Positions 1 through 64,000 of a stretch of DNA of 64,000 nucleotides are shown in pieces. Below the pieces are notes generated by a model. It was not told the DNA's origin. It did not search any database and was given only the letters and a program-made list of their open reading frames with translations. The stretch covers positions 1,488,001-1,552,000 of the forward strand of contig NZ_CP063401.1 of assembly GCF_021729885.1 (NCBI RefSeq). The letters are read 5' to 3'. Each line of letters begins with the position of its first letter. The stretch's first letter is position 1. The translations under genes were made by a program, and so were the position numbers. Source of the DNA: Devosia sp. SL43. Its GTDB lineage: Bacteria > Pseudomonadota > Alphaproteobacteria > Rhizobiales > Devosiaceae.

Positions 1-772
1 GGCCATAATCCTCATAGATGCCCGTGTAATCCGGCGAGCCAGGGTATAGCTCCATCGAATAGGTGATCTCGGCGTCGTTCTCGCTGAGATGGGTCTGTAC
101 GTAGCAATCTGGATGTTCGGCAACGAGGGCGCGCGACGCTTCGAGCTGCTCCGGGGTCGAGGTGATGGCGAAGCGCGGCGAGATGGCGTAGAGGCCACGG
201 CCGCGGCCATGCCAGCGCTCGATCAGCAGCTTGGTGTCGTTGTAGCCTGACTTGGCGGTGTCGCAGAGCGCTTCAGGCGCATTGCGATCCATCATCACCT
301 TGCCGCCGACCATGAGCATGTTGCGCTTCTCGGCCTCGGCGAAATAGGCATCCACCGAGCGCGGATGGCTGGAGCAATAGGCGACGGCTGACGTCGTGCC
401 GTTGCGGATCAGCTCGTCATAGAACGCAGCCGAGACAGCGCTGGCATGGCCCTGCTGGCTAAACTTCTGTTCTTCCACAAAGGTGTAGGTATTGAGCCAT
501 TCGAGCAGCGAGCCGGCATAGGAGGCGATCATCTGGCTCTGCACATAATGCAGATGCATGTCGATGAAGCCGGGCAGGATCAGATGCGGGCGATGGTCAA
601 TGACCTCTGCACCGCCGATGGCGGCTGCATCGTAGTCGCCCAGCGATACCACCTTGCCGTCGACGATCTCGATCGCGCCGTCCTCAAAGTAGCGATAGCT
701 CGATGTGTCATCGATGCTCGTCGGCTCGCTGACAAAGGTCAGCACCCGACCACGCAGGATGGTCCGCTTCAT
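1..772 (-). CDS. guaD: guanine deaminase (partial, C-terminus beyond window)
   Basis: The product is an amidohydrolase that would deaminate guanine to xanthine in the cytoplasm and so feed the neighbouring xanthine dehydrogenase. The N-terminal 257 codons are visible. They include the metal-binding PGFIDMHLH motif at about residues 67-75 and a THLSEN motif near residue 205, the pattern typical of GuaD-type deaminases. The ATG at 772 overlaps the puuD stop as ATGA, so the two are translationally coupled. The gene continues past base 1, so the last metal ligands cannot be checked. Other cytosine or chlorohydrolase-family amidohydrolases are possible, but the THLSEN motif and the purine context favour guanine deaminase. 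Confidence 0.88.
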   Translation of the reverse strand, partial: MKRTILRGRVLTFVSEPTSIDDTSSYRYFEDGAIEIVDGKVVSLGDYDAAAIGGAEVIDHRPHLILPGFIDMHLHYVQSQMIASYAGSLLEWLNTYTFVEEQKFSQQGHASAVSAAFYDELIRNGTTSAVAYCSSHPRSVDAYFAEAEKRNMLMVGGKVMMDRNAPEALCDTAKSGYNDTKLLIERWHGRGRGLYAISPRFAITSTPEQLEASRALVAEHPDCYVQTHLSENDAEITYSMELYPGSPDYTGIYEDYG

Positions 773-1995
773 TGCCCAGAGCCCTCGCGGAACCATTCGA
801 CAATCAGCGCCCGCTCCTCATCGGTCATTTCGCTCACATTGCCCGGGGGCATGGCATGCGCGTAGCCGGCCTGCATGGCGATATCCCTGGCGTGGTTGGC
901 GACGGCGATGTCGTTGTCGAGGATGACGTTCTTGGGCGCCTCGTAGATGCCCGGCCAGGCCGGTACAGCCGTATGGCACATGGCGCAGCGGGTCTGTACG
1001 GCTAGGCTGGCAGCCTCGAAATGCTCGGCGCTGAGAAAGCTCTCGGCCGCCCGAGACGCCACCTCCTCTCCTGCCGAGCCCGGCAGCTTTGGCGCGGTCG
1101 ACAGCCAGGCGATGATGATGAACAGCACCACAGCAACCAGCCACGTCCAGTGCGGATTGCCCTTTCGGGCATGACGCGTGTTGAAATAGTGCCGAATGAC
1201 CACGCCGACCAAAAAGATCAGGCTGGCGATGATCCAGTTCCACTGCGTGGCAAAGGCCAGTGGGTAGTGGCTCGAGAGCATGAAGAAGATGACGGGCAGA
1301 GTCAGGTAGTTGTTATGCAGCGAGCGCTGCTTGGCGATCTTGCCATACTTGGCATCGGGCACCCGGCCGGCCTTGAGATCGCCGACCACGATCTTCTGGT
1401 TGGGGATGATGATCATGGCCACGTTGGCAGCCATGATGGTCGCGGTGAACGCGCCCATATGCAGCATGGCGGCACGGCCGGTGAACAGCTGCGTATAGCC
1501 CCAGCTGGCCGCCACGAGGATGGCGAACAGCACCAGCATCAGCCCGGTGGTCGAGTTGCCGATCGGCGACTTGCAGAGCGCGTCGTACAGCACCCAGCCC
1601 AGCACGATCGAGCCCATCGAGAGCAGGATGGCGCCCCAGCTGGGGATGTCGAGCACGTTGCGATCGACCAGGTAGATATCTGCGCCGACATAGTAGACCA
1701 GGGCCATGAGCATGAAGCCGGAGAACCAGGTCCAGTAGCTTTCCCATTTGAACCAGGTCAGGTGCTCGGGCAAAAACTCGGGCGCCACCAGATATTTCTG
1801 GATGTGATAGAAGCCCCCGCCATGCACCTGCCACTCCTCGCCATGCGCCAGCGGCGGCAGGCTCGGCGTCTTGCGCAGGCCCAGGTCGAGCGCGATGAAA
1901 TAAAAGGACGAGCCGATCCAGGCGATAGCCGTGATGACGTGCAGCCAGCGCACGGCAAACATCAGCCACTCATAGAAAATCGCATAATCGGGCAT
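769..1995 (-). CDS. puuD: urate hydroxylase PuuD (membrane urate oxidase with cytochrome c domain)
   Basis: The 408-residue protein oxidises urate to 5-hydroxyisourate. It replaces soluble uricase and passes electrons to a fused cytochrome c instead of to oxygen. The N-terminal three quarters hold about eight or nine hydrophobic segments of the urate oxidase N-terminal family. The C-terminus is a class I cytochrome c with CAMCH at residues 337-341 and a likely axial Met at 382 (HAMPPGN). It lies in the leftward purine operon between the BMP transporter and guaD, and its stop overlaps the guaD start. A hairpin followed by a T-run lies just upstream at 2017-2044, so full read-through from the transporter genes is uncertain. 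Confidence 0.93.
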   Translation of the reverse strand: MPDYAIFYEWLMFAVRWLHVITAIAWIGSSFYFIALDLGLRKTPSLPPLAHGEEWQVHGGGFYHIQKYLVAPEFLPEHLTWFKWESYWTWFSGFMLMALVYYVGADIYLVDRNVLDIPSWGAILLSMGSIVLGWVLYDALCKSPIGNSTTGLMLVLFAILVAASWGYTQLFTGRAAMLHMGAFTATIMAANVAMIIIPNQKIVVGDLKAGRVPDAKYGKIAKQRSLHNNYLTLPVIFFMLSSHYPLAFATQWNWIIASLIFLVGVVIRHYFNTRHARKGNPHWTWLVAVVLFIIIAWLSTAPKLPGSAGEEVASRAAESFLSAEHFEAASLAVQTRCAMCHTAVPAWPGIYEAPKNVILDNDIAVANHARDIAMQAGYAHAMPPGNVSEMTDEERALIVEWFREGSGQ

Positions 1996-2016
1996 CGTCT
2001 CAGTCCCCTGGTCGTG

Positions 2017-2044
2017 AAAAGGGGGCGGGCGTCGGCCCGCCCCC
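2017..2044 (-). terminator. hairpin with T-run between BMP-protein gene and puuD
   Basis: A perfect 10-bp GC stem (2021-2030 with 2035-2044, loop of 4) is followed on the minus strand by four Ts at 2020-2017. It lies 21 bases after the stop of the substrate-binding protein gene and 21 bases before puuD. It could terminate part of the transcription or protect the transporter mRNA, giving lower puuD and guaD expression. Confidence 0.65.
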
Positions 2045-2065
2045 TCGAGTCGTGCGAACCAAGCC

Positions 2066-3154
2066 CTATGCGGGCGGGTTCACGCCTTCGACATACCAGT
2101 CCATGCTCAGCAGTTCGCCATCGGTCATAGTGACGCCTGCAGCGACGCGCTCGGCGCCGGTGTGGTCGTTGATTGGGCCGGTGAAGATGTTGAATGTGCC
2201 ATCGATCTGGCCGTTCTTGACGGCTTCGGCGGCGGCGACGACGTCGGCGGGAATGGACTCGTTATAGGGGCCCATTTTGACTTCGCCTTCCTTGAGACCC
2301 GGCCAGCGGTCGGCGCTGGCCCAGGTGCCGTCGATTACGGCCTGGGCAGAACCGACATAGGTCGGGCCCCACCAGTCGATGATCGAGGTCAGCTGAGCCT
2401 TGGGGGCGAAGGCCGACATGTCGGCACCCTGGCCGAAACCACCGACAATGCCGCGCTCTTCGGCAACCTGCAGGGCGGCCGGGCCGTCGGTATGCTGGGC
2501 GATCACATCGATGCCCTGGTCGATCATGGCGCGGGCGGCGTCGGCTTCCTTGGCCGGGTCGTTCCAGGTCGAGATATAGACCGGGGTGATGGTGAATTCG
2601 GGGTTCACCTTGCGCGCAGCCAGCACGAAGGAGTTGATGCCCATCACGACTTCCGGGATCGGGAACGAGCCGATATAGCCCGCCTTGCCGGTCTTGGAGA
2701 GGTGGCCGGCAATGGTGCCGCAAACCGCACGGCCTTCATGGAAGCGGGCATTGTAGGTCGCCACGTTGTCAGAGCGCTGGTAGCCGGTGGCATGCTCGAA
2801 CTTCACGTCCGGGAACTGCTGGGCAACCTTGATGACATAGTCGCCATAGCCGAAGCTGGTGGCGAAGATCAGCTTGTGGCCGGACTGGGCCAGTTCGCGC
2901 AGCACGCGCTCGCAGTCCGGGCCTTCGGGGACGTTTTCGACGATGGTCGGCTCGGCGACCAGATCACCCAGCGTGTCCTTCATGAACTTGGCACCGGTGG
3001 CATGGCCGAAATTCCAGCCATTGTCGTTGGGCGTGCCGATCAGCATGAAGCCGACCTTCAGAGGTTCGGTCTGGGCGAAGGCCTTGGTGCCGAGCAGCGG
3101 CAGGGCAGCCGCAGCCGCACCGGCCTTTAGCATAGTACGACGTGATAGGGTCAT
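2066..3154 (-). CDS. BMP-family ABC transporter substrate-binding protein (purine/nucleoside type)
   Basis: This 362-residue periplasmic binding protein belongs to the basic membrane protein (Med/BmpA) family, whose studied members bind nucleosides or purines. The start at 3154 was chosen because AGGAGA lies just upstream and the product then begins with a twin-Arg-like leader (SRRTMLKAG, hydrophobic run, cleavage after KAFA). The mature part starts with EPLKVGFMLIG, typical of the family. Two permeases and a double ATPase lie upstream in the same operon, next to xanthine dehydrogenase and urate genes. The likely ligand is therefore a purine base, urate or a purine nucleoside. The ligand is inferred from context only. 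Confidence 0.88.
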   Translation of the reverse strand: MTLSRRTMLKAGAAAAALPLLGTKAFAQTEPLKVGFMLIGTPNDNGWNFGHATGAKFMKDTLGDLVAEPTIVENVPEGPDCERVLRELAQSGHKLIFATSFGYGDYVIKVAQQFPDVKFEHATGYQRSDNVATYNARFHEGRAVCGTIAGHLSKTGKAGYIGSFPIPEVVMGINSFVLAARKVNPEFTITPVYISTWNDPAKEADAARAMIDQGIDVIAQHTDGPAALQVAEERGIVGGFGQGADMSAFAPKAQLTSIIDWWGPTYVGSAQAVIDGTWASADRWPGLKEGEVKMGPYNESIPADVVAAAEAVKNGQIDGTFNIFTGPINDHTGAERVAAGVTMTDGELLSMDWYVEGVNPPA

Positions 3155-3212
3155 TTCGTTTCTCCTGGGAATGACTTTTCGTTGATGATCGAGACGGTCA
3201 TTTCGCGCCGCC

Positions 3213-4139
3213 TCAATTGGAGGGCAAGAACGGCTTGCCGAGGCAGGCCGGAGCATTGGTGGAAGCATCGCGCCGGATCGAAATCAGCACAAGCACGACG
3301 ATGGTGCCGAGATAGGGCAAAGCCGCCCACAGCTCGGAGGGAATGGCGCTGAGCGGCCCGCCGCCGGCCTTGGCATAAAGCTCCATGGTCATGACGAGGC
3401 CGAAGAGGTAGGCGCCGGCCAAGAGGCGGAACGGCTTCCAGCTGGCGAAGACCACGAGCGCCACGGCAATCCAGCCGCGCCCGGCCGTCATCCGCTCGGC
3501 CCATTGCGGGGTGAGCAGCAGCGGGAAGCAGGCGCCAGCGATGCCGGCCATGGCGCCGCCGAACATGACCGCCAAGTAGCGCACGCCAACGACAGAATAG
3601 CCGATGGAATGGGCCGAGAGATCGTTCTCACCGACCGCGCGCAGGATCAGCCCGGCGCGGGTTTTCTTGAGGAACCACCAGATGGCGACGACCATGATCA
3701 GCGCAAAATAGACCAGCGCCGAATAGCCGAACAGCACGCGCCAGACCGAGTCTGCAGCACCGCTCGGGAACAGGGGCCCGAGCAACGTCACCGGCTTGGC
3801 GCTATAGCCCTGCCCCGCCAGTGCCGAGAAGCCGGTCCCGAAGATGGTCAGGGCGAGACCGGTGGCGGTCTGGTTGGCGGAGAGGCTCAGCGTCAGGAAG
3901 CCGAAGATCAGCGACGTCGCCACCCCGGCGGCGGCGGCCAACAGGATCGCCAGATAGTGGTTGCCGGTGACGAAGACGATGACGAAGGCGGTGATGGCGC
4001 CGACCAGCATCATGCCCTCGACGCCCAGATTGAGCACACCGGCCTTTTCGACCACCAGTTCGCCCAGCGCGGCGATCAGGATGGGCGTCGAGGCGCCGAC
4101 CACCGTGACGATGATGGCAATGATCAGTTCGGGGGTCAT
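3213..4139 (-). CDS. ABC transporter permease, NupQ/YufQ type
   Basis: The 308-residue inner-membrane permease has eight or more hydrophobic segments and belongs to the BPD_transp_2 family, which pairs with BMP-type binding proteins. It contains the AGVLNLGVEGMMLVGA segment that is characteristic of the branched-chain/nucleoside permease group. The start overlaps the stop of the preceding permease by four bases (ATGA at 4136-4139), so the two subunits are translationally coupled and probably form a heterodimeric channel. It would carry purines or nucleosides inward, together with the binding protein at 2066 and the ATPase at 5199. Confidence 0.88.
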   Translation of the reverse strand: MTPELIIAIIVTVVGASTPILIAALGELVVEKAGVLNLGVEGMMLVGAITAFVIVFVTGNHYLAILLAAAAGVATSLIFGFLTLSLSANQTATGLALTIFGTGFSALAGQGYSAKPVTLLGPLFPSGAADSVWRVLFGYSALVYFALIMVVAIWWFLKKTRAGLILRAVGENDLSAHSIGYSVVGVRYLAVMFGGAMAGIAGACFPLLLTPQWAERMTAGRGWIAVALVVFASWKPFRLLAGAYLFGLVMTMELYAKAGGGPLSAIPSELWAALPYLGTIVVLVLISIRRDASTNAPACLGKPFLPSN

Positions 4140-5215
4140 GCGCGTGCCTCCGCCGTCGGGACGACACGCTTGATGCGGTAGCGGACAAGAATGTCGAAGG
4201 CCAACAGGAAGAACAACATCATCGCCTGGAACACACCCGTCGCAGAACTGGAGAGCCCGATCGTGGTCTGCGCGACCTCGCCGCCGACAAAGGTGATGGC
4301 CATGACGATGCCGGCGAAGATCACGCCCAGCGGGTTCAAGCGGCCGAGGAAGGCGACAATTATGGCGGTGAAGCCGTAATTGGTGGGAAAGCCCGGCACC
4401 ATGCGCTGGAACGGGCCGGACACTTCGAGCGCCCCGGCAAAGCCGGCCAGCCCGCCGCTGACCAGCAACGCCAGCCAGATGGTCTTGTTCTCGCTGAAAC
4501 CGCCATAGCGCGCCGCATGCGGCGCAGCGCCGACCACCTTCATCTGGTAGCCGAACACCGAGCGCGACATGATGAACCAGGCCACCAGGGCGACGATAAT
4601 GGCAATGGGCACGCCCAGATGCAGGATCGTGCCTGGCACGATATTGGGCAGCAGCGCATCGGCCGCAAAGCGCCGCGTCTGCGGAAAGCCCATGCCCATC
4701 GGGTCCTTCCAGGGGGCACGGACGAGGTAGTAGATCAGCTGCACCGAGGCGTAGGTCAGCATCAGGCTGGTGAGGATTTCATTCACGCCAAGGCGCGTCT
4801 TGAGGAAGGCCGGGATTGCGGCATAGGCTGCGCCGCCGGCTAGGCCGGCCAGCATCATCAGCGGCAAGATCCACCAGCCCGTCATGGTGTAGGTCGCCAA
4901 CGCCACGCCGGTCGCCGCCAGCCCGCCCATCACATACTGGCCCTCGGCGCCGATGTTCCAAACGTTAGCGCGATAGGCGATCGACAGCCCCACGCCGATG
5001 ATGATCAGTGGCGCCGCCTTGACCCCAAGGTCCTGCCACTTGAACGAATTGGTCAGCGGCGTGAGGAAGATTTCGCGCACGGCGCCAATGCCGTCGTAGC
5101 CGATCAGCGAGAAGATGATGGCGCCCACCACCATGGTCAGCACCACTGCCGCAACCGGCGTCGCGTAAATCATGAACTGGGACGGTTCGCGGCGCTTCTC
5201 AAGCCGGAATTGCAT
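4136..5215 (-). CDS. ABC transporter permease, NupP/YufP type
   Basis: This 359-residue permease has about ten hydrophobic segments and a NVWNIGAEGQYVMGG motif, the counterpart of the NLGVEGMM motif in its partner. The ATG at 5215 was chosen because GGCGGAGGC lies at the proper distance; an in-frame ATG at 5236 would add seven basic residues. The start lies inside the end of the ATPase gene (17-base overlap), which indicates coupling. It is the second channel subunit of the purine/nucleoside-type importer in this operon. Confidence 0.87.
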   Translation of the reverse strand: MQFRLEKRREPSQFMIYATPVAAVVLTMVVGAIIFSLIGYDGIGAVREIFLTPLTNSFKWQDLGVKAAPLIIIGVGLSIAYRANVWNIGAEGQYVMGGLAATGVALATYTMTGWWILPLMMLAGLAGGAAYAAIPAFLKTRLGVNEILTSLMLTYASVQLIYYLVRAPWKDPMGMGFPQTRRFAADALLPNIVPGTILHLGVPIAIIVALVAWFIMSRSVFGYQMKVVGAAPHAARYGGFSENKTIWLALLVSGGLAGFAGALEVSGPFQRMVPGFPTNYGFTAIIVAFLGRLNPLGVIFAGIVMAITFVGGEVAQTTIGLSSSATGVFQAMMLFFLLAFDILVRYRIKRVVPTAEARA

Positions 5216-6731
5216 CGCGCGCCTCCGCCGTTCCATGCACGCCGCCCATCAGCAGGCCAATTTCCTCGACCGTGACTTCGCCGGTCGGCCGCGCGGGCGA
5301 TAGATGGCCCATATTGATCACCGCCAGCGTGTCGCACAACGCCCGCAACTCGTCCAAGTCCTGGCTGATGACAACGATGGCCGAACCGGCAGCCGCCAGA
5401 TCGACCAAGGCCTGGTGAATGGCTGCAGCCGCGCCGGCATCGACGCCCCAGGTCGGCTGGCTGACCACGAGCACACTGGGCTTCTGCAGGATTTCGCGGC
5501 CCATGATGTATTTCTGCAGGTTCCCGCCCGACAGCGACCCTGCGGTGGAGGCAGGCCCCAGCGCCTTGACGGCGAACTCGGCGATCACCTTGCCGGTATA
5601 GGTTTTCGCTGCGCCCGAATTGATCAGGCCCAGCATGACCATGCCGAGGCGATCGCGGGCGGTCAGCACCGAATTGTCGCTGAGGGTGAACTCACCCACA
5701 GCAGCGTGACCGTTGCGTTCCTCCGGCACGGCGCAGAGACCGTGCTTGCGTCGACCAGTGGTATCAAGCAGGCCGAGCGGGAAGCCATCGATGGTGATGG
5801 CATCCTTGTCGTTACTGCGAATTTCGCCGGACAATGCATCGAGCAAGGCGTTCTGACCGTTGCCGGCCACCCCGGCAATGCCGAAGATCTCGCCAGCCCG
5901 CACGGTAAAGCTCACATCGTCGACCGGCACCTCGAAATGCCCAGTCTTCTGGGTCGACAGGCGCGAGACCACCAGCTTGGGCTGGCCCATGCTACGGCCA
6001 GCCGCACGCACGATGTCCTTGAGGCCGGCGCCGATCATCTTCTCGGCCATCGAGCGCGAGGTTTCCTGCCTAGGGTCACAGGTGTCGACCAGCTTGCCGC
6101 CGCGCAGGATGGTCGCGGTGTCGCATAGAGCTTTGATCTCGTGCAGCTTGTGGGAAATGTAGAGAATGGAACACCCCTCGGCCGCCAGCTTGCGCAGCAC
6201 GCCGAACAGCTGCTCGACCTCCTGCGGGGTCAGCACCGACGTGGGCTCGTCCATGATCAACAGCTTGGGTTCGAGCAGCAGCGCCCGCACGATTTCGATG
6301 CGTTGGCGCTCGCCGACCGATAGCGTCGCCACAGTGCGGTGCGGGTCGAGCAGCAGTCCGTATTGCGTCATGACGGCCCGGATACGCGCCTCGAGTTCCC
6401 GCGAGGGAATCTTGGCATCCATGCCCAACGCGATGTTCTCCAGCACAGTCAGCGCCTCGAACAGCGAGAAATGCTGGAACACCATGCCGATACCCAGCTT
6501 GCGGGCGGCCTTGGGGTTCGGGACGACTACCGGCGCGCCATCCCAGCGGATCTCGCCGGCATCGGGCTGCATGATGCCGTAGATCATTTTCACGAGGGTC
6601 GATTTGCCGGCGCCATTCTCGCCCAATAGCGCGTGGATTTCACCCGGCTTGACGGCAAAGGTGACGTTGTCATTGGCCAGAACGCCGGGAAAGCGCTTGG
6701 TGATACCGGTCAATTCGAGCCGATACGGCAT
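5199..6731 (-). CDS. ABC transporter ATP-binding protein with two nucleotide-binding domains (NupO type)
   Basis: The 510-residue cytoplasmic ATPase has two fused ABC domains. The first has a Walker A GENGAGKS, the signature LSVGERQR and Walker B LLIMDEPTS. The second keeps the signature LSGGNLQKY but has a divergent P-loop (GVAGNGQNAL), as is normal for sugar/nucleoside double ATPases. The ATG at 6731 follows the xdhC stop TAG within two bases; an in-frame TTG at 6743 would add four residues. It powers the BMP-type importer encoded just downstream. Confidence 0.9.
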   Translation of the reverse strand: MPYRLELTGITKRFPGVLANDNVTFAVKPGEIHALLGENGAGKSTLVKMIYGIMQPDAGEIRWDGAPVVVPNPKAARKLGIGMVFQHFSLFEALTVLENIALGMDAKIPSRELEARIRAVMTQYGLLLDPHRTVATLSVGERQRIEIVRALLLEPKLLIMDEPTSVLTPQEVEQLFGVLRKLAAEGCSILYISHKLHEIKALCDTATILRGGKLVDTCDPRQETSRSMAEKMIGAGLKDIVRAAGRSMGQPKLVVSRLSTQKTGHFEVPVDDVSFTVRAGEIFGIAGVAGNGQNALLDALSGEIRSNDKDAITIDGFPLGLLDTTGRRKHGLCAVPEERNGHAAVGEFTLSDNSVLTARDRLGMVMLGLINSGAAKTYTGKVIAEFAVKALGPASTAGSLSGGNLQKYIMGREILQKPSVLVVSQPTWGVDAGAAAAIHQALVDLAAAGSAIVVISQDLDELRALCDTLAVINMGHLSPARPTGEVTVEEIGLLMGGVHGTAEARDAIPA

Positions 6732-6732
6732 A

Positions 6733-7596
6733 CTAGCGTCCAATCACCACCCCCAATGACTTGGGGGCGCATGCCCGCGCGATTTCAGCTTCCCGTTGCC
6801 CAATGTGGACCATAATTTCGGCAGCCGCCAGTGCCGCGATGACCGCAGGCCGCTTATCCCCAAGGCCCATCTGGCCGATAGGAAGAACGAGCCGTTCCAA
6901 AGCCTTGGCGTCGCCGCCTTCAGTGCGAAACCAGCTCGAAAACTTTGCCCGCTTGGTCTGCGAGCCCACCATACCGACATAGGGTGCATCGGTGCGGGCA
7001 AGGGCCTCCTGCGCAATCAGGAAATCGAGGGCATGGTCGTGGGTGAGGATGACATAGGAGCTACCCTCTGGGGCAGAACGAACCACGGCTTCAGGCATGG
7101 CCACAACGCGGGATTTGATGGCGGGCGGCAGCAGATCCAGTTCCTCACGCCGCGTGTCGATAACCTCCAACTGCACCGGCAGCAGCGCCAGGATCTGCGC
7201 CAGCGCCCGCCCGACATGGCCGGCGCCGAAGACGAAGACATGCGGCAGGACGGCGTCCTCGGCGGCTACTTGGGCCGCTAGGCGATCGCGGATGGCTTGA
7301 TCGGCATAGCGCAGCGAAACCTCGACACGGCCGCCGCAGCACTGGCCGATCTCCGGCCCAAGCGGCACATCCATCGCCGCTTCGGCCTGCCCAATGGCGA
7401 TCAGCCGGCGCGCATGCTCGATCACCATATATTCCAGCGCACCGCCACCGATCGTGCCGAACAGGTCGACCCGTCCGACCAGCATGAAGGTGCCCTGCTC
7501 GCGCGGCGAGGAGCCACGAACAGAGGCGAGGGTGCAAGCGATGGCATGGGGATTGGTGGCGAGGAAGGCAGTCAGTTCGGCGCTGCGGTAGGTCAT
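6733..7596 (-). CDS. xdhC: xanthine dehydrogenase accessory protein XdhC
   Basis: The 287-residue protein is a molybdenum-cofactor sulfurase/insertion chaperone for xanthine dehydrogenase. The N-terminus has ASVRGSSPREQGTFM and GGGALEYMV, and the middle has a Rossmann-like GAGHVGRALAQ. All three are typical of XdhC. It lies directly upstream of the transporter ATPase and downstream of xdhB, from which it is separated by 163 bases of repeat-containing DNA. That repeat could split the operon mRNA or moderate expression. Confidence 0.93.
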   Translation of the reverse strand: MTYRSAELTAFLATNPHAIACTLASVRGSSPREQGTFMLVGRVDLFGTIGGGALEYMVIEHARRLIAIGQAEAAMDVPLGPEIGQCCGGRVEVSLRYADQAIRDRLAAQVAAEDAVLPHVFVFGAGHVGRALAQILALLPVQLEVIDTRREELDLLPPAIKSRVVAMPEAVVRSAPEGSSYVILTHDHALDFLIAQEALARTDAPYVGMVGSQTKRAKFSSWFRTEGGDAKALERLVLPIGQMGLGDKRPAVIAALAAAEIMVHIGQREAEIARACAPKSLGVVIGR

Positions 7597-7625
7597 AGCT
7601 TGACCGCCAGATCGTGCCCAAACGT

Positions 7626-7744
7626 CACCCCCTCCCCGCCTCCCCCATCAAGGGGGAGGTGGAGCGCAGTGGATAGGGCGCGAAGGTGCCACACGAGTGG
7701 AGCGGCACCTCCCCCTTGATGGGGGAGGCTGGGAGGGGGTGGGG
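7626..7744. repeat. intergenic inverted-repeat element, family A
   Basis: Two facing copies of a CCTCCCCC-ATCAA-GGGGGAGG palindrome (about 7630-7661 and 7707-7739) fill the space between xdhB and xdhC. The same sequence recurs at 22299-22399. The element is non-coding and REP-like, and could form a large hairpin in the xdh transcript. Confidence 0.75.
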
Positions 7745-7759
7745 CAACGCGCACAAAGC

Positions 7760-10087
7760 TCACCCCCGAGCCCCTTTCATCCGCTGCACGCCCATCAGCA
7801 CCCGCTCCGGCGTCACCGGCGTATCCAGCCTCGGCGCGATCCGATAATCCGCGACCGAAGCCACCGCCATGCCCAGCGCCTCCACCACGCTCATCGCCAG
7901 CATGAACGGTGGTTCACCCACCGCCTTGGAGCGCCCGATCGTGGGCTCGGCATTGACCGACCATTCGGCCAGCTTGACGTTGAAGATCGGCGGTACGTCG
8001 CTGGCGAGCGGGATCTTGTAGGTCGACGGCGCCTTGGTGCGCAGCTGACCCTTGTCATCCCACACCAGTTCTTCTGTGGTGAGCCAGCCCATGCCCTGGA
8101 TAAAGCCGCCCTCGATCTGGCCGATATCAATGGCCGGATTGAGCGACTTGCCGACGTCATGCAGGATGTCGACGCGATCGACGGTGTATTCACCGGTTAG
8201 CGTGTCGATGGTCACCTCGCTGACCGAGGCGCCATAGGCGAAATAGTAGAACGGGTGCCCACGGCCAGTAGCGCGGTCCCAATGGATTTTCGGTGTTTCA
8301 TAGAAGCCGGCGGCCGACAGCTGCACGCGGTTAAGATAGGCCGAGGCTACCAGTTCGGCGAAGGGCACGAACTTGGCGCCAGCCTGAATGCCACCCTGCA
8401 CCCAGGCAATGTCCGCCTCGGCGGTCTGGTGCAGCTTTGCAGCATGCTTGACCAATCGCTCCTTGATCTGCTGCGCCGCATCATAGGCCGCCATACCGTT
8501 GAGATCGGAGCCGGACGATGCCGCAGTAGCCGAGGTGTTCGGGACCTTGCCCGTCGTCGTCGCCATGATCTTGACGCTGTCGAGCCCAACGCCAAAGGCA
8601 TCTGCCAGCACCTGCGCGACCTTGATATAGAGCCCCTGCCCCATCTCAGTGCCGCCATGGCTGAGATGGATGGAGCCATCCTTGTAGACATGCACCAGGG
8701 CGCCGGCCTGATTGTACCAGGTCGCCGTGAAACTAATGCCGAATTTGACCGGCGTCAGCGCAATGCCCTTTTTGAGGATCGGGCTGCCTTCATTGTATTT
8801 GAGGATCGCCGCGCGCCGGGCCTGATAGTCGGAGCTGGCCTCGACCTCGTCGACCACGCGGTGGATGATATTGTCCGTAACCGTCTGGTGGTAGGGCGTT
8901 ACATTGTCGGTGTCGGTGCCATAGAAATTGGCCTTGCGGATATCGAGCGGGTCCTTGCCCAGCGCATAGGCAATGTCTTCCACCCAGCGCTCGCAGGCCA
9001 TCATGCCCTGCGGGCCGCCGAAGCCGCGGAAGGCGGTGTTGGAAACCGTATTGGTATAGAGCGGCTCGCTGCGCACCCGCACCGCCGGATACCAATAGGC
9101 ATTGTCGGCATGGAACAGCGCGCGGTCGGTGACCGGGCCGGAAAGGTCCGACGAGAAGCCTGCGCGGGCGCCGTAGACGGCGTCGACTGCGAGAATTTTG
9201 CCTGTGTCGTCATAACCAACGTCGTAATCGACGACGAAATCATGCCGCTTGCCGGTGGCGGTCATGTCGTCGTCGCGGTCGGGCCTGATCTTGCAGGCGC
9301 GGTTCCATTTCTTGGCCGCTAAAGCCGCCACGGCTGCGAACAAGTTGCCTTGCGTTTCCTTGCCGCCGAAGCCACCACCCATTCGGCGTATTTGCACCGT
9401 CACCGCGTGATGACGGATGCCGAGCACAGCAGCGACCATGAGCTGGACTTCGCTCGGATGCTGCGTCGATGCGTAGACCGTCACGTCCTCGTCTTCGCCC
9501 GGCACCGCCAGAGATATCTGGCCTTCGAGATAAAAGTGGTCCTGGCCGCCAATCTCGATGCTGCCCTTGACCCGGTTTTTGGCCCCGGCCATTCCAGCCG
9601 CTACGTCCCCGCGCTCAAGCTTGAGCGGCTCGGTCACAAGCTTGCCGCCAGCCGCCTGCGCGGCACGAACGTTGGTGTGATGCGGCAGGTCGCGATATTC
9701 GATCCTTACGGCATGCGCCGCGCGCCGGGCCTGATCGCGGGTTTCAGCGATGACAGCGAAGATCGGCTGGCCCCAGAAATGTACTTTGCCGATCGCGAAA
9801 ACCGGTTCGTCATGCTTGTGGCTGGGCGAGACATCGTTCTCGCCCGGAATATCGTCGGCGGTGAGGATGCCGACGACGCCGGGCGAGGCGCGCACCGGGT
9901 CGAAATCAATCGAGACGATTTCGGCATGCGCCCGCGTCGACAGCGCCAGATAGGCATGCATCGTACCCGCTGGCTCGATCATGTCGTCGATGTATTCCGC
10001 CGTGCCGGTAACGTGCTTGGGTCCGCTGTCGTGGCGCGTCGAGGTGTGCAGGCTGGCGATTGCGATGGGCGCTTCGTGCTTGTTCAT
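7760..10087 (-). CDS. xdhB: xanthine dehydrogenase molybdopterin-binding subunit
   Basis: The 775-residue large subunit binds the molybdenum cofactor and oxidises hypoxanthine and xanthine to urate. Visible family motifs are GGGFGGKETQ, FRGFGGPQG and GGTEMGQGLYIK. Its length fits the XdhB subunit of bacterial two-subunit enzymes. The start overlaps the xdhA stop (ATGA, 10084-10087), so the subunits should be made in equal amounts. The XdhC chaperone follows downstream. The product goes to PuuD in the same operon. Confidence 0.95.
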   Translation of the reverse strand: MNKHEAPIAIASLHTSTRHDSGPKHVTGTAEYIDDMIEPAGTMHAYLALSTRAHAEIVSIDFDPVRASPGVVGILTADDIPGENDVSPSHKHDEPVFAIGKVHFWGQPIFAVIAETRDQARRAAHAVRIEYRDLPHHTNVRAAQAAGGKLVTEPLKLERGDVAAGMAGAKNRVKGSIEIGGQDHFYLEGQISLAVPGEDEDVTVYASTQHPSEVQLMVAAVLGIRHHAVTVQIRRMGGGFGGKETQGNLFAAVAALAAKKWNRACKIRPDRDDDMTATGKRHDFVVDYDVGYDDTGKILAVDAVYGARAGFSSDLSGPVTDRALFHADNAYWYPAVRVRSEPLYTNTVSNTAFRGFGGPQGMMACERWVEDIAYALGKDPLDIRKANFYGTDTDNVTPYHQTVTDNIIHRVVDEVEASSDYQARRAAILKYNEGSPILKKGIALTPVKFGISFTATWYNQAGALVHVYKDGSIHLSHGGTEMGQGLYIKVAQVLADAFGVGLDSVKIMATTTGKVPNTSATAASSGSDLNGMAAYDAAQQIKERLVKHAAKLHQTAEADIAWVQGGIQAGAKFVPFAELVASAYLNRVQLSAAGFYETPKIHWDRATGRGHPFYYFAYGASVSEVTIDTLTGEYTVDRVDILHDVGKSLNPAIDIGQIEGGFIQGMGWLTTEELVWDDKGQLRTKAPSTYKIPLASDVPPIFNVKLAEWSVNAEPTIGRSKAVGEPPFMLAMSVVEALGMAVASVADYRIAPRLDTPVTPERVLMGVQRMKGARG

Positions 10088-11550
10088 GCCACCTCCCGCC
10101 GAAGGCGTTGCCCATGGCCCGAGGTTTCGAGGAAGAAGCGTTGCAGCAGGTTCTTCGCCGTCAGCAGACGGTAGTCGGCGCTGGCGCGCATATCGGAGAT
10201 TGGCTGGTAGTCTTCACCGAACGCGGCCATGGCGGCGTCGATGGTTGCCTGTGTCCAGGGCTTACCGACGAGGGCTGCTTCGACCGCCCTGGCCCGCTTG
10301 GGCGTAGCGGCCATGCCACCGAAAGCGATGCGAGCCATGCCCACCGTACCAGTGTCGCTGACAAACACCCGGAAGGCGCCGCACAGCGTCGAGATGTCTT
10401 CCTCGCGACGCTTGGAAATCTTGTAGACGGCGAACTTCTCGCCATCCGGCAGCAGCGGAATGGTCACGCTCTCGACGAACTCGCCGGGCTGGCGGTCCTG
10501 CTTGCCGTAGGCGACGAAGAAATCCTCAAGCTTGATCTCGCGGCGATGCTCACCCTTGCGCAGATGCAGCTTTGCGCCCAGCGCAATGAACGGTGGCGGC
10601 GTGTCGCCGATGGGCGATCCATTGGCGATATTGCCGCCGATTGTACCCATATTGCGGATCTGCTCGCCGGCAATGCGATGCCACAACTCGCCGAGATCGG
10701 GGAACGTCGCAGCGATGACCGGCAGCGCTTCCGAATAAGAAACGCCGGCATAGAAGCGCACTTCGCTGGCATTCTCGGCGATGCGCTTGAGTTCCTGCAG
10801 GTGGTTGATGAAGATCACTGGCCCGATGGGGCGCATGAACTTGGTGACCCACAGTCCCACATCGGTTGAGCCGTTGACGATGGTTGCCGTCGGGTTGGCT
10901 TCATAGAATGTCGCGAAATCGTCGAGGCTCGCGGGCACGATGATGTGCTCGGCGCCCTCGCCGATCTCGACGCGCGTGCCGTCCGTAATCGCCTTGATCT
11001 TGCCCTTGAGCGCAATGCGCTCGGCCCAGAGTGGATCGCCCTGTGGCAGGCCATAAGTGGAGATCGCCTTGCCGGCTCGGATGATCGGCGCATAGCCGGT
11101 GCAGCGGCAGAGATTGCCCTGAAGGGCCTTCTCGATGGCGGTCTGGCTCGGGTCGGGGTCGCGCATCCACAGACCATAGAGCGACATGACGAAGCCCGGC
11201 GTACAGAAGCCGCACTGGCTGCCGTGGTGATCAACCATAGCCTGCTGCACGGGATGGAGATTCCCCTCCTTTCCGCGCAGGTGCTCGATGGTCACGACAT
11301 GCGTACCGTGCAGGCTACCTACGAAGCGGATGCAGGCTGTGACTGAGTCGTAGATGATCTCGTCGCCCATCAACCGGCCGACCAGCACCGTGCAGGCCCC
11401 GCAATCGCCCTCGGCGCAGCCTTCCTTGGAGCCGCGCAGGCGACGGTCCAGCCGCAGCCAATCGAGTAGCGTGGTGTCGGGCTTCACATCGGTGAGGCTG
11501 ATTTCGGTATCGTTGAGGATGAACCGGATGGCGCCCGAAATCTCGGTCAT
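10084..11550 (-). CDS. xdhA: xanthine dehydrogenase small subunit (2Fe-2S and FAD domains)
   Basis: The 488-residue electron-transfer subunit carries two [2Fe-2S] clusters and FAD. The N-terminal ferredoxin-like cysteines appear in EGCAEGDCGACTV, and the second cluster in QCGFCTPGF and GNLCRCTGY. The FAD-binding domain follows (TIGGNIANGSPIGD) and then the CO-dehydrogenase flavoprotein C-terminal domain. The gene lies three bases after uraH and overlaps xdhB by four bases. Electrons from purine oxidation at the molybdenum centre in XdhB would pass through this subunit to NAD. Confidence 0.95.
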   Translation of the reverse strand: MTEISGAIRFILNDTEISLTDVKPDTTLLDWLRLDRRLRGSKEGCAEGDCGACTVLVGRLMGDEIIYDSVTACIRFVGSLHGTHVVTIEHLRGKEGNLHPVQQAMVDHHGSQCGFCTPGFVMSLYGLWMRDPDPSQTAIEKALQGNLCRCTGYAPIIRAGKAISTYGLPQGDPLWAERIALKGKIKAITDGTRVEIGEGAEHIIVPASLDDFATFYEANPTATIVNGSTDVGLWVTKFMRPIGPVIFINHLQELKRIAENASEVRFYAGVSYSEALPVIAATFPDLGELWHRIAGEQIRNMGTIGGNIANGSPIGDTPPPFIALGAKLHLRKGEHRREIKLEDFFVAYGKQDRQPGEFVESVTIPLLPDGEKFAVYKISKRREEDISTLCGAFRVFVSDTGTVGMARIAFGGMAATPKRARAVEAALVGKPWTQATIDAAMAAFGEDYQPISDMRASADYRLLTAKNLLQRFFLETSGHGQRLRREVA

Positions 11551-11553
11551 CCC

Positions 11554-11910
11554 TCAGCTCCCCCGATAGGTCGAATAGGCGAAAGGGCTGACCAGCAGCG
11601 GCACATGATAGTGCTTGTCTTCGGAGATCGTGAAACGGATCGGCACCACATTGAGGAACGGCGTTTCGAGCTCGACGCCAAGCCGCTCGAAATATTGCCC
11701 CACATGGAAATGGATTTCGAACTCGCCATGCTGGAACTGCTGCTCATCAAGCAGCGGTGCATCCACCCGCCCATCTGCATTGGTGTAGCTGTCAGCGATA
11801 TGGTGATTATGGTCGCCATGGACGAACAGCAATTCGATGCGCATGCCACGCGCCGGCTTGCCGTGCATGGTGTCCAAGACATGCGTCGTGAGGCGTCCAC
11901 TACCCGCCAT
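11554..11910 (-). CDS. uraH: 5-hydroxyisourate hydrolase
   Basis: The 118-residue transthyretin-related enzyme hydrolyses 5-hydroxyisourate to OHCU. It starts with GRLTTHVLDTMHGKPA and ends in YRGS, the signature C-terminal tetrapeptide of the family. It appears to be the first gene of the leftward purine operon and faces puuE across a 153-base promoter region. An alternative upstream start would add residues unlike the family, so the ATG at 11910 is preferred. Confidence 0.95.
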   Translation of the reverse strand: MAGSGRLTTHVLDTMHGKPARGMRIELLFVHGDHNHHIADSYTNADGRVDAPLLDEQQFQHGEFEIHFHVGQYFERLGVELETPFLNVVPIRFTISEDKHYHVPLLVSPFAYSTYRGS

Positions 11911-12063
11911 TTGCTGCTCCGTCCAACGTCCCCGGACAATGAGACTATCGCATCACGCCCGATGCGCAATGCTCATTTTTTACCATCTGGTCCATTTTTG
12001 TGCACCTTGTCACAGCCGGCACGATTCATAGTATTGCGGCATCAGCAGACGAGAAGAGACCCC
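11911..12063. promoter_or_regulatory. divergent promoter region uraH / puuE
   Basis: This is the only regulatory space for the leftward purine operon and the rightward puuE gene. It contains an inverted repeat ACCA-TC-TGGT at 11982-11991 within a T-rich stretch, then a TGTCAC at 12008-12013. The inverted repeat is a candidate site for a purine-responsive repressor, but no regulator gene lies next to it and the assignment is inference. Confidence 0.45.
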
Positions 12064-13479
12064 ATGCGCTACCCCCGCGACATGCACGGCTACGGCCCCA
12101 ATCCGCCACATGCCAACTGGCCCGGCGGCGCCCATGTGGCCGTTCAGTTCGTGCTCAATTACGAAGAGGGCGGCGAGAACAATATCCTGCACGGCGATGC
12201 AGCATCGGAGGCCTTTCTCGTCGATGTGCTCGGTGCGGCACCCTGGCCGGGGCAGCGCCACGCCAACGTCGAGTCGATGTATGAATATGGCGCCCGCGCC
12301 GGCTTCTGGCGCTTGCACCGGCTGTTCACCGAGGCCAGCCTGCCGGTCACCATCTACGGCGTCGCCACAGCACTAATGCGCGCCCCGGCCCAATTGGCGG
12401 CCATGCAGGAGGCCGGCTGGGAGATTGCCAGCCACGGCTACAAGTGGGTGCAGCATAAGGACATGCCGCCCGACGAAGAGCGGCAACAGATTGCGGAGGC
12501 CATCCGCATCCATACTATCGCCACCGGCGAGCGGCCCCGGGGCTGGTACACTGGTCGCTCATCGCTGCAGACGGTTGATCTCGTCTCCGAAGCCGGCGGC
12601 TTTGCTTATATCTCAGACACTTATGACGACGACCTGCCCTATTGGCGCGTACATCAGGGCAAACCGCACCTCATCATCCCCTATTCGCTTTCCACCAACG
12701 ACATGCGCTTCGTCACCGGGCCGGGCTTCGACAATGGCGAGGAGTATTTCCAGTTCCTCAAGGACAGTTTTGACTGCCTTTATGCCGAAGGTCAGGCCGG
12801 ATCACCCAAGATGATGTCGCTGGGCCTACATTGCCGCCTGGTCGGCCAGCCCGGCCGTTTCCAAGGCCTCAAAAAGTTCGTCGACTATATCAAGGGCTTC
12901 GACAAGGTCTGGGTGCCGACACGACTTGCCATTGCTGAGCACTGGGCCCGAGAACATCCCTATGTGGCGCCCGAGGTCATCCCCTCCCAGCTCGACAAGT
13001 CCGACTTCGTTAGCCGTTACGGTTCGATCTTCGAGCACTCCCATTGGATTGCCGAACGAGCTTGGGAGGGCGAACTCGCGCCCGCCAACGACACGGCGGT
13101 GGGCCTCCACTTCGCGCTGCGCACCCAGTTCCGCATGGCGACGCCCGAGGAGCGCCTCGCCGTGCTGCGCGCCCATCCCGACCTGGCTGGCAAGCTCGCT
13201 GCCGCCAAACGCCTGACGGACGCGTCTACATCAGAACAGGCCTCGGCGGGTCTCGACGCCCTGACCGACGACGAGCGCGAGCGCTTTACGGCGCTAAACA
13301 CTCATTATGTCGAGAAGTTCGGATTCCCCTTCATCATCGCGGTGCGCGACAATACCAAGGCTACAATCCTTGAGGCGTTCGAGAAGCGCATCAACAACAG
13401 TGCTGAACAGGAATTTGCGACGGCTTGTGCCCAGGTGGAACGCATCGCGATGCTGCGCCTGCAGGCGATGCTGGATTAG
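12064..13479 (+). CDS. puuE: allantoinase PuuE fused to OHCU decarboxylase
   Basis: The 471-residue bifunctional protein has about 300 residues of polysaccharide-deacetylase-like PuuE allantoinase (start RYPRDMHGYGPNPPHANWP, with SHGYKW and FVDYIKGFDKVWV) followed by about 160 residues of UraD. The UraD part includes LRAHPDLAGKLA and KFGFPFIIAVRDNT. The two halves would convert OHCU to S-allantoin and then open the hydantoin ring to allantoate. The ATG at 12064 matches the usual PuuE N-terminus; a longer in-frame opening upstream is not family-like. It is divergent from uraH, whose product is the substrate of the UraD half. Confidence 0.93.
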   Translation: MRYPRDMHGYGPNPPHANWPGGAHVAVQFVLNYEEGGENNILHGDAASEAFLVDVLGAAPWPGQRHANVESMYEYGARAGFWRLHRLFTEASLPVTIYGVATALMRAPAQLAAMQEAGWEIASHGYKWVQHKDMPPDEERQQIAEAIRIHTIATGERPRGWYTGRSSLQTVDLVSEAGGFAYISDTYDDDLPYWRVHQGKPHLIIPYSLSTNDMRFVTGPGFDNGEEYFQFLKDSFDCLYAEGQAGSPKMMSLGLHCRLVGQPGRFQGLKKFVDYIKGFDKVWVPTRLAIAEHWAREHPYVAPEVIPSQLDKSDFVSRYGSIFEHSHWIAERAWEGELAPANDTAVGLHFALRTQFRMATPEERLAVLRAHPDLAGKLAAAKRLTDASTSEQASAGLDALTDDERERFTALNTHYVEKFGFPFIIAVRDNTKATILEAFEKRINNSAEQEFATACAQVERIAMLRLQAMLD

Positions 13480-13634
13480 CCGTTCAAGTCATCCGGGTCG
13501 AAACCAATCACTGGCTCGTCCCGGAACAGGCTCATCACCAGCGTGAATAGTGCCAGCCAGGGCAGGTGGTGCTGCAGCCAGGCGTGGGGCGCGACCCCAT
13601 TATGGGCGGTGAAATGTTCCATCCCCCATAGCAT
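13476..13634 (-). CDS. possible small protein, 52 aa, function unknown
   Basis: A minus-strand ORF runs ATG to TAA, overlapping the last four bases of puuE. The product has a hydrophobic middle (LPWLALFTLVMSLF) flanked by a His-rich N-terminal stretch and an acidic C-terminus, as in a short single-pass membrane protein. Its ribosome-binding site is weak. It could equally be a remnant. I do not recognise it. Confidence 0.3.
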   Translation of the reverse strand: MLWGMEHFTAHNGVAPHAWLQHHLPWLALFTLVMSLFRDEPVIGFDPDDLNG

Positions 13635-13661
13635 CGCGCGAATGTTTGAAGAATTAGTAAC

Positions 13662-13678
13662 CCTAACAGGCTGTTAGG
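13662..13678. promoter_or_regulatory. palindrome upstream of allE
   Basis: CCTAACA-GGC-TGTTAGG is a perfect 7-bp inverted repeat about 110 bases before the allE start. It is a candidate operator for the allE-allA genes. No matching regulator was identified. The rest of 13635-13789 shows no gene. Confidence 0.4.
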
Positions 13679-13789
13679 ACCATTTGTTGGGTCAGCGCTG
13701 AAGTCCGAACGGCACCCATATCGTTTGACCCTTGGCCTTTGCCCGCTCGACACTCTAGTGTCGGGACGAGATTCCAGGACCAGGACCCA

Positions 13790-14620
13790 ATGGCCAATAC
13801 CACCTATGCCACGCCCGCAGCCGGCCTGCCGCCGCAAAGCGCCATCCATACCGGTCGCGCCGTGTTTACCGAGGCCTATGCCGTCATTCCGCGCGGTGTA
13901 ATGACCGACATCGTGACCAGCTATCTGCCGCATTGGCGCGACGAACGCTGCTGGGTGATCGCCCGCCCGCTGTCTGGCTTCTCCGAGACGTTCTCGCAAT
14001 ACATCATGGAAGTGATGCCCGGCGGCGGCAGCGACCAGCCCGAACCCGATCCGACGGCGGAAGGCGTGCTATTCGTGGTGGAGGGGTTGGCAACGGTCAC
14101 CATCGAGGGCAAATCGCATCTGCTCAAGCCGGGTGGCTATGCTTTCCTGCCGCCAGCCTGCAAATGGACCTTCGTCAACAAGGGCACGGCTCCCGTACGC
14201 TTTCATTGGATTCGAAAACGCTACGAGGCCGTCCAGGGCATTGAGATCCCATCCGCCTTCGTCGCCAACGAGCAAGACGAGCCAATCATCTGGATGAACG
14301 GCACCAAGAATACCTGGGGCACGACCCGCTTCGTCAAACCGTCCGACGTCCGCCACGATATGCACGTCAACATTGTCACCCTCGAACCCGGCGCGGTCAT
14401 TCCCTTCGAGGAGACCCATGTCATGGAGCACGGACTTTATGTGCTCGAGGGCAAAGCGGTCTATCGGCTCAATCGCGACTGGGTCGAGGTCGAGGCCGGC
14501 GACTTCATGTGGCTGCGCGCCTTCTGCCCGCAGGCCTGCTATGCCGGGCCCGCTCGTTTCCGCTATCTGCTCTACAAGGACGTCAATCGTCACATGAAGC
14601 TGGGCGGCGTCCTCAAGTGA
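13790..14620 (+). CDS. allE: (S)-ureidoglycine aminohydrolase (bicupin)
   Basis: The 276-residue bicupin converts (S)-ureidoglycine to (S)-ureidoglycolate, releasing ammonia. The N-terminal cupin carries LLKPGGYAFLPP. The C-terminal catalytic cupin has PFEETHVMEHGLYVLEGKAVY, with the metal-binding E, H and H residues in place, then DWVEVEAGDFMWLRAFCPQACYAGP. The ATG at 13790 has an AGGA just upstream and gives the expected N-terminus. The stop overlaps the allA start by four bases (GTGA), which makes a two-gene unit. Confidence 0.92.
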   Translation: MANTTYATPAAGLPPQSAIHTGRAVFTEAYAVIPRGVMTDIVTSYLPHWRDERCWVIARPLSGFSETFSQYIMEVMPGGGSDQPEPDPTAEGVLFVVEGLATVTIEGKSHLLKPGGYAFLPPACKWTFVNKGTAPVRFHWIRKRYEAVQGIEIPSAFVANEQDEPIIWMNGTKNTWGTTRFVKPSDVRHDMHVNIVTLEPGAVIPFEETHVMEHGLYVLEGKAVYRLNRDWVEVEAGDFMWLRAFCPQACYAGPARFRYLLYKDVNRHMKLGGVLK

Positions 14621-15108
14621 GCACGGTTGTCATCGAGCCGCTGACAGCAGCGGCCTTTGCGCCGTTCGGGCAGGTGATCGAGCTCGATGGCGCGCATCAC
14701 TACCCCATCAATAACGGCATGACCGAACGCTACCACGACCTGGCGAAGGTCGAGCTGGGCGGCGTTCACGCCCGCCCGCTAATCTCCATCTTCCGCGGCA
14801 AGCCCTACACCCTGCCGTTGGAACTCAGGCTCGTCGAACGCCACCCGCTGGGCAGCCAGGCCTTCTATCCGCTGTCGGATAGTCCATGGCTGGTCATCGT
14901 CGCGACCGACGAAGGCGGCAGCCCCACCGGCTTGCGCGCCTTTCGCCCAGCGCCCGATCAGGGCGTCAATATCGCCATGAACACTTGGCACGGCGTGCTG
15001 ACACCGCTTGAACGTGAGGCCGCTTTTCTGGTGGTTGATCGGGGTGGCGATGGCAACAATCTGGAGGAACATCATTTCGATGTTCCTCACACTATCCGCC
15101 TGCCCTAA
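14617..15108 (+). CDS. allA: ureidoglycolate lyase
   Basis: The 163-residue enzyme cleaves ureidoglycolate to glyoxylate and urea, the last step of the ureide pathway. The start is a GTG at 14617 overlapping the allE stop, giving STVVIEPLTAAAFAPFGQVIE, the normal AllA N-terminus. The central part includes SIFRGKPYTLP and MNTWHGVLTPLE, both conserved in the family. The overlap means allE and allA are translationally coupled. Confidence 0.93.
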   Translation: MSTVVIEPLTAAAFAPFGQVIELDGAHHYPINNGMTERYHDLAKVELGGVHARPLISIFRGKPYTLPLELRLVERHPLGSQAFYPLSDSPWLVIVATDEGGSPTGLRAFRPAPDQGVNIAMNTWHGVLTPLEREAAFLVVDRGGDGNNLEEHHFDVPHTIRLP

Positions 15109-15184
15109 ACCATCAGCAAAACTCCCCCTCGAAACTGTCACGTCCCTGCGCTAGTCTTGCCGCCGCGGCGATCGGGAGGACGAT

Positions 15185-15970
15185 ATGTTTGTTTCAAGAC
15201 TGTTGCGCACGGGGTTGGCACTACTGACACTGCTGACGCTTGTTTCCGCTGCCGCCGCCGATGATGTGACCTTCACGGGCGAAGTCACCTATCGCGAACG
15301 CATGCTGCTGCCGCCTGACTCAGCGCTGACAATTACTTTGGTGAGCCTGCCCGATCAGAGCCCGATCACCAGCGCCACCGCAGTCCTGGCCGACAGGGCG
15401 GCCTCGCCTATCCAGTTTACCCTTAACGTGCGCAGCACTGTATTGGCGAGCGGCGGGCAATACGGCCTTGTGGCGCAGATCATGTTGGCTGGCGGCGGCA
15501 GCTTCACCAATGTGGAACCGCTGCTGGTTGATCCCGCCGATCCGGAACGCAACCTTATCGAGGTCGCATTCCTCGCTCCACCGCCACACGACCCGCCTGT
15601 CGAAATCCTGCCCGTCGAACCGATCGAACCCTTGAGCCCGCTGCTTGACACCGCCTGGCGCGTCATCGGCATCGGCGGCGATCCGGTTCTGGCCGATACC
15701 GAGGTTACCCTGTCCATTGCCGGCGACCGCCGCGCTGGTGGCAACGGGGGGTGCAACAACTATTTCACCGAAGCCAGCTTCGACCTGACGCCGCTCTCCT
15801 TCGGCCCCGTCGCCGGCACCAGGATGGCCTGCACGCCCGCAACTATGGAACAAGAGGCAGCCTATTTCGCTGCACTTAGGACCACGACCGGCTACGAGCT
15901 GTCGGGCAATTCGCTGTCACTGGTCGATGCCATCGGCGTGCCGATCGTCGAGCTCGTCCGCCTGCAGTGA
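15185..15970 (+). CDS. secreted YbaY-like / META-domain protein
   Basis: The 261-residue protein starts with a signal peptide (cleavage near SAAAA-DD) after a good GGGAGG ribosome-binding site. Residues about 25-125 resemble the YbaY/YscW lipoprotein domain (TYRERMLLPPDSALTITL). After a Pro/Glu-rich linker, residues about 150-261 are a META (HslJ-like) domain with GGNGGCNNYF and GTRMACTP. It probably sits in the periplasm. There is no clear lipobox. The molecular function is unknown, and META proteins are often stress-linked. Confidence 0.75.
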   Translation: MFVSRLLRTGLALLTLLTLVSAAAADDVTFTGEVTYRERMLLPPDSALTITLVSLPDQSPITSATAVLADRAASPIQFTLNVRSTVLASGGQYGLVAQIMLAGGGSFTNVEPLLVDPADPERNLIEVAFLAPPPHDPPVEILPVEPIEPLSPLLDTAWRVIGIGGDPVLADTEVTLSIAGDRRAGGNGGCNNYFTEASFDLTPLSFGPVAGTRMACTPATMEQEAAYFAALRTTTGYELSGNSLSLVDAIGVPIVELVRLQ

Positions 15971-16030
15971 CGCCCTTCCCATTGGTCGGGTGGCTGGCTA
16001 GGCTGGCCACCTGATTTTCTTGGGGCCACC

Positions 16031-16654
16031 ATGGATAGCGCTGTACTCGTCACCCGCCTGCTCGACGTCATCGAAATCGACGTCGCCGCCAAGACGCAAA
16101 GGGGCGTGGCCGGTGGCAACAAGCTGTTCGGAGCAGCAATCCTGCGCAAGTCCGATCTGTCGCTGGTGATTGCCGAAACCAACAACGAGACCGAAAACCC
16201 GCTCTGGCACGGCGAAATGCACGCCATCAAGCGGTTCTTCGAACTGCCGGCCGATCAGCGTCCGGCGACTAAGGACTGCATCTTCCTCGCCACGCACGAG
16301 CCATGCTCGCTCTGCCTGTCCGGCATCACCTGGTCGGGCTTCGACAATTTCTATTATCTGTTCAGCTACGAGGACACCCGCGACAGCTTCGGCATTCCGC
16401 ACGACATCGCCATTCTCAAGGAAGTCTACGCCGTGCCCGATCCGGAAAACGGCACGGTGTCCCCCGATCGTCCGCTCTATAACCGGATCAACAAGTTCTG
16501 GCAGAGCCACAGCATCATCCAGATGATTGCCGGGCTCGACCGCAGCAGCCGCGAGGCGCTGCTATCCCGGCTGGACGACATCAACGCCTTCTACAACGAT
16601 GTGTCCGCCGCCTATCAGAAGACCAAGGGCAGCAAGGGCATCCCGCTGGCTTAG
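16031..16654 (+). CDS. cytidine/deoxycytidylate deaminase-fold zinc enzyme
   Basis: The 207-residue protein has the zinc-deaminase motifs HGEMHAI (His ligand plus catalytic Glu variant) and EPCSLC (two Cys ligands). A family-specific C-terminal half contains FDNFYYLFSYEDTRDSFGIPHDI. The substrate is not evident. A guanine, cytosine or nucleoside deaminase is possible, and the closeness to purine genes makes a purine substrate attractive but unproven. It stands alone in its direction, 60 bases after the META-domain gene. Confidence 0.75.
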   Translation: MDSAVLVTRLLDVIEIDVAAKTQRGVAGGNKLFGAAILRKSDLSLVIAETNNETENPLWHGEMHAIKRFFELPADQRPATKDCIFLATHEPCSLCLSGITWSGFDNFYYLFSYEDTRDSFGIPHDIAILKEVYAVPDPENGTVSPDRPLYNRINKFWQSHSIIQMIAGLDRSSREALLSRLDDINAFYNDVSAAYQKTKGSKGIPLA

Positions 16655-16664
16655 TGAGCGTAGA

Positions 16665-16790
16665 CTATTCGTGGCTTGCGATGGCCACGGTCGTCACGAA
16701 CTCGCTGCGCGGCGCTTCGGCAAAGGAAGCCGCAAAGGTCAGGAAGCTGATGGCAACGGCGAAGAGGGCGGTGAGCAGGATCTGGGTCAT
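16665..16790 (-). CDS. small membrane or secreted protein, 41 aa
   Basis: A short minus-strand ORF starts at ATG 16790. A hydrophobic stretch (ILLTALFAVAISFLTFAASF) could be a membrane anchor or signal sequence, followed by a hydrophilic tail ending VTTVAIASHE. It lies 28 bases after a second small ORF of similar design. The ribosome-binding site is weak. I do not recognise the family. Confidence 0.4.
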   Translation of the reverse strand: MTQILLTALFAVAISFLTFAASFAEAPRSEFVTTVAIASHE

Positions 16791-16818
16791 TTTGTTGGGT
16801 CCGGAAATGGCGTGATGC

Positions 16819-16950
16819 TTAGTTGACGGTGGCTTCGATACGCACAGCGCCATCGAGCTTGGTCAGACCGGCATGGTGAGTGGGCAGCACACCTGCGAAG
16901 AACAGGTTGAACAGCATTCCCACAAGGGCGGTGAACAGCATCGGAGGCAT
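16819..16950 (-). CDS. small membrane protein, 43 aa
   Basis: A short minus-strand ORF from ATG 16950 to TAA encodes MPPMLFTALVGMLFNLFFAG, then a hydrophilic tail with the end VRIEATVN. Its layout (hydrophobic first half, about 20 polar residues after) mirrors the 41-residue ORF that follows, and the pair may be co-transcribed. The ribosome-binding site is poor, so coding status rests on composition and arrangement only. Confidence 0.38.
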   Translation of the reverse strand: MPPMLFTALVGMLFNLFFAGVLPTHHAGLTKLDGAVRIEATVN

Positions 16951-17128
16951 GGTCGTTTCGGCTTTCTTGTCAGTGTGACCCTCCTCTAGCGGGCACGCGT
17001 TGAACCGCTCACGAATGCGTCATTAATGTTCCGTTCAGATTGTCGGCCTCTGCATGTCAGCCATGTGAAGCGAACCAAACCGGCAGCCGCGCGTTGGGTC
17101 TACCGAACCAATCCGAGTGAGGCCTGCC

Positions 17129-17905
17129 ATGTCGCAGATCGATAACATCGACCCTAACGCCATTCCGCACCTGGCGATCTTCACCGACTTCGACGGAACC
17201 CTGGTCGAGCTGGCGGAAACACCCGACGAGATCGATGTGCCGGTTTCCCTTGCGCACCAGCTGGAACGCGCTGCGCGCGAGTTCGACAGCGCCTTTGCCG
17301 TTCTGACGGGCCGCGAAATCGCCGATATCGACAAGTTCCTGTCGCCGCTGCTGCTGCCTATTGCCGGTGCCCACGGTACGCAGCGTCGTCGTGCCGATGG
17401 CTTTGTCGAAACGGTCGACCCGGCTTCGATACTGGGCGCTGAAGAAATCGCGCACGCAGTGCAGCCCTTGCTCATCGCTCATCCAAGCCTGCTCATGGAA
17501 ACCAAAGAGGGCGCAGTGGCCCTGCACTACCGCCAGGCGCCGGAGCTGGAGACAGCCGTGCGCATTGCCATGGAAGAGGCGCTGCACAGCGTCACCGACT
17601 TCGAACTGGTTCCCGGCAAGATGGTGCTTGAGGCCCGGCCACGCGGCGTCAGTAAGGGCGAGGCGTTGCGCGCCTTCATGCGCGAAGAGCCCTTTGTCGG
17701 TCGTACCCCGATCTTCATCGGCGACGACACCACTGACGAAGACGCCTTCATCGCCGCCCAGGAACTGGGTGGCGTGGGCATCAAGCTGGGTGAGGGCGAC
17801 ACCGCTGCACGCATGAGGATTGCCAATGTCGCGTCCGTTCACGCCCTGATCCAGGGGCTCGGCGATATCGCCGCCCGCGATCGCGAGTATGCGCTGACGC
17901 ACTGA
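17129..17905 (+). CDS. otsB: trehalose-6-phosphate phosphatase
   Basis: The 258-residue HAD enzyme dephosphorylates trehalose 6-phosphate. Motif I is FTDFDGTLVEL with the nucleophilic Asp, motif II lies in AFAVLTGR, and the C-terminal motif is IFIGDDTTDEDAF. The ATG at 17129 has GTGAGG upstream; an in-frame GTG at 17117 would add four residues. It lies 24 bases before otsA, so the two form an otsBA operon that makes trehalose for osmotic or desiccation protection. Confidence 0.94.
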   Translation: MSQIDNIDPNAIPHLAIFTDFDGTLVELAETPDEIDVPVSLAHQLERAAREFDSAFAVLTGREIADIDKFLSPLLLPIAGAHGTQRRRADGFVETVDPASILGAEEIAHAVQPLLIAHPSLLMETKEGAVALHYRQAPELETAVRIAMEEALHSVTDFELVPGKMVLEARPRGVSKGEALRAFMREEPFVGRTPIFIGDDTTDEDAFIAAQELGGVGIKLGEGDTAARMRIANVASVHALIQGLGDIAARDREYALTH

Positions 17906-17929
17906 TTTGATGGACTGAAGGGGCACTGC

Positions 17930-19345
17930 ATGAGCCGATTAATCGTTGTATCGAACCGCACGCCGGGCAAGGGCCCGGCGGCGGGCGGCTTGGCTGTTGC
18001 CCTGCGCAAGACGCTGGCTGAACGCGAGGGATTTTGGTTCGGTTGGTCTGGTGATCTTGTCGAGACACCGTCAAGCGAAGCCAGGTTTCAGGACATTGAC
18101 GGCCTCTCAGTCGCCCAGATCGACCTGACGCGCGACGATCACCACGCCTACTATGCCGGCTTTTCCAACTCGATCCTCTGGCCCAGCTTCCATCTGCGGC
18201 TCGACCTCGCCACCATCGAGGCGCATTGGTACGAAGGCTATCGCTCCGTCAATGTGCAGTTCGCCCGCGCGCTGCTGCCGCTGCTGAGGCCCGACGACGT
18301 CATCTGGGTGCACGACTACCACCTGATTCCACTGGCGACGGAGCTTCGCAATCTGGGGGCGAGAAACCGCATCGGCTTCTATCTCCACATCCCCTTCCCC
18401 ACGCCCGACGCGCTCTACGCCATCCCGCACCATCAGGAACTGATGCGCGACCTGTCGCGCTACGATCTGGTCGGCATGCAGGCGAACCGAGACGTCAGCG
18501 CCTTTACTGAATTCTCCGAGCACCAGTCGCCGTCGAGCCTGTCGGGCAGTCCGCTCAAGTCGGTCGATTTCAGTCGCACCGAGGTCGCGGCCTTCCCCAT
18601 CGGCTCGGACCCGGACGCCTTTGCGCGCCTTTCCGTCAGCGCTGCCGCCACCAAGATGGTCAAGCGCATGGAGCGATCGCTGCATGGCCAGAACCTGATC
18701 CTGGGTGTCGATCGTCTGGACTATTCAAAGGGCCTGCCGCAGCGCGTGGAGGCCTATGAAAAGCTTCTTGCCAATGACGGCCGCTTCCGCCGGCAGGTAC
18801 ATCTGCTGCAGGTGGCGCCGCCGTCACGCGACACGATCAAGGAATATCAGGAAACCAGCGACACCCTCGACGCAATCTGCGGCCGCGTCATGGGTCGCTT
18901 CGCCGAACCGGACTGGCAGCCGCTCACCTACGTCAAGCGCGCCTATGGCCAACCCAGCCTCGCCGGGCTCTATCGCCTCGCCCGGGTGGGCCTCGTGACC
19001 CCGCTGCGTGACGGCATGAACCTGGTCGCGCACGAATATGTTGGCTCGCAGAACCCAGCCGATCCCGGTGTACTGGTCTTGTCGCGTTTCGCCGGTGCGG
19101 CCGAGATTTTCGAAGACGCGGTCCTGGTCAATCCCTTCGACACCGACGAAACCGGCGAAGCGCTGCGCATGGCGCTCGATATGCCGCTCGACGAGCGTAT
19201 CGCCCGCTGGCAGAGCCTGATGGCCGCGGCGAGACGGCACAATGTCGACGACTGGAGCAGGAGCTTCATCGACCGCCTGGCGCCGAGCACATCGGGTGAC
19301 GGCACATCGACGCGGGATATTCTCTATCTGGCGTCCGTCGCCTAG
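17930..19345 (+). CDS. otsA: trehalose-6-phosphate synthase
   Basis: The 471-residue GT20 glycosyltransferase makes trehalose 6-phosphate from UDP-glucose and glucose 6-phosphate. The N-terminus RLIVVSNRTPGKGP, the mid segments WVHDYHLIPLATELR and FYLHIPFPTPD, ILGVDRLDYSKGLPQR, and the nucleotide-binding TPLRDGMNLVAHEYV are all conserved. Length is normal. It is the second gene of otsBA. Its stop codon shares the CTAG tetramer with the stop of the convergent reductase gene. Confidence 0.96.
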   Translation: MSRLIVVSNRTPGKGPAAGGLAVALRKTLAEREGFWFGWSGDLVETPSSEARFQDIDGLSVAQIDLTRDDHHAYYAGFSNSILWPSFHLRLDLATIEAHWYEGYRSVNVQFARALLPLLRPDDVIWVHDYHLIPLATELRNLGARNRIGFYLHIPFPTPDALYAIPHHQELMRDLSRYDLVGMQANRDVSAFTEFSEHQSPSSLSGSPLKSVDFSRTEVAAFPIGSDPDAFARLSVSAAATKMVKRMERSLHGQNLILGVDRLDYSKGLPQRVEAYEKLLANDGRFRRQVHLLQVAPPSRDTIKEYQETSDTLDAICGRVMGRFAEPDWQPLTYVKRAYGQPSLAGLYRLARVGLVTPLRDGMNLVAHEYVGSQNPADPGVLVLSRFAGAAEIFEDAVLVNPFDTDETGEALRMALDMPLDERIARWQSLMAAARRHNVDDWSRSFIDRLAPSTSGDGTSTRDILYLASVA

Positions 19346-20232
19346 CGCGACGCCCAGGGACTGCCCGCCGCGCCGAGCAAAGTCACCAACATCTTGTTCA
19401 CCGGCGTTGGAATGCCATGCTTGGTCCCCAGGCGAACGATGACGCCATTGCGGGCATCGATCTCCATCTGGTTCCCCGCAAGACGATCGGCGTGGAGAGA
19501 TCCACCGACTGCGCCCTCGGGCATACCGCGCGAACTGGCGATCGTGTTGACGATCACGCTGTCCGGAATCGTGGCACCCTCGGCGCGACCGACCGCCACG
19601 CATTCCTCGACCAGCCCGCGCACGATCGCCGCCAGATCGTCGCTCCAGACGGGGCCGGTCGCGCGCAGGGTCAGCGCCGGAACGACGGCCCCGCAATTGC
19701 CCGCCAGCTTGATCCACGCCTGCGACAGAAAATCGGCATGCGCCGCCGCCTCGATCTCGGAATGGGCGAACAGCGCAGCAAAATCCTCGCCATTGCGTCC
19801 AGCCGGCACGGCGATGATACCGTGGCGGCTTTGCACGATCCGCCCCGGCGCATTGCGCGCCGCCGGCAGGTTGATCATAACGGGCACCAGGCGTTCCGCC
19901 GGCACGAGATGCTCGAACAGGCGGACATGCTCCACCCCGTTCTGGATGATGGCCACGCGCGTTTCGGGTCCAACCAGCCGGTCCAGCCAGCGTTTGGTCG
20001 AATCCACATCATAGGTCTTGGTCGCCACGAGCACCCAATCGACGGTTTCTGCCAGGGCGGGATCGGTGATCACTCTCGGCCTTGCCGTGATCATCCCGCT
20101 TGGCGTTTCGACCCGCAGATCGTCCAGCGGCGTGCGAGCACAGAGCGTGATGGCAAAATCGGGGTTCTGCGCCAGCCATGCGGCGACGGTGCCGCCGATG
20201 GCGCCGGGTCCGATAAGGGCAATCGTGGTCAT
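19342..20232 (-). CDS. 2-dehydropantoate 2-reductase family protein
   Basis: The 296-residue protein has an N-terminal Rossmann fold (ALIGPGAIGGTVAAWLA) and an ApbA/PanE C-terminal domain. In the PanE reaction it would reduce ketopantoate with NADPH for pantothenate synthesis, but many paralogues act on other 2-oxoacids. The ATG at 20232 has GGAGTG five bases upstream. It is convergent with otsA and the two stops share a CTAG. No other pantothenate genes are nearby, so a gene symbol is not given. Confidence 0.82.
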   Translation of the reverse strand: MTTIALIGPGAIGGTVAAWLAQNPDFAITLCARTPLDDLRVETPSGMITARPRVITDPALAETVDWVLVATKTYDVDSTKRWLDRLVGPETRVAIIQNGVEHVRLFEHLVPAERLVPVMINLPAARNAPGRIVQSRHGIIAVPAGRNGEDFAALFAHSEIEAAAHADFLSQAWIKLAGNCGAVVPALTLRATGPVWSDDLAAIVRGLVEECVAVGRAEGATIPDSVIVNTIASSRGMPEGAVGGSLHADRLAGNQMEIDARNGVIVRLGTKHGIPTPVNKMLVTLLGAAGSPWASR

Positions 20233-20244
20233 GGCGCACTCCAA

Positions 20245-20274
20245 CGAAAAAGGGCGGCCACATGGGCCGCCCTT
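20245..20274 (-). terminator. rho-independent terminator of the helicase gene
   Basis: A perfect 10-bp stem (20250-20259 with 20265-20274) is followed on the minus strand by a run of Ts at 20249-20245. It sits between the helicase stop and the reductase start. Confidence 0.8.
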
Positions 20275-20298
20275 CTCATAACCGATTCCGTGTGAGGT

Positions 20299-21900
20299 TT
20301 ATGCGCGACCGCGCTGGCGATCGGCATTGGAGCGACCGCCGGTGCGGACAGCGTCCTTCTGCGTCTTGCCCCAGCGCTGCTTGGTCTTGTCGCCGGCCGG
20401 CTTGTTGTTGGCCATTGGCTTGCCTGTTTCCATATCGCGACGCACGGCCCGAGCCGGCGCGGCGGCACCGTCAACCGGACGCGTGCGCGGTGCGCTTTCC
20501 GGACGGGTGCGTGGCGCACTATCCGGGCGCGTACGAGCCGCTTCGGTTGCCGGACGGGCACGCGGGGTGTCCGAAGGCTGATGATGCGGCTGCGGCCGAC
20601 CGCCGGTCTCCTTGGAGAACTCGGCGAAGGGACGGCGCTCTGCCGGCGAACGACGATCAGCCTGAGGCGCGCGCGGGTTCTTGGACGAACGCGGACCAGG
20701 ACGGCCACCGGATGGCTTCTTGTAGGCCGAACGGGGCGCTTCGATCACACCGGTCTCGTTGGCAAGATGCAGGTTGCCGCTCTGCGGCAGCGTGCGGCGG
20801 ATCAGGCGCTCGACATCGCGCAGCTTGTCGCGCTCGGTACCATCGCACAGGGTGATGGCAATGCCCGAGGCGCCGTTGCGGCCAGTGCGGCCGATACGGT
20901 GAACGTAGTTCTCCGGATCGTCTGGCAGCTCGTAGTTCACCACATGGGTGATGCCGGGCACGTCGATACCGCGCGCTGCGATATCGGTTGCAACGAGGAT
21001 ACGCACGTCACCCGAGGAAAAGCCCTTGAGGGCCGCCTGGCGGGCATTCTGGCTCTTGTTGCCGTGGATCGCCGCAGCCTTGTGACCATCGATCTCGAGG
21101 TTCTTCGCCACGCGATCGGCGCCATGCTTGGTGCGCGCGAAGATGATCACGCGTTCCATGGCTTCTTCTTCGTTGGCCAGCAGCTCATTGAGCACGCCGC
21201 GCTTGGCCTTGGAACCGGAAAGGATCACGCGCTGGTCGATCTTGATCACGGTAGAACCGGCAACCGACGCATCGACACGCACCGGCTCATTGAGCAGGGT
21301 CTTGGCGAGATCGGCGACTTCGGGGGCCATGGTGGCCGAGAACATCATGGTCTGGCGCTTGACGCCGATCGCCTTGGCGACAGCGCGGACCGGAGCGATG
21401 AAGCCCATGTCGAGCATACGGTCGGCCTCGTCGAGCACGAACCAGCGGGTTTCGTTGAGCTTGATCTTGCCGTCGTCCATCAGGTCCTTGAGGCGACCAG
21501 GAGTGGCGACCGTGATATCGACGCCGCGCTCGAGGCGCTTGACCTGATGGTAGCGCGACACGCCGCCCAGCAGCAGAACGGTATCAAGCTTCATCTTGCT
21601 GCCGGCAAACTTGCGGATGGCTTCGTCGATCTGGACGGCCAGTTCGCGCGTCGGGGCAAGAATGAGGGCGCGGGTGGTCATCGGCCGCGGACGGCCGGTG
21701 AGGGTGAGAAGGCCAGCCAAGATCGGCAGGCCGAAGGCCGCCGTCTTGCCCGAACCGGTCTGGGCAATGCCCATCATGTCCCGGCCTTCGAGAAGCTTCG
21801 GGATGGCCTGGAGCTGGATCTTGGTGGGCTCGGTAAAGCCTCCGGCAGTCAGGCTGTCGGTAATCAGGGTCGGCAGGCCGAGGGAAATAAAGTCGTTCAA
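20299..21900 (-). CDS. DEAD-box ATP-dependent RNA helicase, RhlE type
   Basis: The 533-residue RNA helicase has all core motifs: a Q-motif region (FTEPTKIQLQAIP), AQTGSGKT, PTRELAVQ, TPGR, DEAD, SAT, RGIDVPG and HRIGRTGRNG. The last 150 residues are basic, Pro/Arg-rich and disordered, with repeats of the form RTRPxSAP, probably an RNA-binding tail. I prefer a TTG start at 21900 (NDFISLGLP), which matches family N-termini. An ATG at 21975 would add 25 atypical residues and has no ribosome-binding site. It probably acts in RNA turnover or cold-stress ribosome assembly. Confidence 0.88.
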   Translation of the reverse strand: MNDFISLGLPTLITDSLTAGGFTEPTKIQLQAIPKLLEGRDMMGIAQTGSGKTAAFGLPILAGLLTLTGRPRPMTTRALILAPTRELAVQIDEAIRKFAGSKMKLDTVLLLGGVSRYHQVKRLERGVDITVATPGRLKDLMDDGKIKLNETRWFVLDEADRMLDMGFIAPVRAVAKAIGVKRQTMMFSATMAPEVADLAKTLLNEPVRVDASVAGSTVIKIDQRVILSGSKAKRGVLNELLANEEEAMERVIIFARTKHGADRVAKNLEIDGHKAAAIHGNKSQNARQAALKGFSSGDVRILVATDIAARGIDVPGITHVVNYELPDDPENYVHRIGRTGRNGASGIAITLCDGTERDKLRDVERLIRRTLPQSGNLHLANETGVIEAPRSAYKKPSGGRPGPRSSKNPRAPQADRRSPAERRPFAEFSKETGGRPQPHHQPSDTPRARPATEAARTRPDSAPRTRPESAPRTRPVDGAAAPARAVRRDMETGKPMANNKPAGDKTKQRWGKTQKDAVRTGGRSNADRQRGRA

Positions 21901-21975
21901 GTGAACACGTCTTTCTGCGCCACATGGCGCTTGGGGCGCGCAGAACAATGCAGCGCGCAAATCGCCATTCCACAT

Positions 21976-22443
21976 GGGAACAGCGGATCAACAGGTGCAA
22001 TCGGGCGATAAGAGGGAGATATCGCGCGGGTGCTGGCTCGAACCCGGACAAACTGTTTCCGGGCTGACTTCGCCGCTCACCGCAGGGGATAAGAAGTGAA
22101 GTCCGTCACCAAAGTTCTGGCGCCAGCGGATCCAACAAAGGTCCATGCGCCGGTGACGATCGCGGTGATATGGGGCAAGGCGCCTGAAATAGCAAGGAAA
22201 TTCGGGCTTGCAGGACGCATGGCGGAGTTGCGTTCCTCCACTTCCCCTTACCCAAAGGGCAGTTGAGGGGGCAAAAATCTCACTCGCCCACCAGACAGCA
22301 CCTCCCCCTTGATGGGGGAGGCTGGGAGGGGGTGATGGCAGCCCCGATACCGGCTAAACACCCCCACCCTTGATCCCTCCCCACAAGGGGGAGGGTGTCG
22401 ACTGGATCATCGAAGCTCACTTAATCCAAAAAGCGAGAAACCC
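21976..22443. other. gene-free stretch upstream of the helicase gene
   Basis: No supported gene is present. Near the helicase there is a small hairpin (CCCGG...CCGGG, about 22035-22063) that would lie in its long 5' leader. The half near 22300 is filled by a family A intergenic repeat. The middle, 22070-22290, shows nothing I can identify. Confidence 0.5.
22299..22399. repeat. intergenic inverted-repeat element, family A (second copy)
   Basis: The palindrome CCTCCCCC-TTGAT-GGGGGAGG followed by CTGGGAGGGGGTG is nearly identical to the copy at 7707-7743. It is followed by a degenerate facing copy at about 22359-22396. Confidence 0.75.
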
Positions 22444-23232
22444 TCAAATCCCCGCATACCAGTCATAGCCAGTATCTTCCCAATACCCGCCCCTGCCCTT
22501 GCCGAAGCTAGACAGGTCATCCACCAGTTCGATCGTGTGCAGGTATTTCGGTTGCTTGTAGCCCAGCGCCCGCTCAATCCGCAGGCGTACCGGCGCGCCG
22601 TTGCTCACCGGCAGCACCTGGTCGTTAAGGCCGTAGCTCAGGATCGACTGCGGGTGATAGGCGTCGATCAGGTCCGAGCTGGTATAGTACAAAATATCGC
22701 CCGACAGCGTCCGCTGGATATTGTCGAAGCAGTGATAGACGCAGAACTTCGCTGTCGGCTTGACGCGCGCCATGTCGAGGATCGGCCCCAGCGGCGTGCC
22801 GGTCCATTTGGCAATGCAGCTCCAGCCTTCGACGCAGTCGTGCCGGGTGATCTGACTGCGCGCCGGCATATTGCGCAGCTCGTCGAGCGAGAATTCCAGC
22901 GGCTGCTCGACCATGCCAATGACCTTGAGCTTGTAGCTGGCGAAGTTCTCCGCCTTGAGGAACATATATTCCGGCGTCGTCGGATCGGTGGAGCCGTTGG
23001 GCCGCTGCCCCTGGCGGATTTCGCTCGGGGCATATTCGCGCGCCAGCGTCTGGCTGCCGATGATGGCCCGCTGCGCCTGGTAGGTCAGCACATTGGCTCG
23101 TTCCATGATCTGCCGGGCGGGCCCGCTCTTGTCGGCCAGGAAATCGAATTGGTCGCAACCTGCCAGGACTAGGCCTGAGCCCGCCAGCACCGAGCTGCGC
23201 AGAAAATTGCGGCGCGTGAGAATGGCGCTCAT
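22444..23232 (-). CDS. MsrP/YedY-like molybdopterin oxidoreductase, lipoprotein with twin-Arg leader
   Basis: The 262-residue enzyme belongs to the sulfite-oxidase-fold family. The leader has TRRNFLRSS, a hydrophobic run and a lipobox LAGC, so Tat export and lipid anchoring are likely. The Mo-ligand Cys lies in TRHDCVEGWSCIAKWTG, and PVRLRIERALGYKQPKY is typical of MsrP/YedY. It probably repairs oxidised methionine in the periplasm, with electrons from the cytochrome b encoded just upstream (ATGA overlap at 23229-23232). A sulfite-oxidising role cannot be excluded. Confidence 0.87.
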   Translation of the reverse strand: MSAILTRRNFLRSSVLAGSGLVLAGCDQFDFLADKSGPARQIMERANVLTYQAQRAIIGSQTLAREYAPSEIRQGQRPNGSTDPTTPEYMFLKAENFASYKLKVIGMVEQPLEFSLDELRNMPARSQITRHDCVEGWSCIAKWTGTPLGPILDMARVKPTAKFCVYHCFDNIQRTLSGDILYYTSSDLIDAYHPQSILSYGLNDQVLPVSNGAPVRLRIERALGYKQPKYLHTIELVDDLSSFGKGRGGYWEDTGYDWYAGI

Positions 23233-24080
23233 GGCTTGTCTCCTTCGACGGTGGGTGTGCCGGGGCTGGCGCGATACCAGCCTGTGATCATCGAGCGCAG
23301 CTCGTTGATCGGCCCCGCTGCAAGCACCATGATGATGTGGATAATGAAGAAGCCGACCAGCAACAGCATGACGATGAAATGGATCGTCCGCGCCGTCTGC
23401 CGCCCGCCGAAAATGTCGAGCATCCACGGCGCGATCGCGTTGATGCCAGGGCTCATGGTCAGGCCAGTGGCTACGATCAGGGGGAACAGTACGAAGAACA
23501 CACCGAAATAAGCGATGCGCTGCAATGGTCCATAAGTCCGGCCATGATGAAAGCGCAGCGTGGCGTGGTCCACCACATCCTTTGGCACTCCGGCCACGTC
23601 CTTGGGCCGCACAATAATGTCGCGGCGGATATGGCCGTTGATGAAGCTGGCGAGGAACCAGATGAACATCGTGCCGACGAAAATCCAACCAAAGAAGAAA
23701 TGCACCACGCGGCCAGTGCCGAGGTCCCGATAGGACGGGATGGTCACCGAGCCCGGAAACGCGGTGAAGGTCGGTCGCTCGGCCGACCCGCTCATACCCA
23801 GGCCGATGGCCGTGGTGTCGATCGTCTGGCCGAAGATCGTGGTCTGAGCACGCGGCCCGGCATCGGTATTGATGGCGCCGATCTCGAGGATTGCATTCTC
23901 GAACTCGAAGCCCGATTGCTGGCCGATATAGAGCGCTGGATGGGCGTTGAAGATTTGCAGGCCCGTCAGCAGCAGGAAGAACAGGCAGATCGCCCAGATC
24001 CAGTGCGTCACCCGCGTCCAGATCGATTGACGATAGATCAGCGGCCCTTTGGCCGCTGGCAGACTGGTCGCTTCTGTCAT
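23229..24080 (-). CDS. di-haem cytochrome b partner of the molybdoenzyme
   Basis: The 283-residue inner-membrane protein has four or five hydrophobic segments with conserved histidines (TRVTHWIWAICLF, RVVHFFFGWIF, RTIHFIVMLLL, HIIMVLAAG). It resembles the cytochrome b561/thiosulfate-reductase cytochrome b family, not the smaller YedZ/MsrQ. The start at 24080 has GGAAGAG upstream. It overlaps the molybdoenzyme gene by four bases, so it most likely passes quinol electrons to that enzyme. It lies 84 bases after the methionine-rich protein gene and has no obvious terminator in between. Confidence 0.85.
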   Translation of the reverse strand: MTEATSLPAAKGPLIYRQSIWTRVTHWIWAICLFFLLLTGLQIFNAHPALYIGQQSGFEFENAILEIGAINTDAGPRAQTTIFGQTIDTTAIGLGMSGSAERPTFTAFPGSVTIPSYRDLGTGRVVHFFFGWIFVGTMFIWFLASFINGHIRRDIIVRPKDVAGVPKDVVDHATLRFHHGRTYGPLQRIAYFGVFFVLFPLIVATGLTMSPGINAIAPWMLDIFGGRQTARTIHFIVMLLLVGFFIIHIIMVLAAGPINELRSMITGWYRASPGTPTVEGDKP

Positions 24081-24164
24081 GCTCTTCCCCCTATGGTCGC
24101 ATTTGCCCCGCGACACACCAAGCAACGGTATCCCGCGAGGCGAATGGCGAACATCACATAAATG

Positions 24165-24551
24165 TTATGGCTTGGGCGCCATCGCGTCAGCCGGGGCCAT
24201 AGCATCGGCAGGTGCCATTGCATCGGCGGGAGCCATTGCATCGGCGGGAGCCATGGCGTCTGCGGGAGCCATAGCGTCAGCAGGCGCCATGGCGTCCGGG
24301 ATCATACCGTTATGCATGCCGTGGCAGGCGTCGCTCGCCACCTTCATCACTTCGGGGAAAGTGATCATGCCGGCTTGCTCGAGGCACATCTTGAGATCGT
24401 CGTCGCTCATAGGGGCCATGGCGCCCATGGCGTCGGCCGGGGCCATCGCATCAGTGGCAGGGGCCATCGCGTCCTGGGCGAAGCTGGGAGCGGCGGCAAA
24501 GGCGACTGCGGCAACAGCCGCGAGGGAAAGAGTGCGCAGGGCGAACGTCAT
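24165..24551 (-). CDS. secreted methionine-rich DAMAPA-repeat protein (MrpX-like)
   Basis: The 128-residue protein has a signal peptide (cleavage near APSFA-QDAM). The mature part of about 103 residues has about 17 Met, mostly in repeats of DAMAPA. One block follows the signal peptide and six full copies plus DAMAPKP end the protein. Between them is a short domain with two Cys (KMCLEQAG, SDACHGMHNG). The layout fits a periplasmic sacrificial methionine sink as described for MrpX of Azospira. A SigF-type promoter lies upstream, and a cytochrome b and a MsrP-like enzyme follow. Function is inferred from this context. Confidence 0.8.
   Translation of the reverse strand: MTFALRTLSLAAVAAVAFAAAPSFAQDAMAPATDAMAPADAMGAMAPMSDDDLKMCLEQAGMITFPEVMKVASDACHGMHNGMIPDAMAPADAMAPADAMAPADAMAPADAMAPADAMAPADAMAPKP
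24174..24300. repeat. 18-bp tandem repeat coding for DAMAPA
   Basis: Seven in-frame units of about 18 bases, read on the minus strand as Asp-Ala-Met-Ala-Pro-Ala, lie at the 3' end of the methionine-rich gene. Units differ at synonymous positions. The repeat number is likely to vary among strains. Confidence 0.85.
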
Positions 24552-24604
24552 GTTCTGTCTCCAGAATTTGACCACGCCCCAACGGCGCGGTTCATGCCCT
24601 GCCA

Positions 24605-24630
24605 TTCGGGGCTCGTGTTCAAGGCGTTAC
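24605..24630 (-). promoter_or_regulatory. SigF-type ECF promoter for the methionine-rich gene
   Basis: On the minus strand GTAACG (24630-24625) and CGAA (24608-24605) are separated by exactly 16 bases, and the flank reads CGAATGG. This matches the GTAACC-N16-CGAA consensus reported for SigF of Caulobacter. It leaves a leader of about 45 bases before ATG 24551. Confidence 0.75.
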
Positions 24631-24684
24631 GCGATAACGGTCTCGTGATTGAGAATTCTGCGTTTCAAACTTGTTGGCCCGCAT

Positions 24685-24710
24685 GTAACCTCTGCAGCGC
24701 AGGGAGCGAA
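24685..24710 (+). promoter_or_regulatory. SigF-type ECF promoter for the sigma factor gene itself
   Basis: GTAACC (24685-24690), a 16-base spacer and CGAA (24707-24710) match the SigF consensus and the divergent promoter. Only 10 bases separate CGAA from the ATG at 24721, so the transcript would be nearly leaderless. This indicates autoregulation. Confidence 0.75.
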
Positions 24711-24720
24711 TGACACCACA

Positions 24721-25272
24721 ATGCAGACTGATCCGATCGAAACGCGGCTGCGAGATCTGATGCTCGCATCGCTCGACGGCGACGCAGCGGCCTATAGGTC
24801 TCTGCTGGCCGAACTCGGTCGACATCTGCGCCCGTATTTCACCCGGCGGCTCACCCCCGCCTTTGCATCGCACGCGGAGGATCTCGTGCAGGAGACTCTG
24901 CTGGCTATCCACACCCGCCGCATGACCTATGACCGGACCCGCCCCTTCACGGCGTGGCTGCATGCGGTTGCGCATCACAAGTTCGTCGACCATGTGCGCC
25001 GGCAGTCCATCCGGCTGACAGTGCCGCTGGAAGATGACGCGCCAATCTTTGCCCATGACGACAGTGCCGACGCCACGGCGCGACGAGACCTCGATAGAGT
25101 GCTCGATGCCGTGCCCGCGCGCACCAGCGACCTCATCCGCCGCACCAAGGTTGCCGGCGAGTCGGTTGCAGAAGCCGCCGCCGCCCATGGCATCTCCGAG
25201 ACGGCTGCAAAGGTTTCCATTCATCGCGGCCTCAAGTCGCTGATGACGCGCTTCGCGGGAGGCGAGAAATGA
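24721..25272 (+). CDS. sigF: ECF RNA polymerase sigma factor, SigF type
   Basis: The 183-residue sigma factor has region 2 (EDLVQETLLAIHTRRMTYDRTRPFTAWLH) and region 4 (AEAAAAHGISETAAKVSIHRGLKSL). It probably directs transcription of itself and of the divergent methionine-rich gene from GTAAC-N16-CGAA promoters. The next gene encodes an NrsF-type membrane anti-sigma, and the ATGA overlap at 25269-25272 couples them. In Caulobacter and Azospira, SigF/NrsF respond to oxidants, heavy metals or reactive chlorine. The start at 24721 lies very close to the predicted transcription start; an internal ATG at 24760 would remove part of region 2. Confidence 0.9.
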   Translation: MQTDPIETRLRDLMLASLDGDAAAYRSLLAELGRHLRPYFTRRLTPAFASHAEDLVQETLLAIHTRRMTYDRTRPFTAWLHAVAHHKFVDHVRRQSIRLTVPLEDDAPIFAHDDSADATARRDLDRVLDAVPARTSDLIRRTKVAGESVAEAAAAHGISETAAKVSIHRGLKSLMTRFAGGEK

Positions 25273-25907
25273 CCGACGACCTCATCGCCCGCCTCTCGTC
25301 CGACCTCAAGCCCGTGCGCCCCATGGCAATGCATCGCCTGTTGGTCGCCGCCGTGGTGGTCAGCGGCCTTGTCGCCATCGTGGCCATGAACATGTGGCTG
25401 GGCATGCGCGCGGATATCGCCACGGCGCCGATGACGATGATGTTCTGGACCAAGTTTGGCTACACGCTGGCTGTAGCGGTGCTCGGCGGATTTGCAACGC
25501 TCGCGCTCGCACGGCCGATCGGCGCAGCGCGCTGGCCGTGGCTTGCTATCGGCGTATTGGCGATCCTTTTGGTGATCGGAGCCGCCTGGCAGCTTATGCA
25601 AGCCGAACCGGACGACATGATGCCGCTCGTCATCGGCGGCACGTCACTCGTTTGCCCATGGCGCATCGTCGTCCTGGGACTGCCCGTGCTGCTTGGCGCC
25701 ATTCTCGCCCTGCGCCGCTTTGCCCCTGCCAACCCAACCCTGGCCGGCTTCGCCGCCGGCATCATGGCCGGTGGAACCGGAGCCTGGGTCTATTCTTTCG
25801 CCTGCGGTGAAAACGGCATGATGTTCCTGGCGCTCTGGTATTCGCTGGGGATATTGATCGTTGGAGCGCTTGGAGCGGTGCTGGGGCGGTTCCTACTTCG
25901 GTGGTAG
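25269..25907 (+). CDS. nrsF: NrsF-type anti-sigma factor (DUF1109)
   Basis: The 212-residue membrane protein has a short cytoplasmic N-terminus (MTDDLIARLSSDLKPVRP, conserved in NrsF) and six hydrophobic segments. A pair of Cys lies in extracytoplasmic loops: one in the TSLVCPWR stretch and one in YSFACGENG. In Caulobacter NrsF such cysteines are needed for release of SigF under stress. Translation is coupled to the sigma gene by ATGA. Confidence 0.9.
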   Translation: MTDDLIARLSSDLKPVRPMAMHRLLVAAVVVSGLVAIVAMNMWLGMRADIATAPMTMMFWTKFGYTLAVAVLGGFATLALARPIGAARWPWLAIGVLAILLVIGAAWQLMQAEPDDMMPLVIGGTSLVCPWRIVVLGLPVLLGAILALRRFAPANPTLAGFAAGIMAGGTGAWVYSFACGENGMMFLALWYSLGILIVGALGAVLGRFLLRW

Positions 25908-25936
25908 GCGCAACAAGTCTGCCGACACCCACCAGC

Positions 25937-26022
25937 CGTCACCCTCGGGCTTGACCCGAGGGCTCTTAACTTGCTGGACGTTGGGTAAGTACAGGGCCCT
26001 CGGGTCAAGCCCGATGGTGACG
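25937..26022. repeat. intergenic inverted-repeat element, family C
   Basis: CGTCACC...CCCTCGGGCTTGACCCGAGGG faces CCCTCGGGTCAAGCCCGA...GGTGACG, giving an inverted pair about 30 bases apart. The family recurs at 59031-59120. It lies between convergent nrsF and a ThuA-like gene and may act as a bidirectional transcript end. Confidence 0.75.
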
Positions 26023-26047
26023 ATCGAGTTCGGGAAAGCTTGGGCCG

Positions 26048-26695
26048 TTATTCCTCCCGTGCCGCCCAATTTACCCCGCGCCGCAGCATCGTTGCCATTT
26101 CGCGATTCTCGAATTCCTTGGCCTGATGGCCCAGTGTCGAGTGAAACACGCGTCCCTTGCCGTGCTGCCGCTTCCACGCCACGGGCATCTTCACCCCCTC
26201 GATCCACGGCGCATGCTCGCCCGTGAATGTCGTGGTCGCCAGCACGTGGTTGGAGGGGTCGACATGCATGTAATACTGCTCGGACGTGTAGGGGAACGAC
26301 TTGATCCCCGCCATGATGGGATCGAGCGGATCGGCGACGTCGACCGTGTAGTCGATGATATTGCCCGGATGGGCCACCCACTGGCCGCCCACCATGAACT
26401 GATAGTCCACCGCATCGCGGAAAGCGTCGCTCATGCCACCGTGGTGGCCCGCAAGCCCTACCCCGCCAGCAACAGCCTTGGTGAGGTTTTCGACTTCTCC
26501 CTTCTCGATCGTGCTCATCGTGAAGATGGGGACGATCAGGCTCAGGCTGTGAATGGAAGGGTCGGCGAAGGCGCTCGTCTCGGTCGCCATGCGCACCGAG
26601 AACCCGTCCTCGTGCAGCCAGCGGCGATAGATGGCGGCGCACTCCTCGGGGTCATGTCCCGACCAGCCGCCATAGACGATCAATGCACTCTTCAT
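26048..26695 (-). CDS. ThuA-like domain protein (glutamine-amidotransferase fold)
   Basis: The 215-residue protein has the ThuA-like fold: N-terminal SALIVYGGWSGHDPEECAA, GHHGGMSDAFRD in the middle and GRVFHSTLGHQ near the C-terminus. It is related to, but clearly different from, the ThuA at 31948. The family appears in sugar and polyol catabolism, often next to oxidoreductases, yet no such gene lies beside this copy. The ATG at 26695 was chosen over an upstream start that adds MICGVCG. Substrate unknown. Confidence 0.78.
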   Translation of the reverse strand: MKSALIVYGGWSGHDPEECAAIYRRWLHEDGFSVRMATETSAFADPSIHSLSLIVPIFTMSTIEKGEVENLTKAVAGGVGLAGHHGGMSDAFRDAVDYQFMVGGQWVAHPGNIIDYTVDVADPLDPIMAGIKSFPYTSEQYYMHVDPSNHVLATTTFTGEHAPWIEGVKMPVAWKRQHGKGRVFHSTLGHQAKEFENREMATMLRRGVNWAAREE

Positions 26696-26761
26696 ACCGC
26701 AAACTCCGCAAATCAACGGTGCGGAGAATACGAAGCCTGAACCGCTATTGAAACCCCGGCA

Positions 26762-27223
26762 TCATGCCGCAACGGTGGCAGTAACTCGGCCGCGGGCGAA
26801 GGCCCAGCTGCGCAGCACTAGGTAGTTGACGCCCGAGGTGAGCCCGATGACCAGCATCGACGCAAAGAATGTCGGCAGCGAGAGCACGCCATTGATGACG
26901 AACGAGAACACCGCCGCCAGCACCAGCGCCATTGCCTGGACGGCGAAATAGCGCGGGAAGGCCTGGACATGCGAGGCGTCGGAATCGAACGAAAAGCGCC
27001 GGTGCATCAGATAGACCGGAAGGATGGTCGCCGCGTAGCAGGCCGCGTTGATCATCCAGCGTTCAGCGTCCGGATCGAGCCACATGACCAGGGTCGACAG
27101 CATCACGAATGCAGCGGCGCCGGTCGCCCCGATGCCGATGAAATTGAACACGCCAACCAGTGGATTGGGGCTTGGCACCGAACGGGGCACATCGCGCATC
27201 AGGCTCTGCAGGGCGGCACTCAT
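26762..27223 (-). CDS. GtrA-like membrane protein
   Basis: The 153-residue protein has four hydrophobic segments with FNFIGIGATGAAAFVMLSTLV, INAACYAATILPVYLMHRRFSF and SGVNYLVLRSWAF, the pattern of the GtrA family. GtrA proteins are thought to help move undecaprenyl-linked sugars across the membrane for surface polysaccharide. The start at 27223 is the most family-like; an ORF extension to 27391 adds 56 residues without clear homology. No glycosyltransferase is adjacent, so its sugar is unknown. Confidence 0.75.
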   Translation of the reverse strand: MSAALQSLMRDVPRSVPSPNPLVGVFNFIGIGATGAAAFVMLSTLVMWLDPDAERWMINAACYAATILPVYLMHRRFSFDSDASHVQAFPRYFAVQAMALVLAAVFSFVINGVLSLPTFFASMLVIGLTSGVNYLVLRSWAFARGRVTATVAA

Positions 27224-27529
27224 GACAGCGATGTTGTCCTGTTCTGGCGGGCAATGACGAGCATAGTCGCTCAGCACTCTTTCACCCGCGTTACCCCGGA
27301 TAAGGTCGTCAGCGCAGTTTTGCGCGATGGTTGATGATTGTTGAAGCTCCACAGGCGCATGCCACCCATGAACTTTGACCAAAAGGTCCACTTTTCACTG
27401 TCACAAAAGACTGGTTAACTAGTGTTTCGCTGTGGCCCGGGCGTGCTTGTCCGTTGGGGGATCGCAAGATTTGCGAGCGCCGCCAGGTCGCGGGACTGAA
27501 CTGCCGTCAAGCAACAAAGGATAACAGGG

Positions 27530-29134
27530 ATGAAAAGACTACTTCTCGGCGCTACGGCGCTCACCCTCTGCGCCGGTTTCTCGGGCGCGGCCCACGCAGA
27601 TTTCACGCTGAACATCCTGCATATCAACGACTTCCACTCGCGCTTCGACCCCATCACCGGCACCGATTCCAACTGCGATGCCGAGACCGACGCTGCGGGC
27701 GAATGCTTTGGCGGCATTGCGCGCCTCAAGACCATCATCGACGACACCCGCGCCAAGTACGAAGCCGGCAATTCGCTGCTGCTCTCGGCCGGCGACAATT
27801 TCCAGGGCTCGCTCTACTACACCACCTACAAGTCCAAGGTCGTTTCAGACTTCTTCAACCAGATGGGTTTCGACGTGGTCGCCACGGGCAACCATGAATT
27901 TGATGACGGCCCGGAAGAGTTCATGAAGTTCATCGAGGCGGCCGAATTCCCCATCATCGGCGGCAATTTCGACGTCACCCGCGACCCTAACCTTGCCGGC
28001 AAGATCAAGGGTTCGATCGTCATCGAAGTCGGCGGAGAAAAGATCGGCATCATCGGCGCCACTACCGAGGACACTCCTGAGATCGCCTCGCCTGGTGAAA
28101 ATGTCGAGTTCACCGACGTGATCCAGTATGTCCGTGGCGCGTCCGAGGCCCTCGACGCAGCCGGCGTGAACAAGATCATCCTGCTCAGCCATATCGGCTA
28201 CACGGTCGACATGGACGTCGCTGCAGCCCTGCCGCTGGTCGACGTCATCGTCGGCGGTCACAGCCATTCCCTGCTCGGCTCGATGGAAGGCGCCGCTGGT
28301 CCCTATCCGACCATGGTCACCAATCCCGATGGCGTGGAAGTGCCGGTGGTGCAGGCCAACCAGTATGGCAAGTATCTCGGCGATATCGCCATCACCTGGG
28401 ATGACAATGGCGTCGTCACCAAGGCCGAAGGCGAGCCCTTCCTGATCGACGCTTCTGTCACCGGCAACGAAGACTTCAAGGGTCAGCTTGCTGCCCTGGC
28501 GGCGCCGATCGAGGAAGCCATGTCTGTCGTGATCGGCACCACCACTGGCCCGATCGATGGTGCCCGTGAAAGCTGCCGCGCCGTCGAATGCCAGATGGGT
28601 AACCTCGTCGCCGACGCCATGCTCGACCGCGTCGCCGACCAGGGGGCGACCATTGCCATAGCCAATGGCGGCGGTCTGCGCGCCTCCATTGATGCCGGTG
28701 AAATCACCAAGGGCGAAGTCATCACCGTCCTGCCCTTCTCCAACACCCTTGCTACCGTCGATATCTCGGGTGCCGATGTCATCGAAGCGCTGGAAAACGG
28801 CGTCAGCGACATCGAGAATGCCGCCGGCCGCTTCCCACAGGTGGCGGGCCTGAAGTACTCGTTCGATGTATCCAAGCCGGCTGGCGAACGCATCAGCGAG
28901 GTTCAGGTGCTGGTTGGCGGCGACGCCTGGGCACCAATCGACGAAGCCGCAACCTACACCATCGTCACCAACAACTATGTCCGTGGCGGCGGCGACGGCT
29001 ACGGCACCTTTGCCGAAGGCGACAATGCCTATGACTTCGGCCCGCCGCTCGAGGAAGTCCTGGCCGACTACCTGGCCAAGCTGGGCGGCGAATACACGCC
29101 CTATACCGACGGCCGTATCACCGCGATCCAGTAG
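27530..29134 (+). CDS. periplasmic 5'-nucleotidase / metallophosphatase (UshA-like)
   Basis: The 534-residue protein has a signal peptide (cleavage near GAAHA-DF). The N-terminal metallophosphoesterase domain shows NDFHSRFDP, AGDNFQG, GNHEFDDG and GGHSHSLLG. The C-terminal 5'-nucleotidase domain shows IANGGGLRASIDAGEIT and a substrate-stacking YVRGGGDGYGTF. It would release nucleosides and phosphate from nucleotides in the periplasm. Those nucleosides could feed the purine importer at 2066-6731. A strong terminator follows. It is transcribed alone. Confidence 0.93.
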   Translation: MKRLLLGATALTLCAGFSGAAHADFTLNILHINDFHSRFDPITGTDSNCDAETDAAGECFGGIARLKTIIDDTRAKYEAGNSLLLSAGDNFQGSLYYTTYKSKVVSDFFNQMGFDVVATGNHEFDDGPEEFMKFIEAAEFPIIGGNFDVTRDPNLAGKIKGSIVIEVGGEKIGIIGATTEDTPEIASPGENVEFTDVIQYVRGASEALDAAGVNKIILLSHIGYTVDMDVAAALPLVDVIVGGHSHSLLGSMEGAAGPYPTMVTNPDGVEVPVVQANQYGKYLGDIAITWDDNGVVTKAEGEPFLIDASVTGNEDFKGQLAALAAPIEEAMSVVIGTTTGPIDGARESCRAVECQMGNLVADAMLDRVADQGATIAIANGGGLRASIDAGEITKGEVITVLPFSNTLATVDISGADVIEALENGVSDIENAAGRFPQVAGLKYSFDVSKPAGERISEVQVLVGGDAWAPIDEAATYTIVTNNYVRGGGDGYGTFAEGDNAYDFGPPLEEVLADYLAKLGGEYTPYTDGRITAIQ

Positions 29135-29155
29135 GTTCGGACCAGATTGAGCGAA

Positions 29156-29185
29156 GGGGCGCCTCGCGGGGCGCCCCTTTTCTTT
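29156..29185 (+). terminator. rho-independent terminator of the 5'-nucleotidase gene
   Basis: An 8-bp stem GGGGCGCC / GGCGCCCC (29156-29163 with 29170-29177) is followed by TTTTCTTT, 21 bases after the stop codon. Confidence 0.88.
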
Positions 29186-29274
29186 GCGGCGTCGTCGCCC
29201 AAACTTTGACACCTTTTTCGACGACCCGCTTCACGGTCTCGTGAAGCGATCTATTTGATGATTTGGAGTTGACC

Positions 29275-29646
29275 ATGAAGCGTCTCGTTATTGCCGCCGC
29301 AGCCATCGCTGCCACCCTGTCCCTGGCCGCCTGTGGCAACGCTCCCGAGCAACCTGCTGCCGAGACGCCCGCCGCCACGCCCGCTCCGGCCGCCGAGACC
29401 CCGGCTGCCGCTCCCGCCGTTAGCGGCGACACGGTCGTTCCCGGTACAGATATGACGGTCAACGACGCCATGGAGGCCGCGCAAGCCCAGGCCGCCAGCA
29501 TGACTCCCGAACAGAAGCAGGCCGCCGTCGTCGAGGCGCGCACGCAGGCCGAGGCCGCAGCCAAGGCCGCAGGCATGACGGACGACCAGGTCAAGCAGGC
29601 CGGTGACGCCGCTGAGGCCGCCGCCAAGCAGATGCTGGGCCTTTAG
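29275..29646 (+). CDS. small Ala/Pro-rich lipoprotein
   Basis: The 123-residue protein has a type II signal peptide with lipobox LAAC-G. A low-complexity PAAETPAATPAPAAETPAAAPA linker follows, then an Ala/Gln-rich helical C-terminus (QAASMTPEQKQAAVVEARTQ), probably a coiled coil. It is likely to be an outer-membrane or periplasmic lipoprotein. The function is unknown. Confidence 0.72.
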   Translation: MKRLVIAAAAIAATLSLAACGNAPEQPAAETPAATPAPAAETPAAAPAVSGDTVVPGTDMTVNDAMEAAQAQAASMTPEQKQAAVVEARTQAEAAAKAAGMTDDQVKQAGDAAEAAAKQMLGL

Positions 29647-29654
29647 CAACAAAA

Positions 29655-29686
29655 GTCCCGCCGGCAAGCACCGGCGGGACCTCGTC
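29655..29686. terminator. bidirectional hairpin between convergent genes
   Basis: A perfect 10-bp stem GTCCCGCCGG / CCGGCGGGAC (29655-29664 with 29671-29680) lies between the lipoprotein gene and the convergent YeaQ-type gene, with a weak T-rich tail to the right and AAAA to its left. Confidence 0.75.
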
Positions 29687-29704
29687 TTTCAGACCGATTC
29701 CAGC

Positions 29705-29953
29705 CTAGCCGCGCGCCAACTGCCGCCAGGCCAGCAGGATGATGACGGCGCCCACAATGGCGCCGATGAAGTTGGCGCCGTCCCCCGGTCCATACCAACC
29801 GACCGCCTGCCCCAGCCAGGTCGCCAGCACCGAGCCGATAATGCCGAGGACGGTGGTGAGAATGAACCCACTGGGCTTCTTGTCACCCGGTGTGACCCAC
29901 TTGGCGATCATGCCCGCCAGAAATCCGATGATGATGGCCCAGACAATGCTCAT
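29705..29953 (-). CDS. GlsB/YeaQ/YmgE-family small membrane protein
   Basis: The 82-residue inner-membrane protein has three hydrophobic segments: MSIVWAIIIGFLAGMIAKWV, then GFILTTVLGIIGSVLATWLG, then NFIGAIVGAVIILLAWRQL. This matches the transglycosylase-associated / YeaQ family, which is often stress-induced. The ATG at 29953 gives the conserved N-terminus. Its precise role is unknown. Confidence 0.88.
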   Translation of the reverse strand: MSIVWAIIIGFLAGMIAKWVTPGDKKPSGFILTTVLGIIGSVLATWLGQAVGWYGPGDGANFIGAIVGAVIILLAWRQLARG

Positions 29954-30174
29954 ATCGACGCTCCGTGTTGCTGATTGCATAAGTCGGAACCCCGCGTTCC
30001 GGTTGCAAGGCCGCCGCTACTCCGCCCCTCTTACGCCAGCTGGCGCCCTACTTCGCAGTGCCTTTTTGGCCGCTTTGGAGGGCACTCAAACCCACAAAAT
30101 TGGAACTATCACCGCTCCGCGCGGTTTAGGGTCGTGTTCAAGTGGGGGGCACATCCCACAGTGGAGTAAGAATT

Positions 30175-30669
30175 ATGACCAAAACTATGATCGCGACTGC
30201 TATTGCCGCCCTGATGATGTCCAGCGCTATGCCTGCCATGGCTGCCGGACTTTCGGTGGGCGCGGGAGCAGACACCGGGGTCGGCATCGACGCCTCGGGG
30301 CTGAGCGTTGAAGCAGGCACCAGCGCCACTGTCAGTGCGGCCGGCAATACCGGCAACATCCTGAACAAGACGCATGTCGCAGTGGCCACCTCGGTCGGCA
30401 GCACTGCCGACGTCGATCTTTCCGGCGTGGTCGAAGATTCGAGCGTCAACATCGTTCTGCTGTCGTCGCTGGAGGCCGACGTGGCCGCCCAGGTTTCGGC
30501 CGAACAGACAACCGACGCCAATGGCCTGAGCAATCTCCAGGCCAGCGTGGACAGCAATGCCACCATCAAGGCAAAGCTTGAAGCCGAGGGCTACGCCACC
30601 ACCGATGTGGTAGCACTACAGACCAACGTGGACGGCTCCGTGATTGTCGTGGTGGACGACGCCGCGTAA
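30175..30669 (+). CDS. secreted protein of unknown function
   Basis: The 164-residue protein follows a good ribosome-binding site (GGAG) and has a signal peptide cleaved near AMPAMA-AG. The mature part is acidic, rich in Gly, Ala, Ser and Thr (LSVGAGADTGVGIDASGLS), with a C-terminal IKAKLEAEGYATTDVVALQT segment. It has no Cys. I do not recognise a family. It is followed at once by a strong terminator, so it is monocistronic. Confidence 0.65.
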   Translation: MTKTMIATAIAALMMSSAMPAMAAGLSVGAGADTGVGIDASGLSVEAGTSATVSAAGNTGNILNKTHVAVATSVGSTADVDLSGVVEDSSVNIVLLSSLEADVAAQVSAEQTTDANGLSNLQASVDSNATIKAKLEAEGYATTDVVALQTNVDGSVIVVVDDAA

Positions 30670-30688
30670 AGCGCCATCCGCAAATGAG

Positions 30689-30718
30689 AAAACCCCGGCC
30701 ATTGGCTGGGGTTTTTTG
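30689..30718 (+). terminator. rho-independent terminator
   Basis: AAAACCCC-G-GCC / GGC-T-GGGGTTTT forms a stem with one G-T pair and a three-base loop, followed by a T-run, 20 bases after the stop of the secreted protein gene. Confidence 0.85.
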
Positions 30719-30736
30719 TTGTCCGGACGATGCATC

Positions 30737-31780
30737 CTAGACCTTGTGCTCGGTCCGATCCCGGTCGGTTACCGTTGCTAGATCCAGGACCTTCTGGATG
30801 TTGGTGGCGTGGCGGAAGCTCGGTTCGAGGTTCTTGCCGGCGCGGAACGCCTCAACGAAGCGCATATAGTTGGTCGGCACGGGATCCACCGCGACTTCCG
30901 TCCATGTGCCTGTCTCGGCATCTGCGCCCAGGCAGGTGAAGAGCTTGCTCCAGTCATGCCTATGCTGGATTTCCACCGACCCCAGGTCGCCATAGATGCG
31001 GAGCCGCAATTCGTTGAAATGGCCGGTCGCCCAGCGGCTCGCATGGATCACACCAAGGGCGCCATTCTCGAGCTGTGCCGTCATGGCAAAGCTGTCATTG
31101 GCGTCCAGCGAATATTCGCCGATCTGGTTGTTCTCGGCCTTGTCGAAGGTCTCCAGCCGGCAGAAGACCTGCGAAAAGTCGCTGCCCGCGCCGTAGGCGG
31201 CGAAATCGAGGATATGCACGCCGATATCGCCCAGCACGCCGTTGGAGCCGTGCTTTTTCGACAGGCGCCACAGCCACTGCGACTCGGTGCGCCAATCGCC
31301 CCAGGCCTTGCTCACCAGCCAGCTCTGCAGGTAGCTCGCCTCGAAATGCTTGACCTTGCCGACCTGGCCCGACTGCACGATCTCGCGCGCCTTCTGCAGC
31401 TGCGACACGTTGCGATAGGTCAGGTTGACCATGTTGATCAGGCCAAGCTGCTCGGCCGTCTCGGTCATTTCCATGGCCTTGGCATGGTCGGTGGCCAGCG
31501 GCTTCTCGCAGAAGACGTGCTTGCCGGCCTTGAGCGCCGCCATGGTCGTCGGATGGTGGATGGAGTCCGGGGTGACGTTGGCCACCGCATCGAACTCGCC
31601 CCAGGCCAAAGCCGCGTCGAGCGAGCCGAAGCCGCGCTCGATATTATGGGTCGTGTTGAACGCCTCCACCCGCGCCGGATCGACGTCCACGCCACCCGCC
31701 AGGGTCACGCCATCGATCGCCGCAAAATGCTTGGCATGCTGATTGGCCATGCCGCCGGTACCCAGAATGAGGATACGCAT
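30737..31780 (-). CDS. thuB: Gfo/Idh/MocA oxidoreductase, ThuB
   Basis: The 347-residue NAD(P)-dependent oxidoreductase starts with a Rossmann motif ILGTGGMANQHAKHF and has the family's FCEKPLATD motif. It is the last gene of a thuEFGK-thuA-thuB operon in the same order as in Sinorhizobium meliloti. There ThuA and ThuB act on imported trehalose-type disaccharides, forming 3-keto derivatives. The ATG at 31780 follows AGGA; an upstream extension would add eight residues. A family D repeat separates it from thuA. Confidence 0.88.
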   Translation of the reverse strand: MRILILGTGGMANQHAKHFAAIDGVTLAGGVDVDPARVEAFNTTHNIERGFGSLDAALAWGEFDAVANVTPDSIHHPTTMAALKAGKHVFCEKPLATDHAKAMEMTETAEQLGLINMVNLTYRNVSQLQKAREIVQSGQVGKVKHFEASYLQSWLVSKAWGDWRTESQWLWRLSKKHGSNGVLGDIGVHILDFAAYGAGSDFSQVFCRLETFDKAENNQIGEYSLDANDSFAMTAQLENGALGVIHASRWATGHFNELRLRIYGDLGSVEIQHRHDWSKLFTCLGADAETGTWTEVAVDPVPTNYMRFVEAFRAGKNLEPSFRHATNIQKVLDLATVTDRDRTEHKV

Positions 31781-31834
31781 ATTCGTTATTCCTGTATCGG
31801 CCACTCAGGGCCACCACGTTCCAAAACACTGGAT

Positions 31835-31920
31835 GTCATTCCGGCGCAGGCCGGAATCCATCCTGAGATTTGCGCCAGTTCAGCCATCTCAGGATGGACC
31901 CCGGCCTGCGCTGGGGTGAC
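31835..31920. repeat. intergenic inverted-repeat element, family D
   Basis: GTCATTCCGGCGCAGGCCGGAATCCATCC faces GGATGG-CCCCGGCCTGCGCTGGGGTGAC. The same family recurs at 42855-42954. It sits inside the thu operon, between thuA and thuB. Confidence 0.78.
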
Positions 31921-31947
31921 ACCGTGAGTATTGGGTGATTTGGGCTA

Positions 31948-32736
31948 TTACTTCTTCACTTCGCCCGCATGATCGGACGCGCTGAGCTTGGCGCCGCGCT
32001 CTTCGATCTTCTCGATCGCCTCGCCGACCGGCGTGTTCGGTGCCTTCATCAGATGCGCATGGCGGGTGCCGTCAAAGGCCCAGTTGACCGCATTACGCAG
32101 CACCTGGCCGACATTGGCGTCGTGATAGGTCGGGTAGGTTTCGTGACCAGGGCGGAAGTAGAAGATGTTGCCGGCGCCGCGACGATAGGTCAGGCCGCTT
32201 CGGAACACTTCGCCACCCTGGAACCAGGACACGAAAACGGTTTCCAGCGGCTCCGGAACGCTGAAGGGCTCGCCATACATTTCTTCGTATTCAAGCTCGA
32301 AATAAGCCGGCAGCCCACGGGCGATCGGATGGCCCGGATTGACGACCCACAGGCGCTCGCGCTCGCCGGCTTCGCGCCAATGCAGGTTTGCCGGGGTGCC
32401 CATCAGGCCCTTGAAGACCTTGGAGTGATGGCCCGAATGCAGCACGATCAGCCCCATGCCCTGCCAGACATGTTCCATGACGCGCTTGACCACGGCATCA
32501 TCGACCTTGTCATGCGCCGCATGACCCCACCAGACGAGCACGTCGGTATTGGCGAGTGCTTCCTCGGTGCAGCCGTGTTCTGGCTCTTGCAGCGTGGTGG
32601 TCTTCACCGAGAGATTGCTGTCCTGCGACAGCAGCTTGGCGATCTGGTTGTGCATGCCGTTGGGGTAGTTCTCGGCTACGACCTTGTTCTTCTGCTCGTG
32701 GACGTTTTCGCCCCAGACCAGTGTGCGGATCGGCAT
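31948..32736 (-). CDS. thuA: trehalose-utilisation protein ThuA
   Basis: The 262-residue protein begins [16 protein letters not shown] and contains [29 protein letters not shown] and [14 protein letters not shown], all typical of ThuA. It works with ThuB in oxidation of trehalose, maltitol or similar disaccharides in rhizobia. It lies between thuK and thuB, flanked on both sides by intergenic repeats. Confidence 0.93.
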
Positions 32737-32800
32737 TTTCAGGCTCCTAGGTTGATTGGCAGGGCGGGGAGGCGCCGGCCTTTCGGTTGTTCTCGCGTTT

Positions 32801-32859
32801 TTCCCGCGAAAGTGGGAATCGCCCTTGCATCGAAGGGGGATTCCCGCTTTCGCGGGAAT
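32801..32859. repeat. intergenic inverted-repeat element, family E
   Basis: TTCCCGCGAAAGTGGGAATC and GATTCCCGCTTTCGCGGGAA form a 20-base inverted pair 20 bases apart between thuK and thuA. The hairpin may stabilise the upstream thuEFGK mRNA. Confidence 0.78.
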
Positions 32860-32915
32860 GACGCAGTGCTGGGTGTCGGTGGCGGATTAAAGGCCGCCAC
32901 CTGATGCTTTAGCGC

Positions 32916-33923
<1,008 letters not shown>

Positions 33924-33935
33924 TTCTTGAGCCCT

Positions 33936-34781
33936 CTAACCCTTGACGCCGCCGGCGGTGAGGCCGGACACAATTTTGCGCTGGAATATCAGCACCAGGA
34001 CGACCAGCGGGACCGTCACGATGACCGATGCCGCCATGATGATGCCCCACGGAATTTCATACTGAGAACCGCCCGACAGCAGCGCGATAGCCACCGGCAC
34101 CGTGCGGGTATCGTTCGATGACGTGAAGGTCAGCGCGAACAGGAACTCGTTCCACGCGCCGATGAAAGCGAGCAGGCCTGTCGTCACCAGTGCCGGCCAC
34201 ATCAGCGGCATGAACACCTTGGTGATGATGACCCAGGGCGACGCACCATCGACGATGGCCGCTTCCTCGATTTCGATCGGCAGATCACGCATGAACGTGG
34301 TCAGCACCCACACCGTGAATGGCAGCGTGAAGATCGTGTAGCTGAAGATCAGCGCCCATGGCGTATTATAGATGCCCAGGGCACGGATCAGTTCGAACAG
34401 ACCCGACAGCACCGCGATCTGCGGGAACATCGACACAGCCAAGATCACCATCAGCAAGAAACCGCGGCCACGGAACCGAACGCGGCTGAGGGCAAAGGCC
34501 GCCGTCACGGCCAGGAATAGCGCCAGGATAACGGTGACCGAAGCCACGAAAACCGAGTTGAGCAGATTGCGCGGGAAACTGCCCTGGCTGAACACCGCCT
34601 GGTAGTTTTCGAGGCTGAACGAGACCGGCCAATAGGTGACGCGGAAGATGTCGGTGCCCGATTTGAGGCTTGTCAGGATCGCGTAATAGAACGGAAAGAC
34701 CGACACCACCACGATGAAGACGACAGCAGCATAGAACAGGATGGTCTTTGTGATCTTCCAGAGATCGAATGTCGCGGTCAT
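33936..34781 (-). CDS. thuG: disaccharide ABC transporter permease ThuG
   Basis: The 281-residue MalG-type permease has six hydrophobic segments and the ATPase-contact EAA loop [23 protein letters not shown]. Its start overlaps the thuF stop by one base (TGATG), so both permeases are translated together. Confidence 0.91.
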
Positions 34782-35761
34782 CAGCGGTCTCCCCCGTCGA
34801 ACCGAACCTTGCCCAGCCAGATATAGAGGATGGTCAGGATGGCGATGATCAGGAACAGCAGGGTCGACATGGCCGACCCGTAAGCGAACTTGTCGAAATC
34901 AAACAGGTTTTCGCGCGCCAGCACCGACATGGTCTTGGTGGCAGTGCTGTTGGGCGTCAGCACATAGATCAGGTCGAAGATGCGCAGGGCGTCGAGCAGG
35001 CGGAAGATGATCGCCACCATCAAGGCCGGGCGGACCAGCGGCAGCGTTATGCGGAAGAACTGCTTGACCGGATGGACGCCATCGATTTCGGCGGCCTCGT
35101 AGATATCCTTGGGCACCATCTGCAGGCCAGCCAGGATCAGCAGCGCCATGAACGGCGTCGTCTTCCAGATATCGACGATCAGCACGGCCGTCATTGCCGT
35201 CTCGGCCGTCGCGGTCCAGGCAACCTTCTGGCTCAGCAGGCCCAGGCGCATGCCCAGGTCGTTGAGAATGCCGAACTGGTCGTTCAGCATCCAGCTCCAC
35301 ATCTTGGCGGACACGATCGTGGGGATTGCCCACGGGATCAGGATGGCAGCGCGGACGATGCCACGCCCCTTGAATTCAGCGTTGAGTACCAGCGCCACGA
35401 GCATGCCGAGCACAGCCTCAAGGCTCACCGAGACGACGGCGAAGCGAAGCGTGTTCCAGACGGCATTCCACCAGGCCGGATCGGCGAGCAGGCCGCGATA
35501 GCGAACCGCCCCGCTCTCAAGCACCTGCACGCGCAAGTAATTGTCGAACCCGATCCACTGGGCGCCATCGATATTGTTCAGCGAGGCGTCGGTGAAGGAG
35601 AAATAGATCGACCGCAGGAGTGGCCAGCCGGCCACCACGGCCAGCGCAATCAGCATCGGCAGCAGGAACCATCGTGCGGCGCGCACGCGCTGCTGCATCA
35701 GTTCCGATTTGATCTTGCCGCCAGTCACCGCGACGGGCGCAGCCATCACATCTGTGGCCAT
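34781..35761 (-). CDS. thuF: disaccharide ABC transporter permease ThuF
   Basis: The 326-residue MalF-type permease has six hydrophobic segments and an EAA loop ([20 protein letters not shown]). The ATG at 35761 has GAGG upstream; a longer reading frame to 35788 is less likely. It pairs with ThuG as the membrane channel and follows thuE by 91 bases. Confidence 0.91.
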
Positions 35762-35852
35762 TTTGGCATCCTCCCCATTGTTAACCAATCATTGCGCAAA
35801 GCGGGCGGCTGGGAAAGCCCAGCCGTCCGCTCTGCATGGGCGCTGGGAGGAC

Positions 35853-37121
35853 TTACCAGGAGTCGCCCTTGAGATCGGTCAGGTCGGCTTCGAGCAGCTC
35901 GAGGTTCTCTGCACCGGTGCCGTTACCCGAAAGGGTGTTGTGGACGGCGCTCCAGAACAGCGAGGAGACCTCGTTGTACTTCACCTTGGTCGGTGCCGAA
36001 GGACGCGGCACGGCATTGAGGAAGATGTCCTTCCAGTTTGCCATGAACGGCGAGGCCGCCAGCACATCGGCGTCGTCATACAGCGACACAATGGTGGGCA
36101 GGTTGGACTGGTTGATCGCGCGTTCCTTCTGCACTTCGGTCGAGCTCAGGAACAGAGCCAGTTCGATGGCTGCTTCCGGATCGGGCGAGTACTTGGAAAC
36201 AGCGACGTTCCAGCCGCCCAGCGTTGCCGCCGAACGTGCGCCTTCGCCGTCACCGGCGGGGAGCGGAGCCACGTCGAACTTGCCCTTGACGGCAGAGTCG
36301 TCGCCGCTGCCCAGCGCATAGGCATAGGGCCAGTTGCGGTGGAACACGGCATTGCCGAGCTGCCAAACGCCGCGGCTTTCTTCTTCCTGATAGGCCAGGT
36401 TACCTTCTGGCGAGATCGTCCCGATCCAGCTTGCAGCGCGATCGATAGCGGCAGCAGCCTGCGGGTTGTTGATCGAGATGGTGCCATCGGCTTCCACGAT
36501 CTGGCCGCCGCCATTGGACATGACCCATTCCAGAGCATCACAGGTCAGGCCTTCATAGGCGTTGCCCTGGAACACGAAGCCCCACATTTCAGGGTTACCG
36601 GCAGCGCGCTCGGCATCCATGATTTCTTTGGCGGTCGCTTCCATCTCTGCCCAGGTCGTCGGCACGGGCTTGCTGTACTTCTCCAGCAGGTCGGTGCGGT
36701 AGAACAGGGCGGGCGCATCGGTGAAGGCCGGCAGGGCAACGAGCTTGCCGTCAACCGTCTGCGACTCGATGATCGAGGGGAAATGGTCGGCCACGACGCC
36801 GGCAGCGGCCTCGGTCAGGTCGAGGAACTGGTCGGCGAGCTGCGGGGCCCAGATCACATCGGTCTGGTACACGTCGATGTCGGTGTTGCCGGCAGCGAGC
36901 CACAGGCGATACTGGCCGAACTGGTCCGAGGTCGAGGACGGCATCGGCACGATCGTCACGGTATTGCCGGTGTCAGCTTCGAACTTGTCGAGCTGGCTGC
37001 GCAGGAACGCCAGGCCATTGCCAGTGTCGCCCGACACAATCGACAATTCAGCAGCCTGGGCCGAAGCGGCCACCAGCGTCACGCTCGTCAAAAGGCCGAC
37101 GAGCAGCTTGTTGATTTTCAT
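35853..37121 (-). CDS. thuE: disaccharide-binding protein ThuE
   Basis: The 422-residue extracellular solute-binding protein (family 1) has a signal peptide cleaved near ASAQA-AE. It matches trehalose/maltose-binding proteins through DTGNGLAFLRSQLDKFEADTG and its normal length. The ATG at 37121 follows a strong GGGAGG site. It is the first gene of thuEFGK-thuA-thuB. Two LacI-type palindromes lie in the upstream region that it shares with thuR. Confidence 0.91.
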   Translation of the reverse strand: MKINKLLVGLLTSVTLVAASAQAAELSIVSGDTGNGLAFLRSQLDKFEADTGNTVTIVPMPSSTSDQFGQYRLWLAAGNTDIDVYQTDVIWAPQLADQFLDLTEAAAGVVADHFPSIIESQTVDGKLVALPAFTDAPALFYRTDLLEKYSKPVPTTWAEMEATAKEIMDAERAAGNPEMWGFVFQGNAYEGLTCDALEWVMSNGGGQIVEADGTISINNPQAAAAIDRAASWIGTISPEGNLAYQEEESRGVWQLGNAVFHRNWPYAYALGSGDDSAVKGKFDVAPLPAGDGEGARSAATLGGWNVAVSKYSPDPEAAIELALFLSSTEVQKERAINQSNLPTIVSLYDDADVLAASPFMANWKDIFLNAVPRPSAPTKVKYNEVSSLFWSAVHNTLSGNGTGAENLELLEADLTDLKGDSW

Positions 37122-37246
37122 TAGATATCCTCCCGAATGAACCAACTGCCAGGGAGACACAGCTGTTCGGCCTGCGCATGTGCGCCGGCCTCGAACAGAC
37201 TTCCTCCCCAAAAAGCGCCCGTTCTGGACGGCTGTTCCGTCCACGT

Positions 37247-37262
37247 TTCAAAGCGCTTTGAA
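37247..37262. promoter_or_regulatory. LacI-type operator in front of thuE
   Basis: TTCAAAGCGCTTTGAA is a perfect 16-bp palindrome with the central CG typical of LacI-family operators, about 125 bases before thuE. The divergent LacI-type gene thuR is the obvious candidate to bind it. Confidence 0.75.
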
Positions 37263-37463
37263 CGAAAAAGAACCAGAGCGCCGAAATTCTGTCAAGCACT
37301 CCCTCCGCGAAATTTTAACGAATTTTCGATCGACCATATTTTTATTGTTTTAAGCCAGTGCTTTAGATGAAGCTTCGGATTTTACAGGTAAACGATGCAG
37401 TCAATTTTACTGATGTACGCACCTCAGAACAACGACCCACGATTTGGCCTCTTGCATCAAAAT

Positions 37464-37479
37464 TTGAAATCGCTTTGAA
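37464..37479. promoter_or_regulatory. second, imperfect LacI-type operator in front of thuR
   Basis: TTGAAATCGCTTTGAA shares the right half (CGCTTTGAA) with the palindrome at 37247-37262 and has a mismatched left half. It lies about 140 bases before the thuR start, which fits autoregulation or looping. The rest of 37122-37617 is AT-rich promoter DNA without a gene. Confidence 0.6.
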
Positions 37480-37617
37480 TGATCCTCGGAGGAGGGAGCA
37501 GGAACCGCTGTTCAAGGCGGCCTGCCTGCCCTAAAGGCAAGGAGACCGGGCGCGCACCTCTTGTTGAGGCGCCGCCCAAAGCGTTGGTCATGCCGTGCCA
37601 GGGGCCAGTTTGCAGCA

Positions 37618-38634
37618 ATGAGACTGAAGGATTTGGCCGAGCATCTCGGCCTGTCGCAAACCACGGTCAGTCGCGCGCTCAATGGCTATCCCGAAGTCAA
37701 TGAGGCCACCCGCCTGCGCGTCGCCGAAACCGCGTCGCGGCTGGGCTACCGTCCCAATGCCAGCGCCCTGCGCCTGGCGACCGGCCGGTCGGGAGCCATC
37801 GGCCTGGTGCTGCGTGGCGCCGGAGAGCTCGGCCCACATATGAGCGAGTTCATGGCCGGCATGAGTGCCCGCATGAGCACCGAGGAAATCGACATCCTCC
37901 TGATTACGGTGGACAGTTTCCAGGACGAAATGGCGGCCTATCGCCGCCTCGCGGCCAGCCAGAAGGTGGACGCCATCGTGCTCCACTCCCCCACCCTCAA
38001 GGACGCGCGGGCCGAGCTGCTGCTCGACCTCAAGATACCCTTCATCATGCATGGTCGCACCAATATCGGCCAACCTGTCGCCTGGATGGATATCGACAAT
38101 ACCGGCACCGTCGAACGCGCCACCAGCCACCTGCTCGATCTGGGCCATCGCCGCATCGCGCTGCTCAACGGGCTCAAGGGCCGCACCTTCGCCGAACACC
38201 GCGAGATCGGCTACCTTGCGGCACTATCGGCACGTGGAGTTCCCTTCGACGCCGCCCTGATGGGCAATTCGGTGTTCACTGACGAAGTTGCCTTCCGACT
38301 GGCCCAGGCCATGCTCGAACTACGGCCCCGGCCCACAGCCTTCCTCGCCGGCTCGATGATGACGGCCCTGGGCGTGTTCCGGGCCATCCGCCAGGCGGGG
38401 CTGGTCCTCGGCAAGGACGTCTCGATGATCGCTCACGACGACGTCTTCCCTTATCTGAACGCCGACAACATGTACCCGTCCATGTCGACAACCCGCTCAT
38501 CCATCCGCCAGGCCGGAACCCGCATCGCCGAACTGCTCCTGCAGATCATGGGCGGCAAATCGGTAGAAGACATCCACGAACTCTGGCCGGTTGAACTGGT
38601 CCTCCGCGAAAGCTCAGCCGCCGCTCCGCAGTAG
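37618..38634 (+). CDS. thuR: LacI-family transcriptional regulator of the thu genes
   Basis: The 338-residue regulator has an N-terminal helix-turn-helix (MRLKDLAEHLGLSQTTVSRALNGYPEVNEATRLRV) and a periplasmic-binding-protein-like sensor domain (AIGLVLRGAG ... VEDIHELWPVELVLRESS). The ATG at 37618 gives the normal LacI N-terminus; an ORF opening at 37561 is an artefact. It is divergent from thuE, with two matching palindromes between, and probably represses thuEFGKAB until a disaccharide binds. Confidence 0.9.
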   Translation: MRLKDLAEHLGLSQTTVSRALNGYPEVNEATRLRVAETASRLGYRPNASALRLATGRSGAIGLVLRGAGELGPHMSEFMAGMSARMSTEEIDILLITVDSFQDEMAAYRRLAASQKVDAIVLHSPTLKDARAELLLDLKIPFIMHGRTNIGQPVAWMDIDNTGTVERATSHLLDLGHRRIALLNGLKGRTFAEHREIGYLAALSARGVPFDAALMGNSVFTDEVAFRLAQAMLELRPRPTAFLAGSMMTALGVFRAIRQAGLVLGKDVSMIAHDDVFPYLNADNMYPSMSTTRSSIRQAGTRIAELLLQIMGGKSVEDIHELWPVELVLRESSAAAPQ

Positions 38635-38716
38635 CCGAGCGCCTGACAAAATATGACGCGGGCTGTCGATTGACCGGTGCCGGCGACGACCAGGCATATT
38701 CCAATGGAGAATTGCC

Positions 38717-39109
38717 ATGCTGTATCTGTGCATCGTCTACGCCGAAGACGGCCCAAATCCCCTTACGCCGTCCGAAGAAACCGCCATCAAGGACGCCTTT
38801 ATCGAGCAGGATCACAAGCTGTTCCGCGAGGGCAAAGTCATCATGGCAAGCCCGCTTCAGGGGCGCGAGACTGCGGCCAACATCCGCTACCCCAATGGCG
38901 TCCGCAGCCGCACCGACGGCCCTTATGCCGAAACCAAGGAATATGTCGCCGGCTTCCTCGTCATCTCCGCCGCCAACATGGACGAAGCCATTGCCACCGC
39001 GGTGGAGGGCCCATTCGAGGGCTTTGCCAGTTTTGAAATCCGGCCGCTGCTCGACGAGAAGCACAGCCAGACCGGCCAGGATCGCTCGTTCTTCTGGCCG
39101 CGCGCCTAG
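38717..39109 (+). CDS. YCII-related (DGPF) domain protein
   Basis: The 130-residue protein starts MLYLCIVYAEDGPNPLTPSE and carries DGPYAETKEYVAGFLVI, the YCII/DGPF signature of a small dimeric alpha-beta barrel family. Such genes often accompany ECF sigma factors of the RpoE-like SnoaL type, but none is adjacent here. Its stop shares a CTAG with the convergent DUF1513 gene. The biochemical role is unknown. Confidence 0.85.
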   Translation: MLYLCIVYAEDGPNPLTPSEETAIKDAFIEQDHKLFREGKVIMASPLQGRETAANIRYPNGVRSRTDGPYAETKEYVAGFLVISAANMDEAIATAVEGPFEGFASFEIRPLLDEKHSQTGQDRSFFWPRA

Positions 39110-40197
39110 CCGACCCGCAACATGTGGTTGTCGAACTGGAAGTCGAACGTCTTTGTCGGGCGTTCGGCCCCGGCAATACCGATCATCTCGCCCAGCCCGC
39201 TGGTCGCGGCGAACCCCGCGCCATCGGCGGCCAACCCGCAACCGTTGCGCAGCGTCTCGACCAGCGCCGGTCGTTTGCCCTCCGCATCGATAGCCACCAG
39301 CAGATCGCCTTCGGGCGAGGACACGGCAATCGTGCCGCCATCGGCCGATACGGCAACCGAACCCACATAATTGCGCAAGTCCCGCAGCGTGTCGCCTGGC
39401 AACTCGATCAGCCGGATATCGCCATCCATCGTCGCGTAGCCCACCAGCTGCGGGCTTTCGCTCGGTGCGCCCTTATACTGGCAGCCGAACCACACCCGCC
39501 CGCGCATATCGATCGCCATATGTCGGATCGACAGCTGGTGCAGCCCCGCATCGAGCCGCAACTGCCCCACCAGTCGGCCATCGCGCCGATCGACGAACAC
39601 CACCGATGGGTCCATCGTCTCGAGATTAAGCTCCGCCCGCCCGAAATCGGGATGCGTTTCGATCCCGCCATTGGCCACCACGAAGGTCACGCCGTCGGGC
39701 ATCAGCAGCATTTCATGCGGGCCCGTGCCATAGGTCGGGAATTCACCGATCCGACGATAGGAATCGGTGGCGTCGTAGATGCCGATCACCCCCTGCGCCG
39801 CCTCGAAGTCGCTTTCGGTGGCATAGAGCAGCCGTCCGTCCGGCGAAAACACGCCATGCCCGAAAAAGTGCCGCCCCTCGATGCTTGTCAGTGTTACCGG
39901 TGCCGCGCGCCCGGCCGGATCGAACACCACTGCAAACGTCCCCGGCTGCCGGGCAAAGACCACGCCACGCCCGGCCTCGGGACTGATGGTGATGTCATGC
40001 CCCCGGTCCGGCAGATCGATCGACGCGATCAGGTCACCCCTCTCCCCCAGCAACACCGCGCCATAACTGCCACTGGCCGTCTGCACTGAGCTCGCGAACA
40101 CCAGTTCGCTCCGCTCCAGCGCCTGGGCCTGACGCGGCAGCAGGCTCGCGGCAAAGCCGGCTCCGGCCGCTTTGAGAAATGCCCGCCGCTGCCACAT
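39106..40197 (-). CDS. DUF1513 beta-propeller-like protein, Tat-exported
   Basis: The 363-residue protein has a twin-Arg leader (WQRRAFLKAAGAGFAASLLP, cleavage after RQAQA). The repeat-rich body has GHDITISPEAGRGVVFAR, GTGPHEMLLMPDG and LYATESDFEAAQGVIGIYD, the pattern of DUF1513. It is the last gene of an imelysin / di-haem oxidoreductase / imelysin / DUF1513 operon and starts three bases after the preceding stop. It probably works in the periplasm with those iron-linked proteins. The exact function is unknown. Confidence 0.87.
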   Translation of the reverse strand: MWQRRAFLKAAGAGFAASLLPRQAQALERSELVFASSVQTASGSYGAVLLGERGDLIASIDLPDRGHDITISPEAGRGVVFARQPGTFAVVFDPAGRAAPVTLTSIEGRHFFGHGVFSPDGRLLYATESDFEAAQGVIGIYDATDSYRRIGEFPTYGTGPHEMLLMPDGVTFVVANGGIETHPDFGRAELNLETMDPSVVFVDRRDGRLVGQLRLDAGLHQLSIRHMAIDMRGRVWFGCQYKGAPSESPQLVGYATMDGDIRLIELPGDTLRDLRNYVGSVAVSADGGTIAVSSPEGDLLVAIDAEGKRPALVETLRNGCGLAADGAGFAATSGLGEMIGIAGAERPTKTFDFQFDNHMLRVG

Positions 40198-40200
40198 GCT

Positions 40201-41268
40201 TCAGTCTCCGTCGAGCGACGAAAAGCCCACGCTCAATCCCAGTGCCGTCGACAGCTGTTCGCCGATCATCGCCTGCAGCGAACCGGTCACCAGCACGAGA
40301 TAGGTCAGCGCATGCGCCTGCTTGTCATCCACCACCGCCTGCTCGACCGGCAGGGTAATGAGGTCAAGTGCCCGAACCGCATTGCTGAACTCGAACTGGA
40401 TGGAGTTATCCAGCCCCTTGTTGGCCTCATCAACCGCCCGCGCCATGCCTGACACCTGCACCAGCGTCTGCATGCCGGCCATATTGGCGCGGATCATCTC
40501 CATGGTCAGTCCCGACCGCCAGAACAGCGCCTGCTTCGGCTTCGCCTCGGTATCGGCGCCGGCTATGAACGGATTGATCCGCGTGTCCCGCACCGCCTCA
40601 AGACCGTGCGATACCAGCCCAACCAACGCCTCCAGAGCTTCCGTCTCGGTGCGGTAGTCGGCATTCTCGGGCTGTGGCCGCGTCAGGTGCACTGCGACGC
40701 CATCATACTGGTACCAGCCCATGGCCAGCTGGTCGGCAATCATGCTGATATTGGCCGCGATCGCCGCGCCATAGCGACAACGGAATGCACCTTCCGGCGT
40801 CAGCAGCGTCTCCGCTCCGGTACCAAACAGCACGAATTCCAACGCGCCAAACCCCTGTGCCGCCACGCTCTTGCTGCGCAGGCTCATCACTGCGGTTGCG
40901 CCGGCATCCTGCTCGGCAATGATGGCTTGCACCTGCCTGAGGCCAATGCCTCTGCGGTCCGGCCAGAACAGCAGGCGATCGACCCGGTTGTCTTCCATCA
41001 ATGGGCCAAGCCGCAGGAACTCGATCTGTCCATAGGCCACCGCGGCCTGACGGAACTGCTGGACGGCGATGGCAACCGTCCGCTCCGAAGGCTGCGCGCA
41101 AAGGGCCCCCATTCCGCTTTCCAGCCCGCTGGCCCGGCTCTTGAAATTGGCCATGCCCGGACGGATCATCATGTTGACCGCAGCATCGAGGACTTGGATT
41201 GGTGTCGTCGCCTGGGCCATGGCGGGGCCAGCCCAGATCATCATCAGAACGAGCAGCACCAGGCGCAT
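40201..41268 (-). CDS. imelysin-family protein, second copy with altered motif
   Basis: The 355-residue periplasmic protein (signal peptide cleaved near PAMAQA) belongs to the imelysin/peptidase M75 family: IPIQVLDAAVNMMIRPG, PSERTVAIAVQQFRQA. The family's GxHxxE metal motif appears as GFGALE, so the His is lost. The start overlaps the stop of the di-haem oxidoreductase gene (TGATG). It may be a structural partner and not a metal binder. Confidence 0.85.
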   Translation of the reverse strand: MRLVLLVLMMIWAGPAMAQATTPIQVLDAAVNMMIRPGMANFKSRASGLESGMGALCAQPSERTVAIAVQQFRQAAVAYGQIEFLRLGPLMEDNRVDRLLFWPDRRGIGLRQVQAIIAEQDAGATAVMSLRSKSVAAQGFGALEFVLFGTGAETLLTPEGAFRCRYGAAIAANISMIADQLAMGWYQYDGVAVHLTRPQPENADYRTETEALEALVGLVSHGLEAVRDTRINPFIAGADTEAKPKQALFWRSGLTMEMIRANMAGMQTLVQVSGMARAVDEANKGLDNSIQFEFSNAVRALDLITLPVEQAVVDDKQAHALTYLVLVTGSLQAMIGEQLSTALGLSVGFSSLDGD

Positions 41269-42779
41269 CAGAGCGATTCCAGGAAGGCGACGAGATCATC
41301 GCGGGTAGACGGTGACATCTGCGCGAAGGCGTCGCGCGCGACCTGCGCTTCCCCGCCATGCCACAAAATGGCTTCGACGAGGTCTCGGGCTCGACCATCA
41401 TGCAGGAAAAAACTGTGGCCGGATACGGTCTTGGTGAGTCCGATCCCCCACAAGGGCGGTGTCCGCCACTCATAGCCATCCGCCTGCCCTTCCGGACGAT
41501 GATCGGCCAATCCCTCGCCCATGTCATGCAGCAGGAAATCCGAATAGGGCCAAATCAACTGGAACCGATGCGCCGGATTTTCAGCGTCGCGGCTGGTGAC
41601 GAATTTGGGCACGTGGCACGAGGCGCAACCCGCACCATAGAACGCAGCCTTGCCCCGCAAGACAGCCGCGTCGCCCACATCACGGCGCTCCGGCACACCC
41701 AGCGTTTGCGAATAAAAGCTCACGAGATCGAGCACCGCATCGGGCGCCTCCGACACACCCAGCCTTGCCTGTTCGCCCGTCGGCATGGCCAGGCATTCCG
41801 CCTGGTTCTCGGTGCAATCGCCATGCGGCAGATTGTTGAGCGGCGTCGAAATGCCGATATCGCCAGCAAACGCCGCCGCCGACTGGCTGCGGATTGTTGC
41901 CATGCCGGCCTTCCAGCCGAAACGCCCCAACGTCACCGATTGGCTTACCGGCTCGATCGTCCAGTTCGGCCGCCCGGAAACGCCGTCGCCATCACGGTCG
42001 TCGGCATCGGCGTGGTCAAGGATATCCTCGGCAGGGATTTGCTCGACCAGTCCCAGTCCGATCATCGGATTGGCAAGGCGCGGCGACAGCATGACGCCGT
42101 CGGCCAGAGGCCCATAGTTGAGGTCGGCGACCGAATAATGCGGCTCCCGCAGGGTCACGACCGTACCGTCGCCCAGCGTCACCGGCAGGTCGGTATAGTC
42201 GATCACCATCCGCCCTTCAGCCCTGAGGCCCGGCACGGCAAAGTCCTGCAGCTGCGTACCATAGGTCGGATCGCCCACTTCGCCGGCAATCACACCATCC
42301 ATGGCCAGCCGCGTATCGTTCTCGCCAGGGGGCACCGATAGCCGCAGGAACATCGACACATTCTCGGCCTGCCCCTCGAACGGCGGGTGTCCGCGGCCAT
42401 CCTTGATATGGCAGCTCTGGCACCCCCGCGCGTTGAACAGTGGCCCCAACCCGTCCGATGCCTGCGTCGAACTGGGTGACGACACCCAGATCTTGCGGAA
42501 CAGAGCATTGCCCAGCTTGAACTGCTCTTCCTGCTCGAAACTCAGATTGTCGAGAAAGTGGCTGAACGAATCCGCATTTGGAGCAAAGTTGGTCGTGCCC
42601 GCCCCGGCTGGTTTTGACTCGAAATTTTCAGGCTTGGAGAAATCGGTGGTGGGCGCCGTCACCGCCGCAACCCGCGCCAGGTCTTCCGGCGTCAGGTCGC
42701 CGCGCACCGCCTTGTCCTGCGCGAAGGCTAACCCCCCAGCAAGTATGGCGATCAGGGCGATGGTGAGACTGGTTTTCAT
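41268..42779 (-). CDS. di-haem oxidoreductase (DHOR family, periplasmic)
   Basis: The 503-residue c-type cytochrome has a signal peptide (cleavage near GLAFA-QD) and two haem motifs, CQSCH in the N-terminal half and CASCH in the C-terminal half. It also has PLFNARGCQSCHIKDGRG and LLHDMGEGLADH. This matches the DHOR (DUF1111) family found beside imelysins, where it may change the redox state of iron or another metal. It is the second gene of the iron-linked operon. A family D repeat lies between it and the first gene. Confidence 0.9.
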   Translation of the reverse strand: MKTSLTIALIAILAGGLAFAQDKAVRGDLTPEDLARVAAVTAPTTDFSKPENFESKPAGAGTTNFAPNADSFSHFLDNLSFEQEEQFKLGNALFRKIWVSSPSSTQASDGLGPLFNARGCQSCHIKDGRGHPPFEGQAENVSMFLRLSVPPGENDTRLAMDGVIAGEVGDPTYGTQLQDFAVPGLRAEGRMVIDYTDLPVTLGDGTVVTLREPHYSVADLNYGPLADGVMLSPRLANPMIGLGLVEQIPAEDILDHADADDRDGDGVSGRPNWTIEPVSQSVTLGRFGWKAGMATIRSQSAAAFAGDIGISTPLNNLPHGDCTENQAECLAMPTGEQARLGVSEAPDAVLDLVSFYSQTLGVPERRDVGDAAVLRGKAAFYGAGCASCHVPKFVTSRDAENPAHRFQLIWPYSDFLLHDMGEGLADHRPEGQADGYEWRTPPLWGIGLTKTVSGHSFFLHDGRARDLVEAILWHGGEAQVARDAFAQMSPSTRDDLVAFLESL

Positions 42780-42854
42780 GGGCGTTGCCTAGCCGCTCCG
42801 GCTTGGACTTTCAAATTGCATCGTCGTTGCTGGACCTGACATCCAACCCACCGG

Positions 42855-42954
42855 GTCATTCCGGCGCAGGCCGGAATCCATGTCCACATGCCACCTCAAG
42901 CTACAGGGTCGCTTGAGGGCGCCGCGCATGGATTCCGGCCTGCGCCGGAATGAC
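42855..42954. repeat. intergenic inverted-repeat element, family D (second copy)
   Basis: GTCATTCCGGCGCAGGCCGGAATCCATG faces CATGGATTCCGGCCTGCGCCGGAATGAC, a nearly perfect inverted pair between the imelysin and di-haem oxidoreductase genes. Confidence 0.82.
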
Positions 42955-42972
42955 ATCGTGGTTGTGGATTGA

Positions 42973-44235
42973 CTACTGGAACACCGCGTCCGGATTGCTC
43001 AGGCTGTCGCTGTCCTCTATCGTCACCGCATCGCCGAGCTCCAGCAGCGCCACCGCCCGTTCGATGCCGCGGGTCTGCGCGATCAGTCCGTCGATGGCCG
43101 CCTGCACCACCGCATTGCCCTCGGCATTGCCTTCGCCGATCTGCTGGTCATAGGCCTCGCCACCGATGGCGCGATCCGCCATCACGTTCATCTTGACGAT
43201 GGTGTCGTCGAGCAAAGCCTTGATCTCGGTGTCCAGCGCCGCATCCTTGGATGCAATCACGTCGGACAGTGATGGCCCTTCGACCACCGAACCATCGGTA
43301 CGCGTATACTTGCCGAGATACACATTCTGCACGCCCACAGCGTCGTTGAGATGGGACACATGCGTATTGTCGGAGAAGCAGTCGTGCTCTTCTTCCGGAT
43401 CGTGCAGCAGCAGGCCAAGCTTCATGCGTTCGCCGGCCACCTCGCCAAAGCTGAGGGAACCCATGCCGGTCAGCATGGCCGAAATGCCGAGCTCCGGCAG
43501 GGCAGCGCGCGCAGCGCCGTCGGCGGTCCAGTTCGCGACCATCTCTTCGAGATCGGACACAAGCAGGCTCGACGCCGCCTTGAGGTACGCAGCGCGGCGA
43601 TCGGCATGCTCGGCTGTCGAATAATCGGTGAACGGACGCGTCCCCGCGCCCGGCCCCGTGCCATTGAGGTCCTGCCCCCACAGCAGGAACTCGATGGCGT
43701 GGTAACCAGTCGCCACGTTGGACTCGACGCCCGCGGCCTCCTGCAGCTGATCCTGCAGCACGGCCGGCGTGATCTCGTCGAACACCATCTCTTCGCCATC
43801 GATGGTGATCCTGGGATTGGCGATGACGTTGGCAACGTAGAGCGCATTGCTGTCGCTCTCGGTGCCATAGCTGGCATCGACATAGTCGATCAGGCCTTCG
43901 TCGAGCGGCCAGGCATTTACCCGGCCTTCCCACTCATCGACGATCGGATTGCCGAAGCGGAAAGCCTCGGTCTGCTGGTAGGGAATACGCGCGGCCTTCC
44001 AGGCATCCCTTGCCGCGGTTAGCGTTTCTTCGCTCGGGCTCGCAATCAGCGCATCGATCGCTACATCCAGCGCTTTGGCGGTTGCCAGCGAGTCCTCGTA
44101 GCCAGCCAGCGCGATATCGGCATAGTTTGCCAACACGTCGGCATCGGCGGGCGCCTGGGCATAGGCAGCGATTGGCGCCACCGAGAGTGTAAGGGCAAAG
44201 GCGATTCTGCGCAGGGTGCGCCTGACCGAGATCAT
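42973..44235 (-). CDS. imelysin-family iron-regulated protein (peptidase M75)
   Basis: The 420-residue periplasmic protein has a signal peptide (cleavage near AAYA-QAP). Two imelysin repeats carry the GYHAIEFLLWGQDLNGTGPG motif with an intact GxHxxE. A HDCFSDNTHVSHLNDAVG segment is typical of IrpA-like members. The ATG at 44235 follows a strong GGAGG site. It is the first gene of the operon and is preceded by an Irr-type ICE box. It probably binds iron for uptake. Confidence 0.9.
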   Translation of the reverse strand: MISVRRTLRRIAFALTLSVAPIAAYAQAPADADVLANYADIALAGYEDSLATAKALDVAIDALIASPSEETLTAARDAWKAARIPYQQTEAFRFGNPIVDEWEGRVNAWPLDEGLIDYVDASYGTESDSNALYVANVIANPRITIDGEEMVFDEITPAVLQDQLQEAAGVESNVATGYHAIEFLLWGQDLNGTGPGAGTRPFTDYSTAEHADRRAAYLKAASSLLVSDLEEMVANWTADGAARAALPELGISAMLTGMGSLSFGEVAGERMKLGLLLHDPEEEHDCFSDNTHVSHLNDAVGVQNVYLGKYTRTDGSVVEGPSLSDVIASKDAALDTEIKALLDDTIVKMNVMADRAIGGEAYDQQIGEGNAEGNAVVQAAIDGLIAQTRGIERAVALLELGDAVTIEDSDSLSNPDAVFQ

Positions 44236-44300
44236 TAACGATCCTCCAGATTTATTTTGCAAGTGGAGTACGCTTGTCACCTTCAGAAAGCAATTCAAAT

Positions 44301-44331
44301 TCAATAGTTTAGAAGAAGTCTAAACTATTGA
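44301..44331. promoter_or_regulatory. Irr-type iron control element (ICE box)
   Basis: TCAATAGTTTAGA and TCTAAACTATTGA form a perfect 13-bp inverted repeat around five bases. The core at 44308-44324, TTTAGAAGAAGTCTAAA, differs by one base from the rhizobial Irr ICE consensus TTTAGAA-N3-TTCTAAA. It lies 66-96 bases before the imelysin start. Confidence 0.75.
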
Positions 44332-44427
44332 GCGTACCCGAGTTTCCGGTTTCGGCGAATTCACCTGTGCTTTCCGGCCCCTGCCCCTTTTTGCGCCACT
44401 GGAAATTTTTTGACCATCTGGACGAAA

Positions 44428-44568
44428 CTGTCACAAACGGGCACTGTCACAATCGTTAACTGGGGGACATAAGGCGGCGGGGTGCACCGCGAGACGGTAG
44501 GGACCAGGGCTTTGAGCCCACGTGCGGGCCGTCACATGACGCCGCTGAACCCGTCATCGCACTGTCAT
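44428..44568 (+). promoter_or_regulatory. PHO-box-like half-sites in front of the ABC importer
   Basis: CCGTCAT-CGCA-CTGTCAT (44551-44568) has the 7-4-7 direct-repeat layout of a PHO box with one mismatch. Two further CTGTCAC copies lie upstream at 44428 and 44444. The box lies 80 bases before the start of the binding-protein gene. The rest of 44332-44648 shows no gene; a short GGGCT-TTG-AGCCC hairpin lies near 44508. Confidence 0.6.
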
Positions 44569-44648
44569 ACCATCGCTCTACTGGCCTCCCGGTTCGCCGC
44601 AGCGTTTTGCAACGAGCGCTGACGAACGACTATTCAGGGAGACTGAAC

Positions 44649-45755
44649 ATGACTTTCAAAAAAGCACTCGGCGCATCTGTCTCGATGCTGGCTGTGCTCG
44701 CCGTTTCTGCCCCCACCTTTGCCCAGACCGACATTGACGCGCTTTACGAAGCCGCCAAGGCCGAAGGCCAGTTGACCACGATCGCCCTGCCCCACTCCTG
44801 GTGTGGCTATGGCGCCGTTATCGAAGGCTTCAAGGCCAAGTATCCGGGCATCACCGTCAACGAACTCAACCCTGACGCCGGCTCCGCCGACGAAATCGAA
44901 GCCATCAAGGCCAACAAGGGCAATACCGGCCCGCAGGCTCCCGATGTGATCGACGTTGGTCTGTCCTTTGGCCCGTCGGCCAAGGCCGAAGGCCTGATCC
45001 AGCCCTACAAGGTTGCGACCTGGGACTCGATCCCGGCCGAAGCCAAGGACGAAGAAGGCTACTGGTACGGCGACTATTATGGCGTGATGGCCATGCTGGT
45101 GAACAAGGACCTGATCTCGACCGTTCCTTCCGATTGGTCCGATCTGCTCGGCGCCGACTACAGTGCCAGCGTTGGCCTCGCCGGTGATCCGCGCGCCTCC
45201 AACCAGGCCATCCAGGCCGTCTATGCCGCTGGCCTCTCTGCCACCGGTGCCGACGAGGGCGCCGCCGATGCGGGCCTGAAGTTCTTCGCCGACCTCAACG
45301 CTGCCGGCAATTTCGTTCCTGTCATCGGCAAGGCCGCTTCGGTTGCCCAGGGCACCACGCCAATCCTGCTGGCCTGGGACTATAACCTGCTGGCCTTCCG
45401 CGATGGCTTTGAAGGCAATCCTGAAGTCGAGATCGTCGTTCCGGCCACGGGCGTCGTCGCCGGCGTCTACATCCAGGCCATCTCGGCTTACGCCCCCCAT
45501 CCGAACGCTGCCAAGCTGTGGATGGAATACCTCTACTCCGACGAAGGTCAGCTTGGCTGGCTGAAGGGCTATTGCCACCCGATCCGCTTCAACGATCTGG
45601 CTGCCAATGGCAAGATCCCGCAGGAACTGCTCGACGCGCTGCCGCCGGCTGCAGCCTATGAAGCTGCCGTGTTCCCGAGCATCGACCAGCAGAACGCTGC
45701 CAAGGCCATCATCACCGGCCAGTGGGACGCTGTTGTCGGCGCCAACGTAGAATAA
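44649..45755 (+). CDS. ABC transporter substrate-binding protein (PotD/FbpA/PhnS-like)
   Basis: The 368-residue periplasmic protein has a signal peptide (cleavage near APTFA-QT). It starts EAAKAEGQLTTIALPHSWCGYGA and contains DVIDVGLSFGPSAKAEGL and GYWYGDYYGVMAMLVNKD. This group includes Fe3+, polyamine, 2-aminoethylphosphonate and hexose-phosphate binders. A PHO-type promoter favours a phosphorus compound, while the divergent iron operon leaves iron possible. The ATG at 44649 was chosen for the signal peptide. A terminator follows, so the binding protein is probably made in excess over the permeases. Confidence 0.85.
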   Translation: MTFKKALGASVSMLAVLAVSAPTFAQTDIDALYEAAKAEGQLTTIALPHSWCGYGAVIEGFKAKYPGITVNELNPDAGSADEIEAIKANKGNTGPQAPDVIDVGLSFGPSAKAEGLIQPYKVATWDSIPAEAKDEEGYWYGDYYGVMAMLVNKDLISTVPSDWSDLLGADYSASVGLAGDPRASNQAIQAVYAAGLSATGADEGAADAGLKFFADLNAAGNFVPVIGKAASVAQGTTPILLAWDYNLLAFRDGFEGNPEVEIVVPATGVVAGVYIQAISAYAPHPNAAKLWMEYLYSDEGQLGWLKGYCHPIRFNDLAANGKIPQELLDALPPAAAYEAAVFPSIDQQNAAKAIITGQWDAVVGANVE

Positions 45756-45765
45756 ATCGAACCCG

Positions 45766-45794
45766 CCCCCGCCAGTCCATCTGGCGGGGGTTTT
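45766..45794 (+). terminator. rho-independent (partial) terminator after the binding-protein gene
   Basis: A perfect 10-bp stem CCCCCGCCAG / CTGGCGGGGG (45766-45775 with 45781-45790) is followed by TTTT. Because the permease genes follow in the same direction, it probably terminates only part of the transcripts. Confidence 0.82.
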
Positions 45795-45871
45795 CCGTTT
45801 CCGAGCGGAAGAATTAGCCATCGGCCCACCGCCGATGCACGACTATCAGGGTAATGGGGCGCCCGCAGACG

Positions 45872-46750
45872 ATGACCGACACCACAGCCAGCTTACGACC
45901 GGCTCGCCGCCGCCTCTCCTTCGAGTGGCTGGGCGTTGCCCCGTTCATCATCTTCGCGGTGATGTTCCTTATCCTGCCGACGCTCTATCTGATCGTCGCC
46001 GCCTTTGTCGGCCGCAATGGCGAGTTCACACTCGACAATATCGGTGCGCTCTTCACCGACAGCATCATGGCCGCCTACTGGATTTCCATCCGGATTTCCG
46101 GGTCTTCAGCCATTCTGGGTGCATTTATCGGCCTGGCCATCGCCCTCGCCATCATTCGCGGCAAACTCCCGTCCGGCCTGCGCTCCGCCGTCATGACCTT
46201 TTCTGGCGTCGCCTCGAACTTTGCCGGTGTCCCGCTGGCCTTCGCCTTCATCTCGACGCTGGGCCGGCTCGGCCTCGTCACCATCATCCTCAAGTTTGTG
46301 GGCGTCGACCTCTACAAGTCCGGGTTCAACCTGCTGAGCTTCTGGGGCCTGACCATCACCTACCTCTACTTCCAGATCCCGCTGATGGTGCTGATCATCG
46401 CGCCCGCCATCGATGGCCTCAAAAAGGAATGGAGCGAGGCCGCGCAAACCTTGGGCGCTTCGACGTGGCAGTTCTGGCGCTATGTCGGCCTGCCCATCCT
46501 GTGGCCCAGTTTTTTGGGTACGCTCAGTCTTCTGTTCGCCAACGCATTCGGTGCCATCGCAACGGCCTATGCGCTCACCGGCTCCTCGCTCAACATCGTG
46601 CCCATCCTACTCTTCGCGCAGATCCGCGGTGACGCCCTGCAAAATCCCGGCTTGGGTGCAGCACTGGCGCTTGGCATGATCCTGATCACGGCCTCTGCCA
46701 ACATCATCTATCTGGTGATTTCCTCGCGCGCCGAGAGGTGGATGAAATGA
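45872..46750 (+). CDS. ABC transporter permease (PhnU/PotB-like)
   Basis: The 292-residue permease has six hydrophobic segments (WLGVAPFIIFAVMFLILPTLY at the start) and the EAA loop EWSEAAQTLGASTWQFWRYVGLP. The start may be the ATG at 45872 or one at 45854, which has an AGGG close by. Its stop overlaps the start of the second permease by four bases (ATGA). It belongs to the importer with the protein at 44649. Confidence 0.86.
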   Translation: MTDTTASLRPARRRLSFEWLGVAPFIIFAVMFLILPTLYLIVAAFVGRNGEFTLDNIGALFTDSIMAAYWISIRISGSSAILGAFIGLAIALAIIRGKLPSGLRSAVMTFSGVASNFAGVPLAFAFISTLGRLGLVTIILKFVGVDLYKSGFNLLSFWGLTITYLYFQIPLMVLIIAPAIDGLKKEWSEAAQTLGASTWQFWRYVGLPILWPSFLGTLSLLFANAFGAIATAYALTGSSLNIVPILLFAQIRGDALQNPGLGAALALGMILITASANIIYLVISSRAERWMK

Positions 46751-47538
46751 AATCCAATCGCTTCTGGGCCTGGGTGGTCTTTGGACTGGGCGCCGCCTAC
46801 TTCATTATCCCGCTGATCGCCACCGTCGAATTCTCGCTCAAGATGCGGCGCGGCTATTACAGCTTTGACTCCTATGCCTCGGTGTTTTCCGATCCCCGGT
46901 TCCAGGCAACATTCGGCTATTCGGCACTGATCGGCCTCTTCGCCATCATCGTGGGCATTCTGGTCGTCGTCCCTGCCGTTTACTTCGTTCGCCTGCGCCT
47001 ACCATGGCTGCGGCCGTTCATGGAATTTATGACGCTGCTGCCGCTCATCATCCCCGCGATCATTCTGGTTTACGGCTATATCCGGCTCTACAATTCGAGC
47101 TCGATCGTTCCCTTCACCGGCAGCGCTATCGGCACCGATATCCTGCTCATCTGCGCCTATGTCACGCTCGCCATGCCCTACATGTATCGCGCCGTCGATA
47201 CAGGCATGCGCACCATCGACGTACAGACGCTGACCGAGGCCGCCCAGATCGCCGGCGCCAACACCGCCCAGATCATCGGCCGCATCATCCTGCCCAATAT
47301 CCTGGTCGCGGTGCTGTCAGGCGCCTTCCTGACCTTCGCCATAGTCATCGGCGAATTCACTATCGCCAGCCTGCTCAACCGCCCGGCCTTTGGTCCCTAC
47401 CTGCAGAATGTCGGCGCCAACCGCGCCTACGAACCGGCCGCTCTGGCCGTCATCTCCTTCGTCATCACCTGGGGCGCCATGGGCATGATCAACGTGCTCG
47501 GCCGCTTTGCCCCCCGTACCTCCGCCAGGACCGACTGA
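46747..47538 (+). CDS. ABC transporter permease (PhnV/PotC-like)
   Basis: The 263-residue permease has six hydrophobic segments and the EAA loop DVQTLTEAAQIAGANTAQII. The ATG at 46747 overlaps the previous stop and has GAGAGG upstream. It pairs with the permease before it. The ATPase gene begins two bases after its stop. Confidence 0.86.
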   Translation: MKSNRFWAWVVFGLGAAYFIIPLIATVEFSLKMRRGYYSFDSYASVFSDPRFQATFGYSALIGLFAIIVGILVVVPAVYFVRLRLPWLRPFMEFMTLLPLIIPAIILVYGYIRLYNSSSIVPFTGSAIGTDILLICAYVTLAMPYMYRAVDTGMRTIDVQTLTEAAQIAGANTAQIIGRIILPNILVAVLSGAFLTFAIVIGEFTIASLLNRPAFGPYLQNVGANRAYEPAALAVISFVITWGAMGMINVLGRFAPRTSARTD

Positions 47539-47540
47539 CC

Positions 47541-48605
47541 ATGGCCGCCTTCCTCGAAGTCCAGAACCTCACCAAGTCCTTCGGCACCACCACAGTGGTC
47601 AAGGGCGTCAGCTTCGGCTTCAACAAGGGAGAGTTCATCTCCCTGCTTGGACCGTCCGGCTGCGGCAAGACCACCATCCTCCGCATGATTGCCGGCTTTG
47701 AGAATCCCACCTCGGGCACCATCAAGGTCGACGGGCAGGACATCACCACCCTCAAGCCCAACCAGCGCCAGCTCGGCATGGTGTTCCAGGCCTATGCCCT
47801 GTTTCCCAACCTCAATGTCGGCGACAATATCGGCTTTGGCCTCAAGATCGCGGGCATGCCCGCTGAGCAGCGCCGCGCCCGCGTCGAGGAAATGCTCAAG
47901 CTGATCGGCCTGCCCGGCTACGAAAAGCGCTACCCCTATGAAATGAGTGGCGGCCAGCAGCAGCGCGTCGCCCTGGCCCGCGCCATCGCTCCAGCACCCC
48001 GCATGCTGCTGCTCGACGAGCCGCTTTCGGCGCTCGACGCCAAGATCCGCGTCAGCCTGCGCGAGGAAATCCGCGCCATCCAGCTCGATCTGGGCATCAC
48101 CACCGTCTTCGTCACCCACGACCAGGAAGAGGCGCTGTCGATTTCCGACCGCATCGTGGTCATGCATGCCGGCAATATCGAGCAGCTCGGTGCGCCGCAC
48201 GAAATCTACAACAAGCCCGCCACCAGCTTCGTCGCCGGCTTCGTCGGCCAGTTGAACAACCTCAACGTCACCGTCCTTGATCCCGCCGCCAAGACCGTGT
48301 CGATCGATGGCCAGACCATCACCGTTCCCAACCTCGCCGCCAGCGCCACGGCTGGCGCCGCAGCGACGCTGACCTTGCGCCCCGAAGTCCTCTGGGTCGG
48401 CGCCCGTGATGGCAACGACATCACCCTGTCAGGCACCATTGCCGACGTGACCTTCCTCGGCTCGGTCATCCGCCTCCGCGTCTCCCTGGGCAAGAACATC
48501 GTCAGCCTCGACACTTTCAACGACCAGCGCACCGCCCCGCCCAGCCGCGGCGAGCCGGTCACCATCAGCCTCGCCAGCAAGGATCTGCTTGCGTTGCAGG
48601 CCTGA
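47541..48605 (+). CDS. ABC transporter ATP-binding protein (PotA/PhnT/FbpC-like)
   Basis: The 354-residue ATPase has Walker A GPSGCGKTT, signature MSGGQQQRVALARA, Walker B LLLDEPLSALD and VTHDQEEAL, then a C-terminal TOBE domain. It energises the importer encoded at 44649-47538. There is no separate metabolic gene in the operon to tell the substrate. Confidence 0.89.
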   Translation: MAAFLEVQNLTKSFGTTTVVKGVSFGFNKGEFISLLGPSGCGKTTILRMIAGFENPTSGTIKVDGQDITTLKPNQRQLGMVFQAYALFPNLNVGDNIGFGLKIAGMPAEQRRARVEEMLKLIGLPGYEKRYPYEMSGGQQQRVALARAIAPAPRMLLLDEPLSALDAKIRVSLREEIRAIQLDLGITTVFVTHDQEEALSISDRIVVMHAGNIEQLGAPHEIYNKPATSFVAGFVGQLNNLNVTVLDPAAKTVSIDGQTITVPNLAASATAGAAATLTLRPEVLWVGARDGNDITLSGTIADVTFLGSVIRLRVSLGKNIVSLDTFNDQRTAPPSRGEPVTISLASKDLLALQA

Positions 48606-49010
48606 CCAGCGGACGTGCCAAAGCGCCGCCTGTAGCGCGGTTATCGTGTCTGAGCGCCCGGGTCCGGAGCGCAAGAGTGCCCGGGGCACGGCGATGGGCG
48701 GCCTTTGGGCCAAGAACTGTCGACGTAGAACGGACCAAAGGCCGCCCATCACGATCCGCTCTTCTGCAGGGTATGGTTCAGGCGGTACCAGTATTGCAGG
48801 CCCGGCTGCCGTATTTCCCCCCACTGGACGGGCGCCCCCATCCCACGGTCTCCCCACCCGGCCCTGCGTCGGGACCGCGTGTTGGCGGGGATGGAGCCAG
48901 TATGGGCGAAGACGCGCCAGACGGGGATAAGATTGTTGATGCGTCTGGATTCACCGCTGGACCGCCACAATTCTGGCGGTCATTGTGGGCGAATTATCGA
49001 GGAGCACGAC
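48606..49010 (+). other. long hairpin-rich leader between the ATPase gene and the sulfurtransferase gene
   Basis: No supported gene lies in these 405 bases. It holds a perfect 16-bp inverted repeat (48693-48708 with 48735-48750, loop 26). Near the start codon of the next gene there are two mutually exclusive hairpins: GACCGCCA/TGGCGGTC (48960-48967 with 48974-48981) and CCACAAT/ATTGTGG (48965-48971 with 48982-48988). The region may be a 5' leader with regulatory structure. I do not match it to a known riboswitch. Confidence 0.5.
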
Positions 49011-49844
49011 GTGGATAATCCGTTCGTCACCACCGAGTGGCTGGCCAACCATCTGAGCGATCCCAACGTTGTCGTTCTGGACGGCAGCTGGCACATGCCC
49101 AACGCGAGCAGAAATCCGCAGGCTGATTATCTGGCCGGCCATATTCCCGGCGCCGTGTTCTTCGACATCGACGGCGTGGCCGACACTGCGTCAAACCTGC
49201 CGCACATGCTGCCCTCGCCCGCCGACTTCTCCCGCATGGTCGGCGCCCTGGGCATTTCCGACGGCATGACGATCGTCGTTTATGACGAACTCGGCCTGTT
49301 CTCCGCACCCCGGGTCTGGTGGACCTTCACCACCATGGGCGCCCGCGATGTGCGCATTCTCTCCGGCGGCGGCCCCAAATGGCGCGCCGAGAAGCGCCCG
49401 ACCGAAACCGGCCTCGTCGCCCGCCCGCGCCAGGTGTTCGAAGCCCGCTTCGACCCCACCCGTGTCGCCGATTTCGCCACCGTCCGCGAGCGCAGCCACG
49501 ACGGCGCCGCCCAGATCGCCGACGCCCGCCCCGCCCCGCGCTTTCACGCCGAAGTGCCCGAACCGCGCGCCGGCCTGCGCAGCGGCCACATTCCCAACAG
49601 CGCCAACCTGCCGGTGAGCCTCCTCGCCGACAACGGCCAGATGCGCCCAGCCGCCGACCTCGCCCAACTCTTCGCCGAGCGTGGCATCGATCTGAGCAAG
49701 CCGCTGATCACGTCATGTGGCTCGGGGATCACGGCGTCCACGCTGGCGCTTGCGGCGCAGTTGGCCGGTGCGGAGACTGTAGCGGTCTACGACGGGTCGT
49801 GGGCCGAATGGGGTGGCCGGGCGGATGCTGAAATCGAGACCTGA
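49011..49844 (+). CDS. sseA: 3-mercaptopyruvate sulfurtransferase (two rhodanese domains)
   Basis: The 277-residue protein has two rhodanese domains. The first (inactive) holds FVTTEWLANHLSDPNVVVLDGSW and AGHIPGAVFFDID. The second holds the catalytic Cys in TSCGSGITAS, the CG[S/T]G[V/I]T form that marks 3-mercaptopyruvate sulfurtransferases. The GTG at 49011 has GAGGAG six bases upstream and gives the family N-terminus; a longer frame from 48879 is not family-like. It transfers sulfur from 3-mercaptopyruvate to acceptors. Confidence 0.9.
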   Translation: MDNPFVTTEWLANHLSDPNVVVLDGSWHMPNASRNPQADYLAGHIPGAVFFDIDGVADTASNLPHMLPSPADFSRMVGALGISDGMTIVVYDELGLFSAPRVWWTFTTMGARDVRILSGGGPKWRAEKRPTETGLVARPRQVFEARFDPTRVADFATVRERSHDGAAQIADARPAPRFHAEVPEPRAGLRSGHIPNSANLPVSLLADNGQMRPAADLAQLFAERGIDLSKPLITSCGSGITASTLALAAQLAGAETVAVYDGSWAEWGGRADAEIET

Positions 49845-49984
49845 TTTGTCGCGCTGTTCGGCTGATATCGACCCATGCCGGTCGTTGCGATGTTCTACAC
49901 TCGCCTCCAGATACAAGTTTGGGTCGTCTTCAGCCGCCCACGATCTGCCTCTTGAGTGACTCGGAAATGGCGGCACCGACTGCC

Positions 49985-50548
49985 TCACCTGAAGAGCGTA
50001 TCGAAATCAAACTTGGGTTCGGCTGCCATCTTGCGCAGGGCAGCTATTTCGTCGGCGCGGATTGGCTCTTTCAGCATTTGCTGTGCCGCTCTGCTGTGCA
50101 GGTTTGAATTGATCTTCCCGTCTATCTCGAAGCCAGCGATGAACCATTGCTCGCCCCATTGGAAGTCGAAGTTGCAGTCTCCGTCGCCCCAGGTCATGTA
50201 GACAGGAATGATGGCCCCCGCCTCTGGGCCGACTATCGGTGTATCGACACGGAACAGGGCTGCTGCGACTTCCCGGTACACTAGGCACGTGGGCGGCGAT
50301 TCAGACTCCCACTCATAGATTTTCCTAATGCATTCCGCTGGCATAGAGCCGATCAGCATTTTGCCACCGTCAGTTTCCCAGCCGATTACGGTGCCACCGA
50401 AGATCGTCGACAGGCCAGCCATTTGCTCAGCAACAGTAGGCTCTCTTTTTGGGATCATAAGGTCACAAGCAAAAGTGAGTGACCCGCTGGCGCCCAACAA
50501 TAGACCCACTAGCAGCGTGGCACGCGGTAACTTCCACATGGATCTCAT
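49985..50548 (-). CDS. secreted protein of unknown function
   Basis: The 187-residue protein starts at ATG 50548, preceded by a strong AAGGAGG at five bases. An N-terminal signal sequence (LPRATLLVGLLLGASGSLTFA) is followed by a Cys, but the site is not a classical lipobox. The body includes GGTVIGWETDGGKMLIGSMP and a Trp-rich VYMTWGDGDCNFDFQWGEQWF segment with several Cys (possible disulfides). I do not recognise a family. The codon use looks less GC-biased than its neighbours, so recent acquisition is possible. Confidence 0.65.
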   Translation of the reverse strand: MRSMWKLPRATLLVGLLLGASGSLTFACDLMIPKREPTVAEQMAGLSTIFGGTVIGWETDGGKMLIGSMPAECIRKIYEWESESPPTCLVYREVAAALFRVDTPIVGPEAGAIIPVYMTWGDGDCNFDFQWGEQWFIAGFEIDGKINSNLHSRAAQQMLKEPIRADEIAALRKMAAEPKFDFDTLFR

Positions 50549-50669
50549 CTACGCCTCCTTTATGGACACACTGCCCTGACGAGGCGCCCGACCATTGTGT
50601 CTGCTTCCGCGCATTAAGCAATAGAAGCGGACAGTCCCCTTCCCACCCCAAGCACCGCGATCCCCTGAG

Positions 50670-51050
50670 TCAGCCAGTCGAAACGATGGTCCCCTGGTGG
50701 AACACCATCCGCCAGTCGTCGCCACCTTGCCTCCAGATCGAACTGCGCAGCACGCTGCGTTCCGTGCCATCGCTCACGACGCTGACGCTGCGATACGTCA
50801 CCAGCACAATGTCCGGCGCCAGCGCCCGCGCCTCAAAATCAAGTACCTCAGGCAGGTCGGCATCGGCCCTCGGCTTCTCCCGCGGCAGCCTTTCGATGAC
50901 ACTGGCTCGATCATAGACCCTGCCCGAGCTGCCAAATTCCATGAAGCCTTCGTCCAGCAACGCCTCCACCGCAGCGCGCGAGGCCCGCACTTCGGGGCGA
51001 TGCAGCGCCTGTTCCAGCGCGCGGAACCGCTCGATGTCGTTTGCGTCCAT
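50670..51050 (-). CDS. DUF4440 / NTF2-like small protein
   Basis: The 126-residue protein has the SnoaL/NTF2-like cone fold pattern: IERFRALEQALHRPEVRASR, LLDEGFMEFGSSGRVYDRAS and a C-terminal SSIWRQGGDDWRMVFHQGT. Members of DUF4440 are diverse, and no substrate can be named. It stands alone, with no evident operon partner. Confidence 0.8.
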   Translation of the reverse strand: MDANDIERFRALEQALHRPEVRASRAAVEALLDEGFMEFGSSGRVYDRASVIERLPREKPRADADLPEVLDFEARALAPDIVLVTYRSVSVVSDGTERSVLRSSIWRQGGDDWRMVFHQGTIVSTG

Positions 51051-51082
51051 AGCCTTCCACCTCGTGGCTGCTCACCTTGAAC

Positions 51083-51112
51083 AAAAAAGGCCGCCGGGTC
51101 ACCCCGGCGGCC
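51083..51112 (-). terminator. rho-independent terminator of the chvE-gguAB operon
   Basis: A perfect 10-bp stem GGCCGCCGGG / CCCGGCGGCC (51089-51098 with 51103-51112) is followed on the minus strand by six Ts, 24 bases after the gguB stop. Confidence 0.9.
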
Positions 51113-51136
51113 TCATCATTTTTCAACCCGAACCGA

Positions 51137-52453
51137 CTATGCCCGGTTCTTGTTGTAGAGGTCGAAGAACACGGCTGCCAGCAGCACCACGCCCTTGATC
51201 ATCTGTTGCAGGTCGATGTTGATGCCCATGATCGACATGCCGTTGTTCATCACGCCCATGATGAAGGCGCCGATGACAGCACCGGCCACGGCGCCGACGC
51301 CGCCCAACGCCGAGGCGCCGCCGATGAACACCGCCGCGATCACGTCGAGCTCAAGGCCCTGGCCAGCTTTCGGCGTCGCCGAGTTGAGGCGTGCCGCATA
51401 GATCATGCCGGCGAGAGCCGCCAGCGCGCCCATGATGGCGAAGACGTAGAAGGTCATCCGCTCGGTCTTGATGCCCGACAGTGCCGCAGCCTTAAGGTTA
51501 CCACCCAGGGCGTAGATGCGGCGGCCGAAGGTCATGCGCTTGGTGATGAAGACGAAGAGCGCGATCAGTACGCCCATCACCACCAGCACGTTCGGCAGGC
51601 CGCGATAGGTGGCGAGCATGTAGCCGAAGAACAGTACCAGCGCCGCGATCACCACGTTCTTGGCGACGAACAGCCCGAAGGGCTCGTTTTCATAGCCACG
51701 CGCCTTGCGGCGCGCCCGGCCGCGGATCGACATGAACACCATGGCGACGACGCCGATGATGGCAAGGACCAGGGTCGTCGTATGCAACACGAGCGGCTGC
51801 ACGGCAGCGACCGCAGCCACGCCGTCACTCGCGGGCACGGCGGCAACCGCTGCCACCAGCGTCGTCGGCCCGATCACGTCCGGGATGAAGCCTGCCGAGA
51901 GCAGCTGGAATTCGGCCGGGAACGGACCCACCGACTTGCCGGCCAGAATGGCGAGCGACAGGCCCTTGAAGATCAGCATGCCAGCGAGTGTCACGATGAA
52001 AGACGGGATCCGGTGATAGGCGATCAGGTAGCCTTGCGCCGCGCCGATCGCCGCCCCAACCACGATACAGATCGCGCCGGCAACGAACGGATTGGCGAGG
52101 AAAGCGAGCTCGGGCGGGAATTTCCAGCCCACCATCAGCATCGCCGCCAAAGCGCCGACGAAGCCGGCGACCGAACCAACCGAGAGGTCGATATGGCCGG
52201 CCACGATGACCAGCAGCATGCCCAGCGCCATCACGATGATGTAGCTGTTCTGCAGCACGATATTGGTCAGGTTCAGCGGCTTGAACAGCACGCCGCCGGT
52301 AAAGTACTGGAAGAAGAGCATGATCAGGATTAGCGCCAGCAGCAGGCCGTAATCGCGCAGGTTGGCCTGTAAGGCACCCCACACGGTCATCTGCTGGACT
52401 TTCACCGGCTCGCCGGCAGGAGTGATGCCCGGCTGGGTGGTTTCGGTGGTCAT
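51137..52453 (-). CDS. gguB: multiple-sugar ABC transporter permease GguB
   Basis: The 438-residue permease has about ten hydrophobic segments and the ribose/xylose-type permease motif [19 protein letters not shown]. The central hydrophilic insert ([17 protein letters not shown]) and large size match GguB of Agrobacterium. It overlaps gguA by four bases and ends the operon. With ChvE and GguA it imports galactose, glucose, arabinose or xylose. Confidence 0.93.
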
Positions 52454-53982
52454 GATGCCTTCCCTTCAGCGCGCACGATCGAGCGCATGATCTTTTCCTG
52501 GCTGGCTTCGCTGGTCGGCATTTCGCCAACGATGCGGCCTTCGTTCATTACATAGACGCGGTCGGTAATGCCGAGCAGCTCGGGCATCTCAGAGGAGATG
52601 ACGAGTACGGCTTTGCCCTGTGCGGCCAGATTGTTGATGATGGTGTAGATTTCGTACTTGGCGCCGACGTCGATACCACGCGTCGGCTCGTCCAGGATCA
52701 GCACGTCAGGGTTGGAGAACAGCCATTTGCTGAGCACCACCTTCTGCTGGTTGCCGCCCGAGAGATTGCCGGTGACCTGATAGACGCTCGACGAGCGGAT
52801 ATTGGTCTTCTTGCGATATTCGTTGGCGACGTCCATCTCGGCCAGGTCGTCGATGACGCCGGCCCGCGAAATGCCGCCGAGATTGGCAATGGTCGTATTG
52901 TGCTTGATATGGTCGATCAGGTTGAGACCATAGGTCTTGCGGTCTTCGGTGGCATAGGCCAGCCCGGCGGCGACCGCCTTCCCCACCGTCGACGTATCGG
53001 CCCGTTTGCCGTGGACATAGACCTCGCCAGATATCTTCTGGCCATAGGACTTGCCGAACACGCTCATGGCAAATTCCGTGCGGCCCGAGCCCATCAGCCC
53101 GGCAATGCCGACGACTTCACCCTTGCGGATGGTAATGCCGATATTCTTGATCACCTGACGATCGCGGTGCAGCGGGTGATAGACGCTCCAGTCCTTCACC
53201 TCAAACACCACTTCGCCGATATTGGGCACGCGGCTGGGATAACGATCTTCGAGCGAACGGCCCACCATCAGCGTGATGATGCGGTCTTCGCTGATATCTT
53301 CCTTGTTCAGCGTCTCGATACTCTTGCCGTCGCGGATGACAGTGATGCGGTCTGCCACCTTGGCGATTTCGTTGAGCTTGTGGCTGATCAGGATCGAGGT
53401 AATGCCCTGATTGCGGAATTCCATCAGCAGGTCGAGCAGAGCCGCGCTGTCCTTTTCCGACAGCGATGCGGTGGGTTCATCCAGGATCAGCAACTGCACC
53501 GACTTGCTGAGCGCCTTGGCGATTTCCACCAGTTGCTGCTTGCCCACGCCGATATTGGTCACCAGCGTATCGGGGTCTTCGGTCAGGCCGACCATGCCGA
53601 GCAGCTTGCGCGCGCCGTCGCGGGTCTCGTCCCAGTCGATCACGCCGGCCTTGGCCTGTTCGTTGCCCAGGAAGATGTTCTCGGCGATCGACAACAGCGG
53701 CACCAAAGCCAGCTCCTGATGGATGATGACGATGCCCTTGTGTTCGCTGTCGCGGATCGACTTGAAGTGCTGTTCTTCGCCCTTGTAGACGATCTGGCCG
53801 TCATAGCTGCCGGAGGGATAGACCCCGCTCAGCACCTTCATCAGGGTGGACTTGCCCGCCCCGTTTTCACCCACGATGGCGTGGATCTCGGCTTCCCGGA
53901 CGTTGAGGTTCACGTCCGACAACGCCTTCACGCCGGGGAAGGTCTTGGTGATGCTGCGCATCTCCAGAATGGTGTTGGTCAT
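52450..53982 (-). CDS. gguA: multiple-sugar ABC transporter ATP-binding protein GguA
   Basis: The 510-residue ATPase has two ABC domains. The first has Walker [10 protein letters not shown] and Walker [12 protein letters not shown]. The second has a divergent P-loop ([10 protein letters not shown]) and intact [15 protein letters not shown] and [13 protein letters not shown]. It is typical of the RbsA/XylG/GguA group. It follows chvE after a stem-loop and overlaps gguB. Confidence 0.94.
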
Positions 53983-54041
53983 TGTTTGCTTTCTCGTCGG
54001 GCCGTCGCAGCATCATAGCGCCCGGGCCCATGTACGGGAAA

Positions 54042-54065
54042 GGGCTCCGCGTTGCCGCGGAGCCC
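54042..54065 (-). promoter_or_regulatory. mRNA stem-loop between chvE and gguA
   Basis: A perfect 10-bp stem GGGCTCCGCG / CGCGGAGCCC with a four-base loop lies 22 bases after the chvE stop, without a true T-run (TTTCCC). Such hairpins usually protect the upstream binding-protein mRNA from decay, raising ChvE over GguAB. Confidence 0.75.
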
Positions 54066-54087
54066 CGTTATCCGATCAAGCCGAAGC

Positions 54088-55164
54088 TTACTGGATGTCT
54101 TCAGCCTTGATGTAGCCCGAGTCGATGACGAGAGCCTGGTAGTTGGTCAGGTCGACTTCGTACGGGGTCAGCAGGACAGACGGCACAACCTTGACGCCAT
54201 TGTCATAGGTGGTGGTGTCGAGGTTTTCCGGGGTACCGCCCGAAACCAGCGTGTCGACGAGGTCGGCAGTGGTCTTGGCCAGTTCACGGGTGTCCTTGTA
54301 GACGGTCGAGTACTGCTCGCCGGCAACGATGGCCTTCACCGACGGAGCTTCCGCATCCTGACCGGTGATGACAGGCCATGGCAGGTCGGCCGAGCCGTAA
54401 CCAACGCCGCGGAGCGACGAGATGATACCGCGCGACAGGCCATCATAGGGGGCCAGAACGCCGTTCACGACCGAGCCGTCCGAGTAGTTGGCCGACAGGA
54501 TGTTGTCCATGCGGGCCTGTGCAACAGCACCGTCCCAACGCAGCGTACCAACGGTGTCCATGCCCTGCTGGCCAGACTTCACGACGATATCGCCGGCATC
54601 GATCATCGGCTGCAGAACCGACATTGCCCCATCATAGAAGAAGAAGGCGTTGTTGTCGTCCGGCGAACCGCCGAACAGCTCGACGTTCCACGGCTTCACG
54701 TCAGCGAAGCGTTCCTTGAGGCCCTTGACCAGCGAGTTGGCCTGGAGCACGCCCACCTGGAAGTTGTCGAAGGTGGTGTAGAGGTCGACATTGGCGGTGT
54801 CGCGGATCAGGCGGTCATAAGCGACAACCTTGATGCCGGCGTCAGCAGCCTGCTGCAGCACAGCCGACAGCGTGGTGCCGTCGATCGAAGCGACCACGAG
54901 AGCCTTCACGCCCTTGGTGACCATGTTTTCGATCTGGGCGAGCTGGTTCGGGATATCGTCTTCTGCGAACTGCAGGTCGACGGTGTAGCCCTTGGCTTCG
55001 AGCGCGGCCTTGAGTTCGTTGCCGTCCGAGATCCAGCGCAGCGAGGACTGCGTCGGCATCGCGATGCCGATCTGGCCCTTGTCCTGAGCGAAAGCTGCGG
55101 TGGAAGCAGTCAGCGCCATTGCGCCGACGGCCAGCACGGTGGCAAGCGTCTTGAAAATCTTCAC
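54088..55164 (-). CDS. chvE: multiple-sugar-binding periplasmic protein ChvE
   Basis: The 358-residue protein has a signal peptide (cleavage near TAAFA-QD). It contains [20 protein letters not shown] and [21 protein letters not shown], characteristic of ChvE/GbpR-type galactose and glucose binding proteins. It is the first gene of chvE-gguA-gguB. A 49-residue ORF with an excellent ribosome-binding site lies 27 bases upstream. A FadR-type regulator gene is divergent. Confidence 0.94.
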
Positions 55165-55191
55165 GTCTCGACTCCCTTTTGTATTTCGAGT

Positions 55192-55341
55192 TCAGAAGTT
55201 TTGGATGGTCGTCTGGGGAGAGGCCGACAGGGCATGCAGATGCAGCGCCGGGACAGAGATCGCATGCGATCCACCAACCCACGCCCGCAACAGGAAAAGC
55301 TGATCGGACACCCGTTGGCGCTCGGTCAGTCTAGTCTGCAT
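55192..55341 (-). CDS. possible 49-aa leader ORF upstream of chvE
   Basis: A short ORF starts at ATG 55341, with AGGAGG placed five bases before it, the strongest ribosome-binding site in this intergenic region. The product is basic at the start (QTRLTERQRVSDQLFLLRAW) and His/Ala-rich at the end. It stops 27 bases before chvE. It may be a leader peptide or a small protein co-transcribed with chvE. I do not recognise it. Confidence 0.45.
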   Translation of the reverse strand: MQTRLTERQRVSDQLFLLRAWVGGSHAISVPALHLHALSASPQTTIQNF

Positions 55342-55611
55342 GAAGTCCTCCTGCATGGCGGCAGGGTGCCGCCAGGGCCCTCCCAAGCCCACGGGCCGGA
55401 AGCTAGGATAATCAGATACCCGTGTAAAGCTGGATTCCGGTCCTACCTGCAATTTTTTCGACAGTCGAATATTAACGATATTGCATGTTTCAGGGCGATT
55501 GCAGTCCGCACCCTCTCCCGCTATCGTGCCGCCGCCTGAGTGGAATCTACCCAAAAAGAACGTTGCAACGGCATGGGTAAATGCAAAGGTATCTGATATC
55601 TCGGAGGAGAT
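55342..55611. promoter_or_regulatory. divergent promoter region chvE / FadR-type regulator
   Basis: This stretch of 270 bases is AT-rich around 55440-55490 (AATTTTTTCGACAGTCGAATATTAA split by CGACAGTCG, a small palindrome-like core) and must hold both promoters. No gene is supported. No operator can be assigned with confidence. Confidence 0.4.
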
Positions 55612-56382
55612 TTGGCCATTTTGGACAGTGACCGCGCCGATCAGCCGACTGCCGCTGGTGCGGTGGCCGACCATCTTGCGCAAATGATTCTGAGTGAACT
55701 GGCGCCCGGCGCCAGCCTGCCGAGCGAGGCTGATCTTGCGGCGCGATATGACGTCAGCCGCCTGACCATCCGAGAGGCGGTCAAGCTGCTCGAGGGACGC
55801 GGCCTGCTTGTCATTGCGCGCGGTCGCAAGGCAGTGGTGCGCGAACCCGACGGCGCTGCCTTCGCCGACTTCCTCACCTCCATTATCCGATACGACCCCA
55901 AGGGCCTGTTCGATCTGGTCGAAGTCCGCCTTTCGCTGGAAGTGCAGTCGGCAACCCTCGCCGCCAAGCGCGCCACCCGCGCTGGCATTGCCGCCATCGA
56001 GAGCGAACTCCAGGGCATGCGCGACACCGTCGGCGCCCCCGGCGACCTCATGACCACCGAGCAGGAAATGGGCTTTCACACCCACGACGTCGGCTTCCAC
56101 GAAGCGGTAGCGCTTGCCAGCGGCAACCGCGTGCTCGGCTATCTCTTCGAGGCCATGGCGCAACCTCTCCGCGAAGGCTTCTTCATCAGCCGCCGCGGCC
56201 ACGAGCGGCGCGGCCATACACTGCACGACACCATCGATGCACATCAGCGTATCCTCGACTGCATCAAGACTGGCAATGGCCGCGCCGCCGCCGAGGCGAT
56301 GCGCCTCCACCTCAAGGACACAGAGCGCGACATACGTGTCGCGGTGAGCCAATTGGCGCTGCGCCCGGGTCCGCGTTCATAA
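55612..56382 (+). CDS. FadR/GntR-family transcriptional regulator (FCD domain)
   Basis: The 256-residue regulator has an N-terminal winged helix (LPSEADLAARYDVSRLTIREAVKLLEGRG) and a C-terminal FCD domain with the metal-binding histidines (GFHEAVALASGN, LHDTIDAHQRIL, AMRLHLKDTERDI). It begins with a TTG at 55612 after GGAGGA. It is divergent from chvE and probably controls the chvE-gguAB genes in response to a sugar acid. In Agrobacterium a LysR-type regulator (GbpR) does this, so the regulator is replaced here. Confidence 0.88.
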   Translation: MAILDSDRADQPTAAGAVADHLAQMILSELAPGASLPSEADLAARYDVSRLTIREAVKLLEGRGLLVIARGRKAVVREPDGAAFADFLTSIIRYDPKGLFDLVEVRLSLEVQSATLAAKRATRAGIAAIESELQGMRDTVGAPGDLMTTEQEMGFHTHDVGFHEAVALASGNRVLGYLFEAMAQPLREGFFISRRGHERRGHTLHDTIDAHQRILDCIKTGNGRAAAEAMRLHLKDTERDIRVAVSQLALRPGPRS

Positions 56383-56441
56383 ATCGATTGCGGCCAGCGT
56401 CCGCATGGCAGAATAATCCGCGCGAACACGCAGGACCGGTT

Positions 56442-57401
56442 ATGGCGCAGAGAGTAGATAGTTCCAGCAACAGGTTGGACGACGCGGCCCGCGCCGGCTG
56501 GCTATATTACGTGGCCGGAAACACCCAGGAAGAGATCGCCAGCAAGCTCGGCATCTCGAGGCAATCCGCCCAGCGCCTCGTATCGCTGTCGGTCAGCGAG
56601 GGCCTGATCAAGGTACGGCTTGATCACCCGATCGGCCGATGCATGGACCTCGCCGGCCGCCTCAAGACCCGATTCGCCCTCGACCTCGTCGAGATCGTGC
56701 CCACCGACCCCGCCAGCGAATCCACCACCATTGGCGTCGCCCAGGCCACGGCCGCCGAGATCGAGCGTTGGCTGAAGCGCCCCGACCCCATCGTCATGGC
56801 CATCGGCACCGGCCGCACGCTCAAGGCCGCCGTGGAACAGTTGATGCCCATGGAGTGCCCACACCACAAGGTCGTCTCGCTGACCGGCAACATCGCGCCC
56901 GATGGCTCGGCGGCCTACTACAACGTCATCTTCAACGTTGCCGACACCGTCAAAGCGCGCAGCTTCCCAATGCCCCTGCCGGTCATCGCCTCATCGGCCC
57001 GCGAGCGCGAATTGCTGCATGCCCAGCCCATGATTCGCGAAACGCTGGCTTTGGCATCCCACGCGGATGTCACCTTCGTCGGCGTGGGCGATATTGGCCC
57101 CGACGCTCCGCTCTATCTCGATGGCTTCATCACCGATGCCGAACTCAAGGCTTTGCAGAAAGCCGGCGCCGTCGGCGAGATTTGCGGCTGGGCCTTCGAC
57201 GCCGATGGCAAGCTGATCGACGGGCTGACCAACGACCGTGTCGCCTCGGCCCCCATGCCGTCGCGTGAACGTTCGCTGGTGGTGGCAATCGCCATGGGAA
57301 AGAGAAAACTGCCCGGCATTCGTGCGACGCTCAACCGCCGGCTGGTCAATGGCCTCATTACCGATGAGCGTACCGCTGAAGGTTTGCTCGACCTCGCGTA
57401 A
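56442..57401 (+). CDS. SorC/DeoR-family transcriptional regulator of polyol genes
   Basis: The 319-residue regulator has an N-terminal helix-turn-helix (YYVAGNTQEEIASKLGISRQSAQRLVSLS) and a SorC-type sugar-phosphate sensor domain (VMAIGTGRTLKAAVEQL, VGVGDIGPDAPLYLDGFI, VVAIAMGKRKLPGIRATLNR). It lies upstream of and co-oriented with a sorbitol/mannitol transporter operon, which it should control. The ATG at 56442 follows AGGA; a longer frame from 56388 is less likely. Confidence 0.9.
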   Translation: MAQRVDSSSNRLDDAARAGWLYYVAGNTQEEIASKLGISRQSAQRLVSLSVSEGLIKVRLDHPIGRCMDLAGRLKTRFALDLVEIVPTDPASESTTIGVAQATAAEIERWLKRPDPIVMAIGTGRTLKAAVEQLMPMECPHHKVVSLTGNIAPDGSAAYYNVIFNVADTVKARSFPMPLPVIASSARERELLHAQPMIRETLALASHADVTFVGVGDIGPDAPLYLDGFITDAELKALQKAGAVGEICGWAFDADGKLIDGLTNDRVASAPMPSRERSLVVAIAMGKRKLPGIRATLNRRLVNGLITDERTAEGLLDLA

Positions 57402-57432
57402 ACCGATGATCAGACGATAGAATTCACTCTCC

Positions 57433-57444
57433 GAAAACGTTTTC
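57433..57444. promoter_or_regulatory. palindrome upstream of the polyol operon
   Basis: GAAAACGTTTTC is a perfect 12-bp palindrome about 115 bases before the binding-protein start and 32 bases after the SorC-type regulator gene. It is a candidate operator. The sequence type is also common for LacI-family sites, so the bound protein is uncertain. Confidence 0.45.
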
Positions 57445-57559
57445 AGCTGTACGTGCGTCAACCTTTGAACGCATAGCACGCTTGACTCTGCCGCATAAGT
57501 TGTGAGTATTTGCCCATCGCCGGGACAAATGCCCGTATCGATACCTGGGAGGAATACCT

Positions 57560-58867
57560 ATGAAACTGACACCCATTCTCGTGGGCGCGTTTTCCGTTGC
57601 GCTGGCCACTTCGGCCTCTGCGCAGACGCTCACCATCGCAACCGTCAACAATGGCGACATGGTCCGCATGCAGGGTCTGTCTTCGGCCTTCACCGAAGAA
57701 ACCGGCATCGAACTCAACTGGGTCGTGCTCGAAGAAAACACGCTGCGCCAGAACGTCACCACCGACATCGCCACCAATGGCGGCCAGTATGACGTGATGA
57801 CCATCGGCACCTACGAAGCCCCGATCTGGGCGAAGCAGGGCTGGCTGGTGCCGCTCGACGCGCTGACCGACGACGCCGACTACGACGTCAACGACCTGCT
57901 GCCCGCCATCCGTGACGGCCTCTCGGTCGATGGCACGCTTTATGCCGCGCCGTTCTACGGCGAATCGTCGATGGTCATGTACCGCAAGGACCTGATGGAA
58001 AAGGCCGGGCTCACCATGCCAGATGCTCCCACCTGGGAATTCATCGGCGAAGCCGCCCGTGCCATGACCGATCGCGACAACGACATCAACGGCATCTGCC
58101 TGCGTGGCAAGGCCGGCTGGGGCGAGAACATGGCGTTCCTGACAGCCATGTCCAACTCCTTTGGCGCACGCTGGTTCGACGAGACCTGGACCCCCCAGTT
58201 CGATCAGCCGGAATGGAAGGCCACCCTCGATACCTACCTGTCGCTGATGGCTGACGCCGGCCCGGCTGGTGCTTCGTCCAACGGCTTCAACGAAAACCTG
58301 ACCCTGTTCCAGCAGGGCAAGTGCGGCATGTGGATCGACGCCACCGTCGCCGCGTCCTTCGTGACCGGCGCCGACTCCACCGTTGCCGATCAGGTCGGCT
58401 TCGCCCTCGCTCCCGACAACGGTCTGGGCAAGCGCGGTAACTGGCTCTGGGCCTGGTCGCTGGCCATCCCGAAGAGCTCGCAGAACTGGGACGCAGCTGC
58501 CTCCTTCATCAAGTGGGCAACCGACAAGGAATACCTCGCCACGGTCGCTTCGACCGAAGGCTGGGCCAACGTTCCTCCGGGCACGCGCACCTCGCTTTAC
58601 GAAAACGCCGACTACCAGGCTGCAGCGCCTTTCGCCAAGATGACGCTGGACTCGATCAACGCCGCCAATCCGAATGAGCCGACAGTGAAGCCGGTCCCCT
58701 ATGTCGGCGTGCAGTTCGTCGCCATCCCGGAATTTGCCGGTATCGCCACCAATGTCGGCCAGCTCTTCTCGGCAGCGCTTGCCGGCCAGATGTCGGCAGA
58801 CGACGCTCTGGCCCAGGCTCAGGAAGCGGCTACCCGCGACATGACCCGCGCTGGGTACATCAAGTAG
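57560..58867 (+). CDS. smoE: polyol (sorbitol/mannitol) ABC transporter substrate-binding protein
   Basis: The 435-residue periplasmic protein has a signal peptide (cleavage near ASAQT) after a GGAGG site. It matches the sorbitol/mannitol-binding SmoE group through TIATVNNGDMVRMQGLSSAF, NGGQYDVMTIGTYEAPIWAK and KRGNWLWAWSLAIPKSS. It is the first transporter gene in the order smoE-F-G-K-mtlK that is known from Rhodobacter and rhizobia. A 9-bp hairpin follows the gene. Confidence 0.9.
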   Translation: MKLTPILVGAFSVALATSASAQTLTIATVNNGDMVRMQGLSSAFTEETGIELNWVVLEENTLRQNVTTDIATNGGQYDVMTIGTYEAPIWAKQGWLVPLDALTDDADYDVNDLLPAIRDGLSVDGTLYAAPFYGESSMVMYRKDLMEKAGLTMPDAPTWEFIGEAARAMTDRDNDINGICLRGKAGWGENMAFLTAMSNSFGARWFDETWTPQFDQPEWKATLDTYLSLMADAGPAGASSNGFNENLTLFQQGKCGMWIDATVAASFVTGADSTVADQVGFALAPDNGLGKRGNWLWAWSLAIPKSSQNWDAAASFIKWATDKEYLATVASTEGWANVPPGTRTSLYENADYQAAAPFAKMTLDSINAANPNEPTVKPVPYVGVQFVAIPEFAGIATNVGQLFSAALAGQMSADDALAQAQEAATRDMTRAGYIK

Positions 58868-59186
58868 TCCTCTCTCCCGAGGCTCCTCCTGTGGCCGGAT
58901 GCTCCGGCGCCGGCCACAGACTTTCCCTTTGGACCCTGGCTTAGGCCAGGACGTCCCAAACCGGAACCGCCCGACCAACGGACCCCTCTGGAGGTCGGGC
59001 GATTCCACCAACAATCTCTCCACCATCTCGGTACCGCCCTCGGGCTTGACCCGAGGGCCTCTATCGGCCCGGTATGTGTGGTGAGTGGTCCTCGGATCAA
59101 GTCCGAGGACGGTCCGGTACAAAACCGGGACCGCCAACGTAAGAACAGAGCGCGGATCAACCGGGCTGCTTTTGGGGAGAATAGGA
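58868..59186. other. intergenic region between smoE and smoF with hairpin and repeat
   Basis: This 319-base stretch holds no supported gene. It starts with a 9-bp stem TGTGGCCGG / CCGGCCACA (58890-58898 with 58910-58918), which may protect the smoE mRNA. A family C repeat pair fills 59031-59120. Confidence 0.6.
59031..59120. repeat. intergenic inverted-repeat element, family C (second copy)
   Basis: GTACCG-CCCTCGGGCTTGACCCGAGGG faces CCTCGGATCAAGTCCGAGG and ends with GTCCGGTAC. It resembles the pair at 25937-26022. Confidence 0.75.
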
Positions 59187-60059
59187 ATGGCTACCGCACA
59201 GACCCGCACGCTCGCCCGCGTCATGATGGCGCCTGCCGTGATCGTGCTGCTGATCTGGATGATCGTGCCGCTGGTGATGACGCTCTGGTTCTCTTTCCAG
59301 AACTATAGCCTCATCAACCCGATGATGACCGGCTTTGCCGGCTGGGCGAACTACCTCTACGTGATTGGCGACCCCAGCTTCACCCAGTCGCTGCTCAATA
59401 CGCTGATCCTGGTCGGCGGCGTGCTTGTCATCACCGTGGTCGGCGGCATCTTTCTGGCGCTGCTGATCGACCAGCCCATCTGGGGCCAGGGGATCCTGCG
59501 CATCATCGTCATCTCGCCGTTCTTCGTCATGCCGCCCGTAGCGGCGCTGATCTGGAAGAACGGCTTCATGCATCCTGGCTACGGCATGCTCGGCCATCTG
59601 TGGAAGGCGTTCGGCCTCGAACCAGTCGACTGGTTCAACCAGTATCCGCTGTTCTCGGTCATCGTCATCGTCGCCTGGCAGTGGCTGCCCTTCGCGACGC
59701 TGATTTTCCTCACCGCCCTGCAGTCGCTCTCCGAAGAGCAGCGCGAGGCGGCCGAGATGGACGGCGCCAATGCCGTCAACCGCTTCTACTATATCATCCT
59801 GCCCCACATGGCCCGGTCGGTGACCATTGTCATCCTGATCCAGACCATCTTCCTGCTCGGCATCTTCGCTGAAATCCGCGTCACCACCGGCGGCGGTCCG
59901 GGCTTCGCCTCGACCAATATCGCCTTCCTCGTGTTCCGCACCGGCATTCTGACCAATGACGTCGGCGCAGGCGCCGCCGGCGGCGTGGTGGCCGTCATCA
60001 TCGCCAACATCGTTGCCATCTTCCTGATGCGCGCTGTCGGCAAGAACCTAGACGCGTAG
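59187..60059 (+). CDS. smoF: polyol ABC transporter permease SmoF
   Basis: The 290-residue permease has six hydrophobic segments and the EAA loop EEQREAAEMDGANAVNRFYYI. The ATG at 59187 has AGGA nearby and gives the usual N-terminus; an ORF opening at 59085 runs through the repeat. It is the first permease of the sorbitol/mannitol importer and is followed 11 bases later by smoG. Confidence 0.9.
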   Translation: MATAQTRTLARVMMAPAVIVLLIWMIVPLVMTLWFSFQNYSLINPMMTGFAGWANYLYVIGDPSFTQSLLNTLILVGGVLVITVVGGIFLALLIDQPIWGQGILRIIVISPFFVMPPVAALIWKNGFMHPGYGMLGHLWKAFGLEPVDWFNQYPLFSVIVIVAWQWLPFATLIFLTALQSLSEEQREAAEMDGANAVNRFYYIILPHMARSVTIVILIQTIFLLGIFAEIRVTTGGGPGFASTNIAFLVFRTGILTNDVGAGAAGGVVAVIIANIVAIFLMRAVGKNLDA

Positions 60060-60070
60060 GGAGGCAGGAA

Positions 60071-60901
60071 ATGGCACGCAACGTCTCCACATCCACCAAG
60101 ATCGGCTTCACGATCGCCGCCTGGGCTGTCGCTCTCATCCTCTTCTCACCCATCCTCTGGGTGTTGCTGACCGCCTTCAAGACCGAGTCCGAAGCGATCG
60201 CCAGCACGCCGACATTCTTTCCGCAGACCTTCACGCTGGAAAACTTCGCCGCCGTTCAGGATCGGTCGGACTATTTCAAGCATGCCTTCAATTCGATCGT
60301 GGTCTCGGTCGGCTCCACGCTACTTGGTCTAGTGATCGGCATTCCCGCCGCCTGGGCCATGGCCTTCTCGCCCACCAAGCGCACCAAGGACGTCTTGATG
60401 TGGATGCTCTCCACTAAGATGATGCCCGCTGCCGGCGTGCTGATCCCGATCTACTTGATCTTCATCAACCTCAAGCTGCTCGATACCCTGCACGGCCTGA
60501 CGCTGATCATGACGCTGATCAACCTGCCCATCATCATCTGGATGCTCTACACCTACTTCAAGGAAATCCCGATCGACATCCTTGAGGCCGCACGCATGGA
60601 CGGCGCCGAACTGTGGAACGAGATCACCCACGTCCTGGTGCCAATGGCCGTGCCCGGCATCGCCTCGACCCTGCTGCTCAATGTCATCCTTGCCTGGAAC
60701 GAGGCGTTCTGGACCATCACGCTGACTGCCGGCAAGGCCGGCACGCTCACCGCCTTTATCTCCTCGTTCTCCAGCCCGCAGGGTTTGTTCCTGGCCAAAC
60801 TTTCGGCCGCCTCCCTGCTCGCCATCGCGCCGATCCTGCTCATGGGCTGGTTCAGCCAGAAACAACTCGTCCGCGGTCTCACCTTCGGCGCTGTAAAGTA
60901 A
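60071..60901 (+). CDS. smoG: polyol ABC transporter permease SmoG
   Basis: The 276-residue permease has six hydrophobic segments and the EAA loop [23 protein letters not shown]. It starts after GGGAGGCAGGAA. It pairs with SmoF to form the channel. The ATPase gene begins 11 bases after its stop. Confidence 0.9.
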
Positions 60902-60912
60902 GGACTAGAAAA

Positions 60913-61917
60913 ATGGGCTCCATATCCCTGCAACACGTCAAGAAGTCCTTCGGCGAAGTCCAGATCATTCCGGACATCTCCCTCGACATCAAGGAAGGCG
61001 AATTCGTCGTCTTCGTCGGCCCGTCCGGCTGCGGTAAGTCCACCCTGCTCCGCCTGATCGCTGGCCTCGAAGACACCACATCGGGCACCATCCTGCTCGA
61101 TGGCCAGGACATGACCAAGGCGCCGCCCGCCCGTCGCGGCCTCGCCATGGTGTTCCAGTCCTATGCGCTCTATCCGCATATGACCGTACGCGACAACATC
61201 GCCTTCCCGCTCAAGATGGCCAAGGCACCGCAATCGGTGATCGACCAGAAGGTCGAATACGCCGCCCGCACGCTGAACCTGAGCTCCTATCTCGACCGTC
61301 GCCCACGCGCCCTCTCCGGCGGCCAGCGCCAACGCGTCGCCATCGGCCGCGCCATCGTGCGCGAACCCAAGGCTTTCCTGTTCGACGAACCTCTGTCCAA
61401 CCTCGACGCTGCCCTGCGCGTCAATATGCGGCTTGAGATCACCGAACTGCACCAGCAGCTCAAGACCACCATGATCTATGTGACCCACGACCAGGTCGAA
61501 GCCATGACCATGGCTGACCGTATCGTGGTGCTCAATGCCGGCAATGTGGAACAGTTCGGCTCGCCGCTCGATCTCTACAAGAAGCCCGCCAACCGCTTCG
61601 TCGCCGGCTTCATCGGCTCGCCCAAGATGAACTTCGTCGATGGCCCTGAAGCCGCCAAATACAACGCTCACTCCATCGGCGTCCGCCCCGAGCACTTCAA
61701 GCTCGCAACGACGGCGACCCCTGGCACCTGGAAGGGCAAGGTCGGCGTCGCCGAACAGCTCGGCTCCGACACCTTCCTTCACGTGCATGTCGACGGCCTG
61801 GGCCTAATGACCATCCGCACCGATGGCGACCAGACCTTTAGCCACGGCGACGACGTCTGGCTCACGCCCGATCCGACCCGCATCTACAAGTTCGACGCTG
61901 CCGGCATAGCGATCTAG
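60913..61917 (+). CDS. smoK: polyol ABC transporter ATP-binding protein SmoK
   Basis: The 334-residue MalK-type ATPase has Walker A GPSGCGKS, signature [14 protein letters not shown], Walker [12 protein letters not shown] and VTHDQVEAM, followed by a TOBE domain. The start is ATG 60913 ([16 protein letters not shown]). It powers the SmoEFG importer. Confidence 0.91.
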
Positions 61918-61928
61918 GGACGACCAGT

Positions 61929-63404
61929 ATGACCACCAAGCTCTCGGCCGCGGCTCTGCACTCCATCACCACGGCGTCAGTCCCCGCCTATGACCGAAGC
62001 GCCCTCTCAGCCGGCATCGTCCATTTCGGCGTCGGCAATTTTCATCGCGCCCACCAGGCCGTCTATCTCGACGACCTTTTCGCCACCGGCACCGACCACG
62101 ATTGGGCGCTGGTCGGTGCCGGCGTGCGCGACGCCGACGAAGCCATGCGCCAGAAGCTGATGGCACAGGATTGGCTGACCTCGGTCGTCGAACAGGAAGC
62201 CGATACCAGCTCGGCCCGCATCACCGGTGCCATGATCGACTATGTCAGGCCCGGCGACGCCGCCGCGATCATTGCGCGTCTCACCGACCCCGCCATCCGC
62301 ATCGTCTCGCTGACCATCACCGAAGGCGGCTATTATATCGACCCGGCCAGCCAGAAGTTCGATCCTGGCCACCCCGACATAGCCTACGATGCCGCGCACA
62401 TGGACGCGCCGAAAACCACCTTCGGACTGATTCTCGCCGGCCTCATCGCCCGCCGCGCCGCCGGCATCCAGCCATTCACCGTCATGAGTTGCGACAACAT
62501 TCCCGGCAATGGCCACGTCACCGAGAACGCCATTGTCGGCCTAGCCCAACTCGTCGATCCAGCGTTGGCGACCTGGGTCAAATCCACCGTCGCCTTCCCC
62601 AACGGCATGGTCGACCGGATCACGCCCGCCACCTCGCCACGCGAGATCGGGCTGCTCGTCGACAGCTTCGGCATCGACGACAACTGGCCGGTCTTCTGCG
62701 AGAGCTTCAAGCAATGGGTGCTTGAGGATAACTTCCCCGCAGGCCGCCCGGCACTGGAGAAGGTCGGCGTGCAGTTCGTCGAGGACGTTGCCCCTTACGA
62801 GCACATGAAGATCCGTATTCTCAATGGCGGCCACGCCACCATTGCCTACCCGGCCGGCCTGATGGACATCCACTTCGTCCACGAAGCGATGGAGCATCCG
62901 CTGGTCTCCGCCTTCCTTGCCAAGGTCGAGCGTGACGAGATCGTCAGCGTCGTCCCCCCGGTCCCCGATACCAACCTCCACGACTACATCGCTCTCTGCG
63001 AACGACGTTTCGCCAATCCCAAGATCGGGGATACAATTCGGCGTCTGGCCCTGGACGGCTCCAACCGCCAACCCAAATTCATCATCCCCTCGGCGCTCGA
63101 TCGCGTCACCGCGGGCCAGGCCGTCACCGGCCTCGCCCTCGTCTCGGCCCTCTGGTGCCGCTACTGCTACGGGACCACCGAATCTGGCGCTGTGATAGAG
63201 CCCAACGACCCGAACTGGGACCGCCTGACGGCCCAGGCAAAGCTGGCCAAAGCCGATCCCAAGGCCTGGCTTGCCATGGGCGATATCTATGGCGAACTCG
63301 CCGGCAACCCGACCTTCATCGCCGCGTTCAGCCATGCACTGACCACACTGTGGACGTCAGGCACCAAGGCCACACTGGAACGCTATCTGGCGGGTAGCCT
63401 CTAG
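61929..63404 (+). CDS. mtlK: mannitol 2-dehydrogenase (polyol dehydrogenase family)
   Basis: The 491-residue long-chain dehydrogenase oxidises mannitol to fructose (possibly arabitol as well). Visible marks are the N-terminal IVHFGVGNFHRAHQAVYLDDL, the MSCDNIPGNGHVTENAI motif and the catalytic-lysine region VAFPNGMVDRITP. The order smoK-mtlK matches rhizobial polyol operons. A sorbitol dehydrogenase (smoS) is not in the window. Confidence 0.93.
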   Translation: MTTKLSAAALHSITTASVPAYDRSALSAGIVHFGVGNFHRAHQAVYLDDLFATGTDHDWALVGAGVRDADEAMRQKLMAQDWLTSVVEQEADTSSARITGAMIDYVRPGDAAAIIARLTDPAIRIVSLTITEGGYYIDPASQKFDPGHPDIAYDAAHMDAPKTTFGLILAGLIARRAAGIQPFTVMSCDNIPGNGHVTENAIVGLAQLVDPALATWVKSTVAFPNGMVDRITPATSPREIGLLVDSFGIDDNWPVFCESFKQWVLEDNFPAGRPALEKVGVQFVEDVAPYEHMKIRILNGGHATIAYPAGLMDIHFVHEAMEHPLVSAFLAKVERDEIVSVVPPVPDTNLHDYIALCERRFANPKIGDTIRRLALDGSNRQPKFIIPSALDRVTAGQAVTGLALVSALWCRYCYGTTESGAVIEPNDPNWDRLTAQAKLAKADPKAWLAMGDIYGELAGNPTFIAAFSHALTTLWTSGTKATLERYLAGSL

Positions 63405-63413
63405 GCCGGCGCC

Positions 63414-64000
63414 ATGAGCGCCATCGACCTCATCATCTTCGATTGCGACGGCGTCCTGGTCGACAGCGAGCCCCTCGCCATGCGAGTACTGGTGGCCGCC
63501 ATTGCCGCGCAAGGCATTGAAGTCACGACGGAAACCGCCTACCGAGACTATCTCGGCCGCTCGCTCGCCTCCATCTCTGCCAGCCTCGTCGACAGCCATG
63601 GTGCGCCACTGGGCGCCGCCGCCCTCCAATCGATGCGCGACGATCTCTACGCACTCTATCGCCAGGAGTTGCGGGCCAATCCCGGGCTTCCCGCCATCCT
63701 CAGCCAGCTCGACACCCCGTTCTGCGTGGCCTCGTCCTCAAGCCCCGAACGCATCCTGCTCAGCCTTGAACTGACCGGCCTCCTGCCCTGGTTCAAGCAC
63801 ACCATCTACTCCGCCAGCATGGTCGAGCACGGCAAACCGGCGCCCGACCTGTTCCTCCACGCCGCCCAAGCTATGGGCGCTAATCCCCGTCGCTGCCTCG
63901 TCATCGAAGATAGTCCCGCCGGGATCACCGCTGCACAGCGCGCCGGCATGCGGGTCTTCGGCTATGTGGGGGGTAGTCATATCGCCCGGGGTGGTCTCCT
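63414..64000 (+). CDS. HAD-superfamily phosphatase (partial, C-terminus beyond window)
   Basis: The first 195 codons are visible, starting nine bases after mtlK. HAD motif I is IIFDCDGVLVDSEPLA, motif II lies in FCVASSSSPERI, the motif III lysine lies in EHGKPAPDLFLHAA, and motif IV is VIEDSPAGITAAQRAGM. It is a beta-phosphoglucomutase-like or sugar-phosphate phosphatase. Its place in the operon suggests a polyol or hexose phosphate substrate, but this is inference. The gene continues past base 64000. Confidence 0.88.
   Translation, partial: MSAIDLIIFDCDGVLVDSEPLAMRVLVAAIAAQGIEVTTETAYRDYLGRSLASISASLVDSHGAPLGAAALQSMRDDLYALYRQELRANPGLPAILSQLDTPFCVASSSSPERILLSLELTGLLPWFKHTIYSASMVEHGKPAPDLFLHAAQAMGANPRRCLVIEDSPAGITAAQRAGMRVFGYVGGSHIARGGL

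Follow-up and report, generated by a model that had tools for sequence, protein, structure and literature searches.

A five-gene locus in the window, meaning the whole 64-kb stretch of DNA analyzed here, is likely to be an ECF16 (SigF-type) regulon that repairs methionine sulfoxide in the cell envelope. In this small, switchable gene set of a soil-type bacterium, bleach-like oxidants would probably be soaked up on a Met-rich protein outside the inner membrane, and the protein would then be chemically restored by a Mo enzyme and an electron-supplying membrane protein of an uncharacterised type, in place of the familiar pair. What the compared genomes show directly is which genes are present, their export signals and promoter motifs, how far they are conserved, their linkage to MsrA/MsrB, and the lack of canonical MsrPQ. 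We lean, by a small measure, toward a more specific proposal in which the PF01292 cytochrome b and the short Tat lipoprotein molybdoenzyme make up a second, separately wired Mo methionine sulfoxide reductase that replaces MsrPQ in the genus and works with a Met sink that can be regenerated and whose C-x19-C core could form a disulfide. The features of the locus are as follows.

22444..23232 (-), YedY-like molybdoenzyme, 262 aa, 29.4 kDa (PF00174, E 2.8e-28)
23155..23232 (-), Tat motif TRRNFLR and lipobox LAGC of the molybdoenzyme, residues 1-26 (R7/R8 in 68/68 homologues, C26 in 95% or more)
23229..24080 (-), cytochrome b of 283 aa with four hydrophobic segments, predicted to be the di-haem partner that oxidizes quinol (PF01292, E 1.7e-20)
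24165..24551 (-), secreted Met-rich repeat protein, 128 aa, with a signal peptide and same-place homologues in seven other congeners
24189..24296 (-), six tandem DAMAPA units, with two further units at 24435-24473
24324..24386 (-), C-x19-C core, Cys56-Cys76 of the Met-rich protein, with spacing identical in congeners and in the MXKDX proteins of other families
24605..24630 (-), SigF/ECF16-type promoter GTAACG-N16-CGAA before the Met-rich/cytochrome/molybdoenzyme operon (consensus from PMC3511200, PMC8315932)
24685..24710 (+), SigF/ECF16-type promoter GTAACC-N16-CGAA before sigma-nrsF (same consensus)
24721..25272 (+), ECF sigma factor of ECF16 type (PF04542 and PF08281; NF009191 at 189 bits, above cut-off)
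25269..25907 (+), NrsF (DUF1109) anti-sigma factor (PF06532, E 5.2e-66)

The first-pass annotation had described an ECF sigma/NrsF pair divergent from a Met-rich protein, a cytochrome b, and an MsrP/YedY-like enzyme, and all five genes are found where it placed them. The sigma factor consists of regions 2 and 4 only and is followed by the DUF1109/NrsF gene, which is the ECF16 pattern. Its two divergent promoters lie inside a 169-bp intergenic gap and are the sole N16 sites of GTAAC(C/G)-N16-CGAA in the 64 kb; about 3e-4 such sites are expected in the gap, and the divergent pair recurs in congeners. Other N16 motif sites of the same genome (L115-L118) were set aside as chance occurrences lacking a sensible gene start within 100 bp. 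NrsF has Cys129 and Cys179 as its sole cysteines, at positions that match those of OsrA and AbcS (PMC3420878, PMC8315932). By analogy with these homologues, NrsF would tether the sigma factor to the membrane; attack by an oxidant on the periplasmic Cys129/Cys179, and perhaps on Met residues as well, would release the sigma factor to activate both divergent promoters. Chromate and cadmium, but not ROS, trigger the SigF response of Caulobacter (PMC3511200), which makes any deduction about the inducer of the locus unsafe.

The molybdoenzyme is a predicted Tat-exported lipoprotein with its Mo-ligand Cys133 in the segment HDCVEGWS, and the lipobox reported earlier is present as LAGC. Residues R7, R8, C133, V134, E135, and W137 are invariant in the 68 homologues. 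Translation probably begins at the ATG at 23232; the TTG at 23688 from which the mechanical open reading frame starts makes it overlong. Among named models MsrP scores highest at 81 bits, under the cut-off of 207, so the protein fails the canonical MsrP equivalog; the SorA, SoxC, and SorT equivalogs give 55, 41, and 19 bits against cut-offs of 600, 420, and 570. The best solved relative is E. coli MsrP/YedY, whose active-site segment reads CVEAWS where the molybdoenzyme has CVEGWS. A single-sequence structure model of the molybdoenzyme was discarded at a pLDDT of 32.

The cytochrome b gene sits directly upstream of the molybdoenzyme gene and overlaps it, relatives that have the pair also carry the two genes side by side, and the cytochrome was found in 37/37 genus genomes. 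Histidines H26, H127, H172, H234, and H248 are invariant in the 68 homologues, and His26, His127, His234, and His248 uphold the earlier description of a di-haem protein. The claim that the predicted electron donor is a cytochrome other than YedZ also holds, as the membrane partner of the molybdoenzyme belongs to PF01292 and MsrQ belongs to PF01794. Judging by its family, the cytochrome would pass quinol electrons by way of two b haems to the molybdoenzyme anchored in the membrane, and this enzyme would reduce Met sulfoxide both on the sink and on further proteins of the periplasm. None of the 7 genus members sampled has canonical MsrP, and MsrQ (PF01794) was not found in the genome that holds the window. 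Mutual exclusion of the pair and MsrP was also weighed as a sign of replacement: it is seen within the genus, but across the order it is only partial, with MsrP present by hand count in ~31/64 genomes that have the pair vs ~169/233 others. The replacement argument is therefore limited to the genus level.

Judged by size and partner, the short lipoprotein molybdoenzyme with its PF01292 cytochrome fits YedY-like group 1B, a group already named but uncharacterised. The enzyme's 29.4 kDa agrees with the ~30 kDa, not 35 kDa, Mo domain of that group, which likewise has its own type of membrane cytochrome and is a presumed reductase (PMC7759655). The group 1B cytochrome differs from that of group 1A and is left unnamed in the text of the review (PMC7759655); the partner in the window belongs to PF01292. 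In the review, group 1B is without a tested substrate, and links to ECF16, Met-rich proteins, or MsrA/B are undescribed (PMC7759655). According to this 2020 review, MsrP was, beyond the DMSO reductase family, the sole Mo sulfoxide reductase then known (PMC7759655). A second one, if true, would give group 1B a function. The operon or promoter shared with MsrA/MsrB, the Met-rich protein in the operon, and the lack of MsrP in the genus sample together provide a concrete, testable substrate for the group.

The mature Met-rich protein has ~103 residues, 17 of them Met (binomial p ~1e-9), and its methionines would be oxidized sacrificially after export. The DAMAPA repeat unit named in the first-pass annotation occurs in eight exact copies, and pairwise comparison of these gives 100 synonymous vs 0 nonsynonymous codon differences, from which it follows that the repeat is maintained at the protein level. 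DAMAPA is local drift in a variable arm, and what the genus conserves in this protein is the C-x19-C core. A structure prediction with a pLDDT of 51 gives a weak hint that helices 50-60 and 66-82 flank Cys56/Cys76 and that the arms are disordered. The protein resembles MXKDX/MrpX in its predicted export, in having a Met every 5-6 residues, and in its place in the operon. It has no match to TIGR02953 (MXKDX pentapeptide), a model that gives 49 bits to its Agrobacterium counterpart and 78 bits to the one in Rhizobium. A tblastn search of plasmids with low-complexity filtering on returned no matches to it, and at two other loci (L111 and L098) unrelated sequences of equal Met richness fill its slot.

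Conservation of the gene set, named beforehand as a test, was found within the genus and beyond it in further families, with the Met-rich gene absent from at least five congeners (L043-L045, L124, and L125) that retain the sigma factor, NrsF, and the enzymes. The sink is therefore dispensable. The same cassette, usually with a protein annotated as pentapeptide MXKDX, is also present in Rhizobium, Agrobacterium, Neorhizobium, and Microvirga, and is thus widespread and not peculiar to the organism studied. Most cytochrome/molybdoenzyme pairs in the order have no ECF16 sigma factor nearby, and a secreted Met-rich protein precedes the pair in 13/61 loci. Linkage to ECF16 or MsrA/B is seen at 12/13 loci with the Met-rich protein vs 8/48 others (Fisher p 8e-7, a value that ignores kinship).

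Further evidence for Met sulfoxide as the substrate comes from MsrA and MsrB. The search of the 64-kb window for MsrA/MsrB found none. Elsewhere in the same genome, an exported MsrA (PF01625, E 9.5e-56) has GTAACC-N16-CGAA 37 bp upstream, a third SigF-type promoter, and from this match the same sigma factor would also drive MsrA. In congeners, a SigF-type site likewise stands before MsrA at L126, L127, L128, and L131 and before MsrB at L129 and L130. When an unselected list of MsrA genes was compared with the motif list, 6 of the ~21 genomes with readable lists (G000, G687, G697, G700, G703, and G705) had a site within ~100 bp of MsrA, against an expectation far under one; the site was not found at MsrA in the majority of congeners whose lists could be read. 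In Microvirga, msrA and msrB directly follow the molybdoenzyme gene, and in family f15 both are downstream of it in five loci. The first-pass annotation had proposed a differently built sink and repair system, and this core idea gains independent support because MsrA/MsrB share its promoter or operon. What stands is an ECF16-controlled Met sink joined to a predicted Mo reductase that has a different cytochrome; the layout proved widespread in Hyphomicrobiales. The links would outline a compact ECF16 regulon for methionine repair, carried on chromosomes and plasmids of Hyphomicrobiales that live in soil or with plants.

Could the locus serve in defense against copper, chromate, or cadmium, with the Met-rich protein chelating Cu(I) or soft metals in the periplasm, the NrsF cysteines sensing metal, and the molybdoenzyme repairing collateral damage or using another oxide? 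Such a role is favored by the ability of Met-rich, His-containing stretches to bind Cu(I). The response of Caulobacter SigF-NrsF to chromate and cadmium (PMC3511200) and a related pair on Paraburkholderia pBIL that adjoins cueR and a heavy-metal P-type ATPase also speak for it. That pBIL copy, however, is without the Met-rich gene, metal genes are absent next to the window locus and from the other cassettes read, and the shared promoter and operon lead to MsrA/MsrB; we regard metal defense as quite improbable. It also seems unlikely that the molybdoenzyme acts on another small molecule, such as sulfite or other S- or N-oxides, with the Met-rich protein as a structural or signaling peptide under the same stress sigma factor. 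Scores below all curated named-enzyme cut-offs, weak similarity to SorA and SoxC, and the description of the Caulobacter SigF target YedY as a sulfite oxidase subunit (PMC3511200) fit that alternative, but MsrP outscores SorA and SoxC, CVEGWS resembles the E. coli segment, and the MsrA/MsrB linkage points to Met sulfoxide.

A different reading, compatible with methionine sulfoxide repair and put by us at a little under an even chance, is that the locus is the Brucella BcrXQP system in another genus with nothing new in its construction. The genes run in the order sink, haem protein, Mo protein, whereas in E. coli msrP comes before msrQ. This order, the divergent layout, and the promoter sequence are all alike in the Brucella melitensis bcrS-abcS/bcrXQP locus, where an ECF16 sigma factor and NrsF-type anti-sigma factor are divergent from Met-rich, haem, and Mo genes (PMC8315932). 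Both Brucella promoters carry GTAACC-N16-CGAA, although the window target site reads GTAACG (PMC8315932). Cassette-bearing Rhizobiaceae relatives also use the cytochrome b/b6 type. Against identity, B0020-B0019 are described in the Brucella study as homologous to E. coli MsrQP (PMC8315932), so that by this description BcrQP is of MsrQP type and the window pair is not. BcrX is also annotated as MXKDX (PMC8315932), the model that the window protein does not match. Brucella bcrQP may be the same variant as the window pair. A scan with the bcrX/bcrS promoter pattern over genome contigs and the 395 genomes of family f23, taken as Rhizobiaceae, gave no Brucella match. Brucella bcrXQP is induced by HOCl and contributes to HOCl resistance (PMC8315932).

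As far as the account in PMC8315932 goes, Azospira SigF-NrsF-MrpX-YedY1-YedZ1 likewise places a Met-rich periplasmic sink and a YedY-fold enzyme under an NrsF-controlled sigma factor, but with YedZ (PF01794) where the window has a PF01292 cytochrome b; the window molybdoenzyme is shorter and a lipoprotein, and its sink has DAMAPA repeats with a C-x19-C core. Bradyrhizobium EcfF-OsrA shares the ECF16 sigma factor and a DUF1109 anti-sigma factor with Cys129/Cys179 and controls Met sulfoxide reductase genes, though an operon of Met-rich sink and molybdoenzyme is not reported in its regulon (PMC3420878). Burkholderia cenocepacia BCAL1105-1107, for which no ECF16 link is reported, has by annotation the same order of exported protein, cytochrome b561 family protein, and oxidoreductase, and is induced by NaOCl and H2O2, with a 12.7/8.3/3.4-fold rise under NaOCl (PMC2830190).

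The principle of the system in the window is already known, and its build is a widespread variant that is not recognized as such in the literature we searched. Gene and domain calls place the full five-gene set at 22444-25907, where the first-pass annotation had located it.

Features of the sigma factor/NrsF locus
24165-24551, minus strand, secreted Met-rich protein, first of the minus-strand genes in transcription order
23229-24080, minus strand, cytochrome b (PF01292, E 1.7e-20), second in order
22444-23232, minus strand, molybdoenzyme (PF00174, E 2.8e-28), third in order
24721-25272, plus strand, ECF sigma factor
25269-25907, plus strand, NrsF (PF06532, E 5e-66)
24685-24710, plus strand, GTAACC-N16-CGAA, 5′ of the sigma gene in the 169-bp gap
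24630-24605, minus strand, GTAACG-N16-CGAA, 5′ of the Met-rich gene in the same gap

The whole window has no N16 sites besides these two promoter motifs, and about 3e-4 would be expected in a gap of 169 bp. Their consensus is the one published for Caulobacter SigF, GTAACC-N16-CGAA (PMC3511200), and they are compatible with the sites of Brucella BcrS (PMC8315932). Congeners (L042-L045, L119-L125, L132) have the divergent pair as well, as do loci from other families (L075, L077, L079, L082, L087). On the sigma side (24685-24723), the -10 element CGAA ends just 10 bp 5′ of the ATG, and the sigma mRNA probably has almost no leader; the 36 bp from motif start to ATG is identical in L042-L045 and L079. 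An inverted-repeat intergenic element 3′ of nrsF (25935-26030, CTTGACCCGAGGG ... CCCTCGGGTCAAG) resembles short palindromic repeats common in alphaproteobacteria.

The gene set was expected to be conserved in related genomes, and the full cassette of enzyme pair, sigma factor, NrsF, and Met-rich gene does recur in Devosiaceae and in two further families of our sample (f2 and f23). It also lies on plasmids of Agrobacterium larrymoorei, Rhizobium phaseoli, Microvirga ossetica, and Neorhizobium; in the first three, the small protein is annotated as a "pentapeptide MXKDX repeat protein". About 64 of 297 genomes of the order have the cytochrome and molybdoenzyme genes side by side, and the cytochrome was found in all 37 genus genomes. 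On Paraburkholderia fungorum pBIL (L109), the pair has cueR and a gene for a heavy-metal P-type ATPase nearby, and no Met-rich gene.

The molybdoenzyme N-terminus, MSAILTRRNFLRSSVLAGSGLVLAGC, carries a Tat motif followed by the lipobox noted in the first reading. Both Tat arginines are invariant in 68 homologues and the lipobox cysteine is retained in at least 95% of them; a membrane-anchored periplasmic enzyme is therefore the family norm. The best-scoring named model is MsrP, at 81 bits far under its cut-off of 207, and the best solved relative is E. coli MsrP/YedY, in an alignment spanning CVEAWS/CVEGWS at the Mo-ligand cysteine. The 29.4 kDa mass and the non-MsrQ cytochrome of the enzyme match the "YedY-like group 1B" of PMC7759655, a paper that reports no substrate for the group. 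In the cytochrome, five histidines are invariant among 68 homologues (His26, His127, His172, His234, and His248), four of them in or at hydrophobic segments, which is consistent with two b haems. No PF01794 (MsrQ family) protein was found in the Devosia sp. SL43 genome, and none of the seven genus members sampled has canonical MsrP. The SL43 genome also encodes a short secreted Oxidored_molyb-fold protein (167 aa; contig 1, 4018396-4018899; L114:2397-2900), just above the Pfam cut-off and 3′ of a response-regulator-like gene.

The mature Met-rich chain holds 17 Met in 103 residues. Pairwise codon comparison of its eight DAMAPA units gave 100 synonymous and 0 nonsynonymous differences, and selection thus acts on the peptide, not the DNA. 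Among congeners the arms vary (DAMAPA, DAMATD, GDAMGG, DAMKAD), and a core with C-x19-C is kept despite this drift. Identical spacing in MXKDX proteins of Rhizobiaceae, Microvirga, and one f15-family locus hints weakly at a common origin; the MXKDX model TIGR02953 does not match the window protein and does match its Agrobacterium and Rhizobium counterparts. A low-confidence single-sequence structure model places two helices around the cysteines. In L098 and L111, an unrelated, equally Met-rich protein fills the slot before the pair, which speaks for selection on Met content itself. Both proteins (in L111, 3625-3861) are secreted, Met/Lys-rich, and immediately 5′ of the pair, with no adjacent ECF16 sigma gene. 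Five congeners (L043-L045, L124, L125) lack the Met-rich gene and retain sigma, NrsF, and both enzymes; on gene content they are natural deletions of the putative sink, which counts against its being essential.

Four observations, two on neighboring genes and two on promoters, link the system to methionine sulfoxide. The Microvirga cassette runs on into msrA and msrB, and in five f15 loci (L073, L078, L080, L097, L099) the Met-rich gene is followed by the cytochrome and molybdoenzyme genes, after which matches to MsrA and MsrB come within about 2 kb. The SL43 genome carries GTAACC-N16-CGAA a third time, at position 394217 of contig 1, 37 bp 5′ of an exported MsrA (394217-395007; L113:1718-2511; 243 aa; PF01625, E 9.5e-56) that is 65% identical to the MsrA of the Microvirga operon. 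Under this near-identical SigF-type promoter, the exported MsrA is predicted to be a third unit of the regulon. In several congeners the same site precedes MsrA (L126, L127, L128, and L131) or MsrB (L129 and L130), loci chosen by promoter resemblance before their genes were known. Without any preselection, all MsrA orthologues were also set against the listed motif sites; among about 21 genomes with readable lists, MsrA has a motif site in six (SL43, G687, G697, G700, G703, G705) and none in the rest; by our estimate, at about six sites per 4 Mb, coincidence would account for far below one genome. Bradyrhizobium EcfF is a precedent for ECF16 control of Msr genes (PMC3420878).

Onto the observed gene anatomy, export signals, promoters, conservation, and MsrA/MsrB linkage, homologues allow a mechanism to be projected. 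NrsF, in which Cys129 and Cys179 are both found, would release the sigma factor through these cysteines; electrons would pass from quinol to Mo, the molybdoenzyme would reduce Met sulfoxide, and the Met-rich protein would serve as the sink. Expression data from relatives fit this scheme. In Brucella, HOCl induces bcrXQP, and these genes contribute to resistance against it (PMC8315932). In B. cenocepacia, NaOCl induces an operon for an exported protein, cytochrome b561, and an oxidoreductase (PMC2830190), which is likened here to the window pair by gene description. The gene order in Brucella hints that BcrQP is of the PF01292 type; in that case, earlier work on the variant already exists, published as MsrQP.
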